A stretch of DNA of 64,000 nt from positions 1,570,001 through 1,634,000 of the forward strand of contig NZ_CP019704.1 in NCBI RefSeq assembly GCF_002005425.1, in the 5' to 3' direction. The first letter of the stretch is position 1. Every line of letters starts with the position of its first letter. The notes under the pieces are model-generated. The model did no database searches. It had not been told where the DNA came from and worked only from the letters and a program-made list of their open reading frames with translations. Source of the stretch: Polaribacter sp. BM10 (GTDB lineage: Bacteria; Bacteroidota; Bacteroidia; Flavobacteriales; Flavobacteriaceae). The position numbers were made by a program, and so were the translations under genes. Positions 1 through 64,000 of the stretch are shown piece by piece.

Positions 1-1625
1 TAAAAGACAAACAACTTTTTGTGGCGCATACGCTATCAGAAATACAACCTAAAAACACTTTTGAAACGCTGTATGCAAAGCCTCTTAAAACTGTTTTAAA
101 TTTAAAGTATCAAGAAGATAAGAAACTTTTGCTTTTAATAGATATCAAATCAGAAGCAGTATCAACATTAAACAAAGTAATTTCTGTATTAGAAAAATAT
201 CCTAGCATACACAATAGTAACAACCTCAAAATTGTAATTTCTGGTAATAGACCCCCTTCAAACACCTACAACACCTACCCTTCTTATATTTATTTTGATT
301 GTCAAGAATTAGGTACAGAAGTATCAAAAAAAGCATGGGATAAAATAGGAATGGTGAGTTTAAGTTTTAAGCCTTTTTCTACATGGAACGGTAAAGGAAG
401 ATTAACGCACGATGATGCCACTAAAGTTAAAAACATCATAGCAAAAGCAAAGAAAACAAAAAAGCCTTTTCGTTTTTGGGCAAGTCCAGATTCTAAAAGA
501 GCCTGGAGAACTTTGGCTGATATGGGCGTAGACATCATTAATACAGACAAACCTTTTTTATGCGCCACTTACTTTAATACTCTACCAAATAGAGCTATTA
601 CCTCTACAACATTTTCTAAAGTATACCAGCCCTCTTACAGCGCAGATCAAAAAGATTTACCTGTAAAAAACATTATTTTATTAATAGGTGATGGCAATGG
701 TTTGGCTCAAATATCTGCCACAACTTTAGCAAATAATGGCAACTTGTCTTTAACACAACTAAAAAGTATTGGTTTTATAAAAACACAAGCTGCAGATGAT
801 TTTACAACAGATTCTGCTGCTGCAGGTACCGCGTTGGCTACGGGTATCAAAACAAATAATAGAGCCATTGGTACAGATCCTTTTAGAAAACCAATTCAGA
901 ATATTACAGAAATTTTAAGTAGTTTTAACTTTTCTACGGCCTGCATAACAACAGACAATATTATAGGGGCTACCCCGGCTTCTTTTTATGCACATGCTAT
1001 CGACAGGTCTGATGATGCTATCATTTCTAAGCACCTTATTAATAGCAAGCTAAACTTATTTATTGGTGGCGGCGGTGCTAATTTTAAAAACACCTCTTTA
1101 ACTACTAATTTTACCATTTTGCCTTCTTTAGAAAATTTAGAAAATACAACTGCAGATAAAGTAGGTGTATTTACATCTGTACATGGTTTAAAAACCATTA
1201 TTAATGGTAGAGGAAACCTACTTGCCAACGCAACAAAAAAAGGTTTAGATTTTTTACATAAAAAAAACAAACCCTTCTTTTTAATGATAGAAGCTGCCAA
1301 AATAGACCATGCAGGTCATGCAAATGATACCGCAGGTATTTTAGCTGAATCAATCGATTTTGACAAAGCCATTACAGAGGCTTTAAAGTTTGCAGATACT
1401 CACCCAGATACTTTGGTAATTATTACCGCAGACCACGAAACTTCGGGCTTTAGCATCCCGCAGGGTAATGTAAAAACACATGAAATAGAAGGTTATTTTG
1501 CTTCGTACGACCACACAGCTATTATGGTGCCTATTTTTGCTTATGGCCCGATGTCTTATGAATTTCAGGGAGTTTATGAAAACAACGAAGTGTTTCATAA
1601 AATTATGAAAATTCTAAAGAAATAG
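1..1625 (+). CDS. Alkaline phosphatase, 5' end outside window
   Basis: The reading frame is open from the first bases of the window (a GTG at 21 is only an internal codon), so this is the 3' part of a longer gene. Residues from about 212 onward of the visible part form an alkaline phosphatase domain: a metal-binding IGDGNG, the nucleophile motif TDSAAAGTA, IDHAGHAND and ADHETSG, all typical of PhoA-like phosphomonoesterases that use two zinc ions and one magnesium. The preceding ~190 residues, with LLLLIDIKSE and FRFWASPDSKRAWRTL, look like the second half of a PI-PLC/glycerophosphodiesterase-type TIM barrel, so the protein is probably a two-domain secreted or periplasmic phosphatase. A strong hairpin terminator follows the stop codon. 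The phosphatase call is firm; the N-terminal domain call is moderate because its start is missing. Confidence 0.9.
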   Translation, partial: KDKQLFVAHTLSEIQPKNTFETLYAKPLKTVLNLKYQEDKKLLLLIDIKSEAVSTLNKVISVLEKYPSIHNSNNLKIVISGNRPPSNTYNTYPSYIYFDCQELGTEVSKKAWDKIGMVSLSFKPFSTWNGKGRLTHDDATKVKNIIAKAKKTKKPFRFWASPDSKRAWRTLADMGVDIINTDKPFLCATYFNTLPNRAITSTTFSKVYQPSYSADQKDLPVKNIILLIGDGNGLAQISATTLANNGNLSLTQLKSIGFIKTQAADDFTTDSAAAGTALATGIKTNNRAIGTDPFRKPIQNITEILSSFNFSTACITTDNIIGATPASFYAHAIDRSDDAIISKHLINSKLNLFIGGGGANFKNTSLTTNFTILPSLENLENTTADKVGVFTSVHGLKTIINGRGNLLANATKKGLDFLHKKNKPFFLMIEAAKIDHAGHANDTAGILAESIDFDKAITEALKFADTHPDTLVIITADHETSGFSIPQGNVKTHEIEGYFASYDHTAIMVPIFAYGPMSYEFQGVYENNEVFHKIMKILKK

Positions 1626-1650
1626 TAGAAAAACTATCTATTTTTCAACT

Positions 1651-1682
1651 AAAAAACCCCAAACACTTGTTTGGGGTTTTTT
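1651..1682. terminator. Bidirectional intrinsic terminator
   Basis: A 7-bp GC-rich stem (CCCCAAA/TTTGGGG) with a 6-nt loop is flanked by six A on the left and six T on the right. It lies between the convergent phosphatase and luciferase-like genes, so it can terminate both transcripts. Confidence 0.9.
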
Positions 1683-1695
1683 ACTTATAATATCT

Positions 1696-2709
1696 TTAGG
1701 ATACTGCATTTAGTTCTTGCATTATTTCTGCAAACAGTTGGTACGATTTAATGCGGTCTTCTATATCATAAATATTGGTTACCGCAATCAATTCATCTGC
1801 TTGGGTTTCTTCTAAAAACATTTTTACTTGTGCTTTTACAGTGGCTTTGCTTCCTATAAAAGAATGCTTTAACATTTGATGTACTTGCGGATGCTCTAAA
1901 ATTTCTTGATGCTCTTCTGTAAAAGTAACAGGTGGTTTTACACCACTTCTTTTACCGGTAAGCAAGCCTACAATTAATTGTATTAAAGAGGTTGCAATGC
2001 GTTTGGCTTCTTCATCTGTATCTGCAATAATCACATTTACACCTGCCATTACATAGGGTTTATCTAAGGCATCCGAAGGCTGAAACTCTTCTCTATAAAT
2101 TTTTATAGCTGTTGCTAAATAGGTAGTTGCAAAATGACTTGCAAATGCATACGGCAAACCTTTTTTTGCTGCCAAATGTGCACTATCGGTACTAGAACCT
2201 AAAATATAAATAGGCACATCTACACCTTCTGCAACCGTTGCTCTTACAGCAGCAGTACTATTTTCTTTCGAAAAATATTGCTGAATTTTAGCTACTTCTC
2301 TCGGAAAATCTTGTGCGGCACTCATAAAATCTGAACGAATGGCTGCTGCTGTTGCCCTATCGGTTCCTGGTGCCCTACCCAAACCTAAATCGATTCTGTT
2401 AGGGTATAACGTTGCCAATGTACCAAATTGCTCTGCGACTATTAAAGGCGAATGATTGGGCAACATTATTCCGCCAGAACCAATGCGTAATCTGTTGGTT
2501 GCCTGTGCTGCGTGCCCAATTAAAATTGCTGTGGCACTAGACCCAATATGTTCTGAGTTGTGGTGTTCTGCCAACCAATATCTGGTATACCCGGCTTTTT
2601 CGGCACTTTTTGCTAGTGCTATAATATTGCGAAAGGTTTGTTGTAATGTATTATTTTGAGATACCAAAGCCAAATCTAGTATCGAGTATAAAGTGTTTTT
2701 AAATTTCAT
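1696..2709 (-). CDS. LLM-class flavin-dependent oxidoreductase (luciferase-like, MsnO8 type)
   Basis: Predicted FMN-dependent monooxygenase of the bacterial luciferase-like superfamily; the substrate cannot be read from sequence. The start is placed at the ATG giving MKFKNTLYSILDLALV, because the open frame's first 18 codons upstream have no family character, while family members begin with a short beta strand of this kind. Family features include AEHHNSEHIGSSATAILIGH near the N terminus, the LRIGSGGIMLPNHSPL strand-loop, GRIDLG-like NRIDLGLGRAPG, and ILGSSTDSAHLAAKKGLPYA. About 337 residues matches the usual 330-350. It is monocistronic, facing the phosphatase across a terminator. Confidence 0.87.
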   Translation of the reverse strand: MKFKNTLYSILDLALVSQNNTLQQTFRNIIALAKSAEKAGYTRYWLAEHHNSEHIGSSATAILIGHAAQATNRLRIGSGGIMLPNHSPLIVAEQFGTLATLYPNRIDLGLGRAPGTDRATAAAIRSDFMSAAQDFPREVAKIQQYFSKENSTAAVRATVAEGVDVPIYILGSSTDSAHLAAKKGLPYAFASHFATTYLATAIKIYREEFQPSDALDKPYVMAGVNVIIADTDEEAKRIATSLIQLIVGLLTGKRSGVKPPVTFTEEHQEILEHPQVHQMLKHSFIGSKATVKAQVKMFLEETQADELIAVTNIYDIEDRIKSYQLFAEIMQELNAVS

Positions 2710-2857
2710 AAAAGTATCAGAATCAATGTAAACGTGTGTTTCAAACTTTTTAAGGGACCACAAAGTTACGCAACCAATTTAGTTGTTTGCACTAAGGTTC
2801 TGTTAATTCTTACAATAGAACTATTGATACAATTGATAGGCTTACAACGCTAAAAGC

Positions 2858-3619
2858 TTAGCGTTTTTTACCTTTACTTTTTAGCTCTTTTATTTTTACG
2901 TAAATTAACTTTAAGCGGCCGTTTGCAGTGTCTCTTCGTTCTACTTCAAAGTTTGGTATCGACTGAATTAACGGTGTTAATTTTTGAAACCCATAATTTC
3001 TAGAATCAAAATTGGGTTGTTTCTTTTGCAACAAACCACCAACATCTCCTAAAAAGGCCCAACCATCATCATCGGCAACATCATCTATAGTATTGGCTAT
3101 AAATTTTATTTCTTTTGGGGTAATGGTATCGTACTTATTTTTGATAGTCGGTTTTGTAGTTGTTGTTTCTTGTTCGTTGTCTTCGTTTTCTTGCTTTAAG
3201 ATTTCGATATAAATAAACTTATCACAAGCTACAATAAACGGATTTGGTGTTTTCTTTTCTCCCAATCCGTACACTTTCATACCAGCTTCTCTTAAACGGG
3301 TTGCCAAACGTGTAAAATCGCTATCACTAGACACCAAACAGAAACCGTCTACTTTTTCTGAATATAAAATATCCATCGCATCGATAATCATGGCAGAATC
3401 TGTGGCATTTTTACCGGTAGTATAGCCATATTGCTGTATGGGTGTAATGGCATTTTCTAACAACATGTTTTTCCATTTAGACAAGTGTGGCTTGGTCCAA
3501 TCACCATAAATACGTTTAATTGTTGGGTTACCGTATTTGGCAATTTCTTCCATCATTTCTTTTACATACGCAGAGGGTATGTTGTCTCCGTCTATTAAAA
3601 CTGCTAGTTTTATGTCCAT
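2858..3619 (-). CDS. NYN (PIN-like) domain protein with C-terminal OST-HTH/LOTUS domain
   Basis: Residues 1-140 form a NYN domain of the PIN-like nuclease fold: AVLIDGDNIP at the N terminus supplies the first acidic cluster, then NATDSAMIIDAMDIL and LVSSDSDFTRLATRLREAG carry the remaining conserved aspartates. After a short charged linker, residues ~170-245 (DDGWAFLGDVGGLLQKKQP through SIPNFEVERR) match an OST-HTH/LOTUS winged-helix domain, a module that binds RNA, including G-rich or structured RNA, in other systems. The architecture resembles Limkain b1/MARF1-type proteins and suggests an RNA-processing or decay role. It stands alone, divergent from the PH-domain gene. Domain assignment is good; the RNA target and catalytic activity are unknown. 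Confidence 0.85.
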   Translation of the reverse strand: MDIKLAVLIDGDNIPSAYVKEMMEEIAKYGNPTIKRIYGDWTKPHLSKWKNMLLENAITPIQQYGYTTGKNATDSAMIIDAMDILYSEKVDGFCLVSSDSDFTRLATRLREAGMKVYGLGEKKTPNPFIVACDKFIYIEILKQENEDNEQETTTTKPTIKNKYDTITPKEIKFIANTIDDVADDDGWAFLGDVGGLLQKKQPNFDSRNYGFQKLTPLIQSIPNFEVERRDTANGRLKLIYVKIKELKSKGKKR

Positions 3620-3794
3620 TATATCTTGTTTATAGTTATAAAGATAGTGGGTTTCTTACAACTGTTAAAACTTAACCGCTTTTAAATTGCATTTTGTAGA
3701 TTTCTTTTCTCTTTTATTTTAAGATGAAAGTTTATTGGACTGCACATTTATAAAAGATAAGTTGTAACTTTCATTTTTAAAACAAAAAAACACT

Positions 3795-4172
3795 ATGGGA
3801 TTATTTAATAAAATACTAGGCAATGCTAGTGAGGTTTCTACTGAAAAATTAACAGAAAAATACCAACGCTTGTTAGTAGACAACGAGCATATAGAACTTG
3901 GTTTTAAATTGTTAAGAGATACGTTTATGTTTACCAACAAACGTTTAATTTTAATAGATGTGCAAGGTTTAACGGGTAGTAAAGTAGAATACAAATCGAT
4001 GCCCTATAAAAGTATTTCTCGGTTTTCTTTAGAAACCTCGGGTACTTTTGATTTGGATGCCGAATTAAAAATTTGGATTTCGAGCGAAAACATTCCTTCT
4101 GTAAGCAAAAAGTTTAACAAAAGTATCGATGTCTACGAGGTACAAAAGTACTTGGCTAGTAAAGTGATGTAG
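3795..4172 (+). CDS. Bacterial PH-domain protein (DUF1696/bPH type)
   Basis: A 125-residue cytosolic protein beginning MGLFNKILGNASEVS, a common start for this family. The core (ELGFKLLRDTFMFTNKRLILIDVQG, quoted here only in part as FMFTNKRLILIDVQ) has the FTNRRLI-like strand pair of bacterial PH domains, followed by KSMPYKSISRFSLETSG and a terminal helix around VYEVQKYLASK. The size equals the usual single-domain family length. No signal peptide or membrane segment is seen. Family members form oligomeric rings in structural studies, but the cellular function is not established. It converges on the small gene at 4262 across a long hairpin. Confidence 0.8.
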   Translation: MGLFNKILGNASEVSTEKLTEKYQRLLVDNEHIELGFKLLRDTFMFTNKRLILIDVQGLTGSKVEYKSMPYKSISRFSLETSGTFDLDAELKIWISSENIPSVSKKFNKSIDVYEVQKYLASKVM

Positions 4173-4218
4173 ATACTGTGCCTACAAAACCTTATTTTTT
4201 ACCTTTCACTACAATTTA

Positions 4219-4255
4219 GTAATACCTCGCCTTTAAAATAAAGGCGAGGTATTAC
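4219..4255. terminator. Long perfect hairpin between convergent genes
   Basis: A 16-bp perfect stem (GTAATACCTCGCCTTT against its complement) with a 5-nt loop AAAAT lies between the PH-domain stop and the stop of the small gene. It lacks a clean T tract on either side, so it may work as a bidirectional terminator or as a 3'-end stabilising structure. Confidence 0.65.
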
Positions 4256-4261
4256 CAATAA

Positions 4262-4405
4262 TTACTTTTTAGAATTCTTTGCGGCTGCACTTTGTGCTCT
4301 TGCTGCAAAACTCCCCTTAGTTACACCTCCAGATTTTGATGCTCCTGCAGTACTACTTTGAATTCTTGAAGCTGCTGCACTTGACATTGATTTTGATTTA
4401 CTCAT
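4262..4405 (-). CDS. 47-residue Ser/Ala/Lys-rich basic protein, seed-maturation-protein-like
   Basis: A short open frame begins with ATG at 4403-4405 and ends with TAA at 4262-4264. The product starts MSKSKSMSSAAASRIQSSTA and ends GSFAARAQSAAAKNSKK. It holds two copies of an Ala-rich motif, AAASRIQSS and FAARAQSAA, separated by a Gly-Lys turn (GGVTKG). It has no Cys, Trp or acidic residue and is strongly basic. The (A)xRIQSxxA pattern resembles the SMP (seed maturation protein) family of small stress-linked proteins; this is a recollection of the family motif, not a search result. Codon use is ordinary and the composition is too biased and orderly to be a shadow frame. It is divergent from the LytS/LytTR pair and probably controlled by it, since three regular repeats lie upstream. 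Confidence 0.75.
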   Translation of the reverse strand: MSKSKSMSSAAASRIQSSTAGASKSGGVTKGSFAARAQSAAAKNSKK

Positions 4406-4453
4406 AATAATTTATTTAAAGTTTTAAGAAGTACTTTACTTCCTTTTACACTT

Positions 4454-4461
4454 CAAAGATG
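4454..4461 (-). promoter_or_regulatory. Possible -7 box of the small basic protein gene
   Basis: Read on the minus strand the sequence is CATCTTTG, one mismatch from the Bacteroidota -7 consensus TAnnTTTG. It lies about 50 nt upstream of the ATG at 4405. No good -33 TTG is found at the expected distance, which would fit a promoter that needs an activator bound at the upstream repeats. Confidence 0.35.
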
Positions 4462-4487
4462 CATAAGATTATAGTTAATATTTCTTG

Positions 4488-4536
4488 TTTGTGACGAAGT
4501 ACTATTATTTGTGATAAAAGCTATCTTTTTTGTGAT
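4488..4536 (+). promoter_or_regulatory. Three direct repeats TTTGTGAY, likely LytTR operator
   Basis: TTTGTGAC at 4488-4495, TTTGTGAT at 4508-4515 and TTTGTGAT at 4529-4536 are spaced 20 and 21 bp, about two helical turns. LytTR-family regulators characteristically bind short direct repeats with a period of about 21 bp, and the gene pair just downstream encodes a LytTR regulator. The site lies between two divergent start codons (4405 minus, 4599 plus), so it could control both the small basic protein and the two-component operon. Confidence 0.6.
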
Positions 4537-4598
4537 TTCTAATTAAACTTCTACAAATATTAGTATTTTAGTTTTCCAAAAAATTGAAACACACCCTA

Positions 4599-5633
4599 AT
4601 GAAAAAGCTTTATGATAAGTTCTTAAATGAACTTGAATATCTTATGGATAATGCCCCTTTTTTCTTAATTATTTTAGCATTATTAATACTTCGTAACCTT
4701 TACAACTACATTATTAAAAGATATTATAAAAGTGAAAATACCGAATTAGAAAACTTAAATAACAAGTTACAAGAAGAAAAAAACTTAAACCAGCAAAAGC
4801 TTAAGAGCTATGAGCATTTAGAAAAAGAAAGTCTTACAAATAAAAATGAATTATTAAAAGTAAAACAAGAACTTACTGAAACGAAAAAGATTTATTTTGA
4901 AAGTTTAAACAAAAAAGAACAAGAAATAGCAAAACATAAAGAAACCAATACGCATCAAAAAAGAACGTATGAAAGATATGTTAATTTTAAAACAGTAGAA
5001 GCAAACAACACTAGATTGGGTGCACATTTTATTAAAAATGTTATTAGCCAGATATATGATGATATAGAGCAAACAGAAAAAAGTTACAAAACCTTTTTAG
5101 GCATTAGCTTTAGTGTTAAAAATACCAAAAGAAAAATACCCCCAATTAAGGCTTTAAAAAACATCTTTAAATTATTAGATTATAATGTTACTGCTTTACA
5201 CAAAGAAAACACTTCTTTAAAAGAAGAACTAGAACACATACACATGTTTTTAGACTTAATTAAATACTTAAAACCAAATACAAACATTCAGTTTAACAAT
5301 ACATTAAAAAGAGAGCAAAACAACACTATTAAAATTAAACCCACACTCTTTTTTCCGTTTGTAGAAAATGCATTAAAACATGGTAACTTAAATAATAAGC
5401 ATTCTTTTATTAGTATTATTTTAAAAGAAAACGAACACAAACAATTAAGCTATTGTTTGGTAAATAGTGCAGAGCAACGATTAAATTATACTACAGAAGT
5501 TACAACACCAACTAGCTTTGGTTTAAATGCCTTGCAACAATTGTTAAACGCTTATTACCCAAAAAGTAAATTAGAACATAAAGCACTACCTAACAACCAA
5601 TATCTATCTGAATTAACACTAAGCCTGCATTAA
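4599..5633 (+). CDS. LytS-type sensor histidine kinase
   Basis: Membrane-anchored kinase of about 344 residues. A TTG lies 15 nt upstream in frame, but ATG at 4599 (MKKLYDKF) is preferred. One hydrophobic helix spans about residues 19-40, followed by a long charged coiled coil to about residue 130 and no obvious extracellular sensor domain. The His_kinase region has LGAHFIKNVISQI with the phospho-accepting His near 143; the usual PHFLFN is altered to AHFIKN, but His and Asn are kept. The N-box FPFVENALKHGN (Asn near 257) and the G-box SFGLNALQQLL complete an ATPase domain. The stop codon abuts the response regulator's ATG, so the two are co-translated. The input is presumably cytoplasmic or within the membrane. 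Confidence 0.88.
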   Translation: MKKLYDKFLNELEYLMDNAPFFLIILALLILRNLYNYIIKRYYKSENTELENLNNKLQEEKNLNQQKLKSYEHLEKESLTNKNELLKVKQELTETKKIYFESLNKKEQEIAKHKETNTHQKRTYERYVNFKTVEANNTRLGAHFIKNVISQIYDDIEQTEKSYKTFLGISFSVKNTKRKIPPIKALKNIFKLLDYNVTALHKENTSLKEELEHIHMFLDLIKYLKPNTNIQFNNTLKREQNNTIKIKPTLFFPFVENALKHGNLNNKHSFISIILKENEHKQLSYCLVNSAEQRLNYTTEVTTPTSFGLNALQQLLNAYYPKSKLEHKALPNNQYLSELTLSLH

Positions 5634-6404
5634 ATGATACGTTATATTTTGGTGGATGACGACCCACAAACTTTAGAAAGAGTTCGAGAAAAAATTGATA
5701 TTATTGCTAAGGATTACGCCCTACAACACGTTAAAAGCTATGATAGTTCTAAAAAGGCTTTTGAAGATATAAACGAACATGATTTTGATTTGTTGATTGT
5801 AGATTTTTATATGCCTGTGTATAATGGTTTAGAATTGGCTAAAAAAGTAGCTACTCATAAAAAAGTTATCTTTTTAACCTCTACCATTAACAATGAGCAA
5901 AAAGTAATTAACCGTTTAGATATTTCTGGATACTTAAGCAAACCTTTTGAACTAGAAGAATTTGAAGCTATTTTAAAAGAGAAGATTCTTGGTAGAGTAA
6001 ACAACCAAAAAATCTATCAAAAAGGCGATTTGGTTATGCTAGCCATCTCTAAAAACAAAAATATTGGTATCTACCCAGAAGACATCTATTTTATTAGTTC
6101 TGCTTTAATAAGTTCTGGACATAAAGTAAAAGACAATAAAAAAGTAAAGGCAGAAAAACCACAAAGTAATCATGTACATTTTTATGGAAAAAATGATATA
6201 ATCGAATTTGAATCTATAAGAATAACGATTAATGATTTGGAATTAAATCTTTATAAGTTTGGTTTTAGAAAAATCAATCAAAGCACCTTAATTAATACCA
6301 ATTACATTAGAAATATAGACAGTCGTAACCTAGAATTATATTATTGTAAAACACCTTTTGAAATTAGTAATAAAGAAAAAACAAGGTTTTTAGAAAATAT
6401 TTAA
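5634..6404 (+). CDS. LytTR-family response regulator
   Basis: The receiver domain (residues 1-118) has the acidic pocket VDDD near the N terminus, the phospho-acceptor Asp57 in LLIVDFYMP, Thr/Ser near 82-84 and Lys103 in YLSKPF. The C-terminal domain (about 135-256) is LytTR: a strand around GIYPEDIYFISSA, then FYGKNDIIEFESIRITIN and FGFRKINQSTLINTNYIRNI, which matches the family's phiRxHRSxlVN-like strand. LytTR domains bind direct repeats in DNA, and three such repeats lie upstream of the partner kinase. The gene is the second of a two-gene operon, directly after the kinase. The receiver residues appear complete, so phosphorylation control is expected. Confidence 0.9.
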   Translation: MIRYILVDDDPQTLERVREKIDIIAKDYALQHVKSYDSSKKAFEDINEHDFDLLIVDFYMPVYNGLELAKKVATHKKVIFLTSTINNEQKVINRLDISGYLSKPFELEEFEAILKEKILGRVNNQKIYQKGDLVMLAISKNKNIGIYPEDIYFISSALISSGHKVKDNKKVKAEKPQSNHVHFYGKNDIIEFESIRITINDLELNLYKFGFRKINQSTLINTNYIRNIDSRNLELYYCKTPFEISNKEKTRFLENI

Positions 6405-6520
6405 TGCCACCATTAATTTTTAACAAGCTAGGGTAACAGGCTATAGATTTTATAAGAGACCTTTAATTTTAAAATAAAAAGATACTACCTTTAAAATAGA
6501 AAAAATATGTATTTATTTGT

Positions 6521-9364
6521 TTAACTATCAACTCCATTAATAAAGGTTTTTACAAAATCTTTTATTTTTTCGGTTATTCTATTACTTATAGTTTCTCTTT
6601 GTAAGACACTTGGTTGTTTTTCTAATGCTTCAATTACCTCATCTTCTGTTGCCATTCTACCTGTAAAAAGAAAATCGTTTATTATATTTTCTACTTTATC
6701 TGGTTTTAATGCTTCTGCTTTACTTAAATTATTCAAAGCTTTTTTAGTTTCTACTTTCCAATAGTCTTTAAATTCACTTTCTATGGTTTCGCTATTATTA
6801 ATTTTAGGTAAGTTATTTTCTATAAATTGTTCTATTAATTCACGTTTACTACGCAGAGTAACATCTCCCGCTAATAAATCTAAAATTTGCTTTTTTTGTT
6901 TTTCTTGGTCTTTTGGTTTGGCATCTTTTAATTGTGCCAATAGCTTCATAATATAAGTAACATTAATCTCGTCTTTGTGAAGTAACTCTATTTCAAAATC
7001 TATTTCGTTTAATATAGATACTTTTTGTTTTTGAGTATTGAACCTAATTTTATCGTTTAACTCTAAGTATTTAGATGAAAAATCTTGAAACTCTTGAGCT
7101 GTCATTGGTACATCATCAAAAGTAAATTCTGTAAAAGAATCTAATATGTTTTTTAAACGCATTATAGCCCTAAATGCTTTCGCAAATTCTAATTCATCTT
7201 CTTCTGTTACTAACTCATTTACGCTATTTGGTGTAGGTGTTAATGCCATTAATCTTGCGTATGCTTCTTCAAAAAACGTTAGCTGCTCTTTATATGGTGC
7301 TATAGTGATGGTTTCTTTTGCTGAAAGATTAGAAAACAAACGTACTGCATCGTCTGTATTCTTTTTTAAGTTACGGAAGGTTACAATATTACCTTGTGAC
7401 TTATTATCGTTTAATATTCTATTGGTACGTGAATAGGCTTGTATTAAACCGTGATATTTAAGGTTTTTATCTACATACAGGGTATTTAATGTTTTACTAT
7501 CGAACCCTGTTAAAAACATATTTACTACTAATAAAATATCTATTTCTTTATCACGTACTCTTTTAGATATATTGGTTTTATAGTTTAAGAAGGCTTTCGC
7601 ATCATTAGCCGAATGTGCTTCGTTAAACATAGTATTATAATCTACAATAAACTCGTCTAATTTATCTCTTACCGATTGGTTTACTGGTGCATCATCTGTT
7701 ACATCTTCTTCTGAAATATTACCATCTATCGTTTCTACTTCTGGATTTGCAGCATACGAAAATATTGTTGCTATTTTATAATTGTGTTCTCCTGCTTCTT
7801 TTTTAGCTTTAAACAGTTCGTAATATTTAATTAATATATCTACACTACTTACACAAAACATTGCAGTAAACTGCCTATTATTGGTTTTGTTAGCGTGATT
7901 TTTAAGTATGTAATTGGTAATGGTTTCTAAATATGCGTCACTTTCATAAACCTCTTGCGTATCTATAGCTTCTACTTTAGTATCTTCTTCATCTTGAATT
8001 TTCTTTTTAAATACATTGTAGTATTCTATTGAAAATTTTAATACATTTTCATCTCTAATAGCATCTGTAATAACGTACTTATGTAGGCAGTCGTGAAATA
8101 GGTTTGCGGTTGTTTGTTTTATACTCTTTACACTTAGTGCATTTTCTTCAAAAATTGGTGTTCCTGTAAATCCGAATAACTGATGATTGGTAAAAAAGTT
8201 TACTATTGCTTTATGTGTTTCTCCAAATTGAGAACGATGACATTCATCAAAAATAAAAATGGTTTTATCGTCTTTAATTCTTTCAATTTGATTTTTAAAC
8301 GCTGTTTTTTTTATGGCAACATTTAATTTTTGAATAGTAGTTACAATTAAAGGTCGTGTAGGATCTAAAAAATGTTTTACTAAGGTTTTAGTATCTTCTG
8401 TACCATCTATACTCTCTTTATCAAAAGCTCTAAATTCTTTTACTGTTTGGTCGTCTAAATCTTGTCTATCTACCACAAACACCACTTTTTTAATTTTAGG
8501 GTTATTGGTTAGTATCTGACTTGCTTTAAACGATGTTAATGTTTTACCAGAACCTGTAGTATGCCATATATAACCGTTTTTATCTGAATTTTTAACTCTA
8601 TCTATAATTGATTCTACGGCATAATACTGATATGGTCTAAGCACCATTAACACTTTATCTTTTTCGTGTAAAACAATATACTTAGTTATCATTTTAGCGA
8701 TATGACAAGGCTCTAAAAAGAGACTTGCAAAGCTATCTAATTGCGTTATTCTTTTATTGGTTTTATCGCTCCAGTAACTTGTAAATTTATAACTAGGCAT
8801 TTTACCTTGTTTAAAGGTATTGGCATAGTATTTTGTGTTTTCGCCATTACTAACTACAAAGAGTTGCACGTAATTAAATAAGGCATTATTAGAAGCAAAA
8901 GATTCTTGTTGGTATCTGCATACTTGCCTATGTGCTTCTTTTAACTCTATACCACGTTTTTTTAATTCTATTTGCACTAATGGCAAGCCGTTTATAAGAA
9001 TAGTAACATCGTAACGGTTTTCTCTTTTACCGTTTATGGTAATTTGATTGGTTACTTGAAACTCGTTTTGACACCAGAAATCTTGATTGATAAACTCTAT
9101 ATATGCTTTCTCTCCGTTGTCTTTATGTAATACATATTTATCTCTTAAAGTTTTAGCTTTATCGAATATATTACCCTTAGAAAGATGTATTAATACGCGC
9201 TCAAACTCAGGAGCTGTAAAGGTTGTTTTGTTATGTTTTTCTAATTGTGATTTTAGATTACTAACTAAATCGTCTTCTGTTTTAATAGTTACAGCTTTAT
9301 GCCCTAAACTAATAAGTTGCGTAATTAAGTTATTTTCTAATACCTGTTCTGGTTGTGTTGTCAT
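6521..9364 (-). CDS. hsdR: Type I restriction enzyme, R subunit
   Basis: ATP-driven DNA translocase and nuclease subunit of a type I restriction-modification complex, 947 residues. The N-terminal nuclease domain shows RYDVTILINGLPLVQIELKK (about 116-135), giving the Asp and Glu-x-Lys of a PD-(D/E)xK site. The superfamily 2 helicase core has Walker A HTTGSGKT near 267-274, the DECH box in IFIFDECHRSQFG near 372, FGFTGTPIF for motif III and YSRTNRILND for motif VI. The C-terminal ~250 residues are helical and probably bind the M2S core. It is the last gene of the leftward hsdM-hsdS-abi-hsdR series and is separated from abi by a perfect hairpin. No truncation is visible. Confidence 0.96.
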   Translation of the reverse strand: MTTQPEQVLENNLITQLISLGHKAVTIKTEDDLVSNLKSQLEKHNKTTFTAPEFERVLIHLSKGNIFDKAKTLRDKYVLHKDNGEKAYIEFINQDFWCQNEFQVTNQITINGKRENRYDVTILINGLPLVQIELKKRGIELKEAHRQVCRYQQESFASNNALFNYVQLFVVSNGENTKYYANTFKQGKMPSYKFTSYWSDKTNKRITQLDSFASLFLEPCHIAKMITKYIVLHEKDKVLMVLRPYQYYAVESIIDRVKNSDKNGYIWHTTGSGKTLTSFKASQILTNNPKIKKVVFVVDRQDLDDQTVKEFRAFDKESIDGTEDTKTLVKHFLDPTRPLIVTTIQKLNVAIKKTAFKNQIERIKDDKTIFIFDECHRSQFGETHKAIVNFFTNHQLFGFTGTPIFEENALSVKSIKQTTANLFHDCLHKYVITDAIRDENVLKFSIEYYNVFKKKIQDEEDTKVEAIDTQEVYESDAYLETITNYILKNHANKTNNRQFTAMFCVSSVDILIKYYELFKAKKEAGEHNYKIATIFSYAANPEVETIDGNISEEDVTDDAPVNQSVRDKLDEFIVDYNTMFNEAHSANDAKAFLNYKTNISKRVRDKEIDILLVVNMFLTGFDSKTLNTLYVDKNLKYHGLIQAYSRTNRILNDNKSQGNIVTFRNLKKNTDDAVRLFSNLSAKETITIAPYKEQLTFFEEAYARLMALTPTPNSVNELVTEEDELEFAKAFRAIMRLKNILDSFTEFTFDDVPMTAQEFQDFSSKYLELNDKIRFNTQKQKVSILNEIDFEIELLHKDEINVTYIMKLLAQLKDAKPKDQEKQKKQILDLLAGDVTLRSKRELIEQFIENNLPKINNSETIESEFKDYWKVETKKALNNLSKAEALKPDKVENIINDFLFTGRMATEDEVIEALEKQPSVLQRETISNRITEKIKDFVKTFINGVDS

Positions 9365-9381
9365 TTATTCTTTTTCTTTTA

Positions 9382-9416
9382 AATACTTCGAGATTCTTTA
9401 AAAATCTCGAAGTATT
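9382..9416. other. Perfect 14-bp inverted repeat between abi and hsdR
   Basis: AATACTTCGAGATT at 9382-9395 pairs with AATCTCGAAGTATT at 9403-9416 around a 7-nt loop. It lies 10 nt after the abi stop and 17 nt before the hsdR ATG. No U tract follows on the minus strand, so it is more likely a processing site, attenuator or translational control element than a strong terminator. Confidence 0.6.
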
Positions 9417-9426
9417 AAGTAGTTTT

Positions 9427-10332
9427 TTATTTCCATAAAGGTTCTTGTTGCCAATTTGGTTTCATATCTAAAGCTTTTAAATCTACATTTGGGTACTTTG
9501 TAAAAAGGGCTTCTAATCTTTCTGTAAATTCATTATCAGGTTTAATTGTATTTAACATATATTTCATTAAACACATATGCATATACAATTTATTAGATTG
9601 TTTAGGTACATTTTCCGCATCTGTAATCCAAGGGTTTGGTGGTTTAGATAACATTTTTACTGTACTAGGTAAGTTCCTGTTCCATAAACGTGAATGATGC
9701 GCACAAAAATTACGTATTTGCGATATTGATTGCAACCAACTAGGTAAATACGTATGGTTAACTGCACCAAACTCTTTGGCTATAATATCTTTAGAAGCAA
9801 CATTATTTTTTAAATTACCGTACAATTTAGATAATGCTCCAAAACTTGTTTGTTCTAAAGATTTCCATGCAGGTGGAAAACGACCATCGTCTTTGTGCTT
9901 TTTCTTGTGATTTTTAATAGAAACATCTTTTGTCCTTTCAATTTCGGCTTCTAAATTAGAAAGCGTTTTTACCAAGGCTTTACTATCTGTAAATAATTCG
10001 AAATTTTGAAACCACCAAGGGTTTATTTCGTGAGATAAATGATAAATTAATTTGGTACGTAAACTAATTTCTATTTTCTCTATAACACCAAAAAGTAATA
10101 AACGTAATTCTGCATCAAAATTATATAAGGCAATAACATCTTCAAATTTACTGTTTGGTTTAAAAATGTGATTTTCTTTATCTTGTTGCATTACATACCA
10201 ATATTCGCCAAGTCTGTAATAACTAATATTAAGTAGGTATTTTTCTGCAATATGTGGGTGTTTTATAACCAAACCACGCTCTTGTAATTGACTTACTTGC
10301 TCTGCAACAGTAAGGGCGTTTTTAGTAAACAT
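9427..10332 (-). CDS. Abi_2 (AbiD/AbiF-like) HEPN protein, abortive infection
   Basis: A 301-residue member of the Abi_2 family of abortive phage-infection proteins. The start ALTVAEQVSQLQERGLVI and then ISYYRLGEYWYVMQ are family signatures for the N-terminal helical part. Residues 207-212 give RNFCAH in SQIRNFCAHHSRLWNR, the R-x4-H motif of HEPN ribonucleases; the following WNR is also family-typical. Homologues act as RNA-targeting toxins that shut down growth during infection. It sits between hsdS and hsdR in the same direction, an arrangement seen for accessory defence genes in type I loci. The upstream leader holds a candidate promoter and a stem-loop RNA, described separately. The family call is firm; RNase activity is inferred from the motif. 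Confidence 0.9.
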   Translation of the reverse strand: MFTKNALTVAEQVSQLQERGLVIKHPHIAEKYLLNISYYRLGEYWYVMQQDKENHIFKPNSKFEDVIALYNFDAELRLLLFGVIEKIEISLRTKLIYHLSHEINPWWFQNFELFTDSKALVKTLSNLEAEIERTKDVSIKNHKKKHKDDGRFPPAWKSLEQTSFGALSKLYGNLKNNVASKDIIAKEFGAVNHTYLPSWLQSISQIRNFCAHHSRLWNRNLPSTVKMLSKPPNPWITDAENVPKQSNKLYMHMCLMKYMLNTIKPDNEFTERLEALFTKYPNVDLKALDMKPNWQQEPLWK

Positions 10333-10362
10333 ACGGTAAAAGTGAAGTTAAACAAACCGTAT
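10331..10362 (-). promoter_or_regulatory. Inverted repeat overlapping the abi start codon
   Basis: ATACGGT (10331-10337) and ACCGTAT (10356-10362) form a 7-bp inverted repeat with an 18-nt spacer. The outer edge includes the first bases of the abi start codon, so pairing in the mRNA could hide the ribosome entry site or bind a regulator. Confidence 0.4.
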
Positions 10363-10374
10363 TTAAAGCAAAAG

Positions 10375-10420
10375 ACACACCCTGGGACGCTGTTCTAACG
10401 GGTAGCGTGGTGTGTACTGT
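10375..10420 (-). ncRNA. Candidate structured leader or small RNA upstream of abi
   Basis: On the minus strand the segment folds as an outer 7-bp stem (ACACACC/GGTGTGT, at 10409-10415 and 10375-10381), a one-sided 5-nt bulge (10382-10386) and an inner 5-bp stem (ACGCT/AGCGT, at 10404-10408 and 10387-10391), closing a 12-nt loop that contains ACCCG. A -7-like box TACTTTTG lies just upstream at 10426-10433, so transcription would begin immediately before the stem. A CTTTTGCTTT stretch follows the stem and could be a weak terminator. This may be a free RNA or a 5' leader of abi. AbiF-type proteins have been reported with partner non-coding RNAs, as I recall, which makes the placement suggestive. 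No folding program was run. Confidence 0.4.
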
Positions 10421-10425
10421 TACAG

Positions 10426-10433
10426 CAAAAGTA
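10426..10433 (-). promoter_or_regulatory. -7 box upstream of abi
   Basis: The minus strand reads TACTTTTG, an exact match to the TAnnTTTG consensus of Bacteroidota primary-sigma promoters. It lies about 95 nt upstream of the abi ATG, within the 162-bp gap after hsdS. No clear TTG is present at the -33 distance. It suggests abi can be transcribed separately from hsdMS. Confidence 0.4.
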
Positions 10434-10494
10434 CTATATATTTTATTTATTTTGTATTCTTTTTTCATATTTATACAGTTTTTAACATTTTTAC

Positions 10495-11715
10495 CTACAC
10501 AAACATTTGTTGTAACAAGCCTTTTTTAAAGGCTTTACTATTTTCTATTTTAGTATTTAAGGCTTCTATCTTTATATCTATATCAGATAAGAAATTAGCT
10601 ATTTTGGTTTGTTCTTCAATGCAAGGAAATGGAACTTTAAACTTTTTTAAATCACCACCATTAATAGAGTTTATAGTAGCTCCTAAATTTTTATAAACTT
10701 CTTTTTTATAATGTTGACTATCGAAAAAATGAAATAAAAATCGATTATACTTACTGCGATAAACTGTCATAAATGCACCAAATGCTAAACCGATATGCTC
10801 TTCTTTGATAATAGCATTTTTCCCTATCAATCTTTTACTACCATTTCTAACGCAAATTAAAATATCATTCAATTCTACTGGATTGAACTTACCTTCTTCA
10901 ACATTTACAAAAACATTATCATTTAAAGCTATTAATCTCTTTTTTACGTTAGAAGAGCGTAATACCAAAACACCATTTTCATCAATATCATTTGGACTAT
11001 ATGTTAAACCACTTACTATTGAACCAATTACCCCCAACTTCTTCTCTTCCCAATTAGGAAAGGCATTACCATTATCATCTTTAAATCTTAGTTCTTGATT
11101 AAAGATTTTTTGCATTATACCTTTTTTGTATTGCTCTAAAAGGGTTTTCTTTTTGGTTAGTTTGGTAATTTTATCATCTACATCTGTAAGGAATGATGCT
11201 ATTTTTTGTTGTTCTGGAAATTGAGGAAAATTTAATTGAATCTTTCTCAATTCAACCATTGTTAATGCTTTTTGGGTCGAACCAATAGAAGTTTTTATTA
11301 ATTCATTTGTATTTAATTGTATTAATTTCTCTAAGAAATCGCTATTTTCTTTAATATTTTTAAGCCAAATTAAATTACCATCTTTAAAATAAAATGGATT
11401 ATCATCATTAATTTTCCAAACATTGCCTAAAGTTCCAACTGCTGTAACTAAAATATCTTCTTTTTTAGGTACTCCATATTTTTCTTTAAAGTCATTATAT
11501 CTTTCATTAGATATATATAAAATATCTGAAGGGATTGTATTATTTTTTAATTCTGTTATTTCTTTACCTCTAAAAAAAGGTATACCCGCAGGCACATAAT
11601 CTTCAAGATAGACCCTTTTACTTGATGTCATTACACAGATACTACCTAGTTTCTTAGGATGCCATTCACCTTCAAACTCCGGAAACCTCAATTGTGGCAT
11701 TAATTGTTCTTCCAT
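10495..11715 (-). CDS. hsdS: Type I restriction-modification specificity subunit
   Basis: The DNA-recognition subunit of the type I complex, 406 residues. It has the usual two-fold layout: target-recognition domain 1 (about 10-150), a central conserved helix ending near 210 (IASFLTDVDDKITKLTKKK), target-recognition domain 2 (about 215-360) and a C-terminal conserved helix (IANFLSDIDIKIEALNTKI). The two helices are clear repeats of each other, as expected for the spacer arms that contact the M subunits and set the half-site spacing. The N terminus QLRFPEFEGEWHPKKLGSI is typical. It starts 2 nt after the hsdM stop. The recognition sequence cannot be predicted from reading. Both recognition domains look intact. 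Confidence 0.95.
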   Translation of the reverse strand: MEEQLMPQLRFPEFEGEWHPKKLGSICVMTSSKRVYLEDYVPAGIPFFRGKEITELKNNTIPSDILYISNERYNDFKEKYGVPKKEDILVTAVGTLGNVWKINDDNPFYFKDGNLIWLKNIKENSDFLEKLIQLNTNELIKTSIGSTQKALTMVELRKIQLNFPQFPEQQKIASFLTDVDDKITKLTKKKTLLEQYKKGIMQKIFNQELRFKDDNGNAFPNWEEKKLGVIGSIVSGLTYSPNDIDENGVLVLRSSNVKKRLIALNDNVFVNVEEGKFNPVELNDILICVRNGSKRLIGKNAIIKEEHIGLAFGAFMTVYRSKYNRFLFHFFDSQHYKKEVYKNLGATINSINGGDLKKFKVPFPCIEEQTKIANFLSDIDIKIEALNTKIENSKAFKKGLLQQMFV

Positions 11716-11717
11716 AA

Positions 11718-13319
11718 TTAAAAGGGGGTTTTAATATTTAACTCCTCACAATACGAAGAAATACGTTTATCGGTTTCAGCAATATCTACATCTAAAGCTT
11801 GTATTTGTTCTGCTACTGCATTAATATCAATAGGTGCTTCTTCTTCAAAAGTATCTACATAACGTGGTATGTTAAGGTTGTAATCGTTATCAGCTATTTC
11901 TTGTAAAGTTGCTCTGTGGCTGTATTTATCTGTTACCGTTCTATTGGTATAGGTTTCTACAATTTGATTGATATGTTCTGGTAGTAGCTTATTGTCTTTC
12001 CCTTGTTTTGCAAAATGATTAGAAGCATCAATAAACAATACATCTTCGTTAACTTCTCTACATTTTTTGATGACTAAAATACAGGTTGGAATACCTGTAC
12101 CAAAAAAGATGTTTGCAGGTAAACCAATAACGGCATCTATATAATTTCTATCTTCAATTAAATAACGTCTAATATGCGCTTCTGAACTTCCTCTAAATAA
12201 TACACCGTGCGGTAATACGGTTGCCATTATTCCGCTTTCATCTAAGTGATGAATCATATGCTGTACAAATGCAAAATCTGCTTTTGTTTTAGGTGCTAAT
12301 TTACCATACTGACTAAATCTGTCGTCTGTACTAAATATTCCTTTTGCAGACCACTTTGCAGAAAATGGTGGGTTTGCAACAATAGCTTCGGCTTTTAAAT
12401 CGATAGCCATATGTTGAGGTTCTTCTAAGGTATCTTCTTGTTTAATATCGAACTCACGATAATTTACATCGTGTAGTATCATATTCATACGTGCTAAGTT
12501 GTACGTTGTACGGTTTAATTCTTGACCGTAAAACATACCAACATCGTCTACTTCTTTAGCTACACGCAATAGTAATGAACCACTTCCACACGTTGGGTCA
12601 TATACAGATTTTAAACGTTTTTTACGCGTAGTTACTATTTTTGCTAATATGGTAGATACTTCTTGAGGCGTATAAAATTCCCCTGCTTTTTTTCCTGCAC
12701 TTGCAGCAAACTGCCCAATTAGAAACTCATAAGCATCCCCTAATAAATCACTGTCATTATCCTCTAACCTAAAATCAATTTCATCTAAATGTGTGATGAT
12801 TTTTGCAATCGTTTCATTTTGAGCTTTTACAGTTCTTCCTAACTTACCAGAAGTTAAATCTAAATCTTCAAATAGTTTTACAAAATCATCTTCAGATTCT
12901 GTACCCATGGTACTTTGTTCTATATTGGTAAGAATACGCTCTAAGTCTTCAATAATAAAGAATTGCTTTGCTTCGTCATTATCGTTGGTTACTATTTCTG
13001 AAAGGTTATTTCCTTTTTGAGCAATAGAGGTAAATAATTCACTTGGTTTTAAGAAGTAACCTAACTCTTTTACGCAGGCTTTTTTAACTGCTTCAACATA
13101 TATTTTACCATTTTCTGAATTTTCATCTAACTGCTCATAAGTTAAACCATCTGGTGCTAATATTTTATTAGCGTATAAGTGTAACTTCTCTGAAAGGTAT
13201 TTAAAGAATATAAAGCCCAAGATGTAGTTTCTGTAATCGTCAGCATCCATTTTGCCACGTAATAGGTTGGCAATAGCCCATAATTGTTTTTCGAGTAGTT
13301 TTTTTTGTTCTTCTGACAT
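11718..13319 (-). CDS. hsdM: Type I restriction-modification methyltransferase subunit
   Basis: An N6-adenine DNA methyltransferase of 533 residues, first gene of the locus. An N-terminal helical HsdM_N region (1-150) is followed by the catalytic domain. Motif I DPTCGSGSLLLRV lies near 241-253 (SAM binding) and motif IV NPPF near 316-319 in IVANPPFSAKW (catalysis), which together define an N6-adenine enzyme. The C-terminal part (ILVIKKC and following) is the usual tail for HsdS contact. The downstream hsdS begins 2 nt after its stop, so the two are coupled. Upstream lies a repeat-rich 306-bp gap with no other gene. Length and motifs are normal and no damage is seen. Confidence 0.97.
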   Translation of the reverse strand: MSEEQKKLLEKQLWAIANLLRGKMDADDYRNYILGFIFFKYLSEKLHLYANKILAPDGLTYEQLDENSENGKIYVEAVKKACVKELGYFLKPSELFTSIAQKGNNLSEIVTNDNDEAKQFFIIEDLERILTNIEQSTMGTESEDDFVKLFEDLDLTSGKLGRTVKAQNETIAKIITHLDEIDFRLEDNDSDLLGDAYEFLIGQFAASAGKKAGEFYTPQEVSTILAKIVTTRKKRLKSVYDPTCGSGSLLLRVAKEVDDVGMFYGQELNRTTYNLARMNMILHDVNYREFDIKQEDTLEEPQHMAIDLKAEAIVANPPFSAKWSAKGIFSTDDRFSQYGKLAPKTKADFAFVQHMIHHLDESGIMATVLPHGVLFRGSSEAHIRRYLIEDRNYIDAVIGLPANIFFGTGIPTCILVIKKCREVNEDVLFIDASNHFAKQGKDNKLLPEHINQIVETYTNRTVTDKYSHRATLQEIADNDYNLNIPRYVDTFEEEAPIDINAVAEQIQALDVDIAETDKRISSYCEELNIKTPF

Positions 13320-13437
13320 TAAAGGTTTGTTTTTTTTTGCAATTTTTTGAACGTTAAAAATAGGAATCTTTTTTAGCTTAAGAGTAAAAAAAACGAAGTT
13401 TCAATGCAAATAAATTCTCTTTTTATTCGAGTTAGAC

Positions 13438-13527
13438 GCAACTTTCACTGCATCAGGGTGCAATTGCTACCGCATCAGGGTGCAACTTTTACTCCACCCT
13501 ACTCCGATAAAAGTTGCGTACGTACGC
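13438..13527. repeat. Direct repeats, hairpin and palindrome upstream of hsdM
   Basis: The 306-bp gap between hsdM and the HU-like gene has no credible reading frame. It holds two exact copies of GCATCAGGGTGCAA (13450-13463 and 13472-13485, period 22 bp), a 10-bp inverted repeat GCAACTTTTA/TAAAAGTTGC (13482-13491 and 13508-13517, 16-nt loop) and a perfect 12-bp palindrome GCGTACGTACGC (13516-13527). A third CGCAACTTT lies at 13438-13446. The layout could be an operator region for the R-M genes or the 3' trailer of the HU-like transcript. Confidence 0.6.
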
Positions 13528-13550
13528 AGTGAGCGTTGTTTTTGGGCAAA

Positions 13551-13584
13551 AAAAATCCCAATAACCGTAGTTATTGGGATTTTT
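13551..13584. terminator. Intrinsic terminator after HU-like gene
   Basis: A perfect 15-bp stem (AAAAATCCCAATAAC and complement) with 4-nt loop CGTA. On the minus strand it lies about 40 nt after the HU-like stop and ends in a T tract, so it most likely ends that transcript and separates it from hsdM. Confidence 0.85.
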
Positions 13585-13626
13585 AAAAATTACTTGATGT
13601 TTACACCTAGTAATTACAAAAGCGTA

Positions 13627-14010
13627 CTAGGTTGTTCTAGAAAACTTTAAGTTTTTAAGCATCGTTCTTAACTTTACCGCAGGTCTAAAAAGAATGCGTG
13701 TATTGGTAATGCCTTCTGCAGAAACTTCTCCTTCTGTTTCAAATCCTTTCGAGCTTAAACTTATTTGAAAGTTTCCTAATTTACCCAAACGCACAATACG
13801 TCCTTGTTTTAACTCTCTAATAATATTTACCTCTAAGATGTTTAACAGCGACAAACAATCACTTTCCGACAGTGCCGATTGTTCAGAAATCATTTCTGCT
13901 AACGTTTCAAAATCTACGCTACCATTGGCAACTACAGCTGCGTAATATTTTGCGTCTAATGTTCTATCTTGAGGATTTTTCCTCTCTATTGTCTTAAATT
14001 TTATCGACAT
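13627..14010 (-). CDS. HU/IHF-family DNA-binding protein (HU-HIG, Bacteroidota type)
   Basis: A 127-residue nucleoid-type protein. It has the extended Bacteroidota form: an N-terminal strand segment (SIKFKTIERKNPQD), the helical dimerisation part (DFETLAEMISEQSALSESD and LLNILEVNIIRELKQGRIV) and the LGKLGNFQISLSSKG hairpin entering the DNA-binding arm, followed by TRILFRPAVKLRTMLKNL. Such paralogues are common in flavobacteria and may act as architectural proteins. It is monocistronic with its own terminator. The upstream region begins with one arm of an 18-bp inverted repeat, which may be part of its promoter. Family assignment is good; specific role unknown. Confidence 0.85.
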   Translation of the reverse strand: MSIKFKTIERKNPQDRTLDAKYYAAVVANGSVDFETLAEMISEQSALSESDCLSLLNILEVNIIRELKQGRIVRLGKLGNFQISLSSKGFETEGEVSAEGITNTRILFRPAVKLRTMLKNLKFSRTT

Positions 14011-14024
14011 TTAGTGTATATTTT

Positions 14025-14280
14025 AAAATTACAATTCTTCTTACAACCTTTGTTTTTAGAGGCACTTGCAAGGCGATTCCTCTTTGTGTACGCTTTTAAA
14101 ACTCTGCAATAGCATGCCCAACCACATGCGTTTTGATGTAGTTAAACCATAAGTAAACCAATTACTTACAGGAGTTGTACGCTAAAAAATTAAGTCATGT
14201 GTTTACCAGGTTGCAGTCTGTTGTACTGCTTTATTTTTAATAAAATAAATTTGGTAAGCTTAAAGAAGAATTGTAATTTT
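14025..14280. repeat. 256-bp hairpin-rich segment bounded by 18-bp perfect inverted repeats
   Basis: AAAATTACAATTCTTCTT at 14025-14042 is the exact reverse complement of the 18 bases at 14263-14280. Between them are four short stem-loops: AGAGG/CCTCT (14058-14083), GCATG/CATGC (14112-14129), TAAGTAA/TTACTTA (14150-14168) and GCAGT/ACTGC (14213-14229). No open reading frame of note is present and no target-site duplication is obvious at the ends. It could be a miniature mobile element, a structured RNA gene or twin divergent promoters (both arms contain a TTGTAATTTT core). Confidence 0.6.
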
Positions 14281-14808
14281 GATGTGCAGAAAAAAACACA
14301 AATACTTCTTAAAGTGTTACCGTTTTAAAAAAGTCTTAGAAACAACAGTTTTCTTAGACTTTTTTGTTTTTGTAAAGATATTACATCTGTTACTGCTGTT
14401 AAAACAATTTTATAAACAGCTTATTGACAAAAACATAGTTGTAATGTTCTTGGTGTAAAACTAAAACTTTTTCTGATGTGAAAAATTAGCAATACAAAGT
14501 TTTATTTTAAAGTTATTCACTTTTTTAAAATTTTGCTCCCTTTTAAAACAGCCTAAAAAACTAAATTACAACGAGTTGTAAAACTAAAACTTTTTTCTTA
14601 TTTAGAAAGAAATACTTATTCCCAATTCCCTTGAAGTTTTTAACAAAAAGTACAAATTCACTATAAATACACCTTGTTGCTTTTATCTGAGCGCTAAAAA
14701 CTTTAATTTTGTAAACGATGCCTTAAGCTAGTAATCTTGTAAAGTGTAAGGTCTTTTATAGAGCACAGACCAATTGCTTACAAGCACAAATAGCGAAGTA
14801 AAAAACAC
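14281..14808. other. Non-coding stretch with one terminator-like hairpin
   Basis: No credible gene is seen. The left end follows a -7-like TAATTTTG at 14273-14280 on the plus strand with a TTG 20 bp upstream. About 45 nt further an imperfect hairpin (GTCTTAGAAAC near 14333 pairing with GTTTTCTTAGAC ending near 14359) runs into a T tract, so a short plus-strand RNA is possible. GTAAAACTAAAACTTTTT occurs twice, near 14454 and 14577. A second TAATTTTG at 14704-14711 may be the promoter of the next gene. Confidence 0.45.
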
Positions 14809-15696
14809 ATGAACAAGTACCTAGAAATTTTTAAAAACTCGTATTCCGATTATTGGAACTACATCAAACAATCGGTTCTTTTAGAACTGAATTGGGAGAA
14901 TTATTTCTACGGATTGATTCTAATTTCTTTACTTGTTTGGGGTTTAGAGGCAATTTTTCCTTGGCGCAAGCACCAGTCTTTGTTTCGAAAAGATTTTTGG
15001 TTAGATACATTTTACATGTTTTTTAATTTCTTTTTATTAAACTTATTGGTTTTGATTGCATTGTCGAATGCCGCTGCCGCAATTTTTAATGATATTTTAG
15101 GCGTTGTAGGGTTGTCTATTGCCAATTTTCAGGTCTTAGAACTCAATACCTTGCCGTTTGCTTTGCGCATTTTTATCTTTTTTATTGTAATTGATTTTGT
15201 GCAATGGTGCACGCACAGATTATTGCATCGTTTCGAGTTTCTGTGGAATTTTCATAAGGTACACCACTCGGTTAAAGAAATGGGCTTTGCAGCGCATTTA
15301 CGTTACCATTGGATGGAGCCCGTAGTGTACAATTCTTTAAAATACATTCCGTTAGCCATTATTGGTGGTTTTACCGCACAAGATGTGGCATTTGTTCATT
15401 TTTTTAATATTACCATTGGGCATTTAAACCATGCGAATATCAATTGGGATTATGGCTGGTTAAAGTACATTTTAAACAACCCAAAAATGCACATTTGGCA
15501 TCATGCAAAAGTATTGCCAGAAGATCGCAAGCAAGGGGTAAACTTCGGAATTACATTAAGCATTTGGGATTATCTTTTTAAAACGAATTACATACCACAT
15601 TCTGGTAGAGACATCGAAATTGGTTTTGAGGGTGACGAGCAGTTTCCGAAAGGGTTTGTACAACAGGAGTTGTATCCTTTTAGTAAAAGGGATTAG
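14809..15696 (+). CDS. Sterol desaturase / fatty acid hydroxylase family membrane protein
   Basis: An integral-membrane di-iron oxygenase of 295 residues. Hydrophobic spans lie near 33-50, 65-100 and 120-135. The histidine clusters expected for the two irons are present: HRLLHR (136-141), HKVHH (149-153), HLNHAN (205-210) and HIWHH (228-232). These enzymes hydroxylate or desaturate lipid chains or sterol-like molecules; the substrate is not visible here. The family is common in flavobacteria for hydroxylated lipids and carotenoids. A TAATTTTG box about 100 nt upstream may be its promoter. The tandem repeat array begins about 70 bp after its stop. Confidence 0.9.
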   Translation: MNKYLEIFKNSYSDYWNYIKQSVLLELNWENYFYGLILISLLVWGLEAIFPWRKHQSLFRKDFWLDTFYMFFNFFLLNLLVLIALSNAAAAIFNDILGVVGLSIANFQVLELNTLPFALRIFIFFIVIDFVQWCTHRLLHRFEFLWNFHKVHHSVKEMGFAAHLRYHWMEPVVYNSLKYIPLAIIGGFTAQDVAFVHFFNITIGHLNHANINWDYGWLKYILNNPKMHIWHHAKVLPEDRKQGVNFGITLSIWDYLFKTNYIPHSGRDIEIGFEGDEQFPKGFVQQELYPFSKRD

Positions 15697-15765
15697 TTGG
15701 TTGCTATCGGTTAGAATGGTTTCTAGTTAAAGGAAATTGTATCGAGAATTCTTTTTTTTCTATCA

Positions 15766-17640
15766 TTCTTTTTCATTGATGAAAAGAACCAAAAATCTAG
15801 ACGGACTTTTAAATTTCTTGAATTCTACTTTTTAATCTAGTATCGCATCCAGACCACTCCGTTTTTTGGATGCTTGCCGTTACTTACAATTTGAATTCTT
15901 ACAAAATTTAAAATAGGTCGGTGCTGTATGTTATCATGATTCTTTTGCCTCACTTAACTTGTCTTTCTTCTTGTTTCTGTGCTCTCTTTTCTCCTCTCTT
16001 ATTCTTTTCCATTGATGAAAAGAATCAAAAATCTAGACGTACTTTTAAATTTCTTAAATTCTACTTTGTAATCCACTATCGCATCCAGACCACTCCGTTT
16101 TTTGGATGCTTGCCGTTACTTACAATTTGAATTCTTACAAAATTTAAAATAGGTCGGTGCTGTATGTTATCATGATTTGCTTTTCTTGACTCTTGTTTCT
16201 TGTCTCTTATCTCTTCACTCATTTTTTTTTCTTCCCTATTCTTTTCCATTGATGAAAAGAACCAAAAATCTAGACGTACTTTTAAATTTCTTGAATTCTA
16301 CTTTGTAATCCACTATCGCATCCAAACCACTGCGTTTTTTTGGATGCTTGCCGTTACTTACAATTTGAATTCTTACAAAATTTAAAATAGGTCGGTGCTG
16401 TATGTTATCATGATTCTCTTGCCTCACTTAACTTGTCTTTCTTCTTGTTTCTGTGCTCTCTTTTCTCCTCTCTCATTCTTTTCCATTGATGAAAAGAATC
16501 AAAAATCTAGACGTACTTTTAAATTTCTTGAATTCTACTTTGTAATCCACTATCGCATCCAGACCATTCCGTTTTTTGGATGCTTGCCGTTACTTACAAT
16601 TTGAATTCTTACAAAATTTAAAATAGGTCGGTGCTGTGTGTTATCATGATTCTTTTGCCTCACTTAACTTGTCTTTCTTCTTGTTTCTATGCTCTCTTTT
16701 CTCCTCTCTCATTCTTTTCCATTGATGAAAAGAACCAAAAATCTAGACGTACTTTTAAATTTCTTGAATTCTACTTTGTAATCCACTATCGCATCCAAAC
16801 CACTGCGTTTTTTTGGATGCTTGCCGTTACTTACAATTTGAATTCTTACAAAATTTAAAATAGGTCGGTGCTGTATGTTATCATGATTCTCTTGCCTCAC
16901 TTAACTTGTCTTTCTTCTTGTTTCTGTGCTCTCTTTTCTCCTCTCTCATTCTTTTCCATTGATGAAAAGAATCAAAAATCTAGACGTACTTTTAAATTTC
17001 TTGAATTCTACTTTGTAATCCACTATCGCATCCAGACCATTCCGTTTTTTGGATGCTTGCCGTTACTTACAATTTGAATTCTTACAAAATTTAAAATAGG
17101 TCGGTGCTGTGTGTTATCATGATTCTTTTGCCTCACTTAACTTGTCTTTCTTCTTGTTTCTATGCTCTCTTTTCTCCTCTCTCATTCTTTTCCATTGATG
17201 AAAAGAACCAAAAATCTAGACGTACTTTTAAATTTCTTGAATTCTACTTTGTAATCCACTATCGCATCCAGACCACTCCGTTTTTTGGATGCTTGCCGTT
17301 ACTTACAATTTGAATTCTTACAAAATTTAAAATAGGTCGGTGCTGTGTGTTATCATGATTTCCTTTTCTTGACTCTTGTCTCTCTTCTCTTATCTCTTCA
17401 CTCATTTTTTTTTCTTCCCTATTCTTTTCCATTGATGAAAAGAACCAAAAATCTAGACGTACTTTTAAATTTCTTAAATTCTACTTTGTAATCCACTATC
17501 GCATCCAGACCACTGCGTTTTTTGGATGCTTGCCGTTACTTACAATTTGAATTCTTACAAAATTTAAAATAGGTCGGAGCTGTGTGTTATCATGATTTCC
17601 TTTTCTTGACTCTTGTTTCTTGTCTCTTTCCTCTTACCCC
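15766..17640. repeat. Eight-copy tandem array of a 236-237 bp non-coding unit
   Basis: Units begin near 15766, 16002, 16239, 16476, 16712, 16949, 17185 and 17422. Each carries an 8-bp hairpin TTCTTTTC/GAAAAGAA around CATTGAT, the conserved AAAAATCTAGACG segment, a second hairpin GCATCCA/TGGATGC and a conserved tail ending in AAAATAGGTCGG. A pyrimidine-rich stretch of about 70 bp in each unit occurs in two forms: one with TTGCCTCACTTAACTTG, one with TTTTCTTGACTCTTG. Short open frames recur in several units at matching positions but are by-products of the repeat: they differ in frame integrity and lack start signals. The outermost copy on the left is the most diverged, while the centre copies are nearly identical. 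Confidence 0.95.
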
Positions 17641-17832
17641 AAACTCCAATCCCCTCAATTCACAAAATCATCATCTGATAAAATGAACCCGTTTGAATTC
17701 ATACATCAGCAATAAAACCGTTAAATGTTAAGGAAATCTTAAAAAAAATCAAAAAAAAGCCAACTACATCGATTTCGCTTAGTATCTTTAGCAAGAAATT
17801 TTTACTAAAAACTAAAAACAATACCCAAAAAA

Positions 17833-20800
17833 ATGAAGATTAAAAAAGTACTTGTTGCCAATCGCGGTGAAATTGCCATTCGAATTTTTAGAGCCTGTAC
17901 AGAGGTAAATGTAAAAACCGTTGGGGTATACACATTCGAAGATCGCTATTCGTTACACAGGTACAAAGCAGATGAATCGTATCAAATAGGAGAAGACAAT
18001 GCCCCATTAAAGCCGTATTTAGATATCAAAGAAATTATACGAATTGCTTTAAAAAGTGGTGCAGATGCCATACATCCTGGTTATGGTTTTTTATCTGAAA
18101 ATGCAGATTTAGCACAACAATGTGCAGACAATAATATTATTTTTGTGGGACCTAAAGTTGCTGTTTTGCAATCTTTAGGTGATAAAATTATGGCTAAAGA
18201 GGTGGCCGTTTCCAATAACATTCCGGTTATTAAAAGTAACGAAAACCCTTTAGACAGCATCGAAACGGCATTGGATGAAGCCTTAAAAATAGGATATCCT
18301 GTAATGCTAAAAGCAGCCTCTGGTGGTGGCGGAAGAGGTATGCGTGTTATTAGAGAAGCTGCCGAATTAAAAAAAGCGTTTAACGAAAGTAAACGAGAAG
18401 CACTAAATGCCTTTGGAGACGACACTGTTTTTCTAGAAAAATTTGTGCAAAATCCTAAACATATAGAAATACAAATAGTTGCCGATAATTATGGCAATAC
18501 CGTACACTTATTTGAACGCGATTGCTCTGTGCAACGTCGCTACCAAAAAGTAATTGAATTTGCACCTTCTTACAATTTAAAGCAAGCAACAAAAGATGCT
18601 TTGTACAACTACGCTATTACCATTTGTAAGGCGGTAGAGTATAACAATATTGGTACTGTAGAGTTTTTGGTAGATGATGATGGATCTATCTACTTTATAG
18701 AAGTAAACCCAAGAATACAAGTAGAACATACCGTTACAGAGGTTGTTACCAATATCGATTTGGTTAAAACACAATTGTTTATTGCGGGTGGTTATAAATT
18801 AACAGACCAACAGATTAAAATACCGAGTCAAGAGGCGATTAAAATAAATGGCTATGCGTTGCAATGTAGAATTACTACAGAAGATCCGCAGAACGATTTT
18901 AAACCCGATTATGGTGAAATTACTACGTATAGAAGTGCGTCTGGTTTCGGAATTCGATTGGATGCGGGTAGCGTTTACCAAGGTGCCATTATTTCGCCAT
19001 TTTTCGATTCGATGTTGGTAAAAGTTACGGCAAATAGTAGAACTTTAGACGGTGCTTGCAGAAAAGTAAGAAGGGCCATGGCAGAGTTTCGTATTCGTGG
19101 TGTTAAAACCAACATGCCGTTTTTAGATAATATTTTAAAACACGAAACTTTTAGAAAAGGAGATGTTACGGTTAATTTTATTAAAGAAACTCCTGATTTA
19201 TTTGTGTTTAAAGCGCCTAGAAATAGAGCTACCAAATTGGTTACGTATTTGGGCGATGTGATTGTAAATGGTAATGCAGATGTTAAAAAATTAGATACAA
19301 CCAAGAAGTTTATAAAACCTATTGTACCTAAGTTTGATGCCGATGCTGCCTATCTAGAAGGTACAAAAGATAAACTAACAGCATTAGGCCCTGATGCATT
19401 TGCACAATGGTTAAAAGATGAAAAGAAAATTCATTTTACAGATACCACCATGCGCGATGCACACCAAAGTTTACTGGCCACAAGAATGCGAACTTTTGAC
19501 ATGTTAAAAGTTGCAGAAGGATATGCTAAAAACAACCCCAACATTTTTAGTATGGAAGTTTGGGGAGGCGCTACTTTTGATGTTTGCATGCGTTTTTTAC
19601 AAGAAAACCCTTGGGAACGCTTACAATTATTACGCAAAGCAATGCCAAATGTGTTGTTGCAAATGCTACTAAGAGGTTCTAATGGTGTTGGGTACACCGC
19701 ATATCCAGATAATTTAATTGCCAAGTTTGTAGAGCAGTCTTGGGAACATGGCGTTGATATATTCAGAATTTTTGATTCTTTAAACTGGATGCAATCGATT
19801 GCACCTTGTATAGAACATGTTAGAACCAGAACCAATGGATTGGCAGAGGCTTCGATATGCTATACTGGCGATATTCTAAATCCTGAAAACACAAAATACA
19901 ATTTAAAATATTATACTACTTTAGCCAAAGACATCGAAAATGCGGGTGCGCATATTTTGGCAATTAAAGACATGGCAGGTTTGTTAAAACCTTATGCCGC
20001 TTTCGAGTTGGTAAGTGCTTTAAAGCAAACGGTAAATATTCCGATTCACTTACACACACATGACACCTCTTCTATACAAGCAGCTACGTATTTAAAAGCC
20101 ATCGAAGCAGGCGTAGATGTGGTTGATGTTGCTTTGGGTGGTTTGTCTGGTTTAACATCGCAACCCAACTTTAACGCGGTGGTAGAAATGATGAAGTTTA
20201 ACGATAGAGCAAGCGATATTAACATCGATTCTTTAAATGAATATTCTAATTATTGGGAAACCGTAAGAGAGTACTACTACCCTTTTGAGTCTGGCTTAAA
20301 AGCAGGTTCTGGCGAGGTTTTTAAACACGAAATTCCGGGTGGTCAATACTCGAATTTAAAACCGCAAGCGCAAGCACTTGGTTTAGAAGACCGTTTTTAT
20401 GAAATTACCAAAATGTATGCAGACGTTAACTTACTTTTTGGTGATATTGTAAAAGTTACACCAAGTTCTAAAGTTGTTGGCGACATGGCGCAATATTTAG
20501 TAAGTAACAACTTAACAGTACAAGACGTATTAGAGCGTGGCAACACCATCTCTTTTCCGCAGTCTGTTGTAAGTTTCTTTAGAGGCGATTTAGGGCAACC
20601 CGTTGGCGGCTTCCCTAAAGATTTACAAAAACTAATTTTAAAAGACGAACAACCTTATACAGATAGGCCCAATGCCCACATACCACCAATAGATATTGAT
20701 GCCGAGTACAAAGATTTTAAAAAAATATTTGAAAATGATTTAAGCAGACCTATTGATTTTACAGATTTCTTATCGTATAAATTGTATCCGAAGGTATTTA

Positions 20801-21288
20801 CAGAGGCGTACAATAAGCATTTAAAATACGATAGTTTGATTAACCTGCCAACCAAAAACTTTTTCTACGGAATGGAAGTTGGGGAAGAAATTATTGTTGA
20901 GTTAGACAAAGGAAAAACGTTGTTAATTACCTTAGACTCGATTGGAGATGCCAACGAAGAAGGAATGGTTACTGTATACTTTAAGGTAAACGGACAAGGA
21001 AGATCTGTGCAAATAAAAGATACCTCTGTAAAAGTAGAAACCGTACAAAATATAAAAGCAGATAAAGAGAATGCCCGCCAAATAGGTGCGCCATTACAAG
21101 GTTTATTATCTACCATTTTGGTTAAAAAAGGCGATAAAATTGTTAAAAATCAGCCTTTATTTGTTATTGAAGCCATGAAAATGGAAACCACCATTACTGC
21201 CAACGAAGATGCTACTATTAGTGCCCTTATTTTAAAAGAAGGCACATTGGTTAATGCAGAAGACTTGGTCTTACAACTAGAAGGTTAA
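17833..21288 (+). CDS. pyc: Pyruvate carboxylase
   Basis: A biotin-dependent enzyme converting pyruvate, bicarbonate and ATP to oxaloacetate, feeding the TCA cycle. At 1151 residues it is the full-length single-chain form. The biotin carboxylase domain occupies about 1-450, with the ATP-grasp glycine loop ASGGGGRGMR near 163-172 and EVNPRIQVEHTVTE. The carboxyltransferase domain (about 530-820) starts HFTDTTMRDAHQSLLATR, with the metal-binding site LHTHDTSS. The C-terminal biotinyl domain carries EAMKMET with the modified Lys at 1116. No break is seen. A TATCTTTA at 17783-17790 may be the -7 box. It is followed by a hairpin terminator. Confidence 0.97.
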   Translation: MKIKKVLVANRGEIAIRIFRACTEVNVKTVGVYTFEDRYSLHRYKADESYQIGEDNAPLKPYLDIKEIIRIALKSGADAIHPGYGFLSENADLAQQCADNNIIFVGPKVAVLQSLGDKIMAKEVAVSNNIPVIKSNENPLDSIETALDEALKIGYPVMLKAASGGGGRGMRVIREAAELKKAFNESKREALNAFGDDTVFLEKFVQNPKHIEIQIVADNYGNTVHLFERDCSVQRRYQKVIEFAPSYNLKQATKDALYNYAITICKAVEYNNIGTVEFLVDDDGSIYFIEVNPRIQVEHTVTEVVTNIDLVKTQLFIAGGYKLTDQQIKIPSQEAIKINGYALQCRITTEDPQNDFKPDYGEITTYRSASGFGIRLDAGSVYQGAIISPFFDSMLVKVTANSRTLDGACRKVRRAMAEFRIRGVKTNMPFLDNILKHETFRKGDVTVNFIKETPDLFVFKAPRNRATKLVTYLGDVIVNGNADVKKLDTTKKFIKPIVPKFDADAAYLEGTKDKLTALGPDAFAQWLKDEKKIHFTDTTMRDAHQSLLATRMRTFDMLKVAEGYAKNNPNIFSMEVWGGATFDVCMRFLQENPWERLQLLRKAMPNVLLQMLLRGSNGVGYTAYPDNLIAKFVEQSWEHGVDIFRIFDSLNWMQSIAPCIEHVRTRTNGLAEASICYTGDILNPENTKYNLKYYTTLAKDIENAGAHILAIKDMAGLLKPYAAFELVSALKQTVNIPIHLHTHDTSSIQAATYLKAIEAGVDVVDVALGGLSGLTSQPNFNAVVEMMKFNDRASDINIDSLNEYSNYWETVREYYYPFESGLKAGSGEVFKHEIPGGQYSNLKPQAQALGLEDRFYEITKMYADVNLLFGDIVKVTPSSKVVGDMAQYLVSNNLTVQDVLERGNTISFPQSVVSFFRGDLGQPVGGFPKDLQKLILKDEQPYTDRPNAHIPPIDIDAEYKDFKKIFENDLSRPIDFTDFLSYKLYPKVFTEAYNKHLKYDSLINLPTKNFFYGMEVGEEIIVELDKGKTLLITLDSIGDANEEGMVTVYFKVNGQGRSVQIKDTSVKVETVQNIKADKENARQIGAPLQGLLSTILVKKGDKIVKNQPLFVIEAMKMETTITANEDATISALILKEGTLVNAEDLVLQLEG

Positions 21289-21313
21289 TTTTTTTTTAAT
21301 AGTTCACGTTAGA

Positions 21314-21349
21314 AGTCCGTTATTGTTTTATGCAATAGCGGGCTTTTTA
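21314..21349 (+). terminator. Intrinsic terminator after pyc
   Basis: A 12-bp stem with two G-U pairs (AGTCCGTTATTG against CAATAGCGGGCT), a 7-nt loop and a following T run. It lies between the convergent pyc and metallophosphatase genes. Confidence 0.8.
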
Positions 21350-21371
21350 ATTTACAGAGAGTTACTTGTGT

Positions 21372-22097
21372 TTAGTTTCTACCTCTTTCATCTGGATACA
21401 ATCCTGGTAAATCATCACTTTGGTAATACGTTTTTGTATCAATATTCATGGCAGAGACTTTCCCTTTAAAAGCAGCACCTGTATCTACATTCCATACATT
21501 TGCTCTGTTCATAGGTGTAGGTATTCCGAAATTAGTTGTTGGCGTGTGCCCAATATAAATTTCTGAATAATGTTGTAATCTCTTTGGATAAATTGGGTTA
21601 TTTTTATCAATAGTAACATCCATTGCCAAAGCCATTTCCCACAAAGTTCTATCAAAATAAAAATTATCTGGAATCATTTCTTTGGCAACACCGTGCATTG
21701 ACGTAAAACCTGCATGTAAAAACAACCTATTTGCATCGTCTAAATGGTACAACGATAGGTTTTGGAAAAACGTTAAATGTTTGCTTTTTTCTGCAGCAGT
21801 AAAACCATCATAACTATCGATGGTTTCTTTACCACCATGCATGTACCAAGTAGGATTTACAGTTTCGTCTTTTAACCATTCTTCGCACCAAACATCATGA
21901 TTTCCTTTGATAAAAATACAGTTGATTTTTTTTGACAACTCGAGTAAAAAAGAAACTACTTGTGCAGACTCGCTCCAGCCATCTACATAATCTCCCATAA
22001 AAATAAGTGTGTCTTCTTCTGTAACTTCTAGTTTATTTAATACTTGTACTAGGGCTTTTAAACCGCCGTGAATGTCTCCAATTGCAAAAATGCTCAT
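21372..22097 (-). CDS. Metallophosphoesterase (PPP-type Ser/Thr phosphatase-like)
   Basis: A 241-residue cytosolic calcineurin-like phosphoesterase. The metal ligands are in GDIHGG (Asp8, His10), FMGDYVDGW and IKGNHDVW, followed by conserved histidines in HAGFTS and IYIGHTPT; the order GDxHG, GDxxDx, GNHD, H, GH is that of the PPP/ApaH group. The start MSIFAIGDIHGG puts the first motif at the normal distance from the N terminus. The substrate may be phosphoprotein or a dinucleotide polyphosphate; this cannot be told from sequence. It is the last of five leftward genes and lies 71 bp from the Omp85-like gene, so co-transcription is possible but uncertain. Confidence 0.88.
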   Translation of the reverse strand: MSIFAIGDIHGGLKALVQVLNKLEVTEEDTLIFMGDYVDGWSESAQVVSFLLELSKKINCIFIKGNHDVWCEEWLKDETVNPTWYMHGGKETIDSYDGFTAAEKSKHLTFFQNLSLYHLDDANRLFLHAGFTSMHGVAKEMIPDNFYFDRTLWEMALAMDVTIDKNNPIYPKRLQHYSEIYIGHTPTTNFGIPTPMNRANVWNVDTGAAFKGKVSAMNIDTKTYYQSDDLPGLYPDERGRN

Positions 22098-22168
22098 TTG
22101 TTGTGTTGTTTAATAAACAAAACTAAACGATTCTAGCTAACTTTTTAAGTATTTGCTTTAAATTAAGG

Positions 22169-23443
22169 TTAAAAATACTGCCCTATACCAAAAACCAACC
22201 CTCCTTTTGTGGTATTTCTGGTATCATAGACTTTAAAACCATAATCGATTCTAAAAGTAGCATTGTATATTTTTTTACTGATAAAACGCAGCCCGATTCC
22301 AGAGAATACTCTTAATTTTTCTTGTTTAAAAAGGTCGCTTAATTGTCCGCCTGGTTCTCGCCAAGTACCTGCATCTGTAAAAACATTTGTTTGAATTGCC
22401 AGCCACTTTTTATCGTAAACGGTATGTCTATATTCAGAATTTAAAACCGCAACACCAGTACCTCTATCTACCAAAATACCAACACCTCTAATATTTACAT
22501 TGTTATCTAAAGCAAAGGGCGCAAAAGGTGAATTCTCATTAGAAGCAATACCCAAACGTAATTTATTTGCCCAATTGCCTTTAACACCAATTCTTTTGTA
22601 ATAGAAAAAGTCGTTCCAAGCAATTAAAAAATCATTTTGAAAATCGTTTTGCGTAGTGACATATTGCGTGTATAAGACACTTTTAAAACCGCTAACGTAT
22701 TGGTAGTAGTAATCTAAACCATTGTATTGATACACCAGTTTTAAAAGTTTTTTATCTAAATCTAACACCAATGGTACACCTGCTGCTGTTTCACCAGACA
22801 AGTATTTATATTTCTCTGAAAAAAAGCTGATTCCGAAATCGATGCGATGCTTTAAATTTAGTTGATACAAACCTAGCAACTCAACCGAAGTATTGTTGTA
22901 CAGGTAATTGGCTGTTTTTTCACCAAAATACAACGGCTCTTCACTTTTCCAGTCTTTAAAACTGATTGCCAATCCCCATTTTTTGGAAAACAAATTGGGT
23001 GTGCGATAGGTAAAACCATAAGAATGAAAACCATTATTTTGATAAAAGCCACCAAATGTAGTATTGTTTCCTAGAAAATTATACTCGTACAAACCGAGTT
23101 TGTAAGCGAATTGTTTGTTGGTGGTTGTCCATAAATTTAAACTTGGTAACAACGTAAAATTCTCTTCTATACCAATTTTTACATGGCTTTTTAAATTGGG
23201 CAACCGAGTTACATTAAAATAAGCATGACTAACAGCAGGTAATCTTTTTAAAAATGTAATGTCTTGATTCAGTTTTACAGAGTCTAATACTTCGCCTTGT
23301 TTTGAGGTTAGTATCTTTTTTAAATAGCTTGTTTTAATTTTATCTTGCCCTACTATTTCTAAAGAAGCAATTGTTGTTTTTTGCGCACATGTTACTTGCA
23401 TGCAAAAACTAAAAAATAAGAACAAGAAATTCTTTTGAATCAC
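22169..23443 (-). CDS. Omp85-superfamily outer-membrane protein with one POTRA
   Basis: A secreted barrel protein of 424 residues with signal peptide MIQKNFLFLFFSFCMQVTCA. After it, residues ~25-95 form a single POTRA-like domain (TIASLEIVGQDKIKTSYLKK, then DITFLKRLPAVSHAYFNV). The rest is beta-strand rich with many aromatic strand ends, and near residue 320 has IRGVG followed by GTGVAVLNSEYR, the (V/I)RG loop motif of Omp85/TamA barrels. The C terminus FGIGQYF ends in Phe as expected. With only one POTRA it is shorter than BamA; it may export or insert a specific partner. It follows the duplicated lipoprotein by 1 nt, suggesting a functional pair. Confidence 0.8.
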   Translation of the reverse strand: MIQKNFLFLFFSFCMQVTCAQKTTIASLEIVGQDKIKTSYLKKILTSKQGEVLDSVKLNQDITFLKRLPAVSHAYFNVTRLPNLKSHVKIGIEENFTLLPSLNLWTTTNKQFAYKLGLYEYNFLGNNTTFGGFYQNNGFHSYGFTYRTPNLFSKKWGLAISFKDWKSEEPLYFGEKTANYLYNNTSVELLGLYQLNLKHRIDFGISFFSEKYKYLSGETAAGVPLVLDLDKKLLKLVYQYNGLDYYYQYVSGFKSVLYTQYVTTQNDFQNDFLIAWNDFFYYKRIGVKGNWANKLRLGIASNENSPFAPFALDNNVNIRGVGILVDRGTGVAVLNSEYRHTVYDKKWLAIQTNVFTDAGTWREPGGQLSDLFKQEKLRVFSGIGLRFISKKIYNATFRIDYGFKVYDTRNTTKGGLVFGIGQYF

Positions 23444-23444
23444 G

Positions 23445-24854
23445 CTATTGAGCTATAAATGTATTTTGAATAACTAAGTTAAGCCAATTATCTGTATCTA
23501 AACCATAAATGTACAATTTATAAGAATTATCTAACACCAAAGCGGGAGGTGTACTTGTATGAATATTATCTGCAACTATAATATTCGATTCGTTATAATA
23601 CGCAAACTGCTTGTCTTTTGTATAAGTACCTGTTACAAAAGTATCGTCATTTAACGTAAGTACTTCAAAATATTTGTCTGTATCTGTAAACGTACCATCT
23701 TGCCAAGTAAAAACAGGTTCTAATGTGTTTGGGTATGCAATATCTACAGCAGTAGACCATTGGGTTTGCTTGGTTGCGTTTTTTGTTTTTATAGGTTTAG
23801 AAATATACAATGTATCGTCTAAAAGATAAGTAACCAAACAATACACATTTGTAGTAACCTCATTTGTAAAACGTCTAAACTTACCACCAAACTGCGCTGC
23901 ACTTGTAAAGTTTCTTCTTGTATAATTGCTAAAATCTAAAGGATCTACAGTAGTATCTGCGGTTTCGTAATAACGATAATCGTAAGCACCAGTTAACGGA
24001 TAAAAATAAATATTGGTTTGCGCCGCATTACCGTTTGCAGAACCTGCAAATGCAATGGCATCTTCCTGTATTGTTTTATCGGAATTCTTTGCAATGTATT
24101 CTGATAGGTTTTGCGGTATAAATTGATCTTCTATAATAAGGTTAACCCAATTATCTTCGCTTACGCCCATCATGGTAAAATTATAAATTTCATCTTCTAC
24201 CAAATCTTTTGGTGCAGCTTCATTTAACTTTGGCGATGCTAAAACATTGCTTTCATCGTAATACTGAAAAAACTTCTCTGTGGTATATGTACCAGATATA
24301 AACTCATTTTCTTCATCAGAAATTACTTCAAAATAAATAACATTCTCATCGATTTTGCCATCATTCCATGTAAAATTAGGCTCTACGGTAGATTTGTATC
24401 CTATTTGAACATCATTAGAATATTCTGTAGCTTTAGATTGATTGTTAATTTTTATAGGTTCAGAAATTCTTAGTTCGTTTTCTTTTACATAGGTAACCAA
24501 ACACCAAGATTCTACCTCGCTAGAACGTGTAAAACGTCCTAATTTGCCACCAAAAACAGCTTCACTATCTAAACTTTCTCTTCTATAATTTTCGAAATTA
24601 TCTTTGTCTGCATCTGGCGATGTTAATTCGTAATAACGAATATCTGTTGCCCCTTCTTCTGGATAATAAAAAATATAGGTGGTACTTGTGTTAGATACTG
24701 CACTTGCAGCACAAGCAACTACTGTTTTTTCGGTAACATTTGCTTTAGTTGCAATGTATTCTTGTAAAGTTCTTGGTATGGTAATGTCTGTATCTTCTGA
24801 ACAAGAAACAATTGCCAAACATAAAAAAAGAAATGCTATTTTTTTAAAGACCAT
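23445..24854 (-). CDS. Lipoprotein with two tandem ~220-residue repeats
   Basis: A predicted outer-membrane lipoprotein of 469 residues: signal FLFLCLAIVSC with Cys lipidation near 18. The mature part consists of two similar halves, about 27-245 and 246-469. Matching landmarks are LQEYIATKANVTEKT and LSEYIAKNSDKTIQED, FGGKLGRFTRS and FGGKFRRFTNE, SGTYTTEKFFQYYDESN and TGTYTKDKQFAYYNESN, and the endings NWVNLIIEDQFIPQ and NWLNLVIQNTFIAQ. I do not recognise the domain. It overlaps the upstream GH113-like gene by 11 nt and precedes the Omp85-like gene by 1 nt, so the three are very likely co-expressed. The gene duplication is internal and old, since many positions differ. Confidence 0.8.
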   Translation of the reverse strand: MVFKKIAFLFLCLAIVSCSEDTDITIPRTLQEYIATKANVTEKTVVACAASAVSNTSTTYIFYYPEEGATDIRYYELTSPDADKDNFENYRRESLDSEAVFGGKLGRFTRSSEVESWCLVTYVKENELRISEPIKINNQSKATEYSNDVQIGYKSTVEPNFTWNDGKIDENVIYFEVISDEENEFISGTYTTEKFFQYYDESNVLASPKLNEAAPKDLVEDEIYNFTMMGVSEDNWVNLIIEDQFIPQNLSEYIAKNSDKTIQEDAIAFAGSANGNAAQTNIYFYPLTGAYDYRYYETADTTVDPLDFSNYTRRNFTSAAQFGGKFRRFTNEVTTNVYCLVTYLLDDTLYISKPIKTKNATKQTQWSTAVDIAYPNTLEPVFTWQDGTFTDTDKYFEVLTLNDDTFVTGTYTKDKQFAYYNESNIIVADNIHTSTPPALVLDNSYKLYIYGLDTDNWLNLVIQNTFIAQ

Positions 24855-25845
24855 ATAATTTTCTAATTAATTCTTCTGCTGGTTTATTTTGCGGTGTAAA
24901 TCTATTGTTTTTTTCGCCACCAACGGTAGCATGTCTATGAAACCATTTCCAAATAAAACCACCAGCAAACCATTCTTCTTGCCAAAATTGATTGTGAATT
25001 GCTTGCAACGCATTGGCTTGCGCTTGTAAATTTACCGAACCTTCTATTCTATTAGAATCCCAAGGTTCTTTACCATTAAAGTCTACACTTCTATACCCAA
25101 ACTCTGTAAACAAAACAGGTTTCTTAACAGATTTTTGAAGTTTTAGAATTGCTTGTTTGTGCGGTTGCCAACCCGCTTCATAGTCTGCCACTGTTGGCGA
25201 TTTTAAATCGCTTACAGGAAAATAGGCATCTATACCAATATAATCGATTTCTTTCCAGAAAGGTACTCGCGAGTATTCATCCCAATTGGCAGCATAGGTT
25301 AATTTACCCTTGTAAACCGCTCTTATCTTCTGAATAAGTTGCTGCCAAAATGCAGGCCTATTCACAACAAATTGCTCTAACTCTGTACCAATACAAAAAA
25401 TTTCTGCATTTAAAGATGCTGCTGCTTTTGCGTAGGTTAAAATAAAAGCTGTGTAAGAATCTTCTAGAATTTGCCAATTTTCTTCAGAATCCATTTTTAT
25501 ATTACCGGTAAATTCTCCTCGCCACACCCAAATGTGTGGTTTTACCATAATGCGTACATTTTCTTTTTGAAAACGTTTTGCGTATTGCAACAAACCATTT
25601 TCTGTTTCGCCAAACCATTGCCTTTTGGTGTTGTGCGTAATTGTTGGTGTTGCCAAATTCTTTATAAAGCCAAAAGGCATCAATGCAACATAATTGCTTT
25701 GTGCCTTTAAAACTGGTGTAATATGTTGTATGCTAATAGTATCTCTTGACGCTACAAAGCTTACTCCGTTTATTTTTTTAGACTGACTTTTGCAAGAGAA
25801 GTTTAAAAGAATTACAAAGAGAAATAGAATTTTTTTTGTTTTCAT
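24844..25845 (-). CDS. GH113-like (TIM barrel) lipoprotein, probable glycosidase
   Basis: A predicted surface or periplasmic lipoprotein of 333 residues: signal ending LLNFSC with Cys near 18. The barrel resembles glycoside hydrolase family 113 (beta-mannanase clan GH-A): KPHIWVWRGEF near 102, the putative acid/base Glu155 in CIGTELEQF, YIGIDAYFP near 202 and the putative nucleophile Glu248 in VLFTEFGYRS. GGFIWKWFHRHA closes the barrel. In family enzymes these two glutamates cleave beta-1,4 sugars; the substrate here is inference. It lies after a barrel protein gene and overlaps the duplicated lipoprotein gene. No SusC/SusD genes are nearby. Confidence 0.82.
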   Translation of the reverse strand: MKTKKILFLFVILLNFSCKSQSKKINGVSFVASRDTISIQHITPVLKAQSNYVALMPFGFIKNLATPTITHNTKRQWFGETENGLLQYAKRFQKENVRIMVKPHIWVWRGEFTGNIKMDSEENWQILEDSYTAFILTYAKAAASLNAEIFCIGTELEQFVVNRPAFWQQLIQKIRAVYKGKLTYAANWDEYSRVPFWKEIDYIGIDAYFPVSDLKSPTVADYEAGWQPHKQAILKLQKSVKKPVLFTEFGYRSVDFNGKEPWDSNRIEGSVNLQAQANALQAIHNQFWQEEWFAGGFIWKWFHRHATVGGEKNNRFTPQNKPAEELIRKLYGL

Positions 25846-25872
25846 AAATCTCCATAAAAATACTTCTTTTTG

Positions 25873-26742
25873 TTAAAATAGCGCTCTTAAACCAATGTTA
25901 AAACTTTGTCCTAAACCAGTATCATTACCACGTATGAATTTACTATACAAAACCTCTAAGTTTAACAAGTCTGTTAATTGGTATTTTCCACCAAAACCAA
26001 GCGCGGTATAATCTTGTGTAAAATCGCCAAAGCGTTGCGCGTGTTGCACAAAACCTAAAACAGTAGATTTATCCGAAGGAAAATAACTCATAAAAATACC
26101 GGGTGCTAATAGAAACGTCTTGTTTGCAAAACTATCTTCTTCGCCAAAATTATACTCGGTATTTAACTCTGTAAACAATTGCCAGTTGCCACTTGGTAAT
26201 GTGTAATCATAAAAAAAACGATTTTGAAAAGTATAAGCTGTTTGGTCTAAAAAAACACCATTTTCTGTTTCGTTTTCTATAATCGGAATGTGAAAAGCAG
26301 ATTGTATCGAGAAATTTCCTACATTTTCTAATGGCTGAAATTTAATTGCTGGTGCAAAAGAAGAAAGCCCTTTTCTTGCTGTTATATCATTGCCTAAATC
26401 GAAAACTGCCGTTGCACTTCTACCACCAATTGTATTAGAACGATACTCTAACAATACACCTACATTAATTCTATTATTTTCAGAAACACCCGTAAAGACT
26501 TCTAAAGTTGATGTAAAATAATTTTCTCTTGCCTTGTCTGCTTTTACGCCGTTAAACTTCCCTTTGGTTTCTGTATACAAATTGTTAAAAAACTTAATAT
26601 CCCACTGCCCTTTGTTTAATAATTTTGATGGCGTATACGTTTGCACATTGCTTTTTGCAGGTGCATCATTTTCTTGCGCTTGCACTTGTAAACCTATAGC
26701 TAAAAAGGCTACAAACAAACTTTTACTTAAAACTTTTTTCAT
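25873..26742 (-). CDS. Outer-membrane beta-barrel protein of unknown function
   Basis: A 289-residue exported protein with signal peptide ending LQVQAQ. The mature protein is made of alternating strands with aromatic girdle residues and ends in NIGLRALF, a typical barrel terminal strand. Family-like features include TYTPSKLLNKGQWDIKFFN at the start and GKYQLTDLLNLEVLYSKFIRG. It resembles the loosely defined transporter-like barrels of Bacteroidota, which often accompany secreted lipoproteins. It is the first gene of the leftward cluster and lies 27 bp before the GH113-like gene. The specific function is not known. Confidence 0.72.
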   Translation of the reverse strand: MKKVLSKSLFVAFLAIGLQVQAQENDAPAKSNVQTYTPSKLLNKGQWDIKFFNNLYTETKGKFNGVKADKARENYFTSTLEVFTGVSENNRINVGVLLEYRSNTIGGRSATAVFDLGNDITARKGLSSFAPAIKFQPLENVGNFSIQSAFHIPIIENETENGVFLDQTAYTFQNRFFYDYTLPSGNWQLFTELNTEYNFGEEDSFANKTFLLAPGIFMSYFPSDKSTVLGFVQHAQRFGDFTQDYTALGFGGKYQLTDLLNLEVLYSKFIRGNDTGLGQSFNIGLRALF

Positions 26743-26915
26743 TATTGGTTGATTTTAATGTTGGTAAATTTTTTAAGTAAGTCTTTACAATTTTTAGATA
26801 CTTACAAACATTTTCTAGAAAATCTATTTATAATGATTCTAAATTTAATTAAAATGAAGTTTCAGTTTTAAGTTCTTAACTTTAGCTTCGACATAAAAGC
26901 AACAATCAATCAACT

Positions 26916-28265
26916 ATGGAACATATTGTAATAATTGGGAACGGTATTGCCGGTGTAACTGCAGCAAGACACATTAGAAAAAAGTCTGACAAACAAATTA
27001 CTATTGTTTCTGCAGAAACCAAATATTTCTTTTCTAGAACTGCTTTAATGTATGTGTACATGGGACACATGAAATTTGAACACACACAGCCTTACGAAAA
27101 CTGGTTTTGGGATAAAAACAACATTGCCTTAAAAGAAGGTTTGGTAACAAAAGTACATACAGAAAATAGTAATATTGAATTTGCTTCTGGTGAAATTTTA
27201 GCCTACGATAAATTAATTATTGCTACAGGCTCTAAACCTAATAAATTTGGTTGGCCTGGGCAAGATTTAGAAGGTGTTATTGGTATGTATCATAAACAAG
27301 ATTTAGAAAAACTAGAACAACTTGCCCCTGATAATAAAGCGTGTAATAGAGCCGTAATTGTTGGTGGTGGTTTGATTGGTATTGAATTGGCAGAAATGCT
27401 ACGAAGTAGAAAAATACCAGTTACTTTTTTAGTGAGAGAAACCAGTTTCTGGAACGGTGTTTTGCCTGCTCAAGAATCTGAAATGATAAATCAGCATATT
27501 AAAGAGCACCACATAGATTTGCGTTTAAACACAAACTTAAAAGAAATTAAAGCGGATAAAAACGGACGTGTAACTTCTATTATTATTGAAGAAACAGGTG
27601 AAGAAATAGCTTGTAATGTTGTTGGTTTAACTGCCGGTGTTACCCCAAATATAGATTTTTTAAAAGAATCTAATATCGAACTTGGCAGAGGTGTTAAAGT
27701 AAATCGATTTTTAGAAACCAATGTACCTAACATTTATGCCATTGGTGATTGTGCTGAGCAACATGAGGCCATCGGTCAAAGAAGAAATATTGAAGCAGTT
27801 TGGTACACGGGTAGGATGATGGGAGAAACCTTAGCAGAAACAATTTGTGGTAATAGAATAGCATACAAACCCGGGCATTGGTTTAATTCTGCAAAATTTT
27901 TAGACATTGAATATCAAACATATGGTTGGGTGTTTAGCGAAAGAAATAAGAAAGAAAACGAAGTGTATTTTCAATGGAAACATCCATCAGAAAATAAATG
28001 CATTACCATTTCTTTTGATAAGGATACTAAACAATTCTTAGGAATTAATACGTTTGGCATTCGAATGCGCCATGAAATATTTGACAAATGGCTTACAGAA
28101 AAGCAAAACATATCACATGTTTTAGAATTCTTAGCAGATGCAAATTTTGACCCAGAATTTTACAAACTTCACGAAAAAGAAATTGTGGCAAAATTCAATA
28201 AAGAAAACAACACCAATATACAACTACAAAAGAAAAGCTGGAAAAGAATTTTTAGCAAAGCATAA
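26916..28265 (+). CDS. FAD/NAD(P)-dependent oxidoreductase (Pyr_redox_2)
   Basis: A cytosolic flavoprotein of 449 residues. It has the FAD-binding GxGxxG near the start (VIIGNGIAGVTAA), the NAD(P)-binding GGGLIGIELAEML near 153-165, and the FAD C-terminal motif PNIYAIGDCAEQ near 270. The C-terminal ~130 residues form an extra domain not seen in rubredoxin reductases. It is followed 1 nt later by a membrane 4Fe-4S protein, so the pair may pass electrons from NAD(P)H to a membrane ferredoxin acceptor. The physiological partner is unknown. The overlapping open frame downstream begins inside this gene but is not used. Confidence 0.88.
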   Translation: MEHIVIIGNGIAGVTAARHIRKKSDKQITIVSAETKYFFSRTALMYVYMGHMKFEHTQPYENWFWDKNNIALKEGLVTKVHTENSNIEFASGEILAYDKLIIATGSKPNKFGWPGQDLEGVIGMYHKQDLEKLEQLAPDNKACNRAVIVGGGLIGIELAEMLRSRKIPVTFLVRETSFWNGVLPAQESEMINQHIKEHHIDLRLNTNLKEIKADKNGRVTSIIIEETGEEIACNVVGLTAGVTPNIDFLKESNIELGRGVKVNRFLETNVPNIYAIGDCAEQHEAIGQRRNIEAVWYTGRMMGETLAETICGNRIAYKPGHWFNSAKFLDIEYQTYGWVFSERNKKENEVYFQWKHPSENKCITISFDKDTKQFLGINTFGIRMRHEIFDKWLTEKQNISHVLEFLADANFDPEFYKLHEKEIVAKFNKENNTNIQLQKKSWKRIFSKA

Positions 28266-28266
28266 G

Positions 28267-29892
28267 ATGATGAAAGCAATAAAACAAACAGGATTACTAC
28301 TTTTTCTTATAGGTTTAGCCACCTTTATAGCCTTAATTTTTACAGGTGATTTTAATTTAAATCAAACAGAACTTGATACTTTTTTAAAGGGTCAAAACTA
28401 TAAAAATGAAGTAATTGCCAAAGAACTGCAACAAGCAGTAGTAACCAAAGACAACTTGTCTATATTTGAGTTCTCTAGCCGTACTAGAAAAGCATATGCA
28501 AATGCTAATAAACATTACGATGATTTAATTGCAAAATACGATGCAGCAAAAAATTGGGAGAAAAAAGGAGCTCAGTTTCAATATAAAATCTCTGGTAAAC
28601 CACACAGTCTTAGCTATACGCTTGCCAAAAAGGCTGGTAAAGGTTTTGCAGCACAACAAACGGGTTGGGCATGGTTTTTAACCTTTGGTTTAGGTATTAT
28701 AGGTGCACTTATGTTTATTGTACCAGATGTAATTTTGTTAGGAAAACCTGGTATTAAAAATGATGGTATCTTTTTAAGTGCTGCTACCAATCGCGGTTGG
28801 ATTGGTTGGTTTGCTTTTGTGTTTCTAGTTAGTTTTTACATACTGCTATACTTCTACCCAGATTACATTGTAAATTGGGTGTATTTGGTAGATCCTATTA
28901 GTAAATTTATAAGCGGTAACCCTGCAAGCCAATGGTTTTTATACGGATTTTTATATTGTGTTGTTATGACAGTAATGGCTGTTAGAATGTACATTAAATA
29001 TCGCCATAATAAATACCAAATATTAAGAACTACATCTGTTTTATTCTTTCAAATAGTATTTGCTTTTTTGATTCCAGAAATTTTAGTGCGATTCGAAAAA
29101 CCATGGTACGACTTTAAAAATGCATTTCCTTTAGATTATGATTTCTTTTTTAAATGGAATTTAGAGGAATTATTAGCCAGCGGTGGATTGGGTTTATTTA
29201 TTTTAGTTTGGGGTGTTGTACTTACCATTGTAGTTGTGCCTGTTATGGTCTATTTCTTCGGAAAAAGATGGTATTGTTCTTGGGTTTGTGGTTGTGGTGG
29301 ATTGGCAGAAACGCTAGGAGATCCTTACAGACAATTGTCTAGTAAAACCTTACTTTCTTGGCGAGTAGAGCGTATTGTAATTCATTCTGTATTAATATTT
29401 GTTTTAGTGATGACTGGTTTTGCTTTGTACACTTTCTTTACAAACAAAGGGCAAGTATTAGGCATTCAAACACAAACAATTCAAGATATTTATGGCTTTT
29501 TAATCGGTTCTATTTTTGCGGGAGTTATCGGTACTGGTTTTTATCCAATTTTTGGTAATAGAGTTTGGTGTAGATTTGGTTGCCCATTAGCAGCTTATTT
29601 AGGTTTTGTACAACGTTTTAAATCGAGATTTAGAATTACAACCAACGGTGGTCAATGTATTTCTTGCGGAAACTGTTCTACGTATTGCGAGCAAGGTATC
29701 GACGTTAGAGCTTATGCCCAAAAAGGAGAAAACATTGTACGTTCTAGTTGCGTTGGTTGCGGTGTTTGTTCTGCAGTTTGCCCAAGAGGTGTTTTAAAAT
29801 TAGAAAACGGTCCGGAAGAAGGAAGAATAAATCCTACTGATGTTTTATTAGGAAACGATGTTGATTTAATGGATTTAGTAAACAAGAAATAA
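28267..29892 (+). CDS. Membrane 4Fe-4S ferredoxin-type protein (NapH/CcoG-like)
   Basis: A multi-spanning iron-sulfur protein of 541 residues. The frame is open 129 bp upstream within the oxidoreductase, but the ATG at 28267 (MMKAIKQTGLLLFLIG) is chosen since it starts the first helix right after the previous stop. Membrane helices lie near 10-28, 135-155, 175-200, 225-240, 255-275, 310-335, 365-390 and 410-430. Conserved cysteines in GKRWYCSWVCGCGG and NRVWCRFGCP are the NapH signature, and the tail has two 4Fe-4S motifs, CISCGNCSTYC and CVGCGVCSAVCP. Such proteins carry electrons across or along the membrane. It is translationally linked to the flavoprotein, and a strong terminator follows. 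Confidence 0.88.
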   Translation: MMKAIKQTGLLLFLIGLATFIALIFTGDFNLNQTELDTFLKGQNYKNEVIAKELQQAVVTKDNLSIFEFSSRTRKAYANANKHYDDLIAKYDAAKNWEKKGAQFQYKISGKPHSLSYTLAKKAGKGFAAQQTGWAWFLTFGLGIIGALMFIVPDVILLGKPGIKNDGIFLSAATNRGWIGWFAFVFLVSFYILLYFYPDYIVNWVYLVDPISKFISGNPASQWFLYGFLYCVVMTVMAVRMYIKYRHNKYQILRTTSVLFFQIVFAFLIPEILVRFEKPWYDFKNAFPLDYDFFFKWNLEELLASGGLGLFILVWGVVLTIVVVPVMVYFFGKRWYCSWVCGCGGLAETLGDPYRQLSSKTLLSWRVERIVIHSVLIFVLVMTGFALYTFFTNKGQVLGIQTQTIQDIYGFLIGSIFAGVIGTGFYPIFGNRVWCRFGCPLAAYLGFVQRFKSRFRITTNGGQCISCGNCSTYCEQGIDVRAYAQKGENIVRSSCVGCGVCSAVCPRGVLKLENGPEEGRINPTDVLLGNDVDLMDLVNKK

Positions 29893-29916
29893 TTACCAAC
29901 ATATCAAGTTTAATAT

Positions 29917-29947
29917 AAAAAAGGACGCTAGAAGGCGTCCTTTTTTT
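29917..29947 (+). terminator. Intrinsic terminator after the Fe-S protein gene
   Basis: Stem GGACGC/GCGTCC, lengthened by flanking A and T runs to 12 bp, loop TAGAAG, followed by seven T. It ends the flavoprotein/Fe-S operon. Confidence 0.9.
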
Positions 29948-30059
29948 GTGGTTGTTTAAAGCGTAAATTTAAGGATGATAAAATCTTTATGATGAATAGT
30001 ATATCGTTTTAATACTTCAGCTTGAATAGCCACATCAACTATAAACCTTTTAAAATAAC

Positions 30060-30088
30060 ATAAGCCACAGATAAAATCTGTGGCTTAT
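30060..30088 (-). terminator. Hairpin terminator after fasciclin gene
   Basis: A 13-bp perfect stem (ATAAGCCACAGAT and complement) with loop AAA. It lies 30 nt past the stop of the leftward fasciclin gene and is followed on that strand by GTTATTTT. Confidence 0.75.
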
Positions 30089-30117
30089 AAATTCAAATCA
30101 AAAAACTAAAAAAGTTT

Positions 30118-31119
30118 TTATAGGTTTGGTAACAATACTCTATCGATTACGTGTACGATACCATTTGTTGTTTGTACATCAGGAATTCCCATATTTGCAA
30201 CTTCTCCTCCGTTTCCAGCACCTGTAACTGTAAGTGTTCCGTTTGTAAAAGCACCTAATGTTAAATCGTCTCCACCTAAAGGAGTTACAGTACCTGCACT
30301 TAATTCTGAAGTAAATTTACCATCGTTGGCAATAACATGATTTAAAAGTACTTGTTGTACAGTTTCTTTTGGTAATTGACGAATATCTGCAGGCGAAGTA
30401 AATGTCAATCCTAAGGCAGCACCTAAATCAATAAAAGCTTGATCTGTTGGAGCAAAAACTGTAAAAGAAGGGCTCCCTTCTGACGCTGTTAAAGCCTCTG
30501 CCAATTCTGCATAAATTACAGCTTCTACTAAATATGTTAATTCTGGTGAAGTAAATACGTTAGCACTTTGTAAAGCAATTGCAGTTTGTACAATATCTGC
30601 ACCACTAGCAATCATTACTTTATCAATTACATGCACAGTACCATTGCTTGCTGTAACATCTGTAGCTAAAATTTTAGACCCGTTAATGTAAGTATCTTCT
30701 CCTCTTTCGATAAATCTTCTATCTAAAGAAAGTGCAGATGTAGACGTACCGCCATCATTAATTGTATTTCCGGCTAAGTTTCCGTTAGAAACGTGGTACA
30801 ATAAAGTGTTTGTTAAAAATGATTTTTGAAGAACACCAAGTGTATTTTCATTCAATCCTAAACGCGCAAATGCATCATTAGTTGGTGCAAAAACAGTGTA
30901 TGCTCCGCTTGCATCATTTGGGTTAGAGTTACTTAAAACTCCTGCAACTCCACCTGCAACTGCTGCCGCTTCTAAAGTGCTAAAATCCGCATTAGATACC
31001 GCAATATTTGCGATTGATGGTAACTCATCTTCGAAACTAGATTCGGTTTGACAAGAAGATACTAAGCTTACTGTTAAAATTGTAATAAATATATATTTTA
31101 GTTTGTATAAATTTTTCAT
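30118..31119 (-). CDS. Lipoprotein with two fasciclin (FAS1) domains
   Basis: An outer-membrane or surface lipoprotein of 333 residues; the signal ends VSLVSSC, with lipidation at the Cys near 23. Two FAS1 domains follow. The first (about 40-175) has FSTLEAAAVAGGVAGVL, YTVFAPTNDAFARLG and VHVIDKVMIAS. The second (about 178-333) has LTYLVEAVIYAELAEAL, FTVFAPTDQAFIDLG and NGIVHVIDRVLLP. FAS1 domains mediate adhesion or ligand binding. It lies 26 bp after a barrel protein gene in the same direction and is likely co-transcribed with it. The domain call is very clear. Confidence 0.93.
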   Translation of the reverse strand: MKNLYKLKYIFITILTVSLVSSCQTESSFEDELPSIANIAVSNADFSTLEAAAVAGGVAGVLSNSNPNDASGAYTVFAPTNDAFARLGLNENTLGVLQKSFLTNTLLYHVSNGNLAGNTINDGGTSTSALSLDRRFIERGEDTYINGSKILATDVTASNGTVHVIDKVMIASGADIVQTAIALQSANVFTSPELTYLVEAVIYAELAEALTASEGSPSFTVFAPTDQAFIDLGAALGLTFTSPADIRQLPKETVQQVLLNHVIANDGKFTSELSAGTVTPLGGDDLTLGAFTNGTLTVTGAGNGGEVANMGIPDVQTTNGIVHVIDRVLLPNL

Positions 31120-31145
31120 GATTGTATGTTTTATTATGTTTTTAA

Positions 31146-32027
31146 TTAAAATGAGTAGACAACGCCACCGTAAGATCCTGTAGCTTTTCCTAAATTTCTA
31201 CCAGAGATATACGTGTTTGTACCCGCAGTGATACCAATTGAATCTGTAAAAGGATAAAATGCATTGATACCAATTCTTGTATAATTTACACGTGTTGCAG
31301 GAAAAAACCCTGTAAATCCTTCGCCTAAAATATCTACACCACTATCATCTGATAATTGGTTTGCTACAAAAGCATCTACGTAAAATTTAGAAGCTGCATA
31401 CCCTAATTTAAACTCACTTAATAAAGCATTTGGCACATCGTTACCTCTAACACTGTATCCTAATTGACCTGTTGCAAAAAAACCAGAGTTCATTTTATAC
31501 GTAGCAATACCAAAAGCATTGTAGGTTGTTGCTTCGTTACCTATTGCTATAATAGATTGTAAACCTTCGTTTGCACTGTAATTACCAATTGGTGTTTCTA
31601 TACCAGCCGCACCAATAAAATCTAAACTACTGTTTTCAAAATTTAAAGTGTGTAATCTGTATTTAGCATACACTTTTAAATCTTGTACTCCTTTTCTTAC
31701 ATTTTCAAAACCGTTGTTTTCTAAAACTGCATCAGATGCATTTCCTTCGGATTTAATGTAAGGTACATTTAATACAATATTAAAATTGTCTGAAACTCCA
31801 ATTTCTCCGAATAAAGAAATACTACTAATACTTACATCGTTAAAAACAGGTACGCCATCAATTTCATTGGGTACTAAAAATACTTTGCTGTAATTTTCTT
31901 TAGAATAAGAAACGACTACAGAACCTTCACCAGATTTTTTCATAAAACCATTTACCGGACTCTGAGCTATTGTAAAGCTCGATACTAAAAGGCATAAACC
32001 TAAAAGTGTATTCATTTTTTTTGTCAT
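31146..32027 (-). CDS. Outer-membrane beta-barrel protein
   Basis: A 293-residue exported protein with signal peptide ending SFTIAQS. MNTLLGLCLL at residue 5 is an alternative start. The body has repeated amphipathic strands such as GSVVVSYSKENYSKVFLV, NIVLNVPYIKS and AKYRLHTLNF, and it ends in YGGVVYSF, a barrel-like C terminus. It resembles the small porin/transporter-like barrels of flavobacteria with no assigned substrate. Its neighbour downstream is the fasciclin lipoprotein, so the two may form a surface pair. The promoter region upstream is very T/A-rich and no clear box was identified. Confidence 0.72.
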   Translation of the reverse strand: MTKKMNTLLGLCLLVSSFTIAQSPVNGFMKKSGEGSVVVSYSKENYSKVFLVPNEIDGVPVFNDVSISSISLFGEIGVSDNFNIVLNVPYIKSEGNASDAVLENNGFENVRKGVQDLKVYAKYRLHTLNFENSSLDFIGAAGIETPIGNYSANEGLQSIIAIGNEATTYNAFGIATYKMNSGFFATGQLGYSVRGNDVPNALLSEFKLGYAASKFYVDAFVANQLSDDSGVDILGEGFTGFFPATRVNYTRIGINAFYPFTDSIGITAGTNTYISGRNLGKATGSYGGVVYSF

Positions 32028-32190
32028 AATGTTTGTTTTTTAATTGTTAGTGACACCATACCTACGAGAAAAAAAGAAGTGCGGTTTTATTTTTTTAAAA
32101 AAAAACCAAAAATTTTTTTTTACGTATGTAAAGTAACCCCTGAAAGTTTACACTTTTTATAACGACAACTTAAACACATAACCAAATAGT

Positions 32191-32652
32191 ATGCTTTTTA
32201 AATACCTAACAATTTTATTTTTTCTAACGGGCTTTCATCAAAAAGAATTTATTAAAAATTACGATAATCAAGGAAATTTAACATCCGAAGGATGGATGAT
32301 AAACAATAAGAAAACAGATTATTGGACTTTTTACTACACAAACGGAATCATAGAAAAAAAAGGTCATTTTAATAGTGGTAAAAAAACGGGTTATTGGTAT
32401 TTTTACACCGAAAATAATAACCTACTTAAAGAAGGTAGTTATAAAAACAATAAAGCAAGTAACTGGTGGATTTTTTATTCTAAAAACAAAAAAATAAAAA
32501 TTCAGTATAAGAATGGTCTAAAAGATGGTTATTCGCTAATATACTACAACAACCGTTTAAAAAAATCTGAACGCTACAAGTCTAATAAAAAAATTGGAGA
32601 ATGGACTTCTTACTATAGTTTTAAGAAAGACAATCCGAACGCAAAATTTTAA
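32191..32652 (+). CDS. MORN-repeat protein (YwqK-like)
   Basis: A 153-residue protein with a hydrophobic N terminus (MLFKYLTILFFLTGF) that may be a signal sequence. The rest is made of about five MORN_2-type repeats: YDNQGNLTSEGWMINNKKTD, YYTNGIIEKKGHFNSGKKTG, YTENNNLLKEGSYKNNKAS, YSKNKKIKIQYKNGLKDG and YYNNRLKKSERYKSNKKIG. Such repeats bind lipids or proteins in some cases, but no enzyme activity is implied. Its stop codon overlaps the start of the next gene (TAATG), making it the first cistron of a glycosyltransferase operon, which suggests it assists in envelope glycan synthesis or location. Confidence 0.8.
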   Translation: MLFKYLTILFFLTGFHQKEFIKNYDNQGNLTSEGWMINNKKTDYWTFYYTNGIIEKKGHFNSGKKTGYWYFYTENNNLLKEGSYKNNKASNWWIFYSKNKKIKIQYKNGLKDGYSLIYYNNRLKKSERYKSNKKIGEWTSYYSFKKDNPNAKF

Positions 32653-33344
32653 TGAATTTAAATATTAAAGTAATCATTCCTGCTTATAACGAGCAAGATT
32701 CTATAGGAAACGTTATAAGAGACATTCCCAAAATAGTAGACGAAATTATTGTAGTTAGCAATAACTCAACCGACAAAACTGAAGAAAACGCCGCCAAAGC
32801 TGGTGCAACTGTTTTAACAGAAAACAGAAAAGGGTATGGTTATGCCTGTTTAAAAGGAATGGATTACATTTCTAAACAAGAAACAAAGCCAGAAATTGTT
32901 GTTTTTTTAGATGGAGATTACTCTGATTACCCAGAACAACTTACAGAATTAATTGCACCAATCGTGCAACAAGATTTAGATTTTGTAATTGGCGCAAGAG
33001 TAAAAGATTTAAGAGAAACTGGTGCAATGACGCCACAGCAAATATTTGGTAATTGGCTAGCTACAAGCTTAATGAAACTATTTTTTAATGCTAATTTTAC
33101 AGATTTAGGACCATTTAGGGCTATTAAATACAATAAGTTATTGGCATTGCAAATGGAAGATAAAACCTACGGATGGACAGTAGAAATGCAATTAAAAGCA
33201 TTAAAACAAAAACTAACTTATGTAGAAATACCTATGAAATACAGAAACAGAATAGGTGTCTCTAAAGTTTCAGGAACCGTAAAAGGTAGTATATTTGCGG
33301 GCATAAAAATTTTAGGTTGGATCTTCAAATACAGTTTTAAATAA
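32652..33344 (+). CDS. GT2-family glycosyltransferase (dolichol-phosphate mannosyltransferase-like)
   Basis: A 230-residue soluble or membrane-associated glycosyltransferase. It has the GT-A start IKVIIPAYNEQDSIGNVI, the nucleotide-sugar site VVSNNSTDKTEENA and the DxD-like FLDGDYSDYP. The sugar-acceptor region includes QQIFGNWLATSLMKLFFN and DLGPFRAIKY, as in polyprenyl-phosphate sugar synthases (DPM1/GtrB type), but the C-terminal membrane helices of GtrB are absent. It probably makes a lipid-linked sugar donor. Start and stop overlap both neighbours by one base (TAATG), so it is coupled to the whole cluster. The sugar is not predicted. Confidence 0.87.
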   Translation: MNLNIKVIIPAYNEQDSIGNVIRDIPKIVDEIIVVSNNSTDKTEENAAKAGATVLTENRKGYGYACLKGMDYISKQETKPEIVVFLDGDYSDYPEQLTELIAPIVQQDLDFVIGARVKDLRETGAMTPQQIFGNWLATSLMKLFFNANFTDLGPFRAIKYNKLLALQMEDKTYGWTVEMQLKALKQKLTYVEIPMKYRNRIGVSKVSGTVKGSIFAGIKILGWIFKYSFK

Positions 33345-34834
33345 TGGTTTTAGAATACATCGTAATTATCATTTATTCTATATCTCTTTTGCTTATTTTA
33401 ATGTACGCAATAGCTCAATTAAATTTACTTTTTAATTACTTAAAAGCAAGAAAGAAAGAAGATACATCAGAAAAACTAGATTTTTCTAACCCAAAAGAAA
33501 TTCCGTTTGTTACCATACAATTGCCTGTTTACAACGAGTTGTATGTAATGAAACGCTTGCTAAAGAATATTGCTAAAATTGAATATCCTTTAGACAAATT
33601 AGAAATTCAGGTCTTAGACGACTCTACAGATGAATCTGTAGAAACTACTGCGAAACATATCAAAGAAATTCAAGATAAAGGAATAGATATACAACACATT
33701 CAAAGAACCAACAGACAAGGTTTTAAAGCTGGTGCTTTAAAAGAAGGTTTAAAAATTGCCAAAGGAGAATTCATAGCCATTTTTGATGCCGATTTTTTAC
33801 CTCAAAAAGATTGGTTATTACAAACTGTACCTTATTTTAAAAATGAAAACATTGGTGTTGTGCAAACTCGTTGGGGACACATCAATAGAAATTACTCTAC
33901 ACTTACAAAAATACAAGCTTTTGCCTTAGATGCACATTTTACTTTAGAACAAGTTGGTAGAAATAGCAAAGGCCATTTTATCAATTTTAACGGTACTGCT
34001 GGTGTTTGGCGTAAAGAGTGTATTTATGATGCTGGTAATTGGGAAGGCGATACGTTAACCGAAGATTTAGATTTAAGTTACCGTGCACAATTGAAAAACT
34101 GGAAGTTTAAATATTTAGAACATGTAGAAACACCAGCAGAATTGCCAGTAATTATTAGTGCAGCTAGATCACAACAATTTAGATGGAACAAAGGTGGTGC
34201 AGAGAATTTTCAAAAAATGATGAAACGTGTTATAAAAAGTGATAATGTTTCTCTTAAAACTAAAATTCACAGTTTATTGCATTTACTAAACAGCTCTATG
34301 TTTACCTGTATTTTTTTAGTTGCCGTTTTAAGTATACCTATGTTATACATTAAAAACGAATACGAGCATCTTAAAATTTACTTTTATGTAATGAGTTTCT
34401 TCGTGGTAAGTTCGCTTATCTTTTTTATCTGTTATTGGCATATGTACAAGAATATTTATGGCAGCGGATTTAAAAATTTTATAAAATACATTGGTGCTTT
34501 CTTTACGTTTTTCTCTATTGCAATGGGTTTTTCTTTACATAATACTATTGCGGTTTTAGAAGGGCATTTAGGTAAGAAAAGTGAGTTTGTGAGAACTCCT
34601 AAATTTAATATTAAAACCATTAAAGACGGTTGGAAAAACAATAAATACATCAAAAAGAAACCTTCTATTCATGTTGTTTTAGAAGGTATTTTAGCTATTT
34701 ATTTTGTTTTTGGAATGTACAGTGCATTTGTAGTAGGAAATCAAGGTGGTGATTTCGGGTTGTTTCCTTTTCACTTTATGCTTTTTGTAGGTTTTAGCTA
34801 CGTGTTTTTTAAATCTGTTTTTTCTAAAGCATAA
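33344..34834 (+). CDS. Processive-type GT2 glycosyltransferase, membrane-bound
   Basis: A 496-residue integral-membrane glycosyltransferase. One helix at 3-28 is followed by the GT-A domain (about 50-290): VTIQLPVYNELYVMKRLL, LDDSTDES (first Asp), AIFDADFLPQ (DxD), TEDLDLSYRAQ and QQFRWNKGG. The latter is the QxxRW motif of processive beta-glycosyltransferases such as cellulose synthase, and of glucosylceramide-synthase-like enzymes. Four more helices lie at about 305-325, 345-365, 385-405 and 450-490. It sits between a DPM-like enzyme and a GT-C-like enzyme with TAATG junctions on both sides. The product could be a polysaccharide or glycolipid. Confidence 0.88.
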   Translation: MVLEYIVIIIYSISLLLILMYAIAQLNLLFNYLKARKKEDTSEKLDFSNPKEIPFVTIQLPVYNELYVMKRLLKNIAKIEYPLDKLEIQVLDDSTDESVETTAKHIKEIQDKGIDIQHIQRTNRQGFKAGALKEGLKIAKGEFIAIFDADFLPQKDWLLQTVPYFKNENIGVVQTRWGHINRNYSTLTKIQAFALDAHFTLEQVGRNSKGHFINFNGTAGVWRKECIYDAGNWEGDTLTEDLDLSYRAQLKNWKFKYLEHVETPAELPVIISAARSQQFRWNKGGAENFQKMMKRVIKSDNVSLKTKIHSLLHLLNSSMFTCIFLVAVLSIPMLYIKNEYEHLKIYFYVMSFFVVSSLIFFICYWHMYKNIYGSGFKNFIKYIGAFFTFFSIAMGFSLHNTIAVLEGHLGKKSEFVRTPKFNIKTIKDGWKNNKYIKKKPSIHVVLEGILAIYFVFGMYSAFVVGNQGGDFGLFPFHFMLFVGFSYVFFKSVFSKA

Positions 34835-36210
34835 TGGCTTTTTTAAAAAAATACACCACAGCATTTGCAGTTTGTTTAAGTATAATTGCTTATTTTCTTT
34901 TTGCATATTTTATTGAAAGAACTGCTTTTTATACCGTGTGTTTTTTATGGTTTTCTTTGTTTACCGGTTTTTATATACTGATAAAAAACAAACAAACTTC
35001 TTTTGAAACATTAGCTGCAATTGCCATTGTATTTCGCTTGGTTTTTCTATTCTCGATTCCGAATCTATCACAAGATTTTTATCGATTTATTTGGGATGGA
35101 AGAATGCTATTAAACGGCTTTAATCCGTATTTATCTTTACCAGAAACTTTTATCCAACAAAACATACAGCCCATTGCAGATGCAAAAGAATTGTATGCTG
35201 GTATGGGTTCTTTAAACGGAAGTCATTTTACCAATTACCCGCCATTAAATCAGTTATGTTTTTTTATTGCTGCACTATTTGCTAGCAAGAGCATCTTCGG
35301 GTCTGTAATTGTTTTAAGAACGCTAATTATTTTAGCAGATTTAGGAATTCTATACTTCGGAAAAAAACTTCTACAAAATTTAAACTTACCAATTAAAAAC
35401 ATTTTTTGGTATGTATTAAATCCGTTTATAATTATAGAAATGACTGGTAATCTGCATTTCGAATCTGTAATGCTCTTTTTCTTAGTTTGGGCCTTGTATA
35501 AATTGCAGCAACAAAAATGGATTTTTGCAGCCATATTAATTGCATGTTCGGTTTCGGTAAAATTAATTCCGTTGTTATTTTTACCATTATTTTTTCAATG
35601 GTTTGTTCATAGTAAAGTAAAAGAAAACTGGATGGGTTTTAAAATCAATTTAAAAGGGTTCTTAAAATTTATAGCATTTAATAGTATCATTTTAATTGTA
35701 ACGGCTTTGTTATTCCTACCATTTTTCTCATCAGAATTAATTGATAACTATTCTAATTCGGTTGGTTTGTGGTTTCGTAACTTTGAATTTAATGCAAGTT
35801 TTTACTATATCTTTCGAGAAATAGGCTACCTTTTTAGAGGTTACAACGAAATTGCTATCATTGGTAAAATAACACCTGTTTTAACAATACTTTTTTTACT
35901 GTATCTAACTTTTTTTAGAAAAAATAAAGGCAACATTCAGTTAATTACTGCGATGCTATTTGGTTTGTGTTTTTATTATTTTACCGCAACAACCGTGCAT
36001 CCTTGGTACGTTGCTACTCCGTTAATTTTAAGTGTATTTACAAAATATAAGTTTCCGGTAGTATGGTCTTTACTAATAATTTTAACGTATCAAGCCTATG
36101 CAAATACACCTTGGCAAGAAAACTTATGTATTGTTTTCTTAGAGTATTTTGTGCTTTATTCTTTTATAAGTTACGAACTTTGGCAAGACTATAAAATGAA
36201 GAAATTGTAA
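34834..36210 (+). CDS. Multi-spanning polyprenyl-phosphate sugar transferase (GT-C, mannosyltransferase-like)
   Basis: A 458-residue membrane protein with roughly eleven predicted helices. The first extracytoplasmic loop has LSQDFYRFIWDGRMLLNG with an Asp pair, and after it NPYL, as in DUF2029/GT87 and MptA-type GT-C enzymes, which use lipid-linked sugars on the outer face of the inner membrane. A later loop has TTVHPWYVATPL, another conserved motif of this group. It ends the four-gene series. The DPM-like enzyme two genes upstream could supply its donor. The specific linkage is inference. Confidence 0.8.
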   Translation: MAFLKKYTTAFAVCLSIIAYFLFAYFIERTAFYTVCFLWFSLFTGFYILIKNKQTSFETLAAIAIVFRLVFLFSIPNLSQDFYRFIWDGRMLLNGFNPYLSLPETFIQQNIQPIADAKELYAGMGSLNGSHFTNYPPLNQLCFFIAALFASKSIFGSVIVLRTLIILADLGILYFGKKLLQNLNLPIKNIFWYVLNPFIIIEMTGNLHFESVMLFFLVWALYKLQQQKWIFAAILIACSVSVKLIPLLFLPLFFQWFVHSKVKENWMGFKINLKGFLKFIAFNSIILIVTALLFLPFFSSELIDNYSNSVGLWFRNFEFNASFYYIFREIGYLFRGYNEIAIIGKITPVLTILFLLYLTFFRKNKGNIQLITAMLFGLCFYYFTATTVHPWYVATPLILSVFTKYKFPVVWSLLIILTYQAYANTPWQENLCIVFLEYFVLYSFISYELWQDYKMKKL

Positions 36211-36276
36211 AATTACAGCGAACTTCTTCTTATCTACTGAGTTTTTTGTATTTTGGTCACTAATTTTTTACCATAT

Positions 36277-37305
36277 ATGAAAAGACTTACAATAAAAGAC
36301 ATAGCTAAACAATTTGGCGTATCTATTTCAACGGTTTCTAAAGCGCTGAACGACAGTTATGAAATTAGCGTAAGTACTAAAGAAAAAATTCAGAAATACG
36401 CAAAAGAAAACAATTACAAACCTAACTTTAATGCGTTAAGTCTTAAAAACAGGTCTACTAAAACAATTGGTATTATTATACCAAATATGTTAAACTACTT
36501 TTTTGCACAAGTATTTAATGGTATCGAAAAAGTTGCTAACGAAAAAGGCTACAAAATTATTTCTTGTATTTCTAACGAATCTTATGACAAGGAAGTAGAA
36601 ACTATGGAAATGCTTTCTAACGGAAGTATCGATGGATTTATACTTTCTTTGGCAGAAGAAACCGTGTTAAAAAACGACTTTAAACATTGCCAAGATATTT
36701 TAGACAACGGCACACCCATTGTAATGTTTGATAGAGTTGCAGAAATTATTAATTGTGATAAAGTTATTACAGACGATTTTAAAGGTGCTTCTAAAACTGT
36801 AAAATACTTAGCAAAAGCTGGTAGTAAAAACATTGCATTTATCTCTACAATTAGCAATTTAGAAATTGGTAAAAAAAGACATCAAGGTTATTTAAAAGGT
36901 TTAGAAAAAGCTGGTTTGCCGGTGAATAATAAACTAATTATAAATATTATCGAAGAAGATTATAAAAAATACGAAAGTATTTTAGCTCCTATTTTTGATG
37001 CAAATGAAATAGATGCAGTGATTGCGACAGACGAATCTTCTGCAATTGCGGCAATGAAAATTGCACAGAAAAAAGGTCTAAAAGTACCCGAAAATTTTGC
37101 AGTTGTTAGTTTTTCTAACGGAATTTTAGCGAGACATTCTCAACCCAAAATGACTACTGTGAGTCAGCACGGAGAAAAAATGGGTGCAACTGCAGCAAAA
37201 CTATTAATTGAAAGATTAGAAAACAAAGCGGCTCCTAAAGACCAACCTAAAACGGTAATTATTAAAACAGATTTAGTAGAACGAAACTCTACTAAAAAAT
37301 CTTAA
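36277..37305 (+). CDS. LacI-family transcriptional regulator
   Basis: A 342-residue DNA-binding repressor. The in-frame TTG 24 bp upstream is not used; MKRLTIKDIAKQFGVSIST is the canonical N terminus of the LacI helix-turn-helix (about 1-50, with STVSKALND and YKPNFNALSLKN hinge). The periplasmic-binding-protein-like domain follows (TIGIIIPNMLNYFFAQVFNG onward), with DAVIATDESSAIAAMKIAQ and VVSFSNGILARHSQP. The effector is likely a sugar or sugar phosphate but cannot be named. It lies 4 bp before the HAD hydrolase gene, so the two are probably an operon. Confidence 0.92.
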   Translation: MKRLTIKDIAKQFGVSISTVSKALNDSYEISVSTKEKIQKYAKENNYKPNFNALSLKNRSTKTIGIIIPNMLNYFFAQVFNGIEKVANEKGYKIISCISNESYDKEVETMEMLSNGSIDGFILSLAEETVLKNDFKHCQDILDNGTPIVMFDRVAEIINCDKVITDDFKGASKTVKYLAKAGSKNIAFISTISNLEIGKKRHQGYLKGLEKAGLPVNNKLIINIIEEDYKKYESILAPIFDANEIDAVIATDESSAIAAMKIAQKKGLKVPENFAVVSFSNGILARHSQPKMTTVSQHGEKMGATAAKLLIERLENKAAPKDQPKTVIIKTDLVERNSTKKS

Positions 37306-37309
37306 ATAA

Positions 37310-38113
37310 ATGGATTTAAGTAACGTAAAACTAGTAGTTTCTGATATGGACGGAACACTACTAAACTCAAAAGGAGAAGTTAGTCCGTTATTTTTCAAAC
37401 TTTTTAAAAAGCTACAAGAAAAAAACATCACATTTTGTGCCGCTAGTGGAAGACAATACCACAGTATTGTAGATAAATTAGCTACAATTAAAGATGACAT
37501 TTATGTTATTGCAGAAAATGGAGCAATTGCAAAAAAAGCAGATAAAATATTACTACAAGAATCTTTAGAAGCTTCTAAGATTGAGAAAATTATTCCGATT
37601 TTAAGAGACATAGAAGATACCAATTTTGTTTTATGCACCAAAGACGCTGCTTTTATAGAAAGTAAAGACGAGCGTTTTATTGGTTATTTTAAAGAATATT
37701 ACCATAATTATAACAAAGTAGACGACTTATTAGATGTTGTAAAACACACACCTATTTTAAAAATAGCCGTGTATAACTTTAAATCATCAGAAGCTTATAT
37801 TTTACCAGCAATAAAACATTTAGAAAATGAATATCTTTTAAAAGTTTCTGGTAAAAATTGGTTAGATATTTCTACAGACAAAGCCAATAAAGGCAATGCT
37901 TTAAGACAAGTTCAAAACTTATTAAATGTCTCTAAAAAAGAAACTATGGTTTTTGGTGATTACCATAACGATATTGAAATGCTAAAAGAAGCTGCTTTTA
38001 GTTTTTCTATGGAAAATGCTCATAAAGACATCACAGAAATTGCAAATTATGCGACTACAAGTAATGATAATTTTGGAGTAGAAAGTGTTTTAGAAAAATT
38101 AGTTAAGGCTTAA
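37310..38113 (+). CDS. HAD-IIB (Cof-type) sugar-phosphate phosphatase
   Basis: A 267-residue cytosolic HAD hydrolase. Motif I is VSDMDGTLLNSKGEVSP (nucleophile Asp near 11), motif II is the Ser/Thr in CAASGRQY, motif III Lys is in the DKANKGNAL helix and motif IV is VFGDYHNDIEML with the metal Asp pair. The C2B cap lies between about 85 and 185. Cof-type enzymes dephosphorylate sugar phosphates or cofactors such as FMN or PLP. It follows the LacI-type regulator and may be under its control. Its 3' end faces the YjbQ gene with 3 bp between stops. Confidence 0.9.
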   Translation: MDLSNVKLVVSDMDGTLLNSKGEVSPLFFKLFKKLQEKNITFCAASGRQYHSIVDKLATIKDDIYVIAENGAIAKKADKILLQESLEASKIEKIIPILRDIEDTNFVLCTKDAAFIESKDERFIGYFKEYYHNYNKVDDLLDVVKHTPILKIAVYNFKSSEAYILPAIKHLENEYLLKVSGKNWLDISTDKANKGNALRQVQNLLNVSKKETMVFGDYHNDIEMLKEAAFSFSMENAHKDITEIANYATTSNDNFGVESVLEKLVKA

Positions 38114-38116
38114 CTA

Positions 38117-38539
38117 CTAAACACCAAAAGCTGTTAGAACAATAGAACGAGATCCACCATTATTTCTGTGTTCACCTAAGTAAACACCTTGCCAAATACC
38201 TAAATTTAAGACTCCTTTAGTTATGGGTATTTCTACAAAAGAGCCTAAAAGTGATGCTTTAATATGTGCGGGCATATCATCGCTACCTTCGTAAATATGC
38301 TCATAATAAGCCGCATTTTCTGGCACTAAAATATTTATATGTTTTTCAAAATCTGATCTTACAGTGACATCTGCATTTTCATTTATGGTTAAACTAGCAG
38401 ATGTATGCTTTATAAATACCTTTAAAATTCCTTTTTCAATTTTTCTAAATGCCGGAAATTCCGCTATAATTATATCCGTAATTAAATGAAAACCTCTTAC
38501 ATAAGGTTTTAGGCGAATTTCTTTTTGTTCAAAAATCAT
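38117..38539 (-). CDS. YjbQ-family (secondary thiamine-phosphate synthase-type) protein
   Basis: A 140-residue UPF0047/YjbQ protein. Features are the N-terminal strand EIRLKPYVRGFHLITDII, the FIKHTSASLTINENADVTVR segment and the tail GVLNLGIWQGVYLGEHRNNG with RSIVLTAFG. The family has a conserved glutamate-histidine metal site and is annotated as thiamine-phosphate synthase in some organisms, but the in vivo role is not firmly known. Its start lies 2 bp after the nitrilase stop, so the two are probably co-transcribed. Size is standard. Confidence 0.88.
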   Translation of the reverse strand: MIFEQKEIRLKPYVRGFHLITDIIIAEFPAFRKIEKGILKVFIKHTSASLTINENADVTVRSDFEKHINILVPENAAYYEHIYEGSDDMPAHIKASLLGSFVEIPITKGVLNLGIWQGVYLGEHRNNGGSRSIVLTAFGV

Positions 38540-38541
38540 AC

Positions 38542-39495
38542 TTAATCTTTATAAGAAACAGTACTTTGTCTTTCTCTGTTTACCTGCAATTTGGTAATAT
38601 CTGGTCTCGAATAATGCCCAACAACATCAAAGTTTTGTCTTTCTTCTAAAACTCTATTAAAATCTAAAGTTTCGATAATTAAACCTTCTTTGTGTAAAAC
38701 AGGTTCAACCAACCATTCTCCGTTAGGAGCTGCAATACAAGAACCTCCATTTGCTAAAACAGCAGGTGCTTTTTCTAAAATTTTATCTAAATGCGGTGTT
38801 TCTGTAGGAAAATCTTTTGTACTCATTAAACTAGATACAGAAATTACATAAGAACGAGATTCTCTTGCTATAAATCGTGTAATATCTTTTGTATTGTAAT
38901 CGCTACCAGGCCAAACAGCAATATGTAAATTTTCACCTAAACCATATAAAGCGGTTCTAGGTAAAGGCATCCAGTTCTCCCAACAATTTAAGCCTCCAAC
39001 GGTAAATTCTTTTAACGGATGTACTTGTAAACCATTTCCGTCTCCTGGTGCCCAAGTTAAACGTTCTTCGTACGTTGGCTGTAATTTTCTGTGGACAGAT
39101 TTTACAATTCCATCAGCATTGATATAAACTAAAGAAGCGTAAATGCTATGTCCGCCTCTATTTTGAGCACGTTCCATAATTCCTAAATAGACAGCAATTT
39201 TATATTCTTTAGATAAATCGCAAATAGTGTCTAATTCGCCTTTTTCTATGGTAATTGAATTTCTAACATAATGTGCATGAATTTCTTTTTGAACCTTAGA
39301 ATCCCAAGCAGCACCATCTGTTAAAGAAACCCAAAACGGATATCCTGGTAACAAAGCTTCACCAAAAACAATGAGTTCGCAATTTTCTTTTGAAGCATCT
39401 ACAATCGATTTTTGTATTTTTTCGATTGTCTTTTCTTTGTTTAACCAAACTGGTGAAATTTGTGCCAATGCAACTTTTAGTAAATTGTTTTTCAT
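38542..39495 (-). CDS. Nitrilase-superfamily carbon-nitrogen hydrolase
   Basis: A 317-residue C-N hydrolase with the catalytic triad Glu46 (VFGEALLPGYPFW), Lys137 (VHRKLQPTYEERLTW) and Cys171 (GGLNCWENWMPL). The CWEN motif and HRKLxPT are typical of true nitrilases and cyanide dihydratases rather than amidases or omega-amidases, although substrate is only inferred. It is cytosolic, with no signal peptide. The stop of the 193-residue exported protein gene lies a short distance upstream and YjbQ follows by 2 bp. Length is standard. Confidence 0.9.
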   Translation of the reverse strand: MKNNLLKVALAQISPVWLNKEKTIEKIQKSIVDASKENCELIVFGEALLPGYPFWVSLTDGAAWDSKVQKEIHAHYVRNSITIEKGELDTICDLSKEYKIAVYLGIMERAQNRGGHSIYASLVYINADGIVKSVHRKLQPTYEERLTWAPGDGNGLQVHPLKEFTVGGLNCWENWMPLPRTALYGLGENLHIAVWPGSDYNTKDITRFIARESRSYVISVSSLMSTKDFPTETPHLDKILEKAPAVLANGGSCIAAPNGEWLVEPVLHKEGLIIETLDFNRVLEERQNFDVVGHYSRPDITKLQVNRERQSTVSYKD

Positions 39496-39517
39496 AATTC
39501 TTGATTATCGTAAACTA

Positions 39518-40099
39518 TTAGTTTCGTTTTTTTATTTTCTTTCTGTTTTCAAAGCGAAATTCATTTAATTCATTCAACTCACTCTTCACCTTCGATTTCC
39601 AAACTTCTAAAACCTTTAAATTATTACCACTATTTGTTTCATTTATGAATCTCATTCGAATTTCGGCAAACTCATTCGATATTTCATTACTAATTAATTT
39701 CATCACTTCAAATCCCTTAACTAACTTCTTTTTTCCCAAAAAGAGCCTTTTCCTAAATTTTCTTGCTTGTATTTCTGCTAAATCGAACTGCAATTGCTGA
39801 AATTCTAGTTGCTTCTCTAAGTTATTAATTTTTGTAATATCTATATAAGAACCTTTCCCAATAAAAATATTCTCAACTCTACTATTCAGATTTTTTTTAA
39901 AAAAATCAAAACCTTTAGATTCGTATGAGATTAGAAACTGACTAAGAATAGCATCGTTATAGTTTTTTTTAATACTATAATCTTCTAAAGATAATTTTTC
40001 GGTTGCACTCCATCTTTTTTGTCCTTCTAAAAGCTCTTGTCCAGAAACTGGAAAAACAAATAATAAAAGTAAAAAAGCAAGGTTTATAAAATTTTTCAT
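39518..40099 (-). CDS. Exported protein of unknown function
   Basis: An open frame continues 21 bp upstream, but the ATG at 40099 (MKNFINLAFLLLLFVFPVSG) begins a clean signal peptide and is preferred; the upstream frame would overlap the DUF2797 gene. The mature protein, about 173 residues, is helical and charged with LEKQLEFQQLQFDLAEIQAR and WKSKVKSELNELNEFRFE, suggesting a coiled coil. It has no Cys and no recognised domain. It lies between the nitrilase and DUF2797 genes in the same direction. Confidence 0.6.
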   Translation of the reverse strand: MKNFINLAFLLLLFVFPVSGQELLEGQKRWSATEKLSLEDYSIKKNYNDAILSQFLISYESKGFDFFKKNLNSRVENIFIGKGSYIDITKINNLEKQLEFQQLQFDLAEIQARKFRKRLFLGKKKLVKGFEVMKLISNEISNEFAEIRMRFINETNSGNNLKVLEVWKSKVKSELNELNEFRFENRKKIKKRN

Positions 40100-40109
40100 C
40101 ACTTCAAAT

Positions 40110-40901
40110 TTAAACCTCAATACTTACAACTAGACCTTCATTACTTCTTACGTTAAAAACAGTTTCGTCTTCGAAAATTAAATATTGCCCTTTTACACCA
40201 ACTAATTTACCTGTATATTTAGGCGTTTTAATAAGGTTTAAACTTTTAGGTTTCGTAGGATATTTACGTACAGGAAAATTGATGTTTGTTTCAGAATTAT
40301 TCTCGATAAAATATTCTTTTGCTTCGTCTGGTATAAACTCTTTTAACTTCTCTCTCCACTCGACTAAGTTTACATCTTCAATATCATTTTTAAGCATTTT
40401 ACGCCAATTGGTTTTATCTGCAACATGTTCTTTTAATGCAACCTCTGTAATACCAGCTAAATATCGATTTGGCACTTCTACAATTTCTATGGCTTCATGT
40501 GCACCTTGATCTATCCAACGGGTTGGCACTTGTTGTTTTCTTGTAACACCAACTTTTACATTACTAGAGTTGGCTAAATAAACAATATGCGGTTGTAATT
40601 GCACCTTTTTTTCGTAGGCTAAATCTCTATCTTCAATATCTAAATGTGCCTTACTTAATTCTGGTTTCATTATCCAATCACCAGCATTTGGCGTTTCAAA
40701 AAAGCAAGATTTACAAAAACCTTGTCTATAGATGGTTTTTTCTAAACCACAATTTAAACACTCGTAAGTAACAAAACTTAAAGATATTTCTTTGTTAATT
40801 AACTGATTCATGTTTAAAAAATCAGTTTTCATATCTAAATAATACTGAATTTCCTCTGCATTTTCGGTCATCATTTTTTTTAAAACTCCTTGGTAAATCA
40901 T
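40110..40901 (-). CDS. DUF2797 protein (zinc finger plus GIY-YIG-like)
   Basis: A 263-residue protein of the DUF2797 family. It begins MIYQGVLKKM, as is usual. A four-cysteine site CLNCGLEKTIYRQGFCKSCF lies near 49-68 and suggests zinc binding. A GIY-YIG-like strand set follows (HIVYLANSSNVKVGVTRKQQ and PTRWIDQGA) near 105-134. The family function is not established, though the architecture suggests nucleic acid binding or cleavage. It is monocistronic or the first gene of the leftward run. Confidence 0.85.
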   Translation of the reverse strand: MIYQGVLKKMMTENAEEIQYYLDMKTDFLNMNQLINKEISLSFVTYECLNCGLEKTIYRQGFCKSCFFETPNAGDWIMKPELSKAHLDIEDRDLAYEKKVQLQPHIVYLANSSNVKVGVTRKQQVPTRWIDQGAHEAIEIVEVPNRYLAGITEVALKEHVADKTNWRKMLKNDIEDVNLVEWREKLKEFIPDEAKEYFIENNSETNINFPVRKYPTKPKSLNLIKTPKYTGKLVGVKGQYLIFEDETVFNVRSNEGLVVSIEV

Positions 40902-40983
40902 CTCACAAATTTTAGTATTTTTAAACTTCGATTTTAAATTGCAAACTGCATAAAAATCGTACTAAACAAACTTACGAATTTCT

Positions 40984-42492
40984 ATGGCTTTTCAGATTAT
41001 CAATTCTATAATTTCTTGGTTTTTGAAGAAACGAAAACACCAAATTGAACTGTTTTTAAAGTACCCAAAAGATGTACAAAATGAATTACTTTTAAAATTG
41101 ATTCAAACTGCCAAACAAACTTCTTTTGGTAAAGAACATCATTTTAGTTCTATTAAAAATCATGCAGATTTTGCTAAACATGTTCCGATTCAGAAATACG
41201 AAACCTTTGAGCCGCTTATAGAAAACTGTAGAAAAGGCGAACAAAATATTTTTTGGCCGTCGCACATTAAATGGTTTGCAAAATCGAGTGGTACAACAAA
41301 TGCTAAAAGTAAATTTATACCCGTTTCTGATGATGCGCTAGAATATTGCCATATGAAAGCTGGTAAAGACATGTTGTGTTTATACATAAACAACAACCCT
41401 AAAACCCAACTTTTTACTGGTAAAGGCTTGCGTTTGGGTGGCAGCTCGGAAGTTTACCAAGACAATGGTTCTTATTTTGGCGATTTGTCTGCAATTATCA
41501 TCGAAAACATGCCTTTTTGGGCAGATTTTAGTTCAGCACCGAGTCAAGAAGTTGCTTTAATGAGCGATTGGGAAACAAAAATGGATGCAATTATTGATGA
41601 AACTATTAACGAAAATATTACAAGTTTAGCTGGTGTACCAAGTTGGATGTTGGTTCTTTTAAATCGTGTTTTAGAACGTTCTGGTAAAGACAATATTTTA
41701 GAAGTTTGGCCCAATCTAGAGGTTTACTTTCATGGTGGCGTTAACTTTAATCCGTACAGAGAACAATACAAAAAAATCATCCCTAAATCCGATTTTAAAT
41801 ACTACGAAATCTACAATGCTTCTGAAGGATTCTTTGCAATACAAGACAGAAATAACTCGAAGGAATTATTATTGATGTTAGATTACGGAATTTTCTATGA
41901 ATTTATTCCGATGATTGAATATAAAGGTGAAAGCTCGAATGCAATTACTTTAGCTGATGTTAAAAAAGATATTGATTACGCACTGGTTATTACTACAAAC
42001 GGTGGTTTATGGCGTTATTTAATTGGTGATACAATTCGATTTACATCTTTAGAACCTTATCGAATTAAAATTACAGGTAGAACCAAACATTATATTAATG
42101 TTTTTGGTGAAGAATTAAATATCGAAAATGTAGAAGATGCTCTTAAATTGGCTTGTGAAAAAACAGCTGCAACAATTGCAGATTATACCGTTGGACCAAT
42201 TTTTATGCAAGGAAAAGAAAAAGGTGGCCATGAATGGATTATTGAATTTATTAATAAACCAGAATCTATGGGGTATTTTTCTGAAGTTTTAGACAATGCA
42301 TTAAAGTCTATAAATTCTGATTACGAAGCTAAACGTTATTTAAACATTACATTAATGCCTCCTAAAGTTCATTTGGCTAAAGAAGGCTTGTTTTATAGTT
42401 GGTTAAAGAAAAAAGACAAACTTGGCGGACAACATAAAGTACCAAGATTGTCTAATTCTAGAGAGTTTATAGAAGAGCTGTTAAATTTATAA
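40984..42492 (+). CDS. GH3-family (auxin-responsive-like) acyl-adenylating protein
   Basis: A 502-residue protein of the GH3 family of acyl-adenylate/amide synthetases. Features include FAKSSGTTNAKSKFIPVS near 98-115 (the ATP/phosphate loop), YNASEGFFAIQD near 278-289, GGLWRYLIGDTIRFTS near 341-356 and GRTKHYINVFGEELN. Plant relatives conjugate amino acids to plant hormones; the bacterial substrate is unknown. It is transcribed alone, divergent from the DUF2797 gene and convergent with the next one (6 bp between stops). Full length. Confidence 0.88.
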   Translation: MAFQIINSIISWFLKKRKHQIELFLKYPKDVQNELLLKLIQTAKQTSFGKEHHFSSIKNHADFAKHVPIQKYETFEPLIENCRKGEQNIFWPSHIKWFAKSSGTTNAKSKFIPVSDDALEYCHMKAGKDMLCLYINNNPKTQLFTGKGLRLGGSSEVYQDNGSYFGDLSAIIIENMPFWADFSSAPSQEVALMSDWETKMDAIIDETINENITSLAGVPSWMLVLLNRVLERSGKDNILEVWPNLEVYFHGGVNFNPYREQYKKIIPKSDFKYYEIYNASEGFFAIQDRNNSKELLLMLDYGIFYEFIPMIEYKGESSNAITLADVKKDIDYALVITTNGGLWRYLIGDTIRFTSLEPYRIKITGRTKHYINVFGEELNIENVEDALKLACEKTAATIADYTVGPIFMQGKEKGGHEWIIEFINKPESMGYFSEVLDNALKSINSDYEAKRYLNITLMPPKVHLAKEGLFYSWLKKKDKLGGQHKVPRLSNSREFIEELLNL

Positions 42493-42498
42493 AACTAT

Positions 42499-44382
42499 TT
42501 ATTTAGTGCAATTCTCGCAGTAAGTAGCTCTTAAATATTTATTTTCTAGTAATTGAAAAGTAACACCATCTTCTAAAGAAGAATTAAATAACTTACAAAA
42601 ACGTTCTCTATTCATTTCGATAGCATTTAACATGATTGTTCTGTAATTTTGAGAATCTACAGCGTATTCATCTACTATTGTTAGATTTAAATAATAAAAA
42701 AGTAAATCTTCATCTATGGTAATTGTTTTTACTTTTTCATCTAAAACTTCTGTTGCTTCATCTGTGTTTGCATAATAAGTTAAAAATTGTGCTAAACTTA
42801 GATAATCGTAATTCGATAAATTAAAGTTTTCGTAAGTATCTATAATAAATTCTACCGATTCATCTTTTTCATCATACCTTCTAGCTCTCATATCTTTTTC
42901 TGCTTTTACAATATGAAAATTTACCAGCATTCTATCAATTAAATGTTGTTTGATTCCGTAAGATTTTAACTTTAAAATTTCTTGTTTAAACGAATTTGCT
43001 TCGATTTTTTCCCAATTATTTTTCCAAATGATAAACTTTACAACTATCAAATTATACTTTATGTTTTTATTCTTAGGATCTAACTTTTCGATTTTTTTAA
43101 GTTCATCAAAAGCAATTTTAGCATAACTTAAATTTAATATATACTTATAAATACTATTCTTATTAAGAATTGGTACAAATTTTCTTTGTTTAGGTACATT
43201 TAATGTATTTAATAAATCTGGCGAACTTTCTTTTTTAAGTTTCTCAAAAATAGAATTCTGCACAACTAAAGCTTCTTCTATATTTTCTTTTAGAACAAGA
43301 TCGTTAAATGTTGCTACCAACTTCTCTTTCGACATATTTTTATACTTGTCTTTTCGCTCTAATTCTAATATCACAACTGCTTTTCGATGCTTTTGTAAAT
43401 ATTTTTCTAAATCTTTTGATACTTCGCCAACTACCTTATTTTTAATTGTTTGTTTTGGCAAAGTTTTAAAACTTTTATACTTTGTTTTAGAAATATCATT
43501 TAAAAATTCTACCCAATTTTCTGAAGATGAAATTTCTGTAACAATATTTGGTTTTTGAAAAGTTTGTAAAGATTTTACAATGCTATTGGCTCTTTTTTCT
43601 TGAAGTTCTATATTTCTCTTTACACTACCCTCTATCGATGCGTAAGCTTTAATATTTATCTTTTTAATATTAAAATCTGTTAATCTTAAACTATCATATA
43701 AAGGCTTTATGTCTTCTGATGAATAGTCGTATTTATTCTTTTGAAAAGGTATTACAAACTTTAAAGTTTTATATTTTGTAATAAATTTATCTGAAGTGTT
43801 GATGCTTTTATCTTTATAGGTTAATGAATCTAAATAAACACCCATATCTAACAAATCCCAACCATAAGAATCTAAATTGTATGTAGTTTGATATCTACAT
43901 AATGCTTTGTTGTTTAGAAATAAGATATTAAACTCTAACTCTTCTTTTGCCAAAGCAGCAGGCACAGAACCTACTAATGCTTTAAAACTATTAGTACCAG
44001 TAACTTTTTTAAAACCTCTTAATAGTTTCTGTGCAAAAACTGCAGGTAGAACGGTTCCTTTAATTTGAGAAGCATCTAATTCATTTTCACATTTATATCT
44101 AGACTTAGAAACCACATCAATAGCAATACCATCTCCAGATTTTTTAAATAAAGCAGTAAACCACTTCTTATTATTAGTAGTAAAGTATAAATTATTTCCT
44201 TCTCTTTTGATTCCAAAACCAACTTCTTTAGGTTTTTGTCTAAAAGCGTTTGTAAAATAACTACATTTTTGATTTCTCTCTGCGTTAGTAGCAGGAAAAG
44301 TAAACCCTAAAGAATTTTGAGATTGTAATATTTGTGTACATGTTAGCACAAATAAAAGCACAAGGCTTTGATAAATTTTCAT
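42499..44382 (-). CDS. Exported protein with OmpA-like region
   Basis: A 627-residue protein with signal peptide ending TCTQILQSQ. Residues ~200-350 contain an OmpA-C-like fold: LKFVIPFQKNKYDYSSEDIK, then INIKAYASIEGSVKRNIELQ followed by EKRANSIVKSLQ, the pattern of a peptidoglycan-binding loop and helix, though the central Asp/Arg residues are atypical. The C-terminal ~270 residues are helical repeats similar in character to TPR, and the last residues CENCTK carry two Cys. Function is not recognised; it may be a cell-wall anchored or gliding-related protein. It stands alone upstream of the polyprenyl synthetase. Confidence 0.7.
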   Translation of the reverse strand: MKIYQSLVLLFVLTCTQILQSQNSLGFTFPATNAERNQKCSYFTNAFRQKPKEVGFGIKREGNNLYFTTNNKKWFTALFKKSGDGIAIDVVSKSRYKCENELDASQIKGTVLPAVFAQKLLRGFKKVTGTNSFKALVGSVPAALAKEELEFNILFLNNKALCRYQTTYNLDSYGWDLLDMGVYLDSLTYKDKSINTSDKFITKYKTLKFVIPFQKNKYDYSSEDIKPLYDSLRLTDFNIKKINIKAYASIEGSVKRNIELQEKRANSIVKSLQTFQKPNIVTEISSSENWVEFLNDISKTKYKSFKTLPKQTIKNKVVGEVSKDLEKYLQKHRKAVVILELERKDKYKNMSKEKLVATFNDLVLKENIEEALVVQNSIFEKLKKESSPDLLNTLNVPKQRKFVPILNKNSIYKYILNLSYAKIAFDELKKIEKLDPKNKNIKYNLIVVKFIIWKNNWEKIEANSFKQEILKLKSYGIKQHLIDRMLVNFHIVKAEKDMRARRYDEKDESVEFIIDTYENFNLSNYDYLSLAQFLTYYANTDEATEVLDEKVKTITIDEDLLFYYLNLTIVDEYAVDSQNYRTIMLNAIEMNRERFCKLFNSSLEDGVTFQLLENKYLRATYCENCTK

Positions 44383-44444
44383 AGTATTAAATTCTGTTTT
44401 ATAGCAATAAAACCAAATTTAACAAAACTATTAGAATAAGCAAA

Positions 44445-45422
44445 CTATATTTTACGTTCTACTACATAATCAATCATAGTTGATAAAGAGTTTTTATACT
44501 CTGAATCTGGAAAGTCTTTAAGAATCGCCAAGGCTTTCGATTTGTAACTGTTCATTTTATCGATAGTATAATCGATACCACCATTTGCTTTTACAAATGC
44601 AATTACTTCTTTTACTCTTTTTTTATTTTTATTATGCTTTTTAATAGAGTTGATTAACCATGCTTTTTCTTTTTTAGAGCAATTATTTAAAGTATAAATT
44701 AATGGCAAAGTCATTTTTTGTTCTTTAATGTCTATTCCGGTAGGTTTACCAATTTTAGCATCAGAATAATCAAATAAATCATCCTTAATTTGAAAGGCGA
44801 TTCCGATGTATTCTCCAAACTTTCGCATTTTACGCACACAGTCTTGGTTTACACCTACAGACGCTGCACCAATACCACAACAAGCTGCAATTAAAGTTGC
44901 TGTTTTTTTTCGAATAATATCAAAATAAACTGCTTCTGTAATGTCTAATTTTCTAGCTTTTTCAATTTGAAGTAATTCTCCTTCACTCATTTCTCTTACA
45001 GCAATAGAAATCAACTTTAGTAAATCGAAGTCTTCATTATCAATAGAAAGCAATAATCCTTTAGACAATAAAAAATCGCCTACTAAAACTGCAATTTTAT
45101 TTTTCCATAAGGCATTTATAGAGAAAAAATCTCTTCTTCTATTACTATCATCTACCACATCATCATGCACCAATGTTGCTGTATGAATTAATTCTACAAC
45201 AGATGCGCCTCTATAAGTTCTTTCATCAAAACCACCATCAGAAACCATTTTAGCAACTAAAAAAACAAACATTGGTCGCATTTGTTTTCCTTTTCTACGA
45301 ACAATATAGTAGGTAATTCTGTTTAATAACGGAACTTTAGACAACATAGAATCTTTGAACTTTTCTTCAAAAAGTTCCATTTCTTTTATGATTGGTTGTT
45401 TAATTTGTTCCACTAAATTCAT
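44445..45422 (-). CDS. Polyprenyl diphosphate synthase (trans, long-chain)
   Basis: A 325-residue all-alpha prenyltransferase that extends isoprenoid diphosphates, likely for the menaquinone side chain. The first Asp-rich motif is DDVVDDSNRRR near 92 and the second is QIKDDLFDYSD near 217. The residue before the first motif and the LVHDDVVD helix have small residues, consistent with a long-chain product. GKQMRPMFVFLVAK and GEYIGIAFQIK are also typical. It is 25 bp downstream of rlmN in the same direction. The chain length is not read from sequence. Confidence 0.92.
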   Translation of the reverse strand: MNLVEQIKQPIIKEMELFEEKFKDSMLSKVPLLNRITYYIVRRKGKQMRPMFVFLVAKMVSDGGFDERTYRGASVVELIHTATLVHDDVVDDSNRRRDFFSINALWKNKIAVLVGDFLLSKGLLLSIDNEDFDLLKLISIAVREMSEGELLQIEKARKLDITEAVYFDIIRKKTATLIAACCGIGAASVGVNQDCVRKMRKFGEYIGIAFQIKDDLFDYSDAKIGKPTGIDIKEQKMTLPLIYTLNNCSKKEKAWLINSIKKHNKNKKRVKEVIAFVKANGGIDYTIDKMNSYKSKALAILKDFPDSEYKNSLSTMIDYVVERKI

Positions 45423-45447
45423 AGGTCGAAAATTGTTTTTTTACTAT

Positions 45448-46485
45448 TTAAGATTTATTTGCTAATTGACCACAAGCCGCATCAATATCCTTACCTCTAC
45501 TTCTTCTTACATTTATTGTAATATCGTGCATTTCTAAATTAGAAATATAGTTATTTATTGCTGATGAACTTGCTTGTTGAAACTCACCATCGTCTATTGG
45601 ATTGTACTCTATTAAATTAACTTTACACGGTACATATTTGCAAAAATCTACCAAAGCTTTTATGTCTTCTTTTCTATCATTTATGCCATCCCAAACAACA
45701 TACTCATAAGTAATTGCTCTTTTGGTTTTCTCGTACCAATATTCTAAAGATTCTTTTAAGTCTTTTAAAGGAAAATTAGTATTAAAAGGCATTATTGATG
45801 TTCTAACGTCATCTATTGCTGAGTGTAATGAAACTGCTAAATTAAATTTAACTTCTTCATCTGCCATTTTACGAATCATTTTTGGCACACCCGATGTAGA
45901 AACTGTAATTCTTTTTGATGACATTCCTAACCCTTCCGGAGACGTTATCATCTCTATAGATTTCAATACGTTTTTATAGTTCATTAGAGGTTCTCCCATT
46001 CCCATAAAAACAATATTTGTTAGTTTTTTGTTATGATACAATCTGCTTTGTTTATCGATAACAACTACTTGGTCGTAAATTTCATCAGGATTTAAATTAC
46101 GCATTCTTTTTAATCTTGCAGTAGCACAAAACTTACAGTCTAAGCTACAACCAACTTGACTAGAAACACAAGCTGTAGTTCTTTTTTCTGTAGGAATTAA
46201 AACAGACTCTACAACCAAACCATCGTGTAATTTAATTCCGTTTTTTATGGTACCGTCTTTACTTTTTTGCATAGAATCTACCTTAATGTGGTTAATCACA
46301 AAGTTTTCTTCTAACATTTCTCTGGTAGCTTTAGAGATATTTGTCATATCTTCAAAAGTATGTAAAGACTTGCTCCATAACCATTCGTAAACTTGGTTAC
46401 CACGAAATGCTTTATCATTATTTGCCACAAAAAAATCTCTTAATTGTTCTTTTGTTAAGGCTCTTATGTCTTTCTTTTTATTCAA
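45448..46485 (-). CDS. rlmN: 23S rRNA (adenine2503-C2)-methyltransferase
   Basis: A radical-SAM enzyme of 345 residues that methylates C2 of A2503 in 23S rRNA and A37 of some tRNAs. The cluster motif CSLDCKFCATA (C-x3-C-x2-C) lies near 118, preceded by the conserved ACVSSQVG segment. MGMGEPLMNYKNV is the GEP motif and SLHSAIDDVRTSIMPFN is also family-typical. The catalytic Cys near the C terminus is in DIDAACGQLA. Upstream is the terminator of queA. The gene is cytosolic and full length. Confidence 0.96.
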   Translation of the reverse strand: MNKKKDIRALTKEQLRDFFVANNDKAFRGNQVYEWLWSKSLHTFEDMTNISKATREMLEENFVINHIKVDSMQKSKDGTIKNGIKLHDGLVVESVLIPTEKRTTACVSSQVGCSLDCKFCATARLKRMRNLNPDEIYDQVVVIDKQSRLYHNKKLTNIVFMGMGEPLMNYKNVLKSIEMITSPEGLGMSSKRITVSTSGVPKMIRKMADEEVKFNLAVSLHSAIDDVRTSIMPFNTNFPLKDLKESLEYWYEKTKRAITYEYVVWDGINDRKEDIKALVDFCKYVPCKVNLIEYNPIDDGEFQQASSSAINNYISNLEMHDITINVRRSRGKDIDAACGQLANKS

Positions 46486-46546
46486 AATAGAAGGATTAAA
46501 AATTAAATGATTTCAAAATAAATTCTGTTGCAAAAATATGCATAAA

Positions 46547-46577
46547 AAAACTGACACTTTAAAAAAGTGTCAGTTTT
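46547..46577 (-). terminator. Intrinsic terminator between queA and rlmN
   Basis: A 14-bp stem (AAAACTGACACTTT and complement) with loop AAA. On the minus strand it lies about 30 nt after the queA stop and is followed by a T tract. Confidence 0.85.
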
Positions 46578-46607
46578 AATATATTGTATTTCTAAATATT
46601 AAAAATA

Positions 46608-47657
46608 TTATAGAATTAACATTGCATCTCCGTAAGTAGAGAATTTGTATCCTTCTTTAATTGCTTCTTTGTAAGCTTCCATTACAAAATCATAACCTCC
46701 AAAAGCAGCTGCTTGCATTAGTAAAGTAGATTTTGGTGGATGAAAATTAGTAATCATTGCATTAGCAATACTAAAATCGTGAGGTGGAAAAATAAATTTG
46801 TTTGTCCAACCTTCAAAAGCATTTAATTCTTGCTTAGAAGATACAGAAGATTCTACTGTTCTCATAACAGTTGTACCAACTGCACAAACTCTTCTTTTAT
46901 CTTTCTTAGCTTTATTAATCATGTTTGCAGAAGCTTCTGGAATGATAATTTGCTCAGAATCCATTTTATGCTTCGACAAATCTTCTACCTCTACTGGGCT
47001 AAATGTACCTAAACCAACGTGTAAAGTCATTTCTGCAAAATCAACTCCTTTTATTTCTAAACGTTTTAATAAATGTTTAGAAAAGTGTAAACCTGCAGTT
47101 GGTGCAGCAACAGCTCCTTCATTTTTGGCAAAAATAGTTTGGTATCTTTCTTCGTCTGAAGGCTCTACTTCTCTATTAATTTCTTTAGGCAATGGTGTTT
47201 GCCCTAATTCTAATAATTTAGCTCTAAATTCTTCATAAGAACCGTCAAATAAAAAACGTAAAGTTCTTCCTCTAGAAGTTGTATTATCTATAACCTCTGC
47301 TACTAAACTATCGTCTTCACCAAAAAATAATTTATTTCCTATTCTAATTTTTCTTGCCGGATCTACTAAAACATCCCACAATCTATTTTCTGCATTTAAT
47401 TCTCTTAATAAGAAAACCTCTATTCTAGCACCTGTCTTTTCTTTGTTACCAAACATTCTAGCAGGAAAAACTTTGGTATTATTTAACATCATTACATCAC
47501 CTTCGTCAAAGTAATTAATAACGTCTTTAAACTGTTTATGTTCAATAGTACCATCTGCTCTATTTAACACCATTAAACGAGATTCGTCTCTGTGCTCTGC
47601 AGGATAAACTGCCAATAATTCTTGTGGCAATTCAAATTCAAAATGCGATAATTTCAT
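46608..47657 (-). CDS. queA: S-adenosylmethionine:tRNA ribosyltransferase-isomerase
   Basis: The 349-residue enzyme that transfers and isomerises the ribose of SAM onto 7-aminomethyl-deazaguanine in tRNA, giving epoxyqueuosine. The start [19 protein letters not shown], the [10 protein letters not shown] and [16 protein letters not shown] strands, [19 protein letters not shown] and MHVGLGTF-like [17 protein letters not shown] are family signatures, as is the C-terminal [20 protein letters not shown]. It is transcribed alone toward rlmN with its own terminator. No other queuosine gene is in the window. Confidence 0.97.
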
Positions 47658-47729
47658 ATATGTATTTCTTCTAAAAGATGCAAATATACGATATCGAGAT
47701 AGGCGTTGTCAAGTGTTTCGCCTATTAAT

Positions 47730-48959
47730 TTAAAGTTCTTCTACCTTAATACCAATTTGTTGCATGTCTTTCCAAAATTTTTGATACGATTTTGTAACAA
47801 CTTCTGCATCTAAAATTTTAATAGGAACTTTTAACGCCAAAGGTGCAAAAGCCATTGCCATTCTATGATCGTTATAGGTTTTTATTGCTATGTTTTCTTT
47901 GATTGAAGAACGTTCTTCTAAATGTAACGTTTCATTAGTCACAGAAATTGATGCACCTAAATTTGTTAATTCTTCTTTTAAAGCCTCTAACCTATCGGTT
48001 TCTTTAATTTTAAGTGTATGTAAACCCGTTAAATTACACGCAATGTTTTCAGAAAAACAAGTTACTGCAATTGTTTGTGCAATATCTGGGGCGTTTTTTA
48101 AATCGATCTCTAAAACCTCTTTGCTGCTTACTTTTTCTTTTGATAATGTAATCGAATTACCAGAAAAACTAGTAGCTACACCAAAGTGCTTGTAAATTTC
48201 TGCTAAACAAGAATCTCCTTGTAAACTTTCTTGCTTGTAGGCAGACAATTGAATTGAAGAACCTATTTGCGATGAAGCTACAATCGAATAAAAATAACTT
48301 GCAGAGGACCAATCAGACTCTACAACAACTGTTTGTTTATCTATAGTCGTTTTTGGTAAAACTTTAATTAAATTACCTTCAAATGAAGTTTCTATTCCTA
48401 TTTGATTTAGCAACGTTAAAGTCATTTTTATATAAGGTATCGAAGTAATTTTACCAACCAATTCAATTTCTAATCCTTTTTCTAATTTTGATGCTATTAA
48501 TAGTAAAGATGAGATGTATTGACTAGATACATTACCATTAATTGCAACCTTATCTTTTACTATTTTTTTTCCTTTAACTCGTATTGGTGGGTATCCAACT
48601 TTATCTTCATAACTAATATCTGCACCTAAATCTTTTAATGCATTTACTAAAATCTCAATTGGTCTGTTTTGCATTCTTTCAGAACCTGTTAAAACAACTT
48701 CTCTATTTTCTTTAACTGCAAAATAAGATGTTAAAAAACGCATTGCTGTACCTGCGTGACCAATGTCTACAATTTCTTTATCTGTAGAAAGGGCATGTTG
48801 CATGTGCACAGAATCATCAGAATCTGATAAATTATTTATCGTTATTTCAGGGAAAAGGTTTTGTAAAATAAGCAATCTATTAGATTCGCTTTTAGAACCA
48901 GAAATTGTGATTTCTTCATTTATTTTACTATTCTTTAAAACATTTAACAATATGTCCAT
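47730..48959 (-). CDS. aroA: 3-phosphoshikimate 1-carboxyvinyltransferase (EPSP synthase)
   Basis: The 409-residue shikimate-pathway enzyme combining phosphoenolpyruvate with shikimate 3-phosphate. ITISGSKSESNRLLILQ near the start binds the phosphate, GHAGTAMRFLTSYFA near 68 is the PEP-site motif NAGTA/TxR, and KETDRLEALKEELTNLGA plus TYNDHRMAMAFAPL are conserved. The sequence is shorter at several loops than the E. coli type, as is usual in Bacteroidota. It is 72 bp upstream of queA in the same direction; co-transcription is possible. Confidence 0.95.
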   Translation of the reverse strand: MDILLNVLKNSKINEEITISGSKSESNRLLILQNLFPEITINNLSDSDDSVHMQHALSTDKEIVDIGHAGTAMRFLTSYFAVKENREVVLTGSERMQNRPIEILVNALKDLGADISYEDKVGYPPIRVKGKKIVKDKVAINGNVSSQYISSLLLIASKLEKGLEIELVGKITSIPYIKMTLTLLNQIGIETSFEGNLIKVLPKTTIDKQTVVVESDWSSASYFYSIVASSQIGSSIQLSAYKQESLQGDSCLAEIYKHFGVATSFSGNSITLSKEKVSSKEVLEIDLKNAPDIAQTIAVTCFSENIACNLTGLHTLKIKETDRLEALKEELTNLGASISVTNETLHLEERSSIKENIAIKTYNDHRMAMAFAPLALKVPIKILDAEVVTKSYQKFWKDMQQIGIKVEEL

Positions 48960-49013
48960 TCTAAAAACTGATTTTAATTCTTATTTTTAAACCTTTAATT
49001 ACAACTAACCAAC

Positions 49014-52000
49014 ATGAAAAAACACTTATTATTAGTCGTTTGCATGCTCTTGTGTGTAAATGTCAAAGTTAATGCACAAAAAAATGCTAACAAAGTTTCT
49101 AGCGAAAATTTTAATCCTATTACTTGGAGAAATATTGGTCCGTTTAGAGGTGGTCGAAGCGCTGCTGTAACAGGCGTACCTGGCAAGGCAAATCTATTTT
49201 ATATGGGCGCAACCGGTGGTGGTGTCTGGAAAACTAATGATGCAGGTAATACTTGGCAAAATATTTCCGACGGATTTTTTGGCGGTTCTGTAGGAGCTGT
49301 TGCTGTTTCTGAATCTGATAACAACGTTATTTACGTAGGTATGGGAGAAAAAACAGTTCGAGGAAATGTTTCTTCTGGTGATGGCGTTTGGAAATCTGAA
49401 AATGCTGGTAAAACTTGGACACATATTGGTTTAAAAAATGCCAGACATATACCGCGAATGAGAGTTCATCCTAAAAATTCTAACATTGTTTTTGCTGGCG
49501 TTATGGGAGATCTATACAAACCAACACAAGAAAGAGGTGTCTATAAATCTATAGACGGTGGTCAAAATTGGAAAAAAGTTTTATTTTCTAATGAAAATTC
49601 TGGTGTAGTAGATTTAATTATAGATCCTAATAACCCAAGAATTTTATATGCAACTACATGGAATATTAGAAGAACTCCGTACAGTTTATCTTCTGGTGGA
49701 GATGGTTCTGCTTTATGGAAAAGTACCGATGAAGGAGAAACGTGGACAAACATTTCTACAAACAAAGGACTTCCTGATGGAATATGGGGAATTAGCGGAG
49801 TGACTGTTTCGCCTGTAAATTCTGATATTGTTTACGCTTTAATAGAAAACAAAAAAGGTGGTGTTTACAAATCTACAGATGCTGGTAATACTTGGCGTTT
49901 AATTAATGCTGAAAGAAAACTACGCCAAAGAGCATGGTATTACACACGTTTGTATGCAGACACGCAAGATGAAGACATTTTATATGTTTTAAATGTTCGT
50001 TATCATAAATCTACAGACGGAGGAAAAACTTACAAAACATACAATGCACCACACGGAGACCATCATGATTTATGGATTGCACCAGAAGATAACCAAAGAA
50101 TGATTATTGGTGATGATGGTGGCGCACAAGTTTCTTTTGATGCTGGAGAAAACTGGAGTACAATGAACAATCAACCAACTTCTCAGTTTTATAGAGTAAC
50201 TACTGATAACCATTTTCCGTATAGAATTTTGGCAGCACAACAAGATAATTCTACAATAAGAATTGCACATAGAACCGCAGGAAGATTTATTACAGATTCT
50301 GATTGGGAACCTACTGCAGGAGGAGAAAGTGCACACATTGCAGTAGATCCTTTAAATGATGATATTGTTTATGGTGGAAGTTACGGAGGATTGCTTACTA
50401 GAAAAAATCATAAAACAGGTGAAACAAGAGCTGTTAATGTTTGGCCAGACGACCCAATGGGACATGGTGCTGAAGATTTTAAATATCGTTTTCAATGGAA
50501 TTTTCCAATATTCTTTTCTCCAAATAATAAAAAGAGATTGTATGCAGCTTCTAATCATTTACATATTACAGAAAATGAAGGGCAATCTTGGAAATTAATT
50601 AGTCCGGATTTAACTCGAAACGACCCAAAAACTTTAGGGCCATCTGGAGGACCAATTACAAAAGATAATACGGGTGTAGAATACTACGGAACTATTTTTG
50701 CAGCTACAGAATCTTCTCTAGAACCAGGATTAATTTGGACAGGATCTGACGATGGTTTGGTACACGTTTCTAAAAACAACGGAGAAACATGGACTAACGT
50801 TACACCTAAAAAAATGCCAGAATGGATGATGATTAATTGTATTGAAGTTAGTCCGTTTGACAAAGGAAGCGCATATATTGTTGGTACTAAATACAAATCT
50901 GGTGATTACAAACCTTATATTTATAAAACCGAGAATTATGGTAAATCTTGGAAATTAATCGTAAACGGAATCGAAAATGAAAGTTTTACGAGAGCTTTAA
51001 GAGCAGATCCAAAACGTAAAGGCTTATTATATGCAGGTACAGAAAAAGGAATGTACGTTTCTTTTGATGACGGTAAAAATTGGGAAACTTTTCAGAAAAA
51101 TTTGCCAATTGTACCAATTACTGATTTAGCTATTAAAAACGATAATTTAATCGCAGCTACACAGGGTAGAGCTCTTTGGATTATTGATGATTTAACACCT
51201 CTACATCAACTTGAAAGAAATACAAACGCAAACGTAATTCTTTACAAACCAAAAGATGCTTATAATTTGAGCGGTGGTAGAGGAAGAACTTCTAGAACTG
51301 CTGGCACTAATCACCCAGGTGGTGTTGCTGTTTCTTATTTTATAAAAGAAAAAAATAAAAAAGACACCATCTCGCTTTCATTTTTTGATGCAAATAATTA
51401 CTTAATAAAAAAGTTTAGCACTAAACCAAATACAAAAGAAAAAGAAGCAAAATTATCTGTAAAAGATGGTAATAATATTTTCTATTGGGATATGATGTAT
51501 ACTGGCGCAGAATCTGTAAAAGGTATGATTCTTTGGTGGGCTTCTTTAAATGGCCCAATAGCCCTACCTGGTAAATACAAAGTTACATTAACCGTTAATA
51601 ACCAAAACATAACTAAAGATTTTAATATTTTAAGAAACCCTTCTTCTGAAGTTTCTGAAGAAGAAATGAAGGCTCAGTTCGATTTTATTAATGAAATTAA
51701 TGTTAAAATGACAGAAATTCATAAAGCTTTAAAAAATATTAAGAAAATTAGAACTCAGGTTGGTGCTTTAAAGAAATCTATTAAAGACAGAAAAAAGTAT
51801 AAAGAACTTTTAGATTTTGCAGACAAATTGGTAAAAGATATTACTAAAATTGAAGAAACTCTATATCAAACAAAATCTAAAAGCGGACAAGATCCTTTAA
51901 ACTTTCCTATTCGACTAAACAATAAATTAGCACATTTAAATTCGTTAACTAGAACCGGTAATTACGCACCTACACAACAAGCTATCGAATTTAAAAATGA

Positions 52001-52118
52001 AATTACTAAAGAAATTGATGCTGAATTATTAAAACTAAATACTTTATTTACAAATGGCGTAAAAGAACTAAATAGAAGAGTAAAAGAAAGTGATATAGAT
52101 CTTATACAATTAGACTAA
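49014..52118 (+). CDS. Secreted sortilin/BNR-repeat protein (VPS10-like beta propeller)
   Basis: A large 1034-residue exported protein with signal peptide ending VKVNAQ. The first ~750 residues form an Asp-box/BNR propeller: repeated S/T-x-D-x-G-x-x-W blades such as TNDAGNTWQN, SENAGKTWTH, SIDGGQNWKK, STDEGETWTN, STDAGNTWRL, VSKNNGETWT and KTENYGKSWK. The remaining C-terminal ~250 residues contain a beta domain and then a coiled coil. It matches the glycosyl-hydrolase-like BNR proteins common in marine Bacteroidota, though no glycosidase residues can be assigned. The final segment lacks a clear type 9 sorting domain. A strong terminator follows. Confidence 0.87.
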   Translation: MKKHLLLVVCMLLCVNVKVNAQKNANKVSSENFNPITWRNIGPFRGGRSAAVTGVPGKANLFYMGATGGGVWKTNDAGNTWQNISDGFFGGSVGAVAVSESDNNVIYVGMGEKTVRGNVSSGDGVWKSENAGKTWTHIGLKNARHIPRMRVHPKNSNIVFAGVMGDLYKPTQERGVYKSIDGGQNWKKVLFSNENSGVVDLIIDPNNPRILYATTWNIRRTPYSLSSGGDGSALWKSTDEGETWTNISTNKGLPDGIWGISGVTVSPVNSDIVYALIENKKGGVYKSTDAGNTWRLINAERKLRQRAWYYTRLYADTQDEDILYVLNVRYHKSTDGGKTYKTYNAPHGDHHDLWIAPEDNQRMIIGDDGGAQVSFDAGENWSTMNNQPTSQFYRVTTDNHFPYRILAAQQDNSTIRIAHRTAGRFITDSDWEPTAGGESAHIAVDPLNDDIVYGGSYGGLLTRKNHKTGETRAVNVWPDDPMGHGAEDFKYRFQWNFPIFFSPNNKKRLYAASNHLHITENEGQSWKLISPDLTRNDPKTLGPSGGPITKDNTGVEYYGTIFAATESSLEPGLIWTGSDDGLVHVSKNNGETWTNVTPKKMPEWMMINCIEVSPFDKGSAYIVGTKYKSGDYKPYIYKTENYGKSWKLIVNGIENESFTRALRADPKRKGLLYAGTEKGMYVSFDDGKNWETFQKNLPIVPITDLAIKNDNLIAATQGRALWIIDDLTPLHQLERNTNANVILYKPKDAYNLSGGRGRTSRTAGTNHPGGVAVSYFIKEKNKKDTISLSFFDANNYLIKKFSTKPNTKEKEAKLSVKDGNNIFYWDMMYTGAESVKGMILWWASLNGPIALPGKYKVTLTVNNQNITKDFNILRNPSSEVSEEEMKAQFDFINEINVKMTEIHKALKNIKKIRTQVGALKKSIKDRKKYKELLDFADKLVKDITKIEETLYQTKSKSGQDPLNFPIRLNNKLAHLNSLTRTGNYAPTQQAIEFKNEITKEIDAELLKLNTLFTNGVKELNRRVKESDIDLIQLD

Positions 52119-52135
52119 CTATTATAATAAAAATT

Positions 52136-52166
52136 AAAAAAAGCGACTTTGTAGTCGCTTTTTTTA
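52136..52166 (+). terminator. Intrinsic terminator after BNR-protein gene
   Basis: Stem AAGCGACT/AGTCGCTT with loop TTGT, preceded by A residues and followed by seven T. Confidence 0.9.
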
Positions 52167-52212
52167 TTATTCAAACTATTTTAATTTAATTTGCAATTCA
52201 AAATCCCCAGAA

Positions 52213-52821
52213 ATGAAAAAAAAGGTTACCCTATCTTTTATACTTTTTACCTTACTTGTTGTATCAAATCAAATTATCTTTCACTTTGACATCAAAAGGC
52301 AATCTTACGACGCCGAAATTATTAATAAAGCCGGTAAGCAAAGAATGTATAGTCAAAAATTGACAAAAGATGCTTTTTTTGCAAGTAATGCTAAAAATAC
52401 TGATTCGTTTGAAGATAAAATGTTAGATTTTAGAGAAACGTATCAAGATTTTAAAATAGGAAATTACTACATCAATAATATCGTTTTAAAATTTTACAAC
52501 AATCAAGATTTAAACGATCTGTACAAAGAAAACCAATCTTATTATGAAAATTTAGAAGAGGCATCTTCTGCTATTTTAAACGACATTCATAATGACACGT
52601 TGTTCGTAAAATCTTTAAAAACAATTAGAGATAATGAGAACGGATTCTTAGTCTCTATGGATAAAATTGTAGAAGAATATCAAAAAATGTCTGAGGTAAA
52701 AGTTAATAAGCTACAACAAATGCAGTTATTATTTCATGCTGCTTCTTTTCTTTTATTACTATACGTTTTGTTTTTTATTATAATTCCTATTTTTGGTAGA
52801 GAAACTAAAAGTATCGTTTAA
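52213..52821 (+). CDS. PilJ-type sensor domain protein without output domain
   Basis: A 202-residue membrane protein with a helix at 5-23, a periplasmic domain (about 25-170) and a helix at 173-193, ending just after the second helix with GRETKSIV. The periplasmic domain begins EIINKAGKQRMYSQKLTKDA, the NxAGxQRMxSQ motif of the PilJ/type IV pili methyl-accepting sensor family, which forms a four-helix bundle and senses nitrate or similar ligands in relatives. The usual C-terminal HAMP, chemotaxis or kinase domain is missing: the frame stops soon after the second helix and no downstream in-frame continuation exists on the plus strand. It overlaps the next, convergent gene by 4 bp. Confidence 0.82.
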   Translation: MKKKVTLSFILFTLLVVSNQIIFHFDIKRQSYDAEIINKAGKQRMYSQKLTKDAFFASNAKNTDSFEDKMLDFRETYQDFKIGNYYINNIVLKFYNNQDLNDLYKENQSYYENLEEASSAILNDIHNDTLFVKSLKTIRDNENGFLVSMDKIVEEYQKMSEVKVNKLQQMQLLFHAASFLLLLYVLFFIIIPIFGRETKSIV

Positions 52822-53099
52822 GACATTTTTTTAAGTGTTACGTACATGCCGTAAAATACACTAATAAAAATCTTTAAACCCCAAAAGTTTTTCCATTTTC
52901 CTTCAGAAAAATTTGTTGTATTCACTTTAGCAAAATCGCCTGAAAAAATAGCACTAGAACTATTAATTAATAAACTAATTATGGTTACTAAAACAAAAAA
53001 AGGAAGCGCCACTTTTAAAAAGTTAATCCAAAATATTTTAGTTTGTAATTTAGCTGCAACAATTTTAGCACCAGCTACAAAATTCTTAAAAAAACTCAT
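52818..53099 (-). CDS. Small membrane protein
   Basis: A 93-residue protein of unknown function. A short amphipathic N terminus (MSFFKNFVAGAKIVAAKLQT) precedes one strong transmembrane helix (FLKVALPFFVLVTIISLLIN, about 28-47) and a second hydrophobic stretch near the C terminus (FWGLKIFISVFYGMYVTL). It starts 1 bp after the stop of the MazG-like gene, so it is co-transcribed with it. No family is recognised. Confidence 0.65.
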   Translation of the reverse strand: MSFFKNFVAGAKIVAAKLQTKIFWINFLKVALPFFVLVTIISLLINSSSAIFSGDFAKVNTTNFSEGKWKNFWGLKIFISVFYGMYVTLKKMS

Positions 53100-53100
53100 T

Positions 53101-53427
53101 TTATTTTAATTTGTCGTTGTTATGATGTCTATCGTGATCTCTTTTAGTTTTAATATCTAACTTTTTTTCAAAAGCATCTTGTAAGTTTATTCCGGTTTGA
53201 TTTGCCAAACACAAAACCACAAACATTACATCTGCTAACTCTTCACCTAAATCTTTATTTTTATCAGACTCTTTTTCGCTTTGTTCTCCATATCTTCTAG
53301 CAATAATTCGTGCGACTTCACCAACCTCTTCTGTTAACTGTGCCATATTTGTAAGTTCATTAAAATAACGAACTCCATGATTTTTAATCCAATCGTCTAC
53401 TTGTTTTTGTGCGTTTTCTATATTCAT
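53101..53427 (-). CDS. MazG-like nucleotide pyrophosphohydrolase
   Basis: A 108-residue all-alpha NTP pyrophosphohydrolase. The metal-binding motif is E-E-x-x-E in LTEEVGEVARIIARR followed by GEELADVMFVVLCLAN (E-x-x-D), the usual MazG/dUTPase-like set. It probably hydrolyses a non-canonical nucleotide triphosphate. Length matches the single-domain form of Bacteroidota. It precedes the small membrane protein gene and follows the peroxiredoxin-like gene in the same direction. Confidence 0.9.
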   Translation of the reverse strand: MNIENAQKQVDDWIKNHGVRYFNELTNMAQLTEEVGEVARIIARRYGEQSEKESDKNKDLGEELADVMFVVLCLANQTGINLQDAFEKKLDIKTKRDHDRHHNNDKLK

Positions 53428-53466
53428 TTCTACTTATAATTTTTAATGAATTATTTAAATTTTAAT

Positions 53467-54021
53467 TTATTTCCATTTAATTCCGCAACCAACACTTGGT
53501 TTTTGATGCTCTAAAACGGGCTTATTATCTAATAAATTTTGTATTGCTGCTCTAATATCTTTACCCGTTAATGGTTCGCCATTTCCTGGTCTAGAATCGT
53601 CTAGTTGCCCATGATAAACTGCTTTTAAATCTTTATCAAAAACATAAAAATCTGGCGTACAAGCAGCATCATATGCCTTGGCTACTTCTTGTGTTTCATC
53701 AAATAAATACGGAAATGGGTATTTTAAATCCTCTGCAACTTCTTTCATAAACTTTGGCGCATCTTGCGGATAATTTATTATTTCGTTAGAACTAATCGCA
53801 ATAAAACGAATTCCTTTTTCTTGAAATTCATTGGCCATTTTTATCAATTCTGGATTTACATGAATTACAAACGGACAATGATTACAAATAAACATAATTA
53901 CCGTACCAACAGATCCTTTTGCACTTGATAAGCTCACATAAGAATTATCTACAGTATTGATTAAGTTAAAATCTGGCGCTATTCTTCCTATTAAAAACTC
54001 GTTAGATTCTGCTCTTGCCAT
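53467..54021 (-). CDS. Thioredoxin-like (peroxiredoxin-related) protein
   Basis: A 184-residue thioredoxin-fold protein of the AhpC/TSA-like PRX_like1 group. The active site is FICNHCPFVIHV (C-x2-C), after GTVIMF on the central strand. TPDFYVFDKDLKAVYHGQ with the cis-Pro loop follows. The C terminus has VGCGIKWK with a further Cys. No signal peptide is seen, so it is cytosolic. It may reduce a disulfide or peroxide; the electron donor is unknown. It is the gene before the HI0933 flavoprotein in genome order, both leftward. Confidence 0.88.
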   Translation of the reverse strand: MARAESNEFLIGRIAPDFNLINTVDNSYVSLSSAKGSVGTVIMFICNHCPFVIHVNPELIKMANEFQEKGIRFIAISSNEIINYPQDAPKFMKEVAEDLKYPFPYLFDETQEVAKAYDAACTPDFYVFDKDLKAVYHGQLDDSRPGNGEPLTGKDIRAAIQNLLDNKPVLEHQKPSVGCGIKWK

Positions 54022-54055
54022 TTTATAATTTTTTATGATTTTTTTTGATAAACAT

Positions 54056-55270
54056 TTACTCTTCTTCTGCTAATGCTTTTGCACAGATAAAGCCACCTGT
54101 CCAAGCATTCTGAAAATTAAAACCTCCTGTTACTGCATCAATATTTAAAACTTCGCCTACAAAAAACAAATTTTTATGCTTTTTACTTTCAAAACGTTTA
54201 AAATTAATTTCTTTTAAATCGATTCCGCCAGCAGTAACAAATTCATCTTTAAACGTAGTTCTGCCATTTGCATTGTAAATACCATTTGTTAACTCTTTAG
54301 CTAACTTTTCTAATTGTGCGTTGTTTAAATCTGCCCAATTTTGAGTTTTAGATATCGATGCAAACAATACAAAACGTTCCCATAATCTTTTAGATATCTC
54401 TGTAAAAGGTGATTTTAAAATAACCGTTTTTCTAGGTTCTTTCTTTTTTAAATTTAAAAGCACATTTAAAACTTTATCTGTTGGTCTAGACAACCAATTT
54501 ACAGCAACATTGTATTGGTAATTTTTGTCTGCTAAAAGTCTTGCACCAAAAGCAGATAATTTTAATACTGCAGGACCGCTTAAACCCCAATGCGTTATTA
54601 ATAATGGCCCAGAAGCTTCTAATTTAGAATCTATAATGTTTACAGTTGCATTTGGCACAGAAGTTCCTAATAAATCGACCAATCTTTTATCGTTTATATT
54701 AAATGTAAACAAAGATGGAACTGGCTCTACCACTGCATGATCTAAGGTTTTGCATAAATCCCAAACTTTTTTAGAACTTCCTGCTGCAACCACTAATTGA
54801 TCTGCTTTAAAAACTTGTTCTTTAGTGTTTATAATCCAATTATTATTTTCTTTAGAAACTGAATTTACACCAGAATTTGTCAACACTTTAATTCCTAAGT
54901 TACTAACAGATTTTTGAAAACAATCTATAATTGCCTGACTTGTATTTGCTTCTGGAAAAACACGATTATCATTTTCAATTTTTAAAGGAACACCTCTATC
55001 ATCAAACCACTCAAAGGTATCACCTGTCATAAATTGATGAAAAGGACCTAACAATTCTTTTTCTCCTCTCGGATAAAACTTAACCAGTTCTTTAGGTTCA
55101 AAACAAGCATGTGTAACATTACATCTTCCGCCACCAGAAATCTTAACTTTTTGTAAGACATCTTTTCCTTTTTCAAGAATAGTAATATCTAAATCAGGAT
55201 TATTTTCTTTTGCATTGATTGCTGTAAAATATCCTGCTGCACCGCCACCTATTATTACTATTTTTTTCAT
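54056..55270 (-). CDS. HI0933/BaiN-family flavoprotein
   Basis: A 404-residue NAD(P)/FAD-dependent oxidoreductase of the HI0933 family. It starts KKIVIIGGGAAGYFTAINA (FAD loop), with KISGGGRCNVTHACF near 43-57 and YPRGEKELLGPFHQF, which are family signatures. VTAGGIDLKEINFKRFESK, then LFFVGEVLNIDAVTGGFN near the C terminus complete the FAD site. Homologues include bile-acid-related reductases; the substrate here is unknown. It is cytosolic. The same leftward strand holds the GHMP kinase and HMGR upstream. Confidence 0.93.
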   Translation of the reverse strand: MKKIVIIGGGAAGYFTAINAKENNPDLDITILEKGKDVLQKVKISGGGRCNVTHACFEPKELVKFYPRGEKELLGPFHQFMTGDTFEWFDDRGVPLKIENDNRVFPEANTSQAIIDCFQKSVSNLGIKVLTNSGVNSVSKENNNWIINTKEQVFKADQLVVAAGSSKKVWDLCKTLDHAVVEPVPSLFTFNINDKRLVDLLGTSVPNATVNIIDSKLEASGPLLITHWGLSGPAVLKLSAFGARLLADKNYQYNVAVNWLSRPTDKVLNVLLNLKKKEPRKTVILKSPFTEISKRLWERFVLFASISKTQNWADLNNAQLEKLAKELTNGIYNANGRTTFKDEFVTAGGIDLKEINFKRFESKKHKNLFFVGEVLNIDAVTGGFNFQNAWTGGFICAKALAEEE

Positions 55271-55343
55271 TTTATATTTGTTATAAATTCAAAAAATCTA
55301 TGAGATTAAACTTGAATTACGTATTTAATTAATGTAAATGATT

Positions 55344-56273
55344 CTATGTCAAAATCATTTCTGAATATGAAAGAATTGTTTTGTAACCTTTGCTTTTAAA
55401 ATAAGCCGGTGTTTTTTCGTTTCCTGTAACTAATATAAAATCTCCGCCCCAAGCTCCTAAACTTTTAATAGCACCAAAATAATCTGGAAATAATTTTTCT
55501 TTAACCGGTGTAAGTTTGATAATACTACTAATAATATTTTCGTGTTCTACTATTAAATTTTCGAAATCTTGTAGAACTTTAGATTGAACAAACTCCTCAG
55601 AAATTTGAGAAATCCTTTTAATTTCTTTATCAAAATTTAAATTACTTTCTCTAAACTTTGCAATACCTTCTTTAGAATCTTGTTTCTGATTTAAATGCAC
55701 AAAAAACAAATTTTCTTTAAATTCTGGATTGAATTCTATTTGCTCTACAACTGGTTTTTCTGCTTTAATTTTATAATAAATTGGCGTATTATTTTGAGCA
55801 CAAGCAATATCATAACCACTTCCCTTAAAAGAATTCCATAACAAATCAAAAGCATTTACATTTGCCCAACTAGCAATAGAATTAATTAAAGTAGATGATG
55901 TGCCTAAACCCCAATTTCTAGGAAAAGTAAGCATTGTTTTTACAACAAAACCGTGTTCGACTTCTAAAAAATTTTGATTTAATTTCTTTGCTTCTCTTAA
56001 AATATCTAATAATGTTTCAGCAATAATGTCTCCGCCACCCTCTTTTTCTGAATTAAATGTGCAATTAACCAATCGCATTTTTTTCAAATCAAAAACTGCT
56101 TCAAACCAGCATTCTCCTTTGTCTGTAAAACTTCCCCAAATTAATTGCGGTTCTTTTATTTGATCGACAATTAAATCTTGCCCAAACTTAGTAGGTAACG
56201 CTAAAGATTTTGCGCCATCTAAGACTAAATATTCACCTGTTAATAACAGTTTTCCGTTTGAGTAATAATTCAT
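55344..56273 (-). CDS. GYDIA-family GHMP kinase (mevalonate-pathway type)
   Basis: A 309-residue GHMP-superfamily kinase of the Bacteroidota GYDIA subgroup. It has YYSNGKLLLTGEYLVLDGA at the start, the ATP-phosphate loop WGLGTSSTLINSIASW near 139-154 and FKGSGYDIACAQNN, which gives the group its name. It probably phosphorylates mevalonate or phosphomevalonate. The ATG overlaps the last base of the HMG-CoA reductase gene, so the two are translated together, which supports a role in the mevalonate route to isoprenoids. Confidence 0.88.
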   Translation of the reverse strand: MNYYSNGKLLLTGEYLVLDGAKSLALPTKFGQDLIVDQIKEPQLIWGSFTDKGECWFEAVFDLKKMRLVNCTFNSEKEGGGDIIAETLLDILREAKKLNQNFLEVEHGFVVKTMLTFPRNWGLGTSSTLINSIASWANVNAFDLLWNSFKGSGYDIACAQNNTPIYYKIKAEKPVVEQIEFNPEFKENLFFVHLNQKQDSKEGIAKFRESNLNFDKEIKRISQISEEFVQSKVLQDFENLIVEHENIISSIIKLTPVKEKLFPDYFGAIKSLGAWGGDFILVTGNEKTPAYFKSKGYKTILSYSEMILT

Positions 56274-58000
56274 TAAACTAAATTAAATTGTTTAAAATGA
56301 TGTGTAAAATGTTTTACATGAAACTTGCACCAATATTGGTAATCTAATTCTCCAAAAAATGGATGATTCTCTGTTGCATTTGTTTTAAAATGAGTTTCAA
56401 AATTCTCAATTTGCAATATCAAATCTTCGATAGAATCTTTTAAGGTAGAAAACTTTGCAGGAACTGGTTCTTCTGATAGCATCGAAGCTTTAAAACCAAC
56501 TTGTAATTCGTTATCTGTGTCTAAAAAAGCTTTTCTTCTAGATGATTTTTCTTCTTCAACAAAAAAATCTGCATCTATTTTGCCGTTAGAAACCTTTAAT
56601 AACAACGCCAAATGTTCTACCATTTGTTGTCCATTCATTTTACCAAAAACGGCAGGAGTTTCTATTTCTAGACTGTTAAGTAAACCTCTTAAACTAGATT
56701 CATTTTTAAAATCTACCCAATTAATAGATTTTTTTTTTATTTCTTCGAACTTAGATACAACCGCAGCATGCGAAACTGTTTTTCCTTCGAAATAATTTAC
56801 AATAATCTCTTTTTCTTCTGCATTAGCACCTAATTGATTTAAGATATTTTGTAAATGCATTTTCATGTGACCGTGCTGAATTCCTTTTGTTGTAAGCGCT
56901 CTTAAAGCTGCAAAATTCTGAGCCAAACCAGCAGTTGCTATAATTTGCATTAATTCTTTTGCAGACGGTTTTTGCAACATCTCTAAAGATAATTTTGCTA
57001 ACGGATGTAGTGCCGTTAAACCACCAACCGTACCTAATGCTAAAGGTAAATCTATCCAAAATCTAAAAGTTCCGTTATCTATCGTACAATGAGATAAACT
57101 TGTATATTTTCCGTCTTTTGCAGCATACGCATGCACACCAGCTTCTACAGCTCTAAAATCGTTACCAGTAGCAATTACAACCGCATCAACTCCGTTCATA
57201 ATTCCTTTATTATGCGTTACAGCTCTGTACGGTTCTACTTCGGCAATTTTAACAGCTTGATAAAATTTCTCTGCAAATTTCTGCGGATTTTCTACACCCA
57301 AATCTTCAATCTTACAACTTACCTCTGCTCTAACTAAACATTCGGGTACATAATTAGATAAAATACTCATTACGATTTCAATTTCATCACTTCTAAACTT
57401 AGCCGCAATAGCTTCTAAACAAGAATTAATAAAATTAGCGCCCATCGAATCTTTGGTTTCGAAAGTAATATGTAATTGATAGTAATTTTCTAACTGATCT
57501 GTTTTATCAATTAACTGTATATCTAAAATTCCGCCACCACGTTTTTCCATATTTTTAGTTATGGATGCAGTTGCCGCATACAATTCGGTTTTATTTTTAT
57601 TAAAATAAGAAGTTAAATCTTCTTTATTACCAGCAAACATAAAATGTACTTGCCCAATTTTTGTAGTACCTAAAACGGTTGTTTTAAATCCGCCTTTTGT
57701 ACTCCAGAACTTAGCTACCAAAGAAGCTGCAGCTACAACAGAACTCTCTTCGGTTACCATTGGCACAACATAATCTTTATCGTTTATAAGAAAATTTGGC
57801 GCAACACCCATTGGCAAATAAAAGTTAGAAATAGTATTCTCTATAAAATCGTCGTGCAACTGTTGTAGTTGTGCATCAGAATTCCAATATTGTTTTATAA
57901 TATCAACACTATTTAAATTATTATTAAAATAATTTTCTACAATCCAATTGATCTTTTCTTCTTTTGTTAATTTAGAAAAACCCTTTATTTTCTTACTCAT
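56273..58000 (-). CDS. Class II HMG-CoA reductase fused to a DUF1569/DinB-like domain
   Basis: A 575-residue fusion. Residues 1 to about 420 are class II (degradative-type) hydroxymethylglutaryl-CoA reductase: ENTISNFYLPMGVAPNFLI, DSMGANFINSCLEAIA, ATGNDFRAVEAGVHAYAA (nucleotide site) and AGLAQNFAALRALTTKGIQH with the catalytic GHM. Residues ~430-575 form an extra helical domain with MNGQQMVEHLALLLKVS and a tail HVKHFTHHFKQFN, the pattern of the DUF1569/DinB-like family, whose histidines bind a metal. No stop or frameshift lies between the parts. It reduces HMG-CoA to mevalonate; the extra domain's job is unknown. The kinase gene follows by a one-base overlap. Confidence 0.88.
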   Translation of the reverse strand: MSKKIKGFSKLTKEEKINWIVENYFNNNLNSVDIIKQYWNSDAQLQQLHDDFIENTISNFYLPMGVAPNFLINDKDYVVPMVTEESSVVAAASLVAKFWSTKGGFKTTVLGTTKIGQVHFMFAGNKEDLTSYFNKNKTELYAATASITKNMEKRGGGILDIQLIDKTDQLENYYQLHITFETKDSMGANFINSCLEAIAAKFRSDEIEIVMSILSNYVPECLVRAEVSCKIEDLGVENPQKFAEKFYQAVKIAEVEPYRAVTHNKGIMNGVDAVVIATGNDFRAVEAGVHAYAAKDGKYTSLSHCTIDNGTFRFWIDLPLALGTVGGLTALHPLAKLSLEMLQKPSAKELMQIIATAGLAQNFAALRALTTKGIQHGHMKMHLQNILNQLGANAEEKEIIVNYFEGKTVSHAAVVSKFEEIKKKSINWVDFKNESSLRGLLNSLEIETPAVFGKMNGQQMVEHLALLLKVSNGKIDADFFVEEEKSSRRKAFLDTDNELQVGFKASMLSEEPVPAKFSTLKDSIEDLILQIENFETHFKTNATENHPFFGELDYQYWCKFHVKHFTHHFKQFNLV

Positions 58001-58133
58001 TTTATATGCTATAAACTATCAGCAACAAATATAATTCAATCCGTTAAAACATTATGCAATATTCAAGTTTTCTCAATTTTTAAAACATTTTTTGCGGATT
58101 TTTACGTAAACTTGACAAACTTTTATTAAAACG

Positions 58134-60362
58134 ATGTCTATAATGAAAAAAATCTTCATTTTAGCAACTATATCTCTACTTGTTAGTTGCAAAGAAAAAA
58201 CCACAACATCAACTAATTACACAACAGGAAACAAAGAAATCACTTTAGAAGAAATCTGGAATGGCACTTTTTCGGCTAAAAGAATGAATGCTTTAAATTC
58301 TATGAATGGTGATTTTTATTCTTTACTAAATACTGATGATGAAGGAAATACAACTGTAGATAAATACAGTTATAAAACTTTAGAAAAAGTAGAAACAATA
58401 GTAAATAGCGCTAGTTTAAAGGATTTAAAAAGTTTTGATTCTTATAATTTTAATGCAGAAGAATCTTCTGTTATTTTAGGAACAGATTTTAAAAAAATCT
58501 ACAGACGTTCTTTTACAGGTACATTTTATTACTATGATATTAATTCTAAAAAATTAACTTTAATTGGTAAAGATATTCAAGAGCCTACTTTTTCTCCGGA
58601 TAGTAAAAAAATTGTCTACGCAAAAAATAACAATATTTATATTTTAAATCTTACCAACGGAAATAAAGTAACGCAAGTAACCAAAGATGGTAAATTTAAC
58701 AATGTAATTAACGGAATTACAGATTGGGTTTACGAAGAAGAATTTGGTTTTGTTAGAGCTTTCGAATGGAGTAAAAACAGTAAACATTTAGCTTTTTTAC
58801 GTTTTGATGAGAGTGAAGTTCCTACTTTTTCTATGGATATGGTTGGTACTGCCAATTATCCGAATCAGCAAGTATTTAAATACCCAAAAGCTGGTGAGAA
58901 AAATGCTGAGGTTACGTTGCATATGTTTACGCTATCTTCTAAAAATACAAAAAAAATAGCTTTAGGTAATTACGAATACATCCCTAGAATAAAATGGTCT
59001 AATGATGATAATATATTAGTGGCAACAACCCTAAACCGTCATCAAAACAACTTAAAACTACATAAAGTTAATGCTTTAAGAAGCAGCTCTAGTTTATTAT
59101 TAGAGGAAACTGACAAGGCGTACGTAGACATTACAGACAATCTTACTTTTTTGAATGATAATAGTTTTATTTGGACAAGTGAGAAAGATGGATTTAACCA
59201 TATTTATCATTATGATTTCTCTGGAAAATTAATCAATCAGATTACAAAAGGAGATTGGGAAGTAACAAATTATTACGGTTACAATGCATCTAAAAAAACA
59301 ATCTATTATCAATCTGTAGAAAATGGATCTATAAATAGAGGCGTTTATTCTATTCAATTAGATGGAAAAAACAAAAAACTTTTAAGCAATAAAGAAGGAA
59401 CAAATTCTGCTTCATTTAGCAAAAATCTAAACTACTTTATCAATACATTTTCTTCTTCAGAAATTCCACCAATATATTCTTTATACACTGCAGAAGGAGA
59501 AATGTTAAAAGTTATTAAAGATAATTCAGAACTAAAAGAAGATTTATCGGCATATAAGATGAGTCCGAAAGAATTTTCTACCATTTCTATCAACGGAAAC
59601 GAATTAAATATGTGGATGATTAAGCCTGCAGATTTTGATGAAAATAAAAAATATCCTTTATTAATGTTTCAATACTCGGGACCAGGATCACAACAAGTTG
59701 CTAATAAATGGAATGCAAGTAACGATTATTGGCACAATATGTTAGCCCAAAAAGGGATGATTATTGCCTGTGTAGATGGTAAAGGAACAGGTTTTAAAGG
59801 AAGTGATTTTAAAAAATCTACGTATTTAAATTTAGTTAAATACGAAACTGAAGATCAAATTGCTGCAGCAAAAAAATTGGCAAACCGCTCTTATATCGAT
59901 GAAAATAATATCGGTATTTGGGGTTGGTCTTTTGGCGGACATATGAGTACAAATTCACTTTTAAAAGGAAGTGATATCTTTACAACTGCAATTGCGGTTG
60001 CACCTGTAACTTCTTGGAGATTTTATGACACTGTTTATACAGAACGCTTTTTAAGAACACCACAAGAAAACCCTGCTGGTTATGATGATAATTCGCCTGT
60101 TAATTATCCAGAAAAATTAAAAGGAAATTATTTACTGGTTCATGGTACAGGAGACGATAATGTACATGTACAAAATAGTTACAGAATGATAAATTCTTTA
60201 ATTGATGCGAATAAACAATTTGATATGTTTATCGTACCCGATAGAACACACGGCATTTACAAAGGAAAAAATACGCGTTTAAATTTATATACAAAAATGA
60301 CAAATTTTGTAGAAACGCATTTAATTAATAAATCAAATTCAACAACAAAAATTAAAGGATAA
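58134..60362 (+). CDS. S9-family dipeptidyl peptidase (DPP IV-like), lipoprotein
   Basis: A 742-residue prolyl-oligopeptidase-family protease. The start MSIMKKIFILATISLLVSCK has a lipoprotein signal with Cys near 19; the inner ATG at 58143 is an equally likely start. A beta propeller occupies about 30-470. The alpha/beta-hydrolase domain follows with the nucleophile Ser in GIWGWSFGGHMST, Asp in HGTGDDNVH and His in DRTHGIYKGKN. Such enzymes release dipeptides after Pro or Ala in the periplasm. The peptide transporter begins 2 bp after the stop, which links peptide cleavage to uptake. Confidence 0.95.
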   Translation: MSIMKKIFILATISLLVSCKEKTTTSTNYTTGNKEITLEEIWNGTFSAKRMNALNSMNGDFYSLLNTDDEGNTTVDKYSYKTLEKVETIVNSASLKDLKSFDSYNFNAEESSVILGTDFKKIYRRSFTGTFYYYDINSKKLTLIGKDIQEPTFSPDSKKIVYAKNNNIYILNLTNGNKVTQVTKDGKFNNVINGITDWVYEEEFGFVRAFEWSKNSKHLAFLRFDESEVPTFSMDMVGTANYPNQQVFKYPKAGEKNAEVTLHMFTLSSKNTKKIALGNYEYIPRIKWSNDDNILVATTLNRHQNNLKLHKVNALRSSSSLLLEETDKAYVDITDNLTFLNDNSFIWTSEKDGFNHIYHYDFSGKLINQITKGDWEVTNYYGYNASKKTIYYQSVENGSINRGVYSIQLDGKNKKLLSNKEGTNSASFSKNLNYFINTFSSSEIPPIYSLYTAEGEMLKVIKDNSELKEDLSAYKMSPKEFSTISINGNELNMWMIKPADFDENKKYPLLMFQYSGPGSQQVANKWNASNDYWHNMLAQKGMIIACVDGKGTGFKGSDFKKSTYLNLVKYETEDQIAAAKKLANRSYIDENNIGIWGWSFGGHMSTNSLLKGSDIFTTAIAVAPVTSWRFYDTVYTERFLRTPQENPAGYDDNSPVNYPEKLKGNYLLVHGTGDDNVHVQNSYRMINSLIDANKQFDMFIVPDRTHGIYKGKNTRLNLYTKMTNFVETHLINKSNSTTKIKG

Positions 60363-60364
60363 TT

Positions 60365-61873
60365 ATGTTAGACAAAGGAGTTAGTACAGCTACTGAAGAC
60401 CCACAAATGTTTGGTCACCCAAAAGGGTTATTTTACTTATTTTTTGCAGAATTATGGGAACGTTTTAGTTTCTACGGAATGAGAGCGTTACTTACGCTAT
60501 ACATGGTAAACGAAATCTTTAAAGCAATTGTAGAGAGAGATGCAGCTACAGCAGTAGTTTATGCTTCTTATGGTTCTTTAGTATATGCATCAACAGTAAT
60601 TGGTGGTCAAATTTCTGATAAAATATTAGGAATGCGAAGTTCTATTTTCTTAGGAGGAATTTTAATGGCCATTGGTCATTTTGTTTTAGCTATAGAAAAT
60701 GATATAGCATTTTTCTTAGCACTCGCGTTAATTGTTGTTGGTAATGGTTTTTTTAAACCAAACATTTCAACATTTGTAGGTGCACTTTACAAAGAAGGTG
60801 ATGTTAGAAAAGATTCTGGTTTTACCATTTTCTACATGGGAATTAACATTGGCGGCTTTGTTGCTCCTTTACTATGTGGCTGGTTAGCTGCAGAATATGG
60901 TTGGCATTATGGTTTTGGTTTAGCTGGTATAGGTATGATGGCAGGTTTAATTTTCTTTTGGAGCGGTATTAAAAAGAATGTTTTTGGAGACAAAGGTATG
61001 CCACCAAGTCAAGAAGTATACGAAAAGAAAGTTGCAGGTATTCCTCAAAAAACTTTGATTCCAATTATAGCTGTTTTATTTGTGCCAGTGATTGCTTATT
61101 TACTTTCTTCTTGGCAAGCGAATTATGTTAGCGGAATCTTTAAATTTATTGGTTTTGCAGTTTTAGCATACTTAGGTTATATTATGTATAGTTTAGATAC
61201 TGTTGCACGTAAAAAGTTATTTATGGCAGTTTTAATTACATTTTTCATGACATTATTCTGGGGTTTCCATGAATTATCTGGAAGTGTAATTACACTTTTT
61301 GCATCTAGAAATGTTGCCTTAGAGGGTATAATGAGTGCTAGTCAAACAAATGCATTAAACTCTATGTTTATTATCATTTTAGCAATTCCTATTTCTTTAC
61401 TTTGGGGTTATTTATCTAAAAACAAATTAAACCCTAGAACGCCGTATAAATTTGGTTTAGGTTTATTATTAGCTGGTGCAAGTTTTTACATTTTATCTAT
61501 TAGTGGCGCTAGCGCAGATGAAAACGGAATGGTACCATTTACTTATTTACTAGTAATGTATTTTATTATTTCTGTAGGTGAGTTATTTATGTCTCCTGTA
61601 GGTTTATCAAAAATTACAGATTTATCACCAAAAAATATTGTTGCTTTTATGATGGGAGTTTGGTTCTTGTCTTCTGCATTTGCATTTCAAATTGTAGGTT
61701 TTATTTCTGAACAATTGGCAGTAGAAAGCACAGATGCTAATGTAGGTGGTTTAGAAACATTAGGAATTTACACGGACGGTTTCCATTTAATTGCACTATA
61801 TGCATTAGGAGCAGGAGCAGTAGTTCTATTGTTTTCTCCGTTAATGAAAAAATTAATGGGTAACGTACATTAA
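60365..61873 (+). CDS. POT-family proton-coupled peptide transporter
   Basis: A 502-residue MFS protein of the POT/PTR2 family with about 12-14 helices. The family signature is FYLFFAELWERFSFYGMRAL in helix 1 (E-x-x-E-R-F-x-Y-Y-like) and FYMGINIGGFVAPLLCGWLA in helix 5. It imports di- and tripeptides with protons across the inner membrane. It is co-transcribed with the dipeptidyl peptidase just upstream, so the pair forms a peptide-use unit. A terminator follows. Confidence 0.95.
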   Translation: MLDKGVSTATEDPQMFGHPKGLFYLFFAELWERFSFYGMRALLTLYMVNEIFKAIVERDAATAVVYASYGSLVYASTVIGGQISDKILGMRSSIFLGGILMAIGHFVLAIENDIAFFLALALIVVGNGFFKPNISTFVGALYKEGDVRKDSGFTIFYMGINIGGFVAPLLCGWLAAEYGWHYGFGLAGIGMMAGLIFFWSGIKKNVFGDKGMPPSQEVYEKKVAGIPQKTLIPIIAVLFVPVIAYLLSSWQANYVSGIFKFIGFAVLAYLGYIMYSLDTVARKKLFMAVLITFFMTLFWGFHELSGSVITLFASRNVALEGIMSASQTNALNSMFIIILAIPISLLWGYLSKNKLNPRTPYKFGLGLLLAGASFYILSISGASADENGMVPFTYLLVMYFIISVGELFMSPVGLSKITDLSPKNIVAFMMGVWFLSSAFAFQIVGFISEQLAVESTDANVGGLETLGIYTDGFHLIALYALGAGAVVLLFSPLMKKLMGNVH

Positions 61874-61890
61874 TAAAAAAAATACTTTAA

Positions 61891-61925
61891 AAAAACCTCA
61901 TAAATTATGTTTATGAGGTTTTTTT
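61891..61925 (+). terminator. Intrinsic terminator after POT transporter
   Basis: Stem AACCTCATAAA (extended by A/T) and complement, loop TTATG, followed by a T run. Confidence 0.88.
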
Positions 61926-61977
61926 ATACCTAAAAGTTTATTTGTAAGTTTGGTATTATAATTGCTAATAATAAATT

Positions 61978-62496
61978 ATGAGAAAATTAATCTTCATTTT
62001 AACGTTAACATTAGTATCATTGTCTTTGCACTCACAAGACAAAATTAAATGGTTGTCTTTTGAAGAAGCAATTGCATTAAATGCAAAAACACCTAAACCA
62101 ATTTTAATTGACGTGTATACAGATTGGTGTGGTTTCTGTAAAAAAATGGATATTGAAACGTATTCTAACAAGACTATTATCAAAATAATTAATGATAATT
62201 TTTACGCAATTAAGTTAAACGGAGAAGAGAAAAAAGATATAACCTACAACGGTCATACTTTTAAATTTCAGAAAAGTGGTAGAAGAGGATTTCATCAATT
62301 ACCAGCTACTATAATGAACGGAAAACTATCGTATCCATCAACCATATTTCTATCTGAAGATGAAGAATTACTTCAAAACATACCTGGTTATCAACAAAAA
62401 GAAATGTTTGAAAAAATATTAGTTTATTTTTCTGCAGATAAATACAAAACTACCAATTGGAAAGATTTCGATAAAGACTTTAAAAGTAGCTTGTAA
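61978..62496 (+). CDS. Exported thioredoxin-fold protein
   Basis: A 172-residue secreted thioredoxin-like protein with a signal peptide ending SLSLHSQ. The active site is TDWCGFCKKMD (C-x2-C, near 46-49). KLNGEEKKDITYNGHTFKFQ and the cis-Pro region HQLPATIM are also seen, as in DUF255/thioredoxin_7-like periplasmic proteins. It probably reduces or isomerises disulfides in the periplasm. It is transcribed alone and converges on comEC, with 2 bp between stops. A possible -7 box TAAGTTTG lies about 25 nt upstream. Confidence 0.86.
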   Translation: MRKLIFILTLTLVSLSLHSQDKIKWLSFEEAIALNAKTPKPILIDVYTDWCGFCKKMDIETYSNKTIIKIINDNFYAIKLNGEEKKDITYNGHTFKFQKSGRRGFHQLPATIMNGKLSYPSTIFLSEDEELLQNIPGYQQKEMFEKILVYFSADKYKTTNWKDFDKDFKSSL

Positions 62497-62498
62497 TT

Positions 62499-64000
62499 TT
62501 AATCACTTAAAATAAAAGCACCTTTTTGACCTGTATAGTGAAACGGAACTTTTAATTTTAAAGATACTTTTTCCCAAAACAACACATCTTTTTTGTAATT
62601 TGAGCCATCAGCTATAACCAAACTTGGTTTCAGAATACTCAACATTCTTTCTAAATTTATTTTTGGCGAATCTTGTAAAATCACAATAGGGTTAATTATT
62701 TTCTCTAATTGATACACTCCTAAACTATCTATTATTAAAATATCTTTTCCTTTAAAATTCACATAGTTTTTAAAATCAACTTTATTAATCTTCTCTATTT
62801 TTACTGAAAGCATAAAAGGTTTAACAGCTTTAATATCACGTACAGAAACAGAATCTATATTATGCTGAATATTTAGTTGTTTCCCAATTTTATTTCCAAC
62901 AACAGAAAACCTACTCTTATGAAAAACCATAAAAGCGTTTTGTTCTTTTGCTTTTATGTGCTCTAAAAAATAAATACTTTGACACAATATTATTGATACT
63001 AAAAAGATTACCAAGCGTTTTGAATTCTTCTTCAATAAAAAGAAAATAGCCGAAAAAATGATAAAATATAAGACTAACATTACTTTAAATGAAATAGCAA
63101 TTTCTTGCCATAAAAACTGCTCTTGACGAGCAATAAAGCGAACAAAACTATTCATTAAAGAAATTATTATTCCGTAAAAATCAGCTAAAAACTGTGGTAA
63201 AATATTTAAAATGGATAATATAATTATGACGATTCCTGCAACGAGAATAATCCCTAAAAAAGGAATGATTACTATATTGGAAAGCATAAACAAACCCGGA
63301 AATTGTTGAAAGTAATATATACTTAAAGGTAAAATACCAACTTGGGCTGCAATTGAAACGGTTAGCAATTGCCATATTTTTTTATCTAAATAATATTTTG
63401 GAACATATAAAGAATTTAGTTTTGGTTGAACCCAAATTATTCCGAATACAGCTAGGTAGCTCAACTGAAAACCAACATCAAATAAAAACATTGGCTTTAC
63501 AAGCAATAAGAATAACATTGAGGTAATTAAAGAGAATTCTATCAGTGTTTTCTTTTGAAATGACTGTCCAATTGCGACAAAAGAAAACATAGTAACCGCC
63601 CTAACCACAGATGCGGATAAACCTGCTATAAATGCAAACATCCATAAGAAAACAATAATACATATTGCTTTGATATATTTACCGTTTTTAAACCTGTCTA
63701 TTGGTCTTAATATAAAAGTTAGAATTAATAGTAAAATACCAACATGTAAACCAGAAACTGCTAAAATATGTATTGCGCCTGCATTTTGATAATCTGTTAA
63801 TAAACCTTTAGAGATATCTTGTCTTTGACCTAATAAAAGTGCCTTAATTACAGCCAATTCATCATTACTAAAACTTCTTTTTTCTAAAGACGTAATAATA
63901 TTATTCCGAATTTTTTCTGCAAAACCAGCCACCGAAGTTTCTACTAAATTAGATTTTTGGTATTGTTCTTTTTCTGTAAATATTTGATGATAAATTCCTT
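62499..64000 (-). CDS. ComEC/Rec2-family competence protein, 5' part outside window
   Basis: The C-terminal part of a multi-spanning DNA-uptake channel. The frame stays open to the right window edge (a GTG at 63932 is not the true start), so the N-terminal OB-fold and first helices are missing. The Competence domain has ALLLGQRQDIS, YQNAGAIHILAVSGLHVGIL (with the conserved His) and AGLSASVVRAVTMFSFVAIG, followed by about 8 helices. The C-terminal ~150 residues are short for a full metallo-lactamase domain and look degenerate, as in many Bacteroidota ComEC. It moves single-stranded DNA across the inner membrane during transformation. Confidence 0.9.
   Translation of the reverse strand, partial: GIYHQIFTEKEQYQKSNLVETSVAGFAEKIRNNIITSLEKRSFSNDELAVIKALLLGQRQDISKGLLTDYQNAGAIHILAVSGLHVGILLLILTFILRPIDRFKNGKYIKAICIIVFLWMFAFIAGLSASVVRAVTMFSFVAIGQSFQKKTLIEFSLITSMLFLLLVKPMFLFDVGFQLSYLAVFGIIWVQPKLNSLYVPKYYLDKKIWQLLTVSIAAQVGILPLSIYYFQQFPGLFMLSNIVIIPFLGIILVAGIVIIILSILNILPQFLADFYGIIISLMNSFVRFIARQEQFLWQEIAISFKVMLVLYFIIFSAIFFLLKKNSKRLVIFLVSIILCQSIYFLEHIKAKEQNAFMVFHKSRFSVVGNKIGKQLNIQHNIDSVSVRDIKAVKPFMLSVKIEKINKVDFKNYVNFKGKDILIIDSLGVYQLEKIINPIVILQDSPKINLERMLSILKPSLVIADGSNYKKDVLFWEKVSLKLKVPFHYTGQKGAFILSD

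Follow-up and report, generated by a model that had tools for sequence, protein, structure and literature searches.

The window, by which we mean the whole 64,000-nucleotide stretch of Polaribacter sp. BM10 DNA analysed here, contains an array of eight tandem units. We propose that the units belong to a family of structured RNA elements of Bacteroidota that is carried in mRNAs, is or once was mobile, and resembles ERIC and BOX in its working; we regard this reading as about evenly poised between right and wrong. Sequence comparisons established the architecture of the element, its covariation, a preferred strand, an orientation relative to genes, and a distribution that is both dispersed and tandem; the function of the element is unproven.

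Tandem Repeats Finder called one array at 15759-17597, with a period of 236, 7.8 copies and 92% matches, and called the same interval at a period of 473 with 94% matches. The landmark ATTGATGAAAAGAA occurred eight times in the array, at spacings of 236, 237, 237, 236, 237, 236 and 237. Each unit (236/237 bp) consists of a two-hairpin core of ~156 bp and a pyrimidine-rich spacer of ~80 bp. The cores (156-157 bp, spanning 15766-17577) were 94-100% identical among the eight units, all of which kept AAAATAGGTCGG. The spacers (80-81 bp) took only two forms, one with CTCACTTAACTTG after units 1, 3, 4, 5 and 6, and the other with TTTTCTTGACTC after units 2, 7 and 8. Folding predicted both hairpins of the unit, and the fold of one unit beat nearly all of 200 shuffles (z -3.26 for DNA plus, -2.94 for RNA plus and -3.35 for RNA minus). 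A sequence-only reading of this DNA had described eight tandem 236-237 bp units with two hairpins each, a pyrimidine-rich stretch varying between two forms, and a position between a fatty-acid-hydroxylase-like gene and pyc; the repeat calls, landmark spacing and predicted folds, the unit-by-unit comparison of the eight spacers, and the ORF coordinates, respectively, bore out these descriptions.

Unit 3 was identical to unit 5, and unit 4 to unit 6, throughout their full lengths, indicating a recent duplication of a 473-bp block of two units. The sequence to the left of unit 1 differs from the spacers and the sequence past unit 8 is of the spacer form; what repeats is the element together with the flank on its right, in the plus-strand view. 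The longest ORF inside the array is 75 aa, and the array was assembled within a single contig of 3,254,403 bases. A standard promoter scan, which does not cover Bacteroidota promoters, gave one weak site per unit (8, as compared with 7.0 expected), and a promoter belonging to the array is not evident. The features of the locus are collected in Table 1. To the left of the array lie ORFs resembling HsdS and HsdM of type I restriction-modification (10495-13319) and a small HU-like ORF (13627-14010); HsdM-like ORFs also lie near element copies in L030 and L038 (all names from sequence).

Table 1. Features of the array and its neighbourhood, in window positions
Feature	Position	Strand	Basis
Fatty-acid-hydroxylase-like gene, left neighbour	14809..15696	+	ORF; name from sequence
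Element copy 1 (hairpin P1 15766-15788; TCTAGAC 15796-15802; long bulged stem; GGTCGG end)	15766..15921	- (working RNA strand inferred)	landmark, unit comparison; strand tests
Element copy 2	16002..16157	-	unit comparison
Element copy 3	16239..16395	-	unit comparison
Element copy 4	16476..16631	-	unit comparison and covariance model match
Element copy 5, identical to copy 3	16712..16868	-	unit comparison
Element copy 6, identical to copy 4	16949..17104	-	unit comparison
Element copy 7	17185..17340	-	unit comparison
Element copy 8	17422..17577	-	unit comparison
Spacer form A	15922..16001; 16396-16475; 16632-16711; 16869-16948; 17105-17184	.	unit comparison
Spacer form B	16158..16238; 17341-17421; from 17578 after copy 8	.	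unit comparison
Stretch upstream of pyc, conserved in array-free G053	17764..17792	+	locus comparison
pyc-like gene, right neighbour	17833..21288	+	ORF; name from sequence

On the plus strand, the element runs from hairpin P1 through the linker CAAAAATC(A/T)AGAC and a long bulged stem closed by GAC...GTC to the end GGTCGG. The P1 loop is CTTGAT or CATTGAT in most copies, and the arm tip is variable, reading CCAGACC...TTTGG in the window's subfamily and AACTCGC...GCTCAAACAG in many others. Some copies have the arm reduced to a short hairpin or enlarged by insertions, with P1, the linker and GGTCG retained. Several subfamilies occur within one genome, and there are internally deleted copies with the base and ends kept. 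Two subfamilies were found adjacent and in opposite orientation in L037 (3833-5700) and in the first 700 bases of L116-L118, and composite two-subfamily repeats of this kind stand at contig ends in G025.

Compensated double changes were found in 19 of the 40 predicted pairs among 20 diverse copies. We further analysed the pairing between the P1 loop and the linker, for which 364 hits yielded 235 parsed copies distinct by locus and 125 non-redundant ones; copies without a parsable hairpin and linker were dropped, and a variant in G017 (loop CTTGTC, linker GACACT) lay outside the pattern. The outer pair was Watson-Crick in 121 of the 125 copies, as compared with 100.6 expected, a value reached by none of 5000 shuffles, and the next pair in 112 of 125, as compared with 106.7 expected (6 of 5000 shuffles); these shuffles ignore the relatedness of the copies, and the third pair is fixed by the search pattern. 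A switch of the outer pair from T-A to C-G was seen both in the CTTGAT background (CTTGAC/GTCAAG, one copy) and in the CATTGAT background (CATTGAC/GTCTAG), with the second pair switched as well in CATTGCC/GGCTAG. There were exceptions: CATTGCC/GTC and CATTGCT/ATC break the second pair, and the first pair is broken in single copies. The loop-linker covariation supports a predicted pseudoknot at the base of the element.

The two strands were compared by the changes that the structure tolerates. In paired columns, changes leaving A-C on the plus strand, that is G-U on the minus strand, numbered 73, as compared with 35 leaving G-U on the plus strand; the like change types in unpaired columns numbered 71 and 91 (Fisher p 1.8e-4 for paired against unpaired). 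This count took single changes per column in ten clusters of similar copies, nine of which lean to the minus strand with one tied. The p value rose to 7.5e-4 when the largest cluster was left out, to 1.3e-3 when the structure was taken from the opposite strand, and to 6.6e-3 when both changes were made. An initial strand test on alignment A1 was undecided (G-U 28, of which 20 in one column, versus A-C 12). The shuffle-corrected z was slightly better on plus (mean -3.77 versus -3.30, in 45 of 70 sequences, p 0.004), and the raw folding energy was lower on minus in 60 of 70 sequences. The tolerance of G-U on the minus strand, together with the mRNA-sense orientation bias described below, points to the minus strand of the window as the probable working RNA. 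A series of structured RNAs had been among the possibilities raised by the sequence-only reading; the evidence favours it in modified form, the units being copies of a dispersed family and the RNA probably lying on the opposite strand.

Elsewhere in its own genome, the element is represented by a single good copy, located at 242 kb, and by a weak match of 75 bases. A search for the unit in other flavobacterial genomes, which had been proposed as a check, was run and found relatives by blastn in 23 of 58 genus genomes. A covariance model trained on 20 diverse copies found the element in 32 of the 58, at up to 23 copies per genome, and in 22 of 120 family genomes sampled at one per genus (own genome counted in all three figures). 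A pattern covering the first hairpin with its linker matched at least 116 stretches in named records, and the matches listed include Tenacibaculum, Polaribacter, Flavicella, Riemerella, Sphingobacterium, Mucilaginibacter, Taibaiella, Saprospiraceae and Bacteroidales. The covariance model was run on 80 of these at least 116 stretches and on five from viral contigs; 62 of the 80 matched at E <0.01, from 170 bits down to ~33, the pattern and the model being non-independent evidence. The closest named matches among the loci given to the model were from Polaribacter (L171, L195). A strict 20-base pattern occurred in only 3 of 395 phylum genomes, all in the own genus, so that phylum-wide here means sporadic. 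By these searches, the family is thus widespread in Bacteroidota yet sporadic, and the sporadic distribution argues against an essential role.

Most copies are intergenic, and single copies made up 124 of the 149 arrays kept in the orientation count described below. An earlier suggestion of a satellite-like repeat therefore fits the local tandem amplification and fails for the element itself. A search of the array against Rfam release 15 at E up to 10 gave one match, of 13.4 bits against a threshold of 50; at the gathering thresholds, 15 loci with relatives gave one match, to Acido-Lenti-1 (L165 5849-5894), outside the element. No blastn match to the element was found in plasmid and phage collections. 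The pattern found five stretches in viral contigs, three of them with one common sequence lacking the fold, and the best model match among these stretches was L247 (E 0.011). No description of the element was found in the literature, as judged from titles and the openings of abstracts, subscription papers being mostly outside this scope. Two loci in records titled Desulfobacterota bacterium AH_259_B03_O07 (L179, L186) carry the hairpin-linker motif, with model E values of 0.052 (cut off) and 3.6e-4, which may reflect either transfer out of Bacteroidota or wrong assignment. In L045, an element copy (3643-3856) stands directly before a Cas9-like ORF (4093-7479; name from sequence).

Among 30 hydroxylase loci of the genus compared with 1.5 kb flanks, only the window and G042 contain the element. 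In G042, the hydroxylase gene is followed by a single element and then by a different gene. In G053, hydroxylase and pyc lie ~110 bp apart without the element, and the stretch directly before pyc, perhaps the pyc promoter, is conserved with the window; a check for a target-site duplication at this array-free locus found the alignable flank too short to place the insertion point. Four other hydroxylase loci carry another dispersed repeat and another gene in place of the array. In L250, L253 and L261, a dispersed palindromic repeat other than the element (GTCATTTCGAG... / ...GGTCGAAATGAC or close to this) occupies the gap that follows the hydroxylase gene, where the window has its array.

The conservation of the element was compared with that of its neighbours at six shared loci (eight pairs). 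The element was 96.9% identical between G043 and G000, as compared with 72.9, 86.9 and 85.1% for the neighbouring genes, and 95.1% between G055 and G022, as compared with 86.5 and 87.6% for the flanks. Between G034 and G038 (L040/L042), the element was 93-94% identical, as compared with 91.2 and 85.6%. Both pairs at the L039/L043/L011 locus gave 94.4% for the element, with 25-26 gap positions, the genes of L039/L043 being at 94.8, 95.7 and 77.9%. The element was 85.6% identical between G021 and G009, with flanks between 67 and 89%; between G021 and G015 it was 71.2% identical and less conserved than its neighbours, and between G042 and the window 72-74%, as compared with 79.3% for the gene. 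The element is thus clearly better conserved than its neighbours at two of the six loci only; the other four showed no clear excess, and at two of them the element was less conserved in at least one pair.

The orientation relative to genes was counted in 149 of 248 arrays. We dropped 65 arrays that were not flanked on each side by a neighbour, 20 duplicates, 13 in which a gene lay more than 1200 bp away and 1 in an ORF; some orthologous loci from different species remain among the 149. The gaps were co-directional in 105, convergent in 30 and divergent in 14. In the co-directional gaps, 78 of 105 arrays had the minus reading in the sense of the mRNA (p 6e-7), namely 45 of 59 at loci from the genus and family, and 33 of 46 at loci from other Bacteroidota. 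Two earlier counts, filtered differently, stood at 42 to 11 and 31 to 13, the latter from 70 of 117 arrays (46 at locus ends and 1 inside an ORF left out). The bias was present in single copies (65 of 84, or 65 to 19) and absent in arrays of at least 3 copies (6 to 6), the difference between these classes having a Fisher p of 0.07. Both 8-copy arrays, the window's and one in G029, are in the minority orientation. The array in the window may therefore be a mere by-product without effect on pyc or its neighbour. Distances to the flanking genes were not tightly constrained, with medians of 152 and 202 bp, and do not fit a precise cis-regulatory position. In G157 and G153, copies lie between consecutive histidine- and methionine-pathway-like genes (names from sequence).

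A possible though doubtful explanation is that the element is a selfish non-autonomous mobile repeat of the MITE or REP kind, in which the fold would serve movement, the orientation bias would reflect tolerance of insertions, and the host would gain no function. The several subfamilies per genome, the internally deleted copies, the sporadic distribution and the fact that copies adjoin other dispersed repeats are all in keeping with this. So is one metagenome-assembled genome, the copies of which have a longer left part in common and at least two of which (L175 and L192) have imperfect inverted ends resembling CTGATGTTAC / GTAACATCAG, ~260 bp apart and with at most 1 and 3 mismatches of 10; that lineage may thus use a transposase in trans. 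However, the inverted ends were found in this genome only. Terminal inverted repeats are not apparent in the window, and the right end runs off the contigs in G025. In addition, no partner was found among the families searched (Y1, RVT_1, Y2 and Phage_integrase). The Y1 (RAYT) transposase had no match in seven genomes with copies (G000, G001, G017, G029, G032, G042 and G043, of which G000 has 9, G001 5 and G029 23), and the element is accordingly not assigned to REP/RAYT; matches were present in G009, G028, G034, G038 and G047, which also have copies. Reverse transcriptase (PF00078) had no match in five copy-bearing genomes (G000, G009, G028, G029 and G042) and one match each in G001, G034, G038 and G047, arguing against a retroelement or retron RNA. 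The Y2 transposase (PF04986) was matched nowhere, controls included, and is uninformative. Selection for pairing more on one strand, and the two orthologous copies that outlast neighbouring genes in sequence, also weigh against a purely selfish repeat. We consider it very improbable that the element is a single-stranded-DNA recombination site like integron attC, with the array as a row of empty cassettes, even though a folded site with a conserved base and variable tip, a direct tandem arrangement and a same-orientation cluster over ~85 kb in G029 would agree with it. The nearest of the 8 integrase matches in the own genome, all of them outside the window, is ~53 kb away from the array, and one match in G029 lies ~3 kb from a single element copy. 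However, tyrosine recombinase numbers do not track element numbers: Phage_integrase matches, which do not separate integron-type integrases, numbered 6, 6 and 5 in G029, G009 and G047, which have 23, 17 and 14 copies, and ranged from 5 to 94 in eight genomes where no element was detected. The genes between copies, moreover, look ordinary and run in both directions. The attC boxes were judged without a model. G013 and G056, of the same genus and without a detected element, have 40 and 94 tyrosine-integrase matches, many alike; those in G013 recur at regular intervals of ~7.3 or 9.4 kb, Y1 transposase matches recurring along with them, and both genomes contain apparent tandem arrays of 7-9 kb mobile units.

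The setting aside of CRISPR and of integron cassettes in the sequence-only reading was reasonable. CRISPR repeats are about 20-50 bp with unique spacers, whereas the unit here is 236/237 bp with only two spacer forms. A transcription terminator, bidirectional or acting in the minus reading and carried at gene ends, would account for the smaller number of copies in divergent than in convergent gaps (14 versus 30 of 149) and for the long stem followed by a U-rich linker on the minus strand. It is nevertheless quite unlikely, since copies lie inside apparent histidine- and methionine-synthesis-like operons, the U-rich linker borders the covarying pseudoknot, and the distance to gene ends is loose; a standard scan found no terminator in the array, a weak result because the scan was limited to loops of 3-8 and one was expected by chance. 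The regular 236/237-bp spacing would suit a DNA array binding a chromosome-organising protein, as had also been proposed, but other arrays are spaced differently, most copies are single, and the structure is kept via double changes and not by fixed sequence alone. With one other good copy in the own genome, and with copies in both orientations on one chromosome in G029, that proposal found no support and is hardly credible.

We prefer the hypothesis of an mRNA-borne structured RNA. In the minus reading, the element would form a long bulged hairpin, then GUC-UAGA-UUUUUGG, then a terminal hairpin, whose loop would pair back to the linker as a pseudoknot. Copies would be co-transcribed with neighbouring genes, and the fold may alter mRNA processing or decay between or after cistrons. 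The element would have spread as a repeat that is or once was mobile. The array in the window arose by tandem amplification of the element with its 3' flank, the latest step being the two-unit block duplication. A further speculation, unlikely in our estimation, is that a putative Bacteroidota factor binds the constant base (pseudoknot and closing stem) while the arm is free to change, that hosts have repeatedly adopted copies as working parts of mRNAs, and that tandem arrays serve as multi-copy ligands or decoys.

If true, the proposal would add a new set of candidate mRNA elements, from bacteria that matter both in the sea and in animals. A Bacteroidota family with a covarying pseudoknot, evidence on the selected strand and some orthologous copies longer-lasting than the genes beside them would also provide a test of the taming of repeats for gene control. 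Small structured repeats are best known from enterobacteria, streptococci and Neisseria (PMC2229807, PMC3049150). The comparisons that follow liken by description, and we do not claim membership in ERIC, BOX or other known families. REPs, which the element resembles in being palindromic, intergenic and repeated, are 20-40 bp (PMC3733652), and differ from it in this size and in that no Y1 was detected in several copy-bearing genomes here. The BrickBuilt MITE of Porphyromonas gingivalis is likewise an intergenic tandem-unit repeat in Bacteroidota, but its units are of 23 bp and stand without spacers between a leader and a tail (PMC4596501). STAXI shares the tandem pseudoknots, may act as single-stranded DNA or RNA, and adjoins DNA-processing genes (PMC2864571), whereas no common neighbour was noticed for the element here, without a count over the family. 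BOX of Streptococcus pneumoniae has constant ends and a middle that may be missing or repeated, folds when transcribed, and has a middle module with an orientation-dependent effect (PMC3049150). The element shares this modular build, with constant ends, a changeable middle and an RNA fold; however, BOX multiplies its inner module, while here the whole element is multiplied with its flank, in another phylum. ERIC is intergenic, folds when transcribed, has an orientation-dependent effect on mRNA stability, and bears 7-bp terminal repeats with TA at both ends and a target duplication (PMC2229807). The element differs from ERIC in its pseudoknot, variable arm and tandem arrays, the likeness being one of description and not of sequence, and agrees with it in being intergenic, about 100-200 bp long, strongly folded as RNA, and without a transposase of its own.
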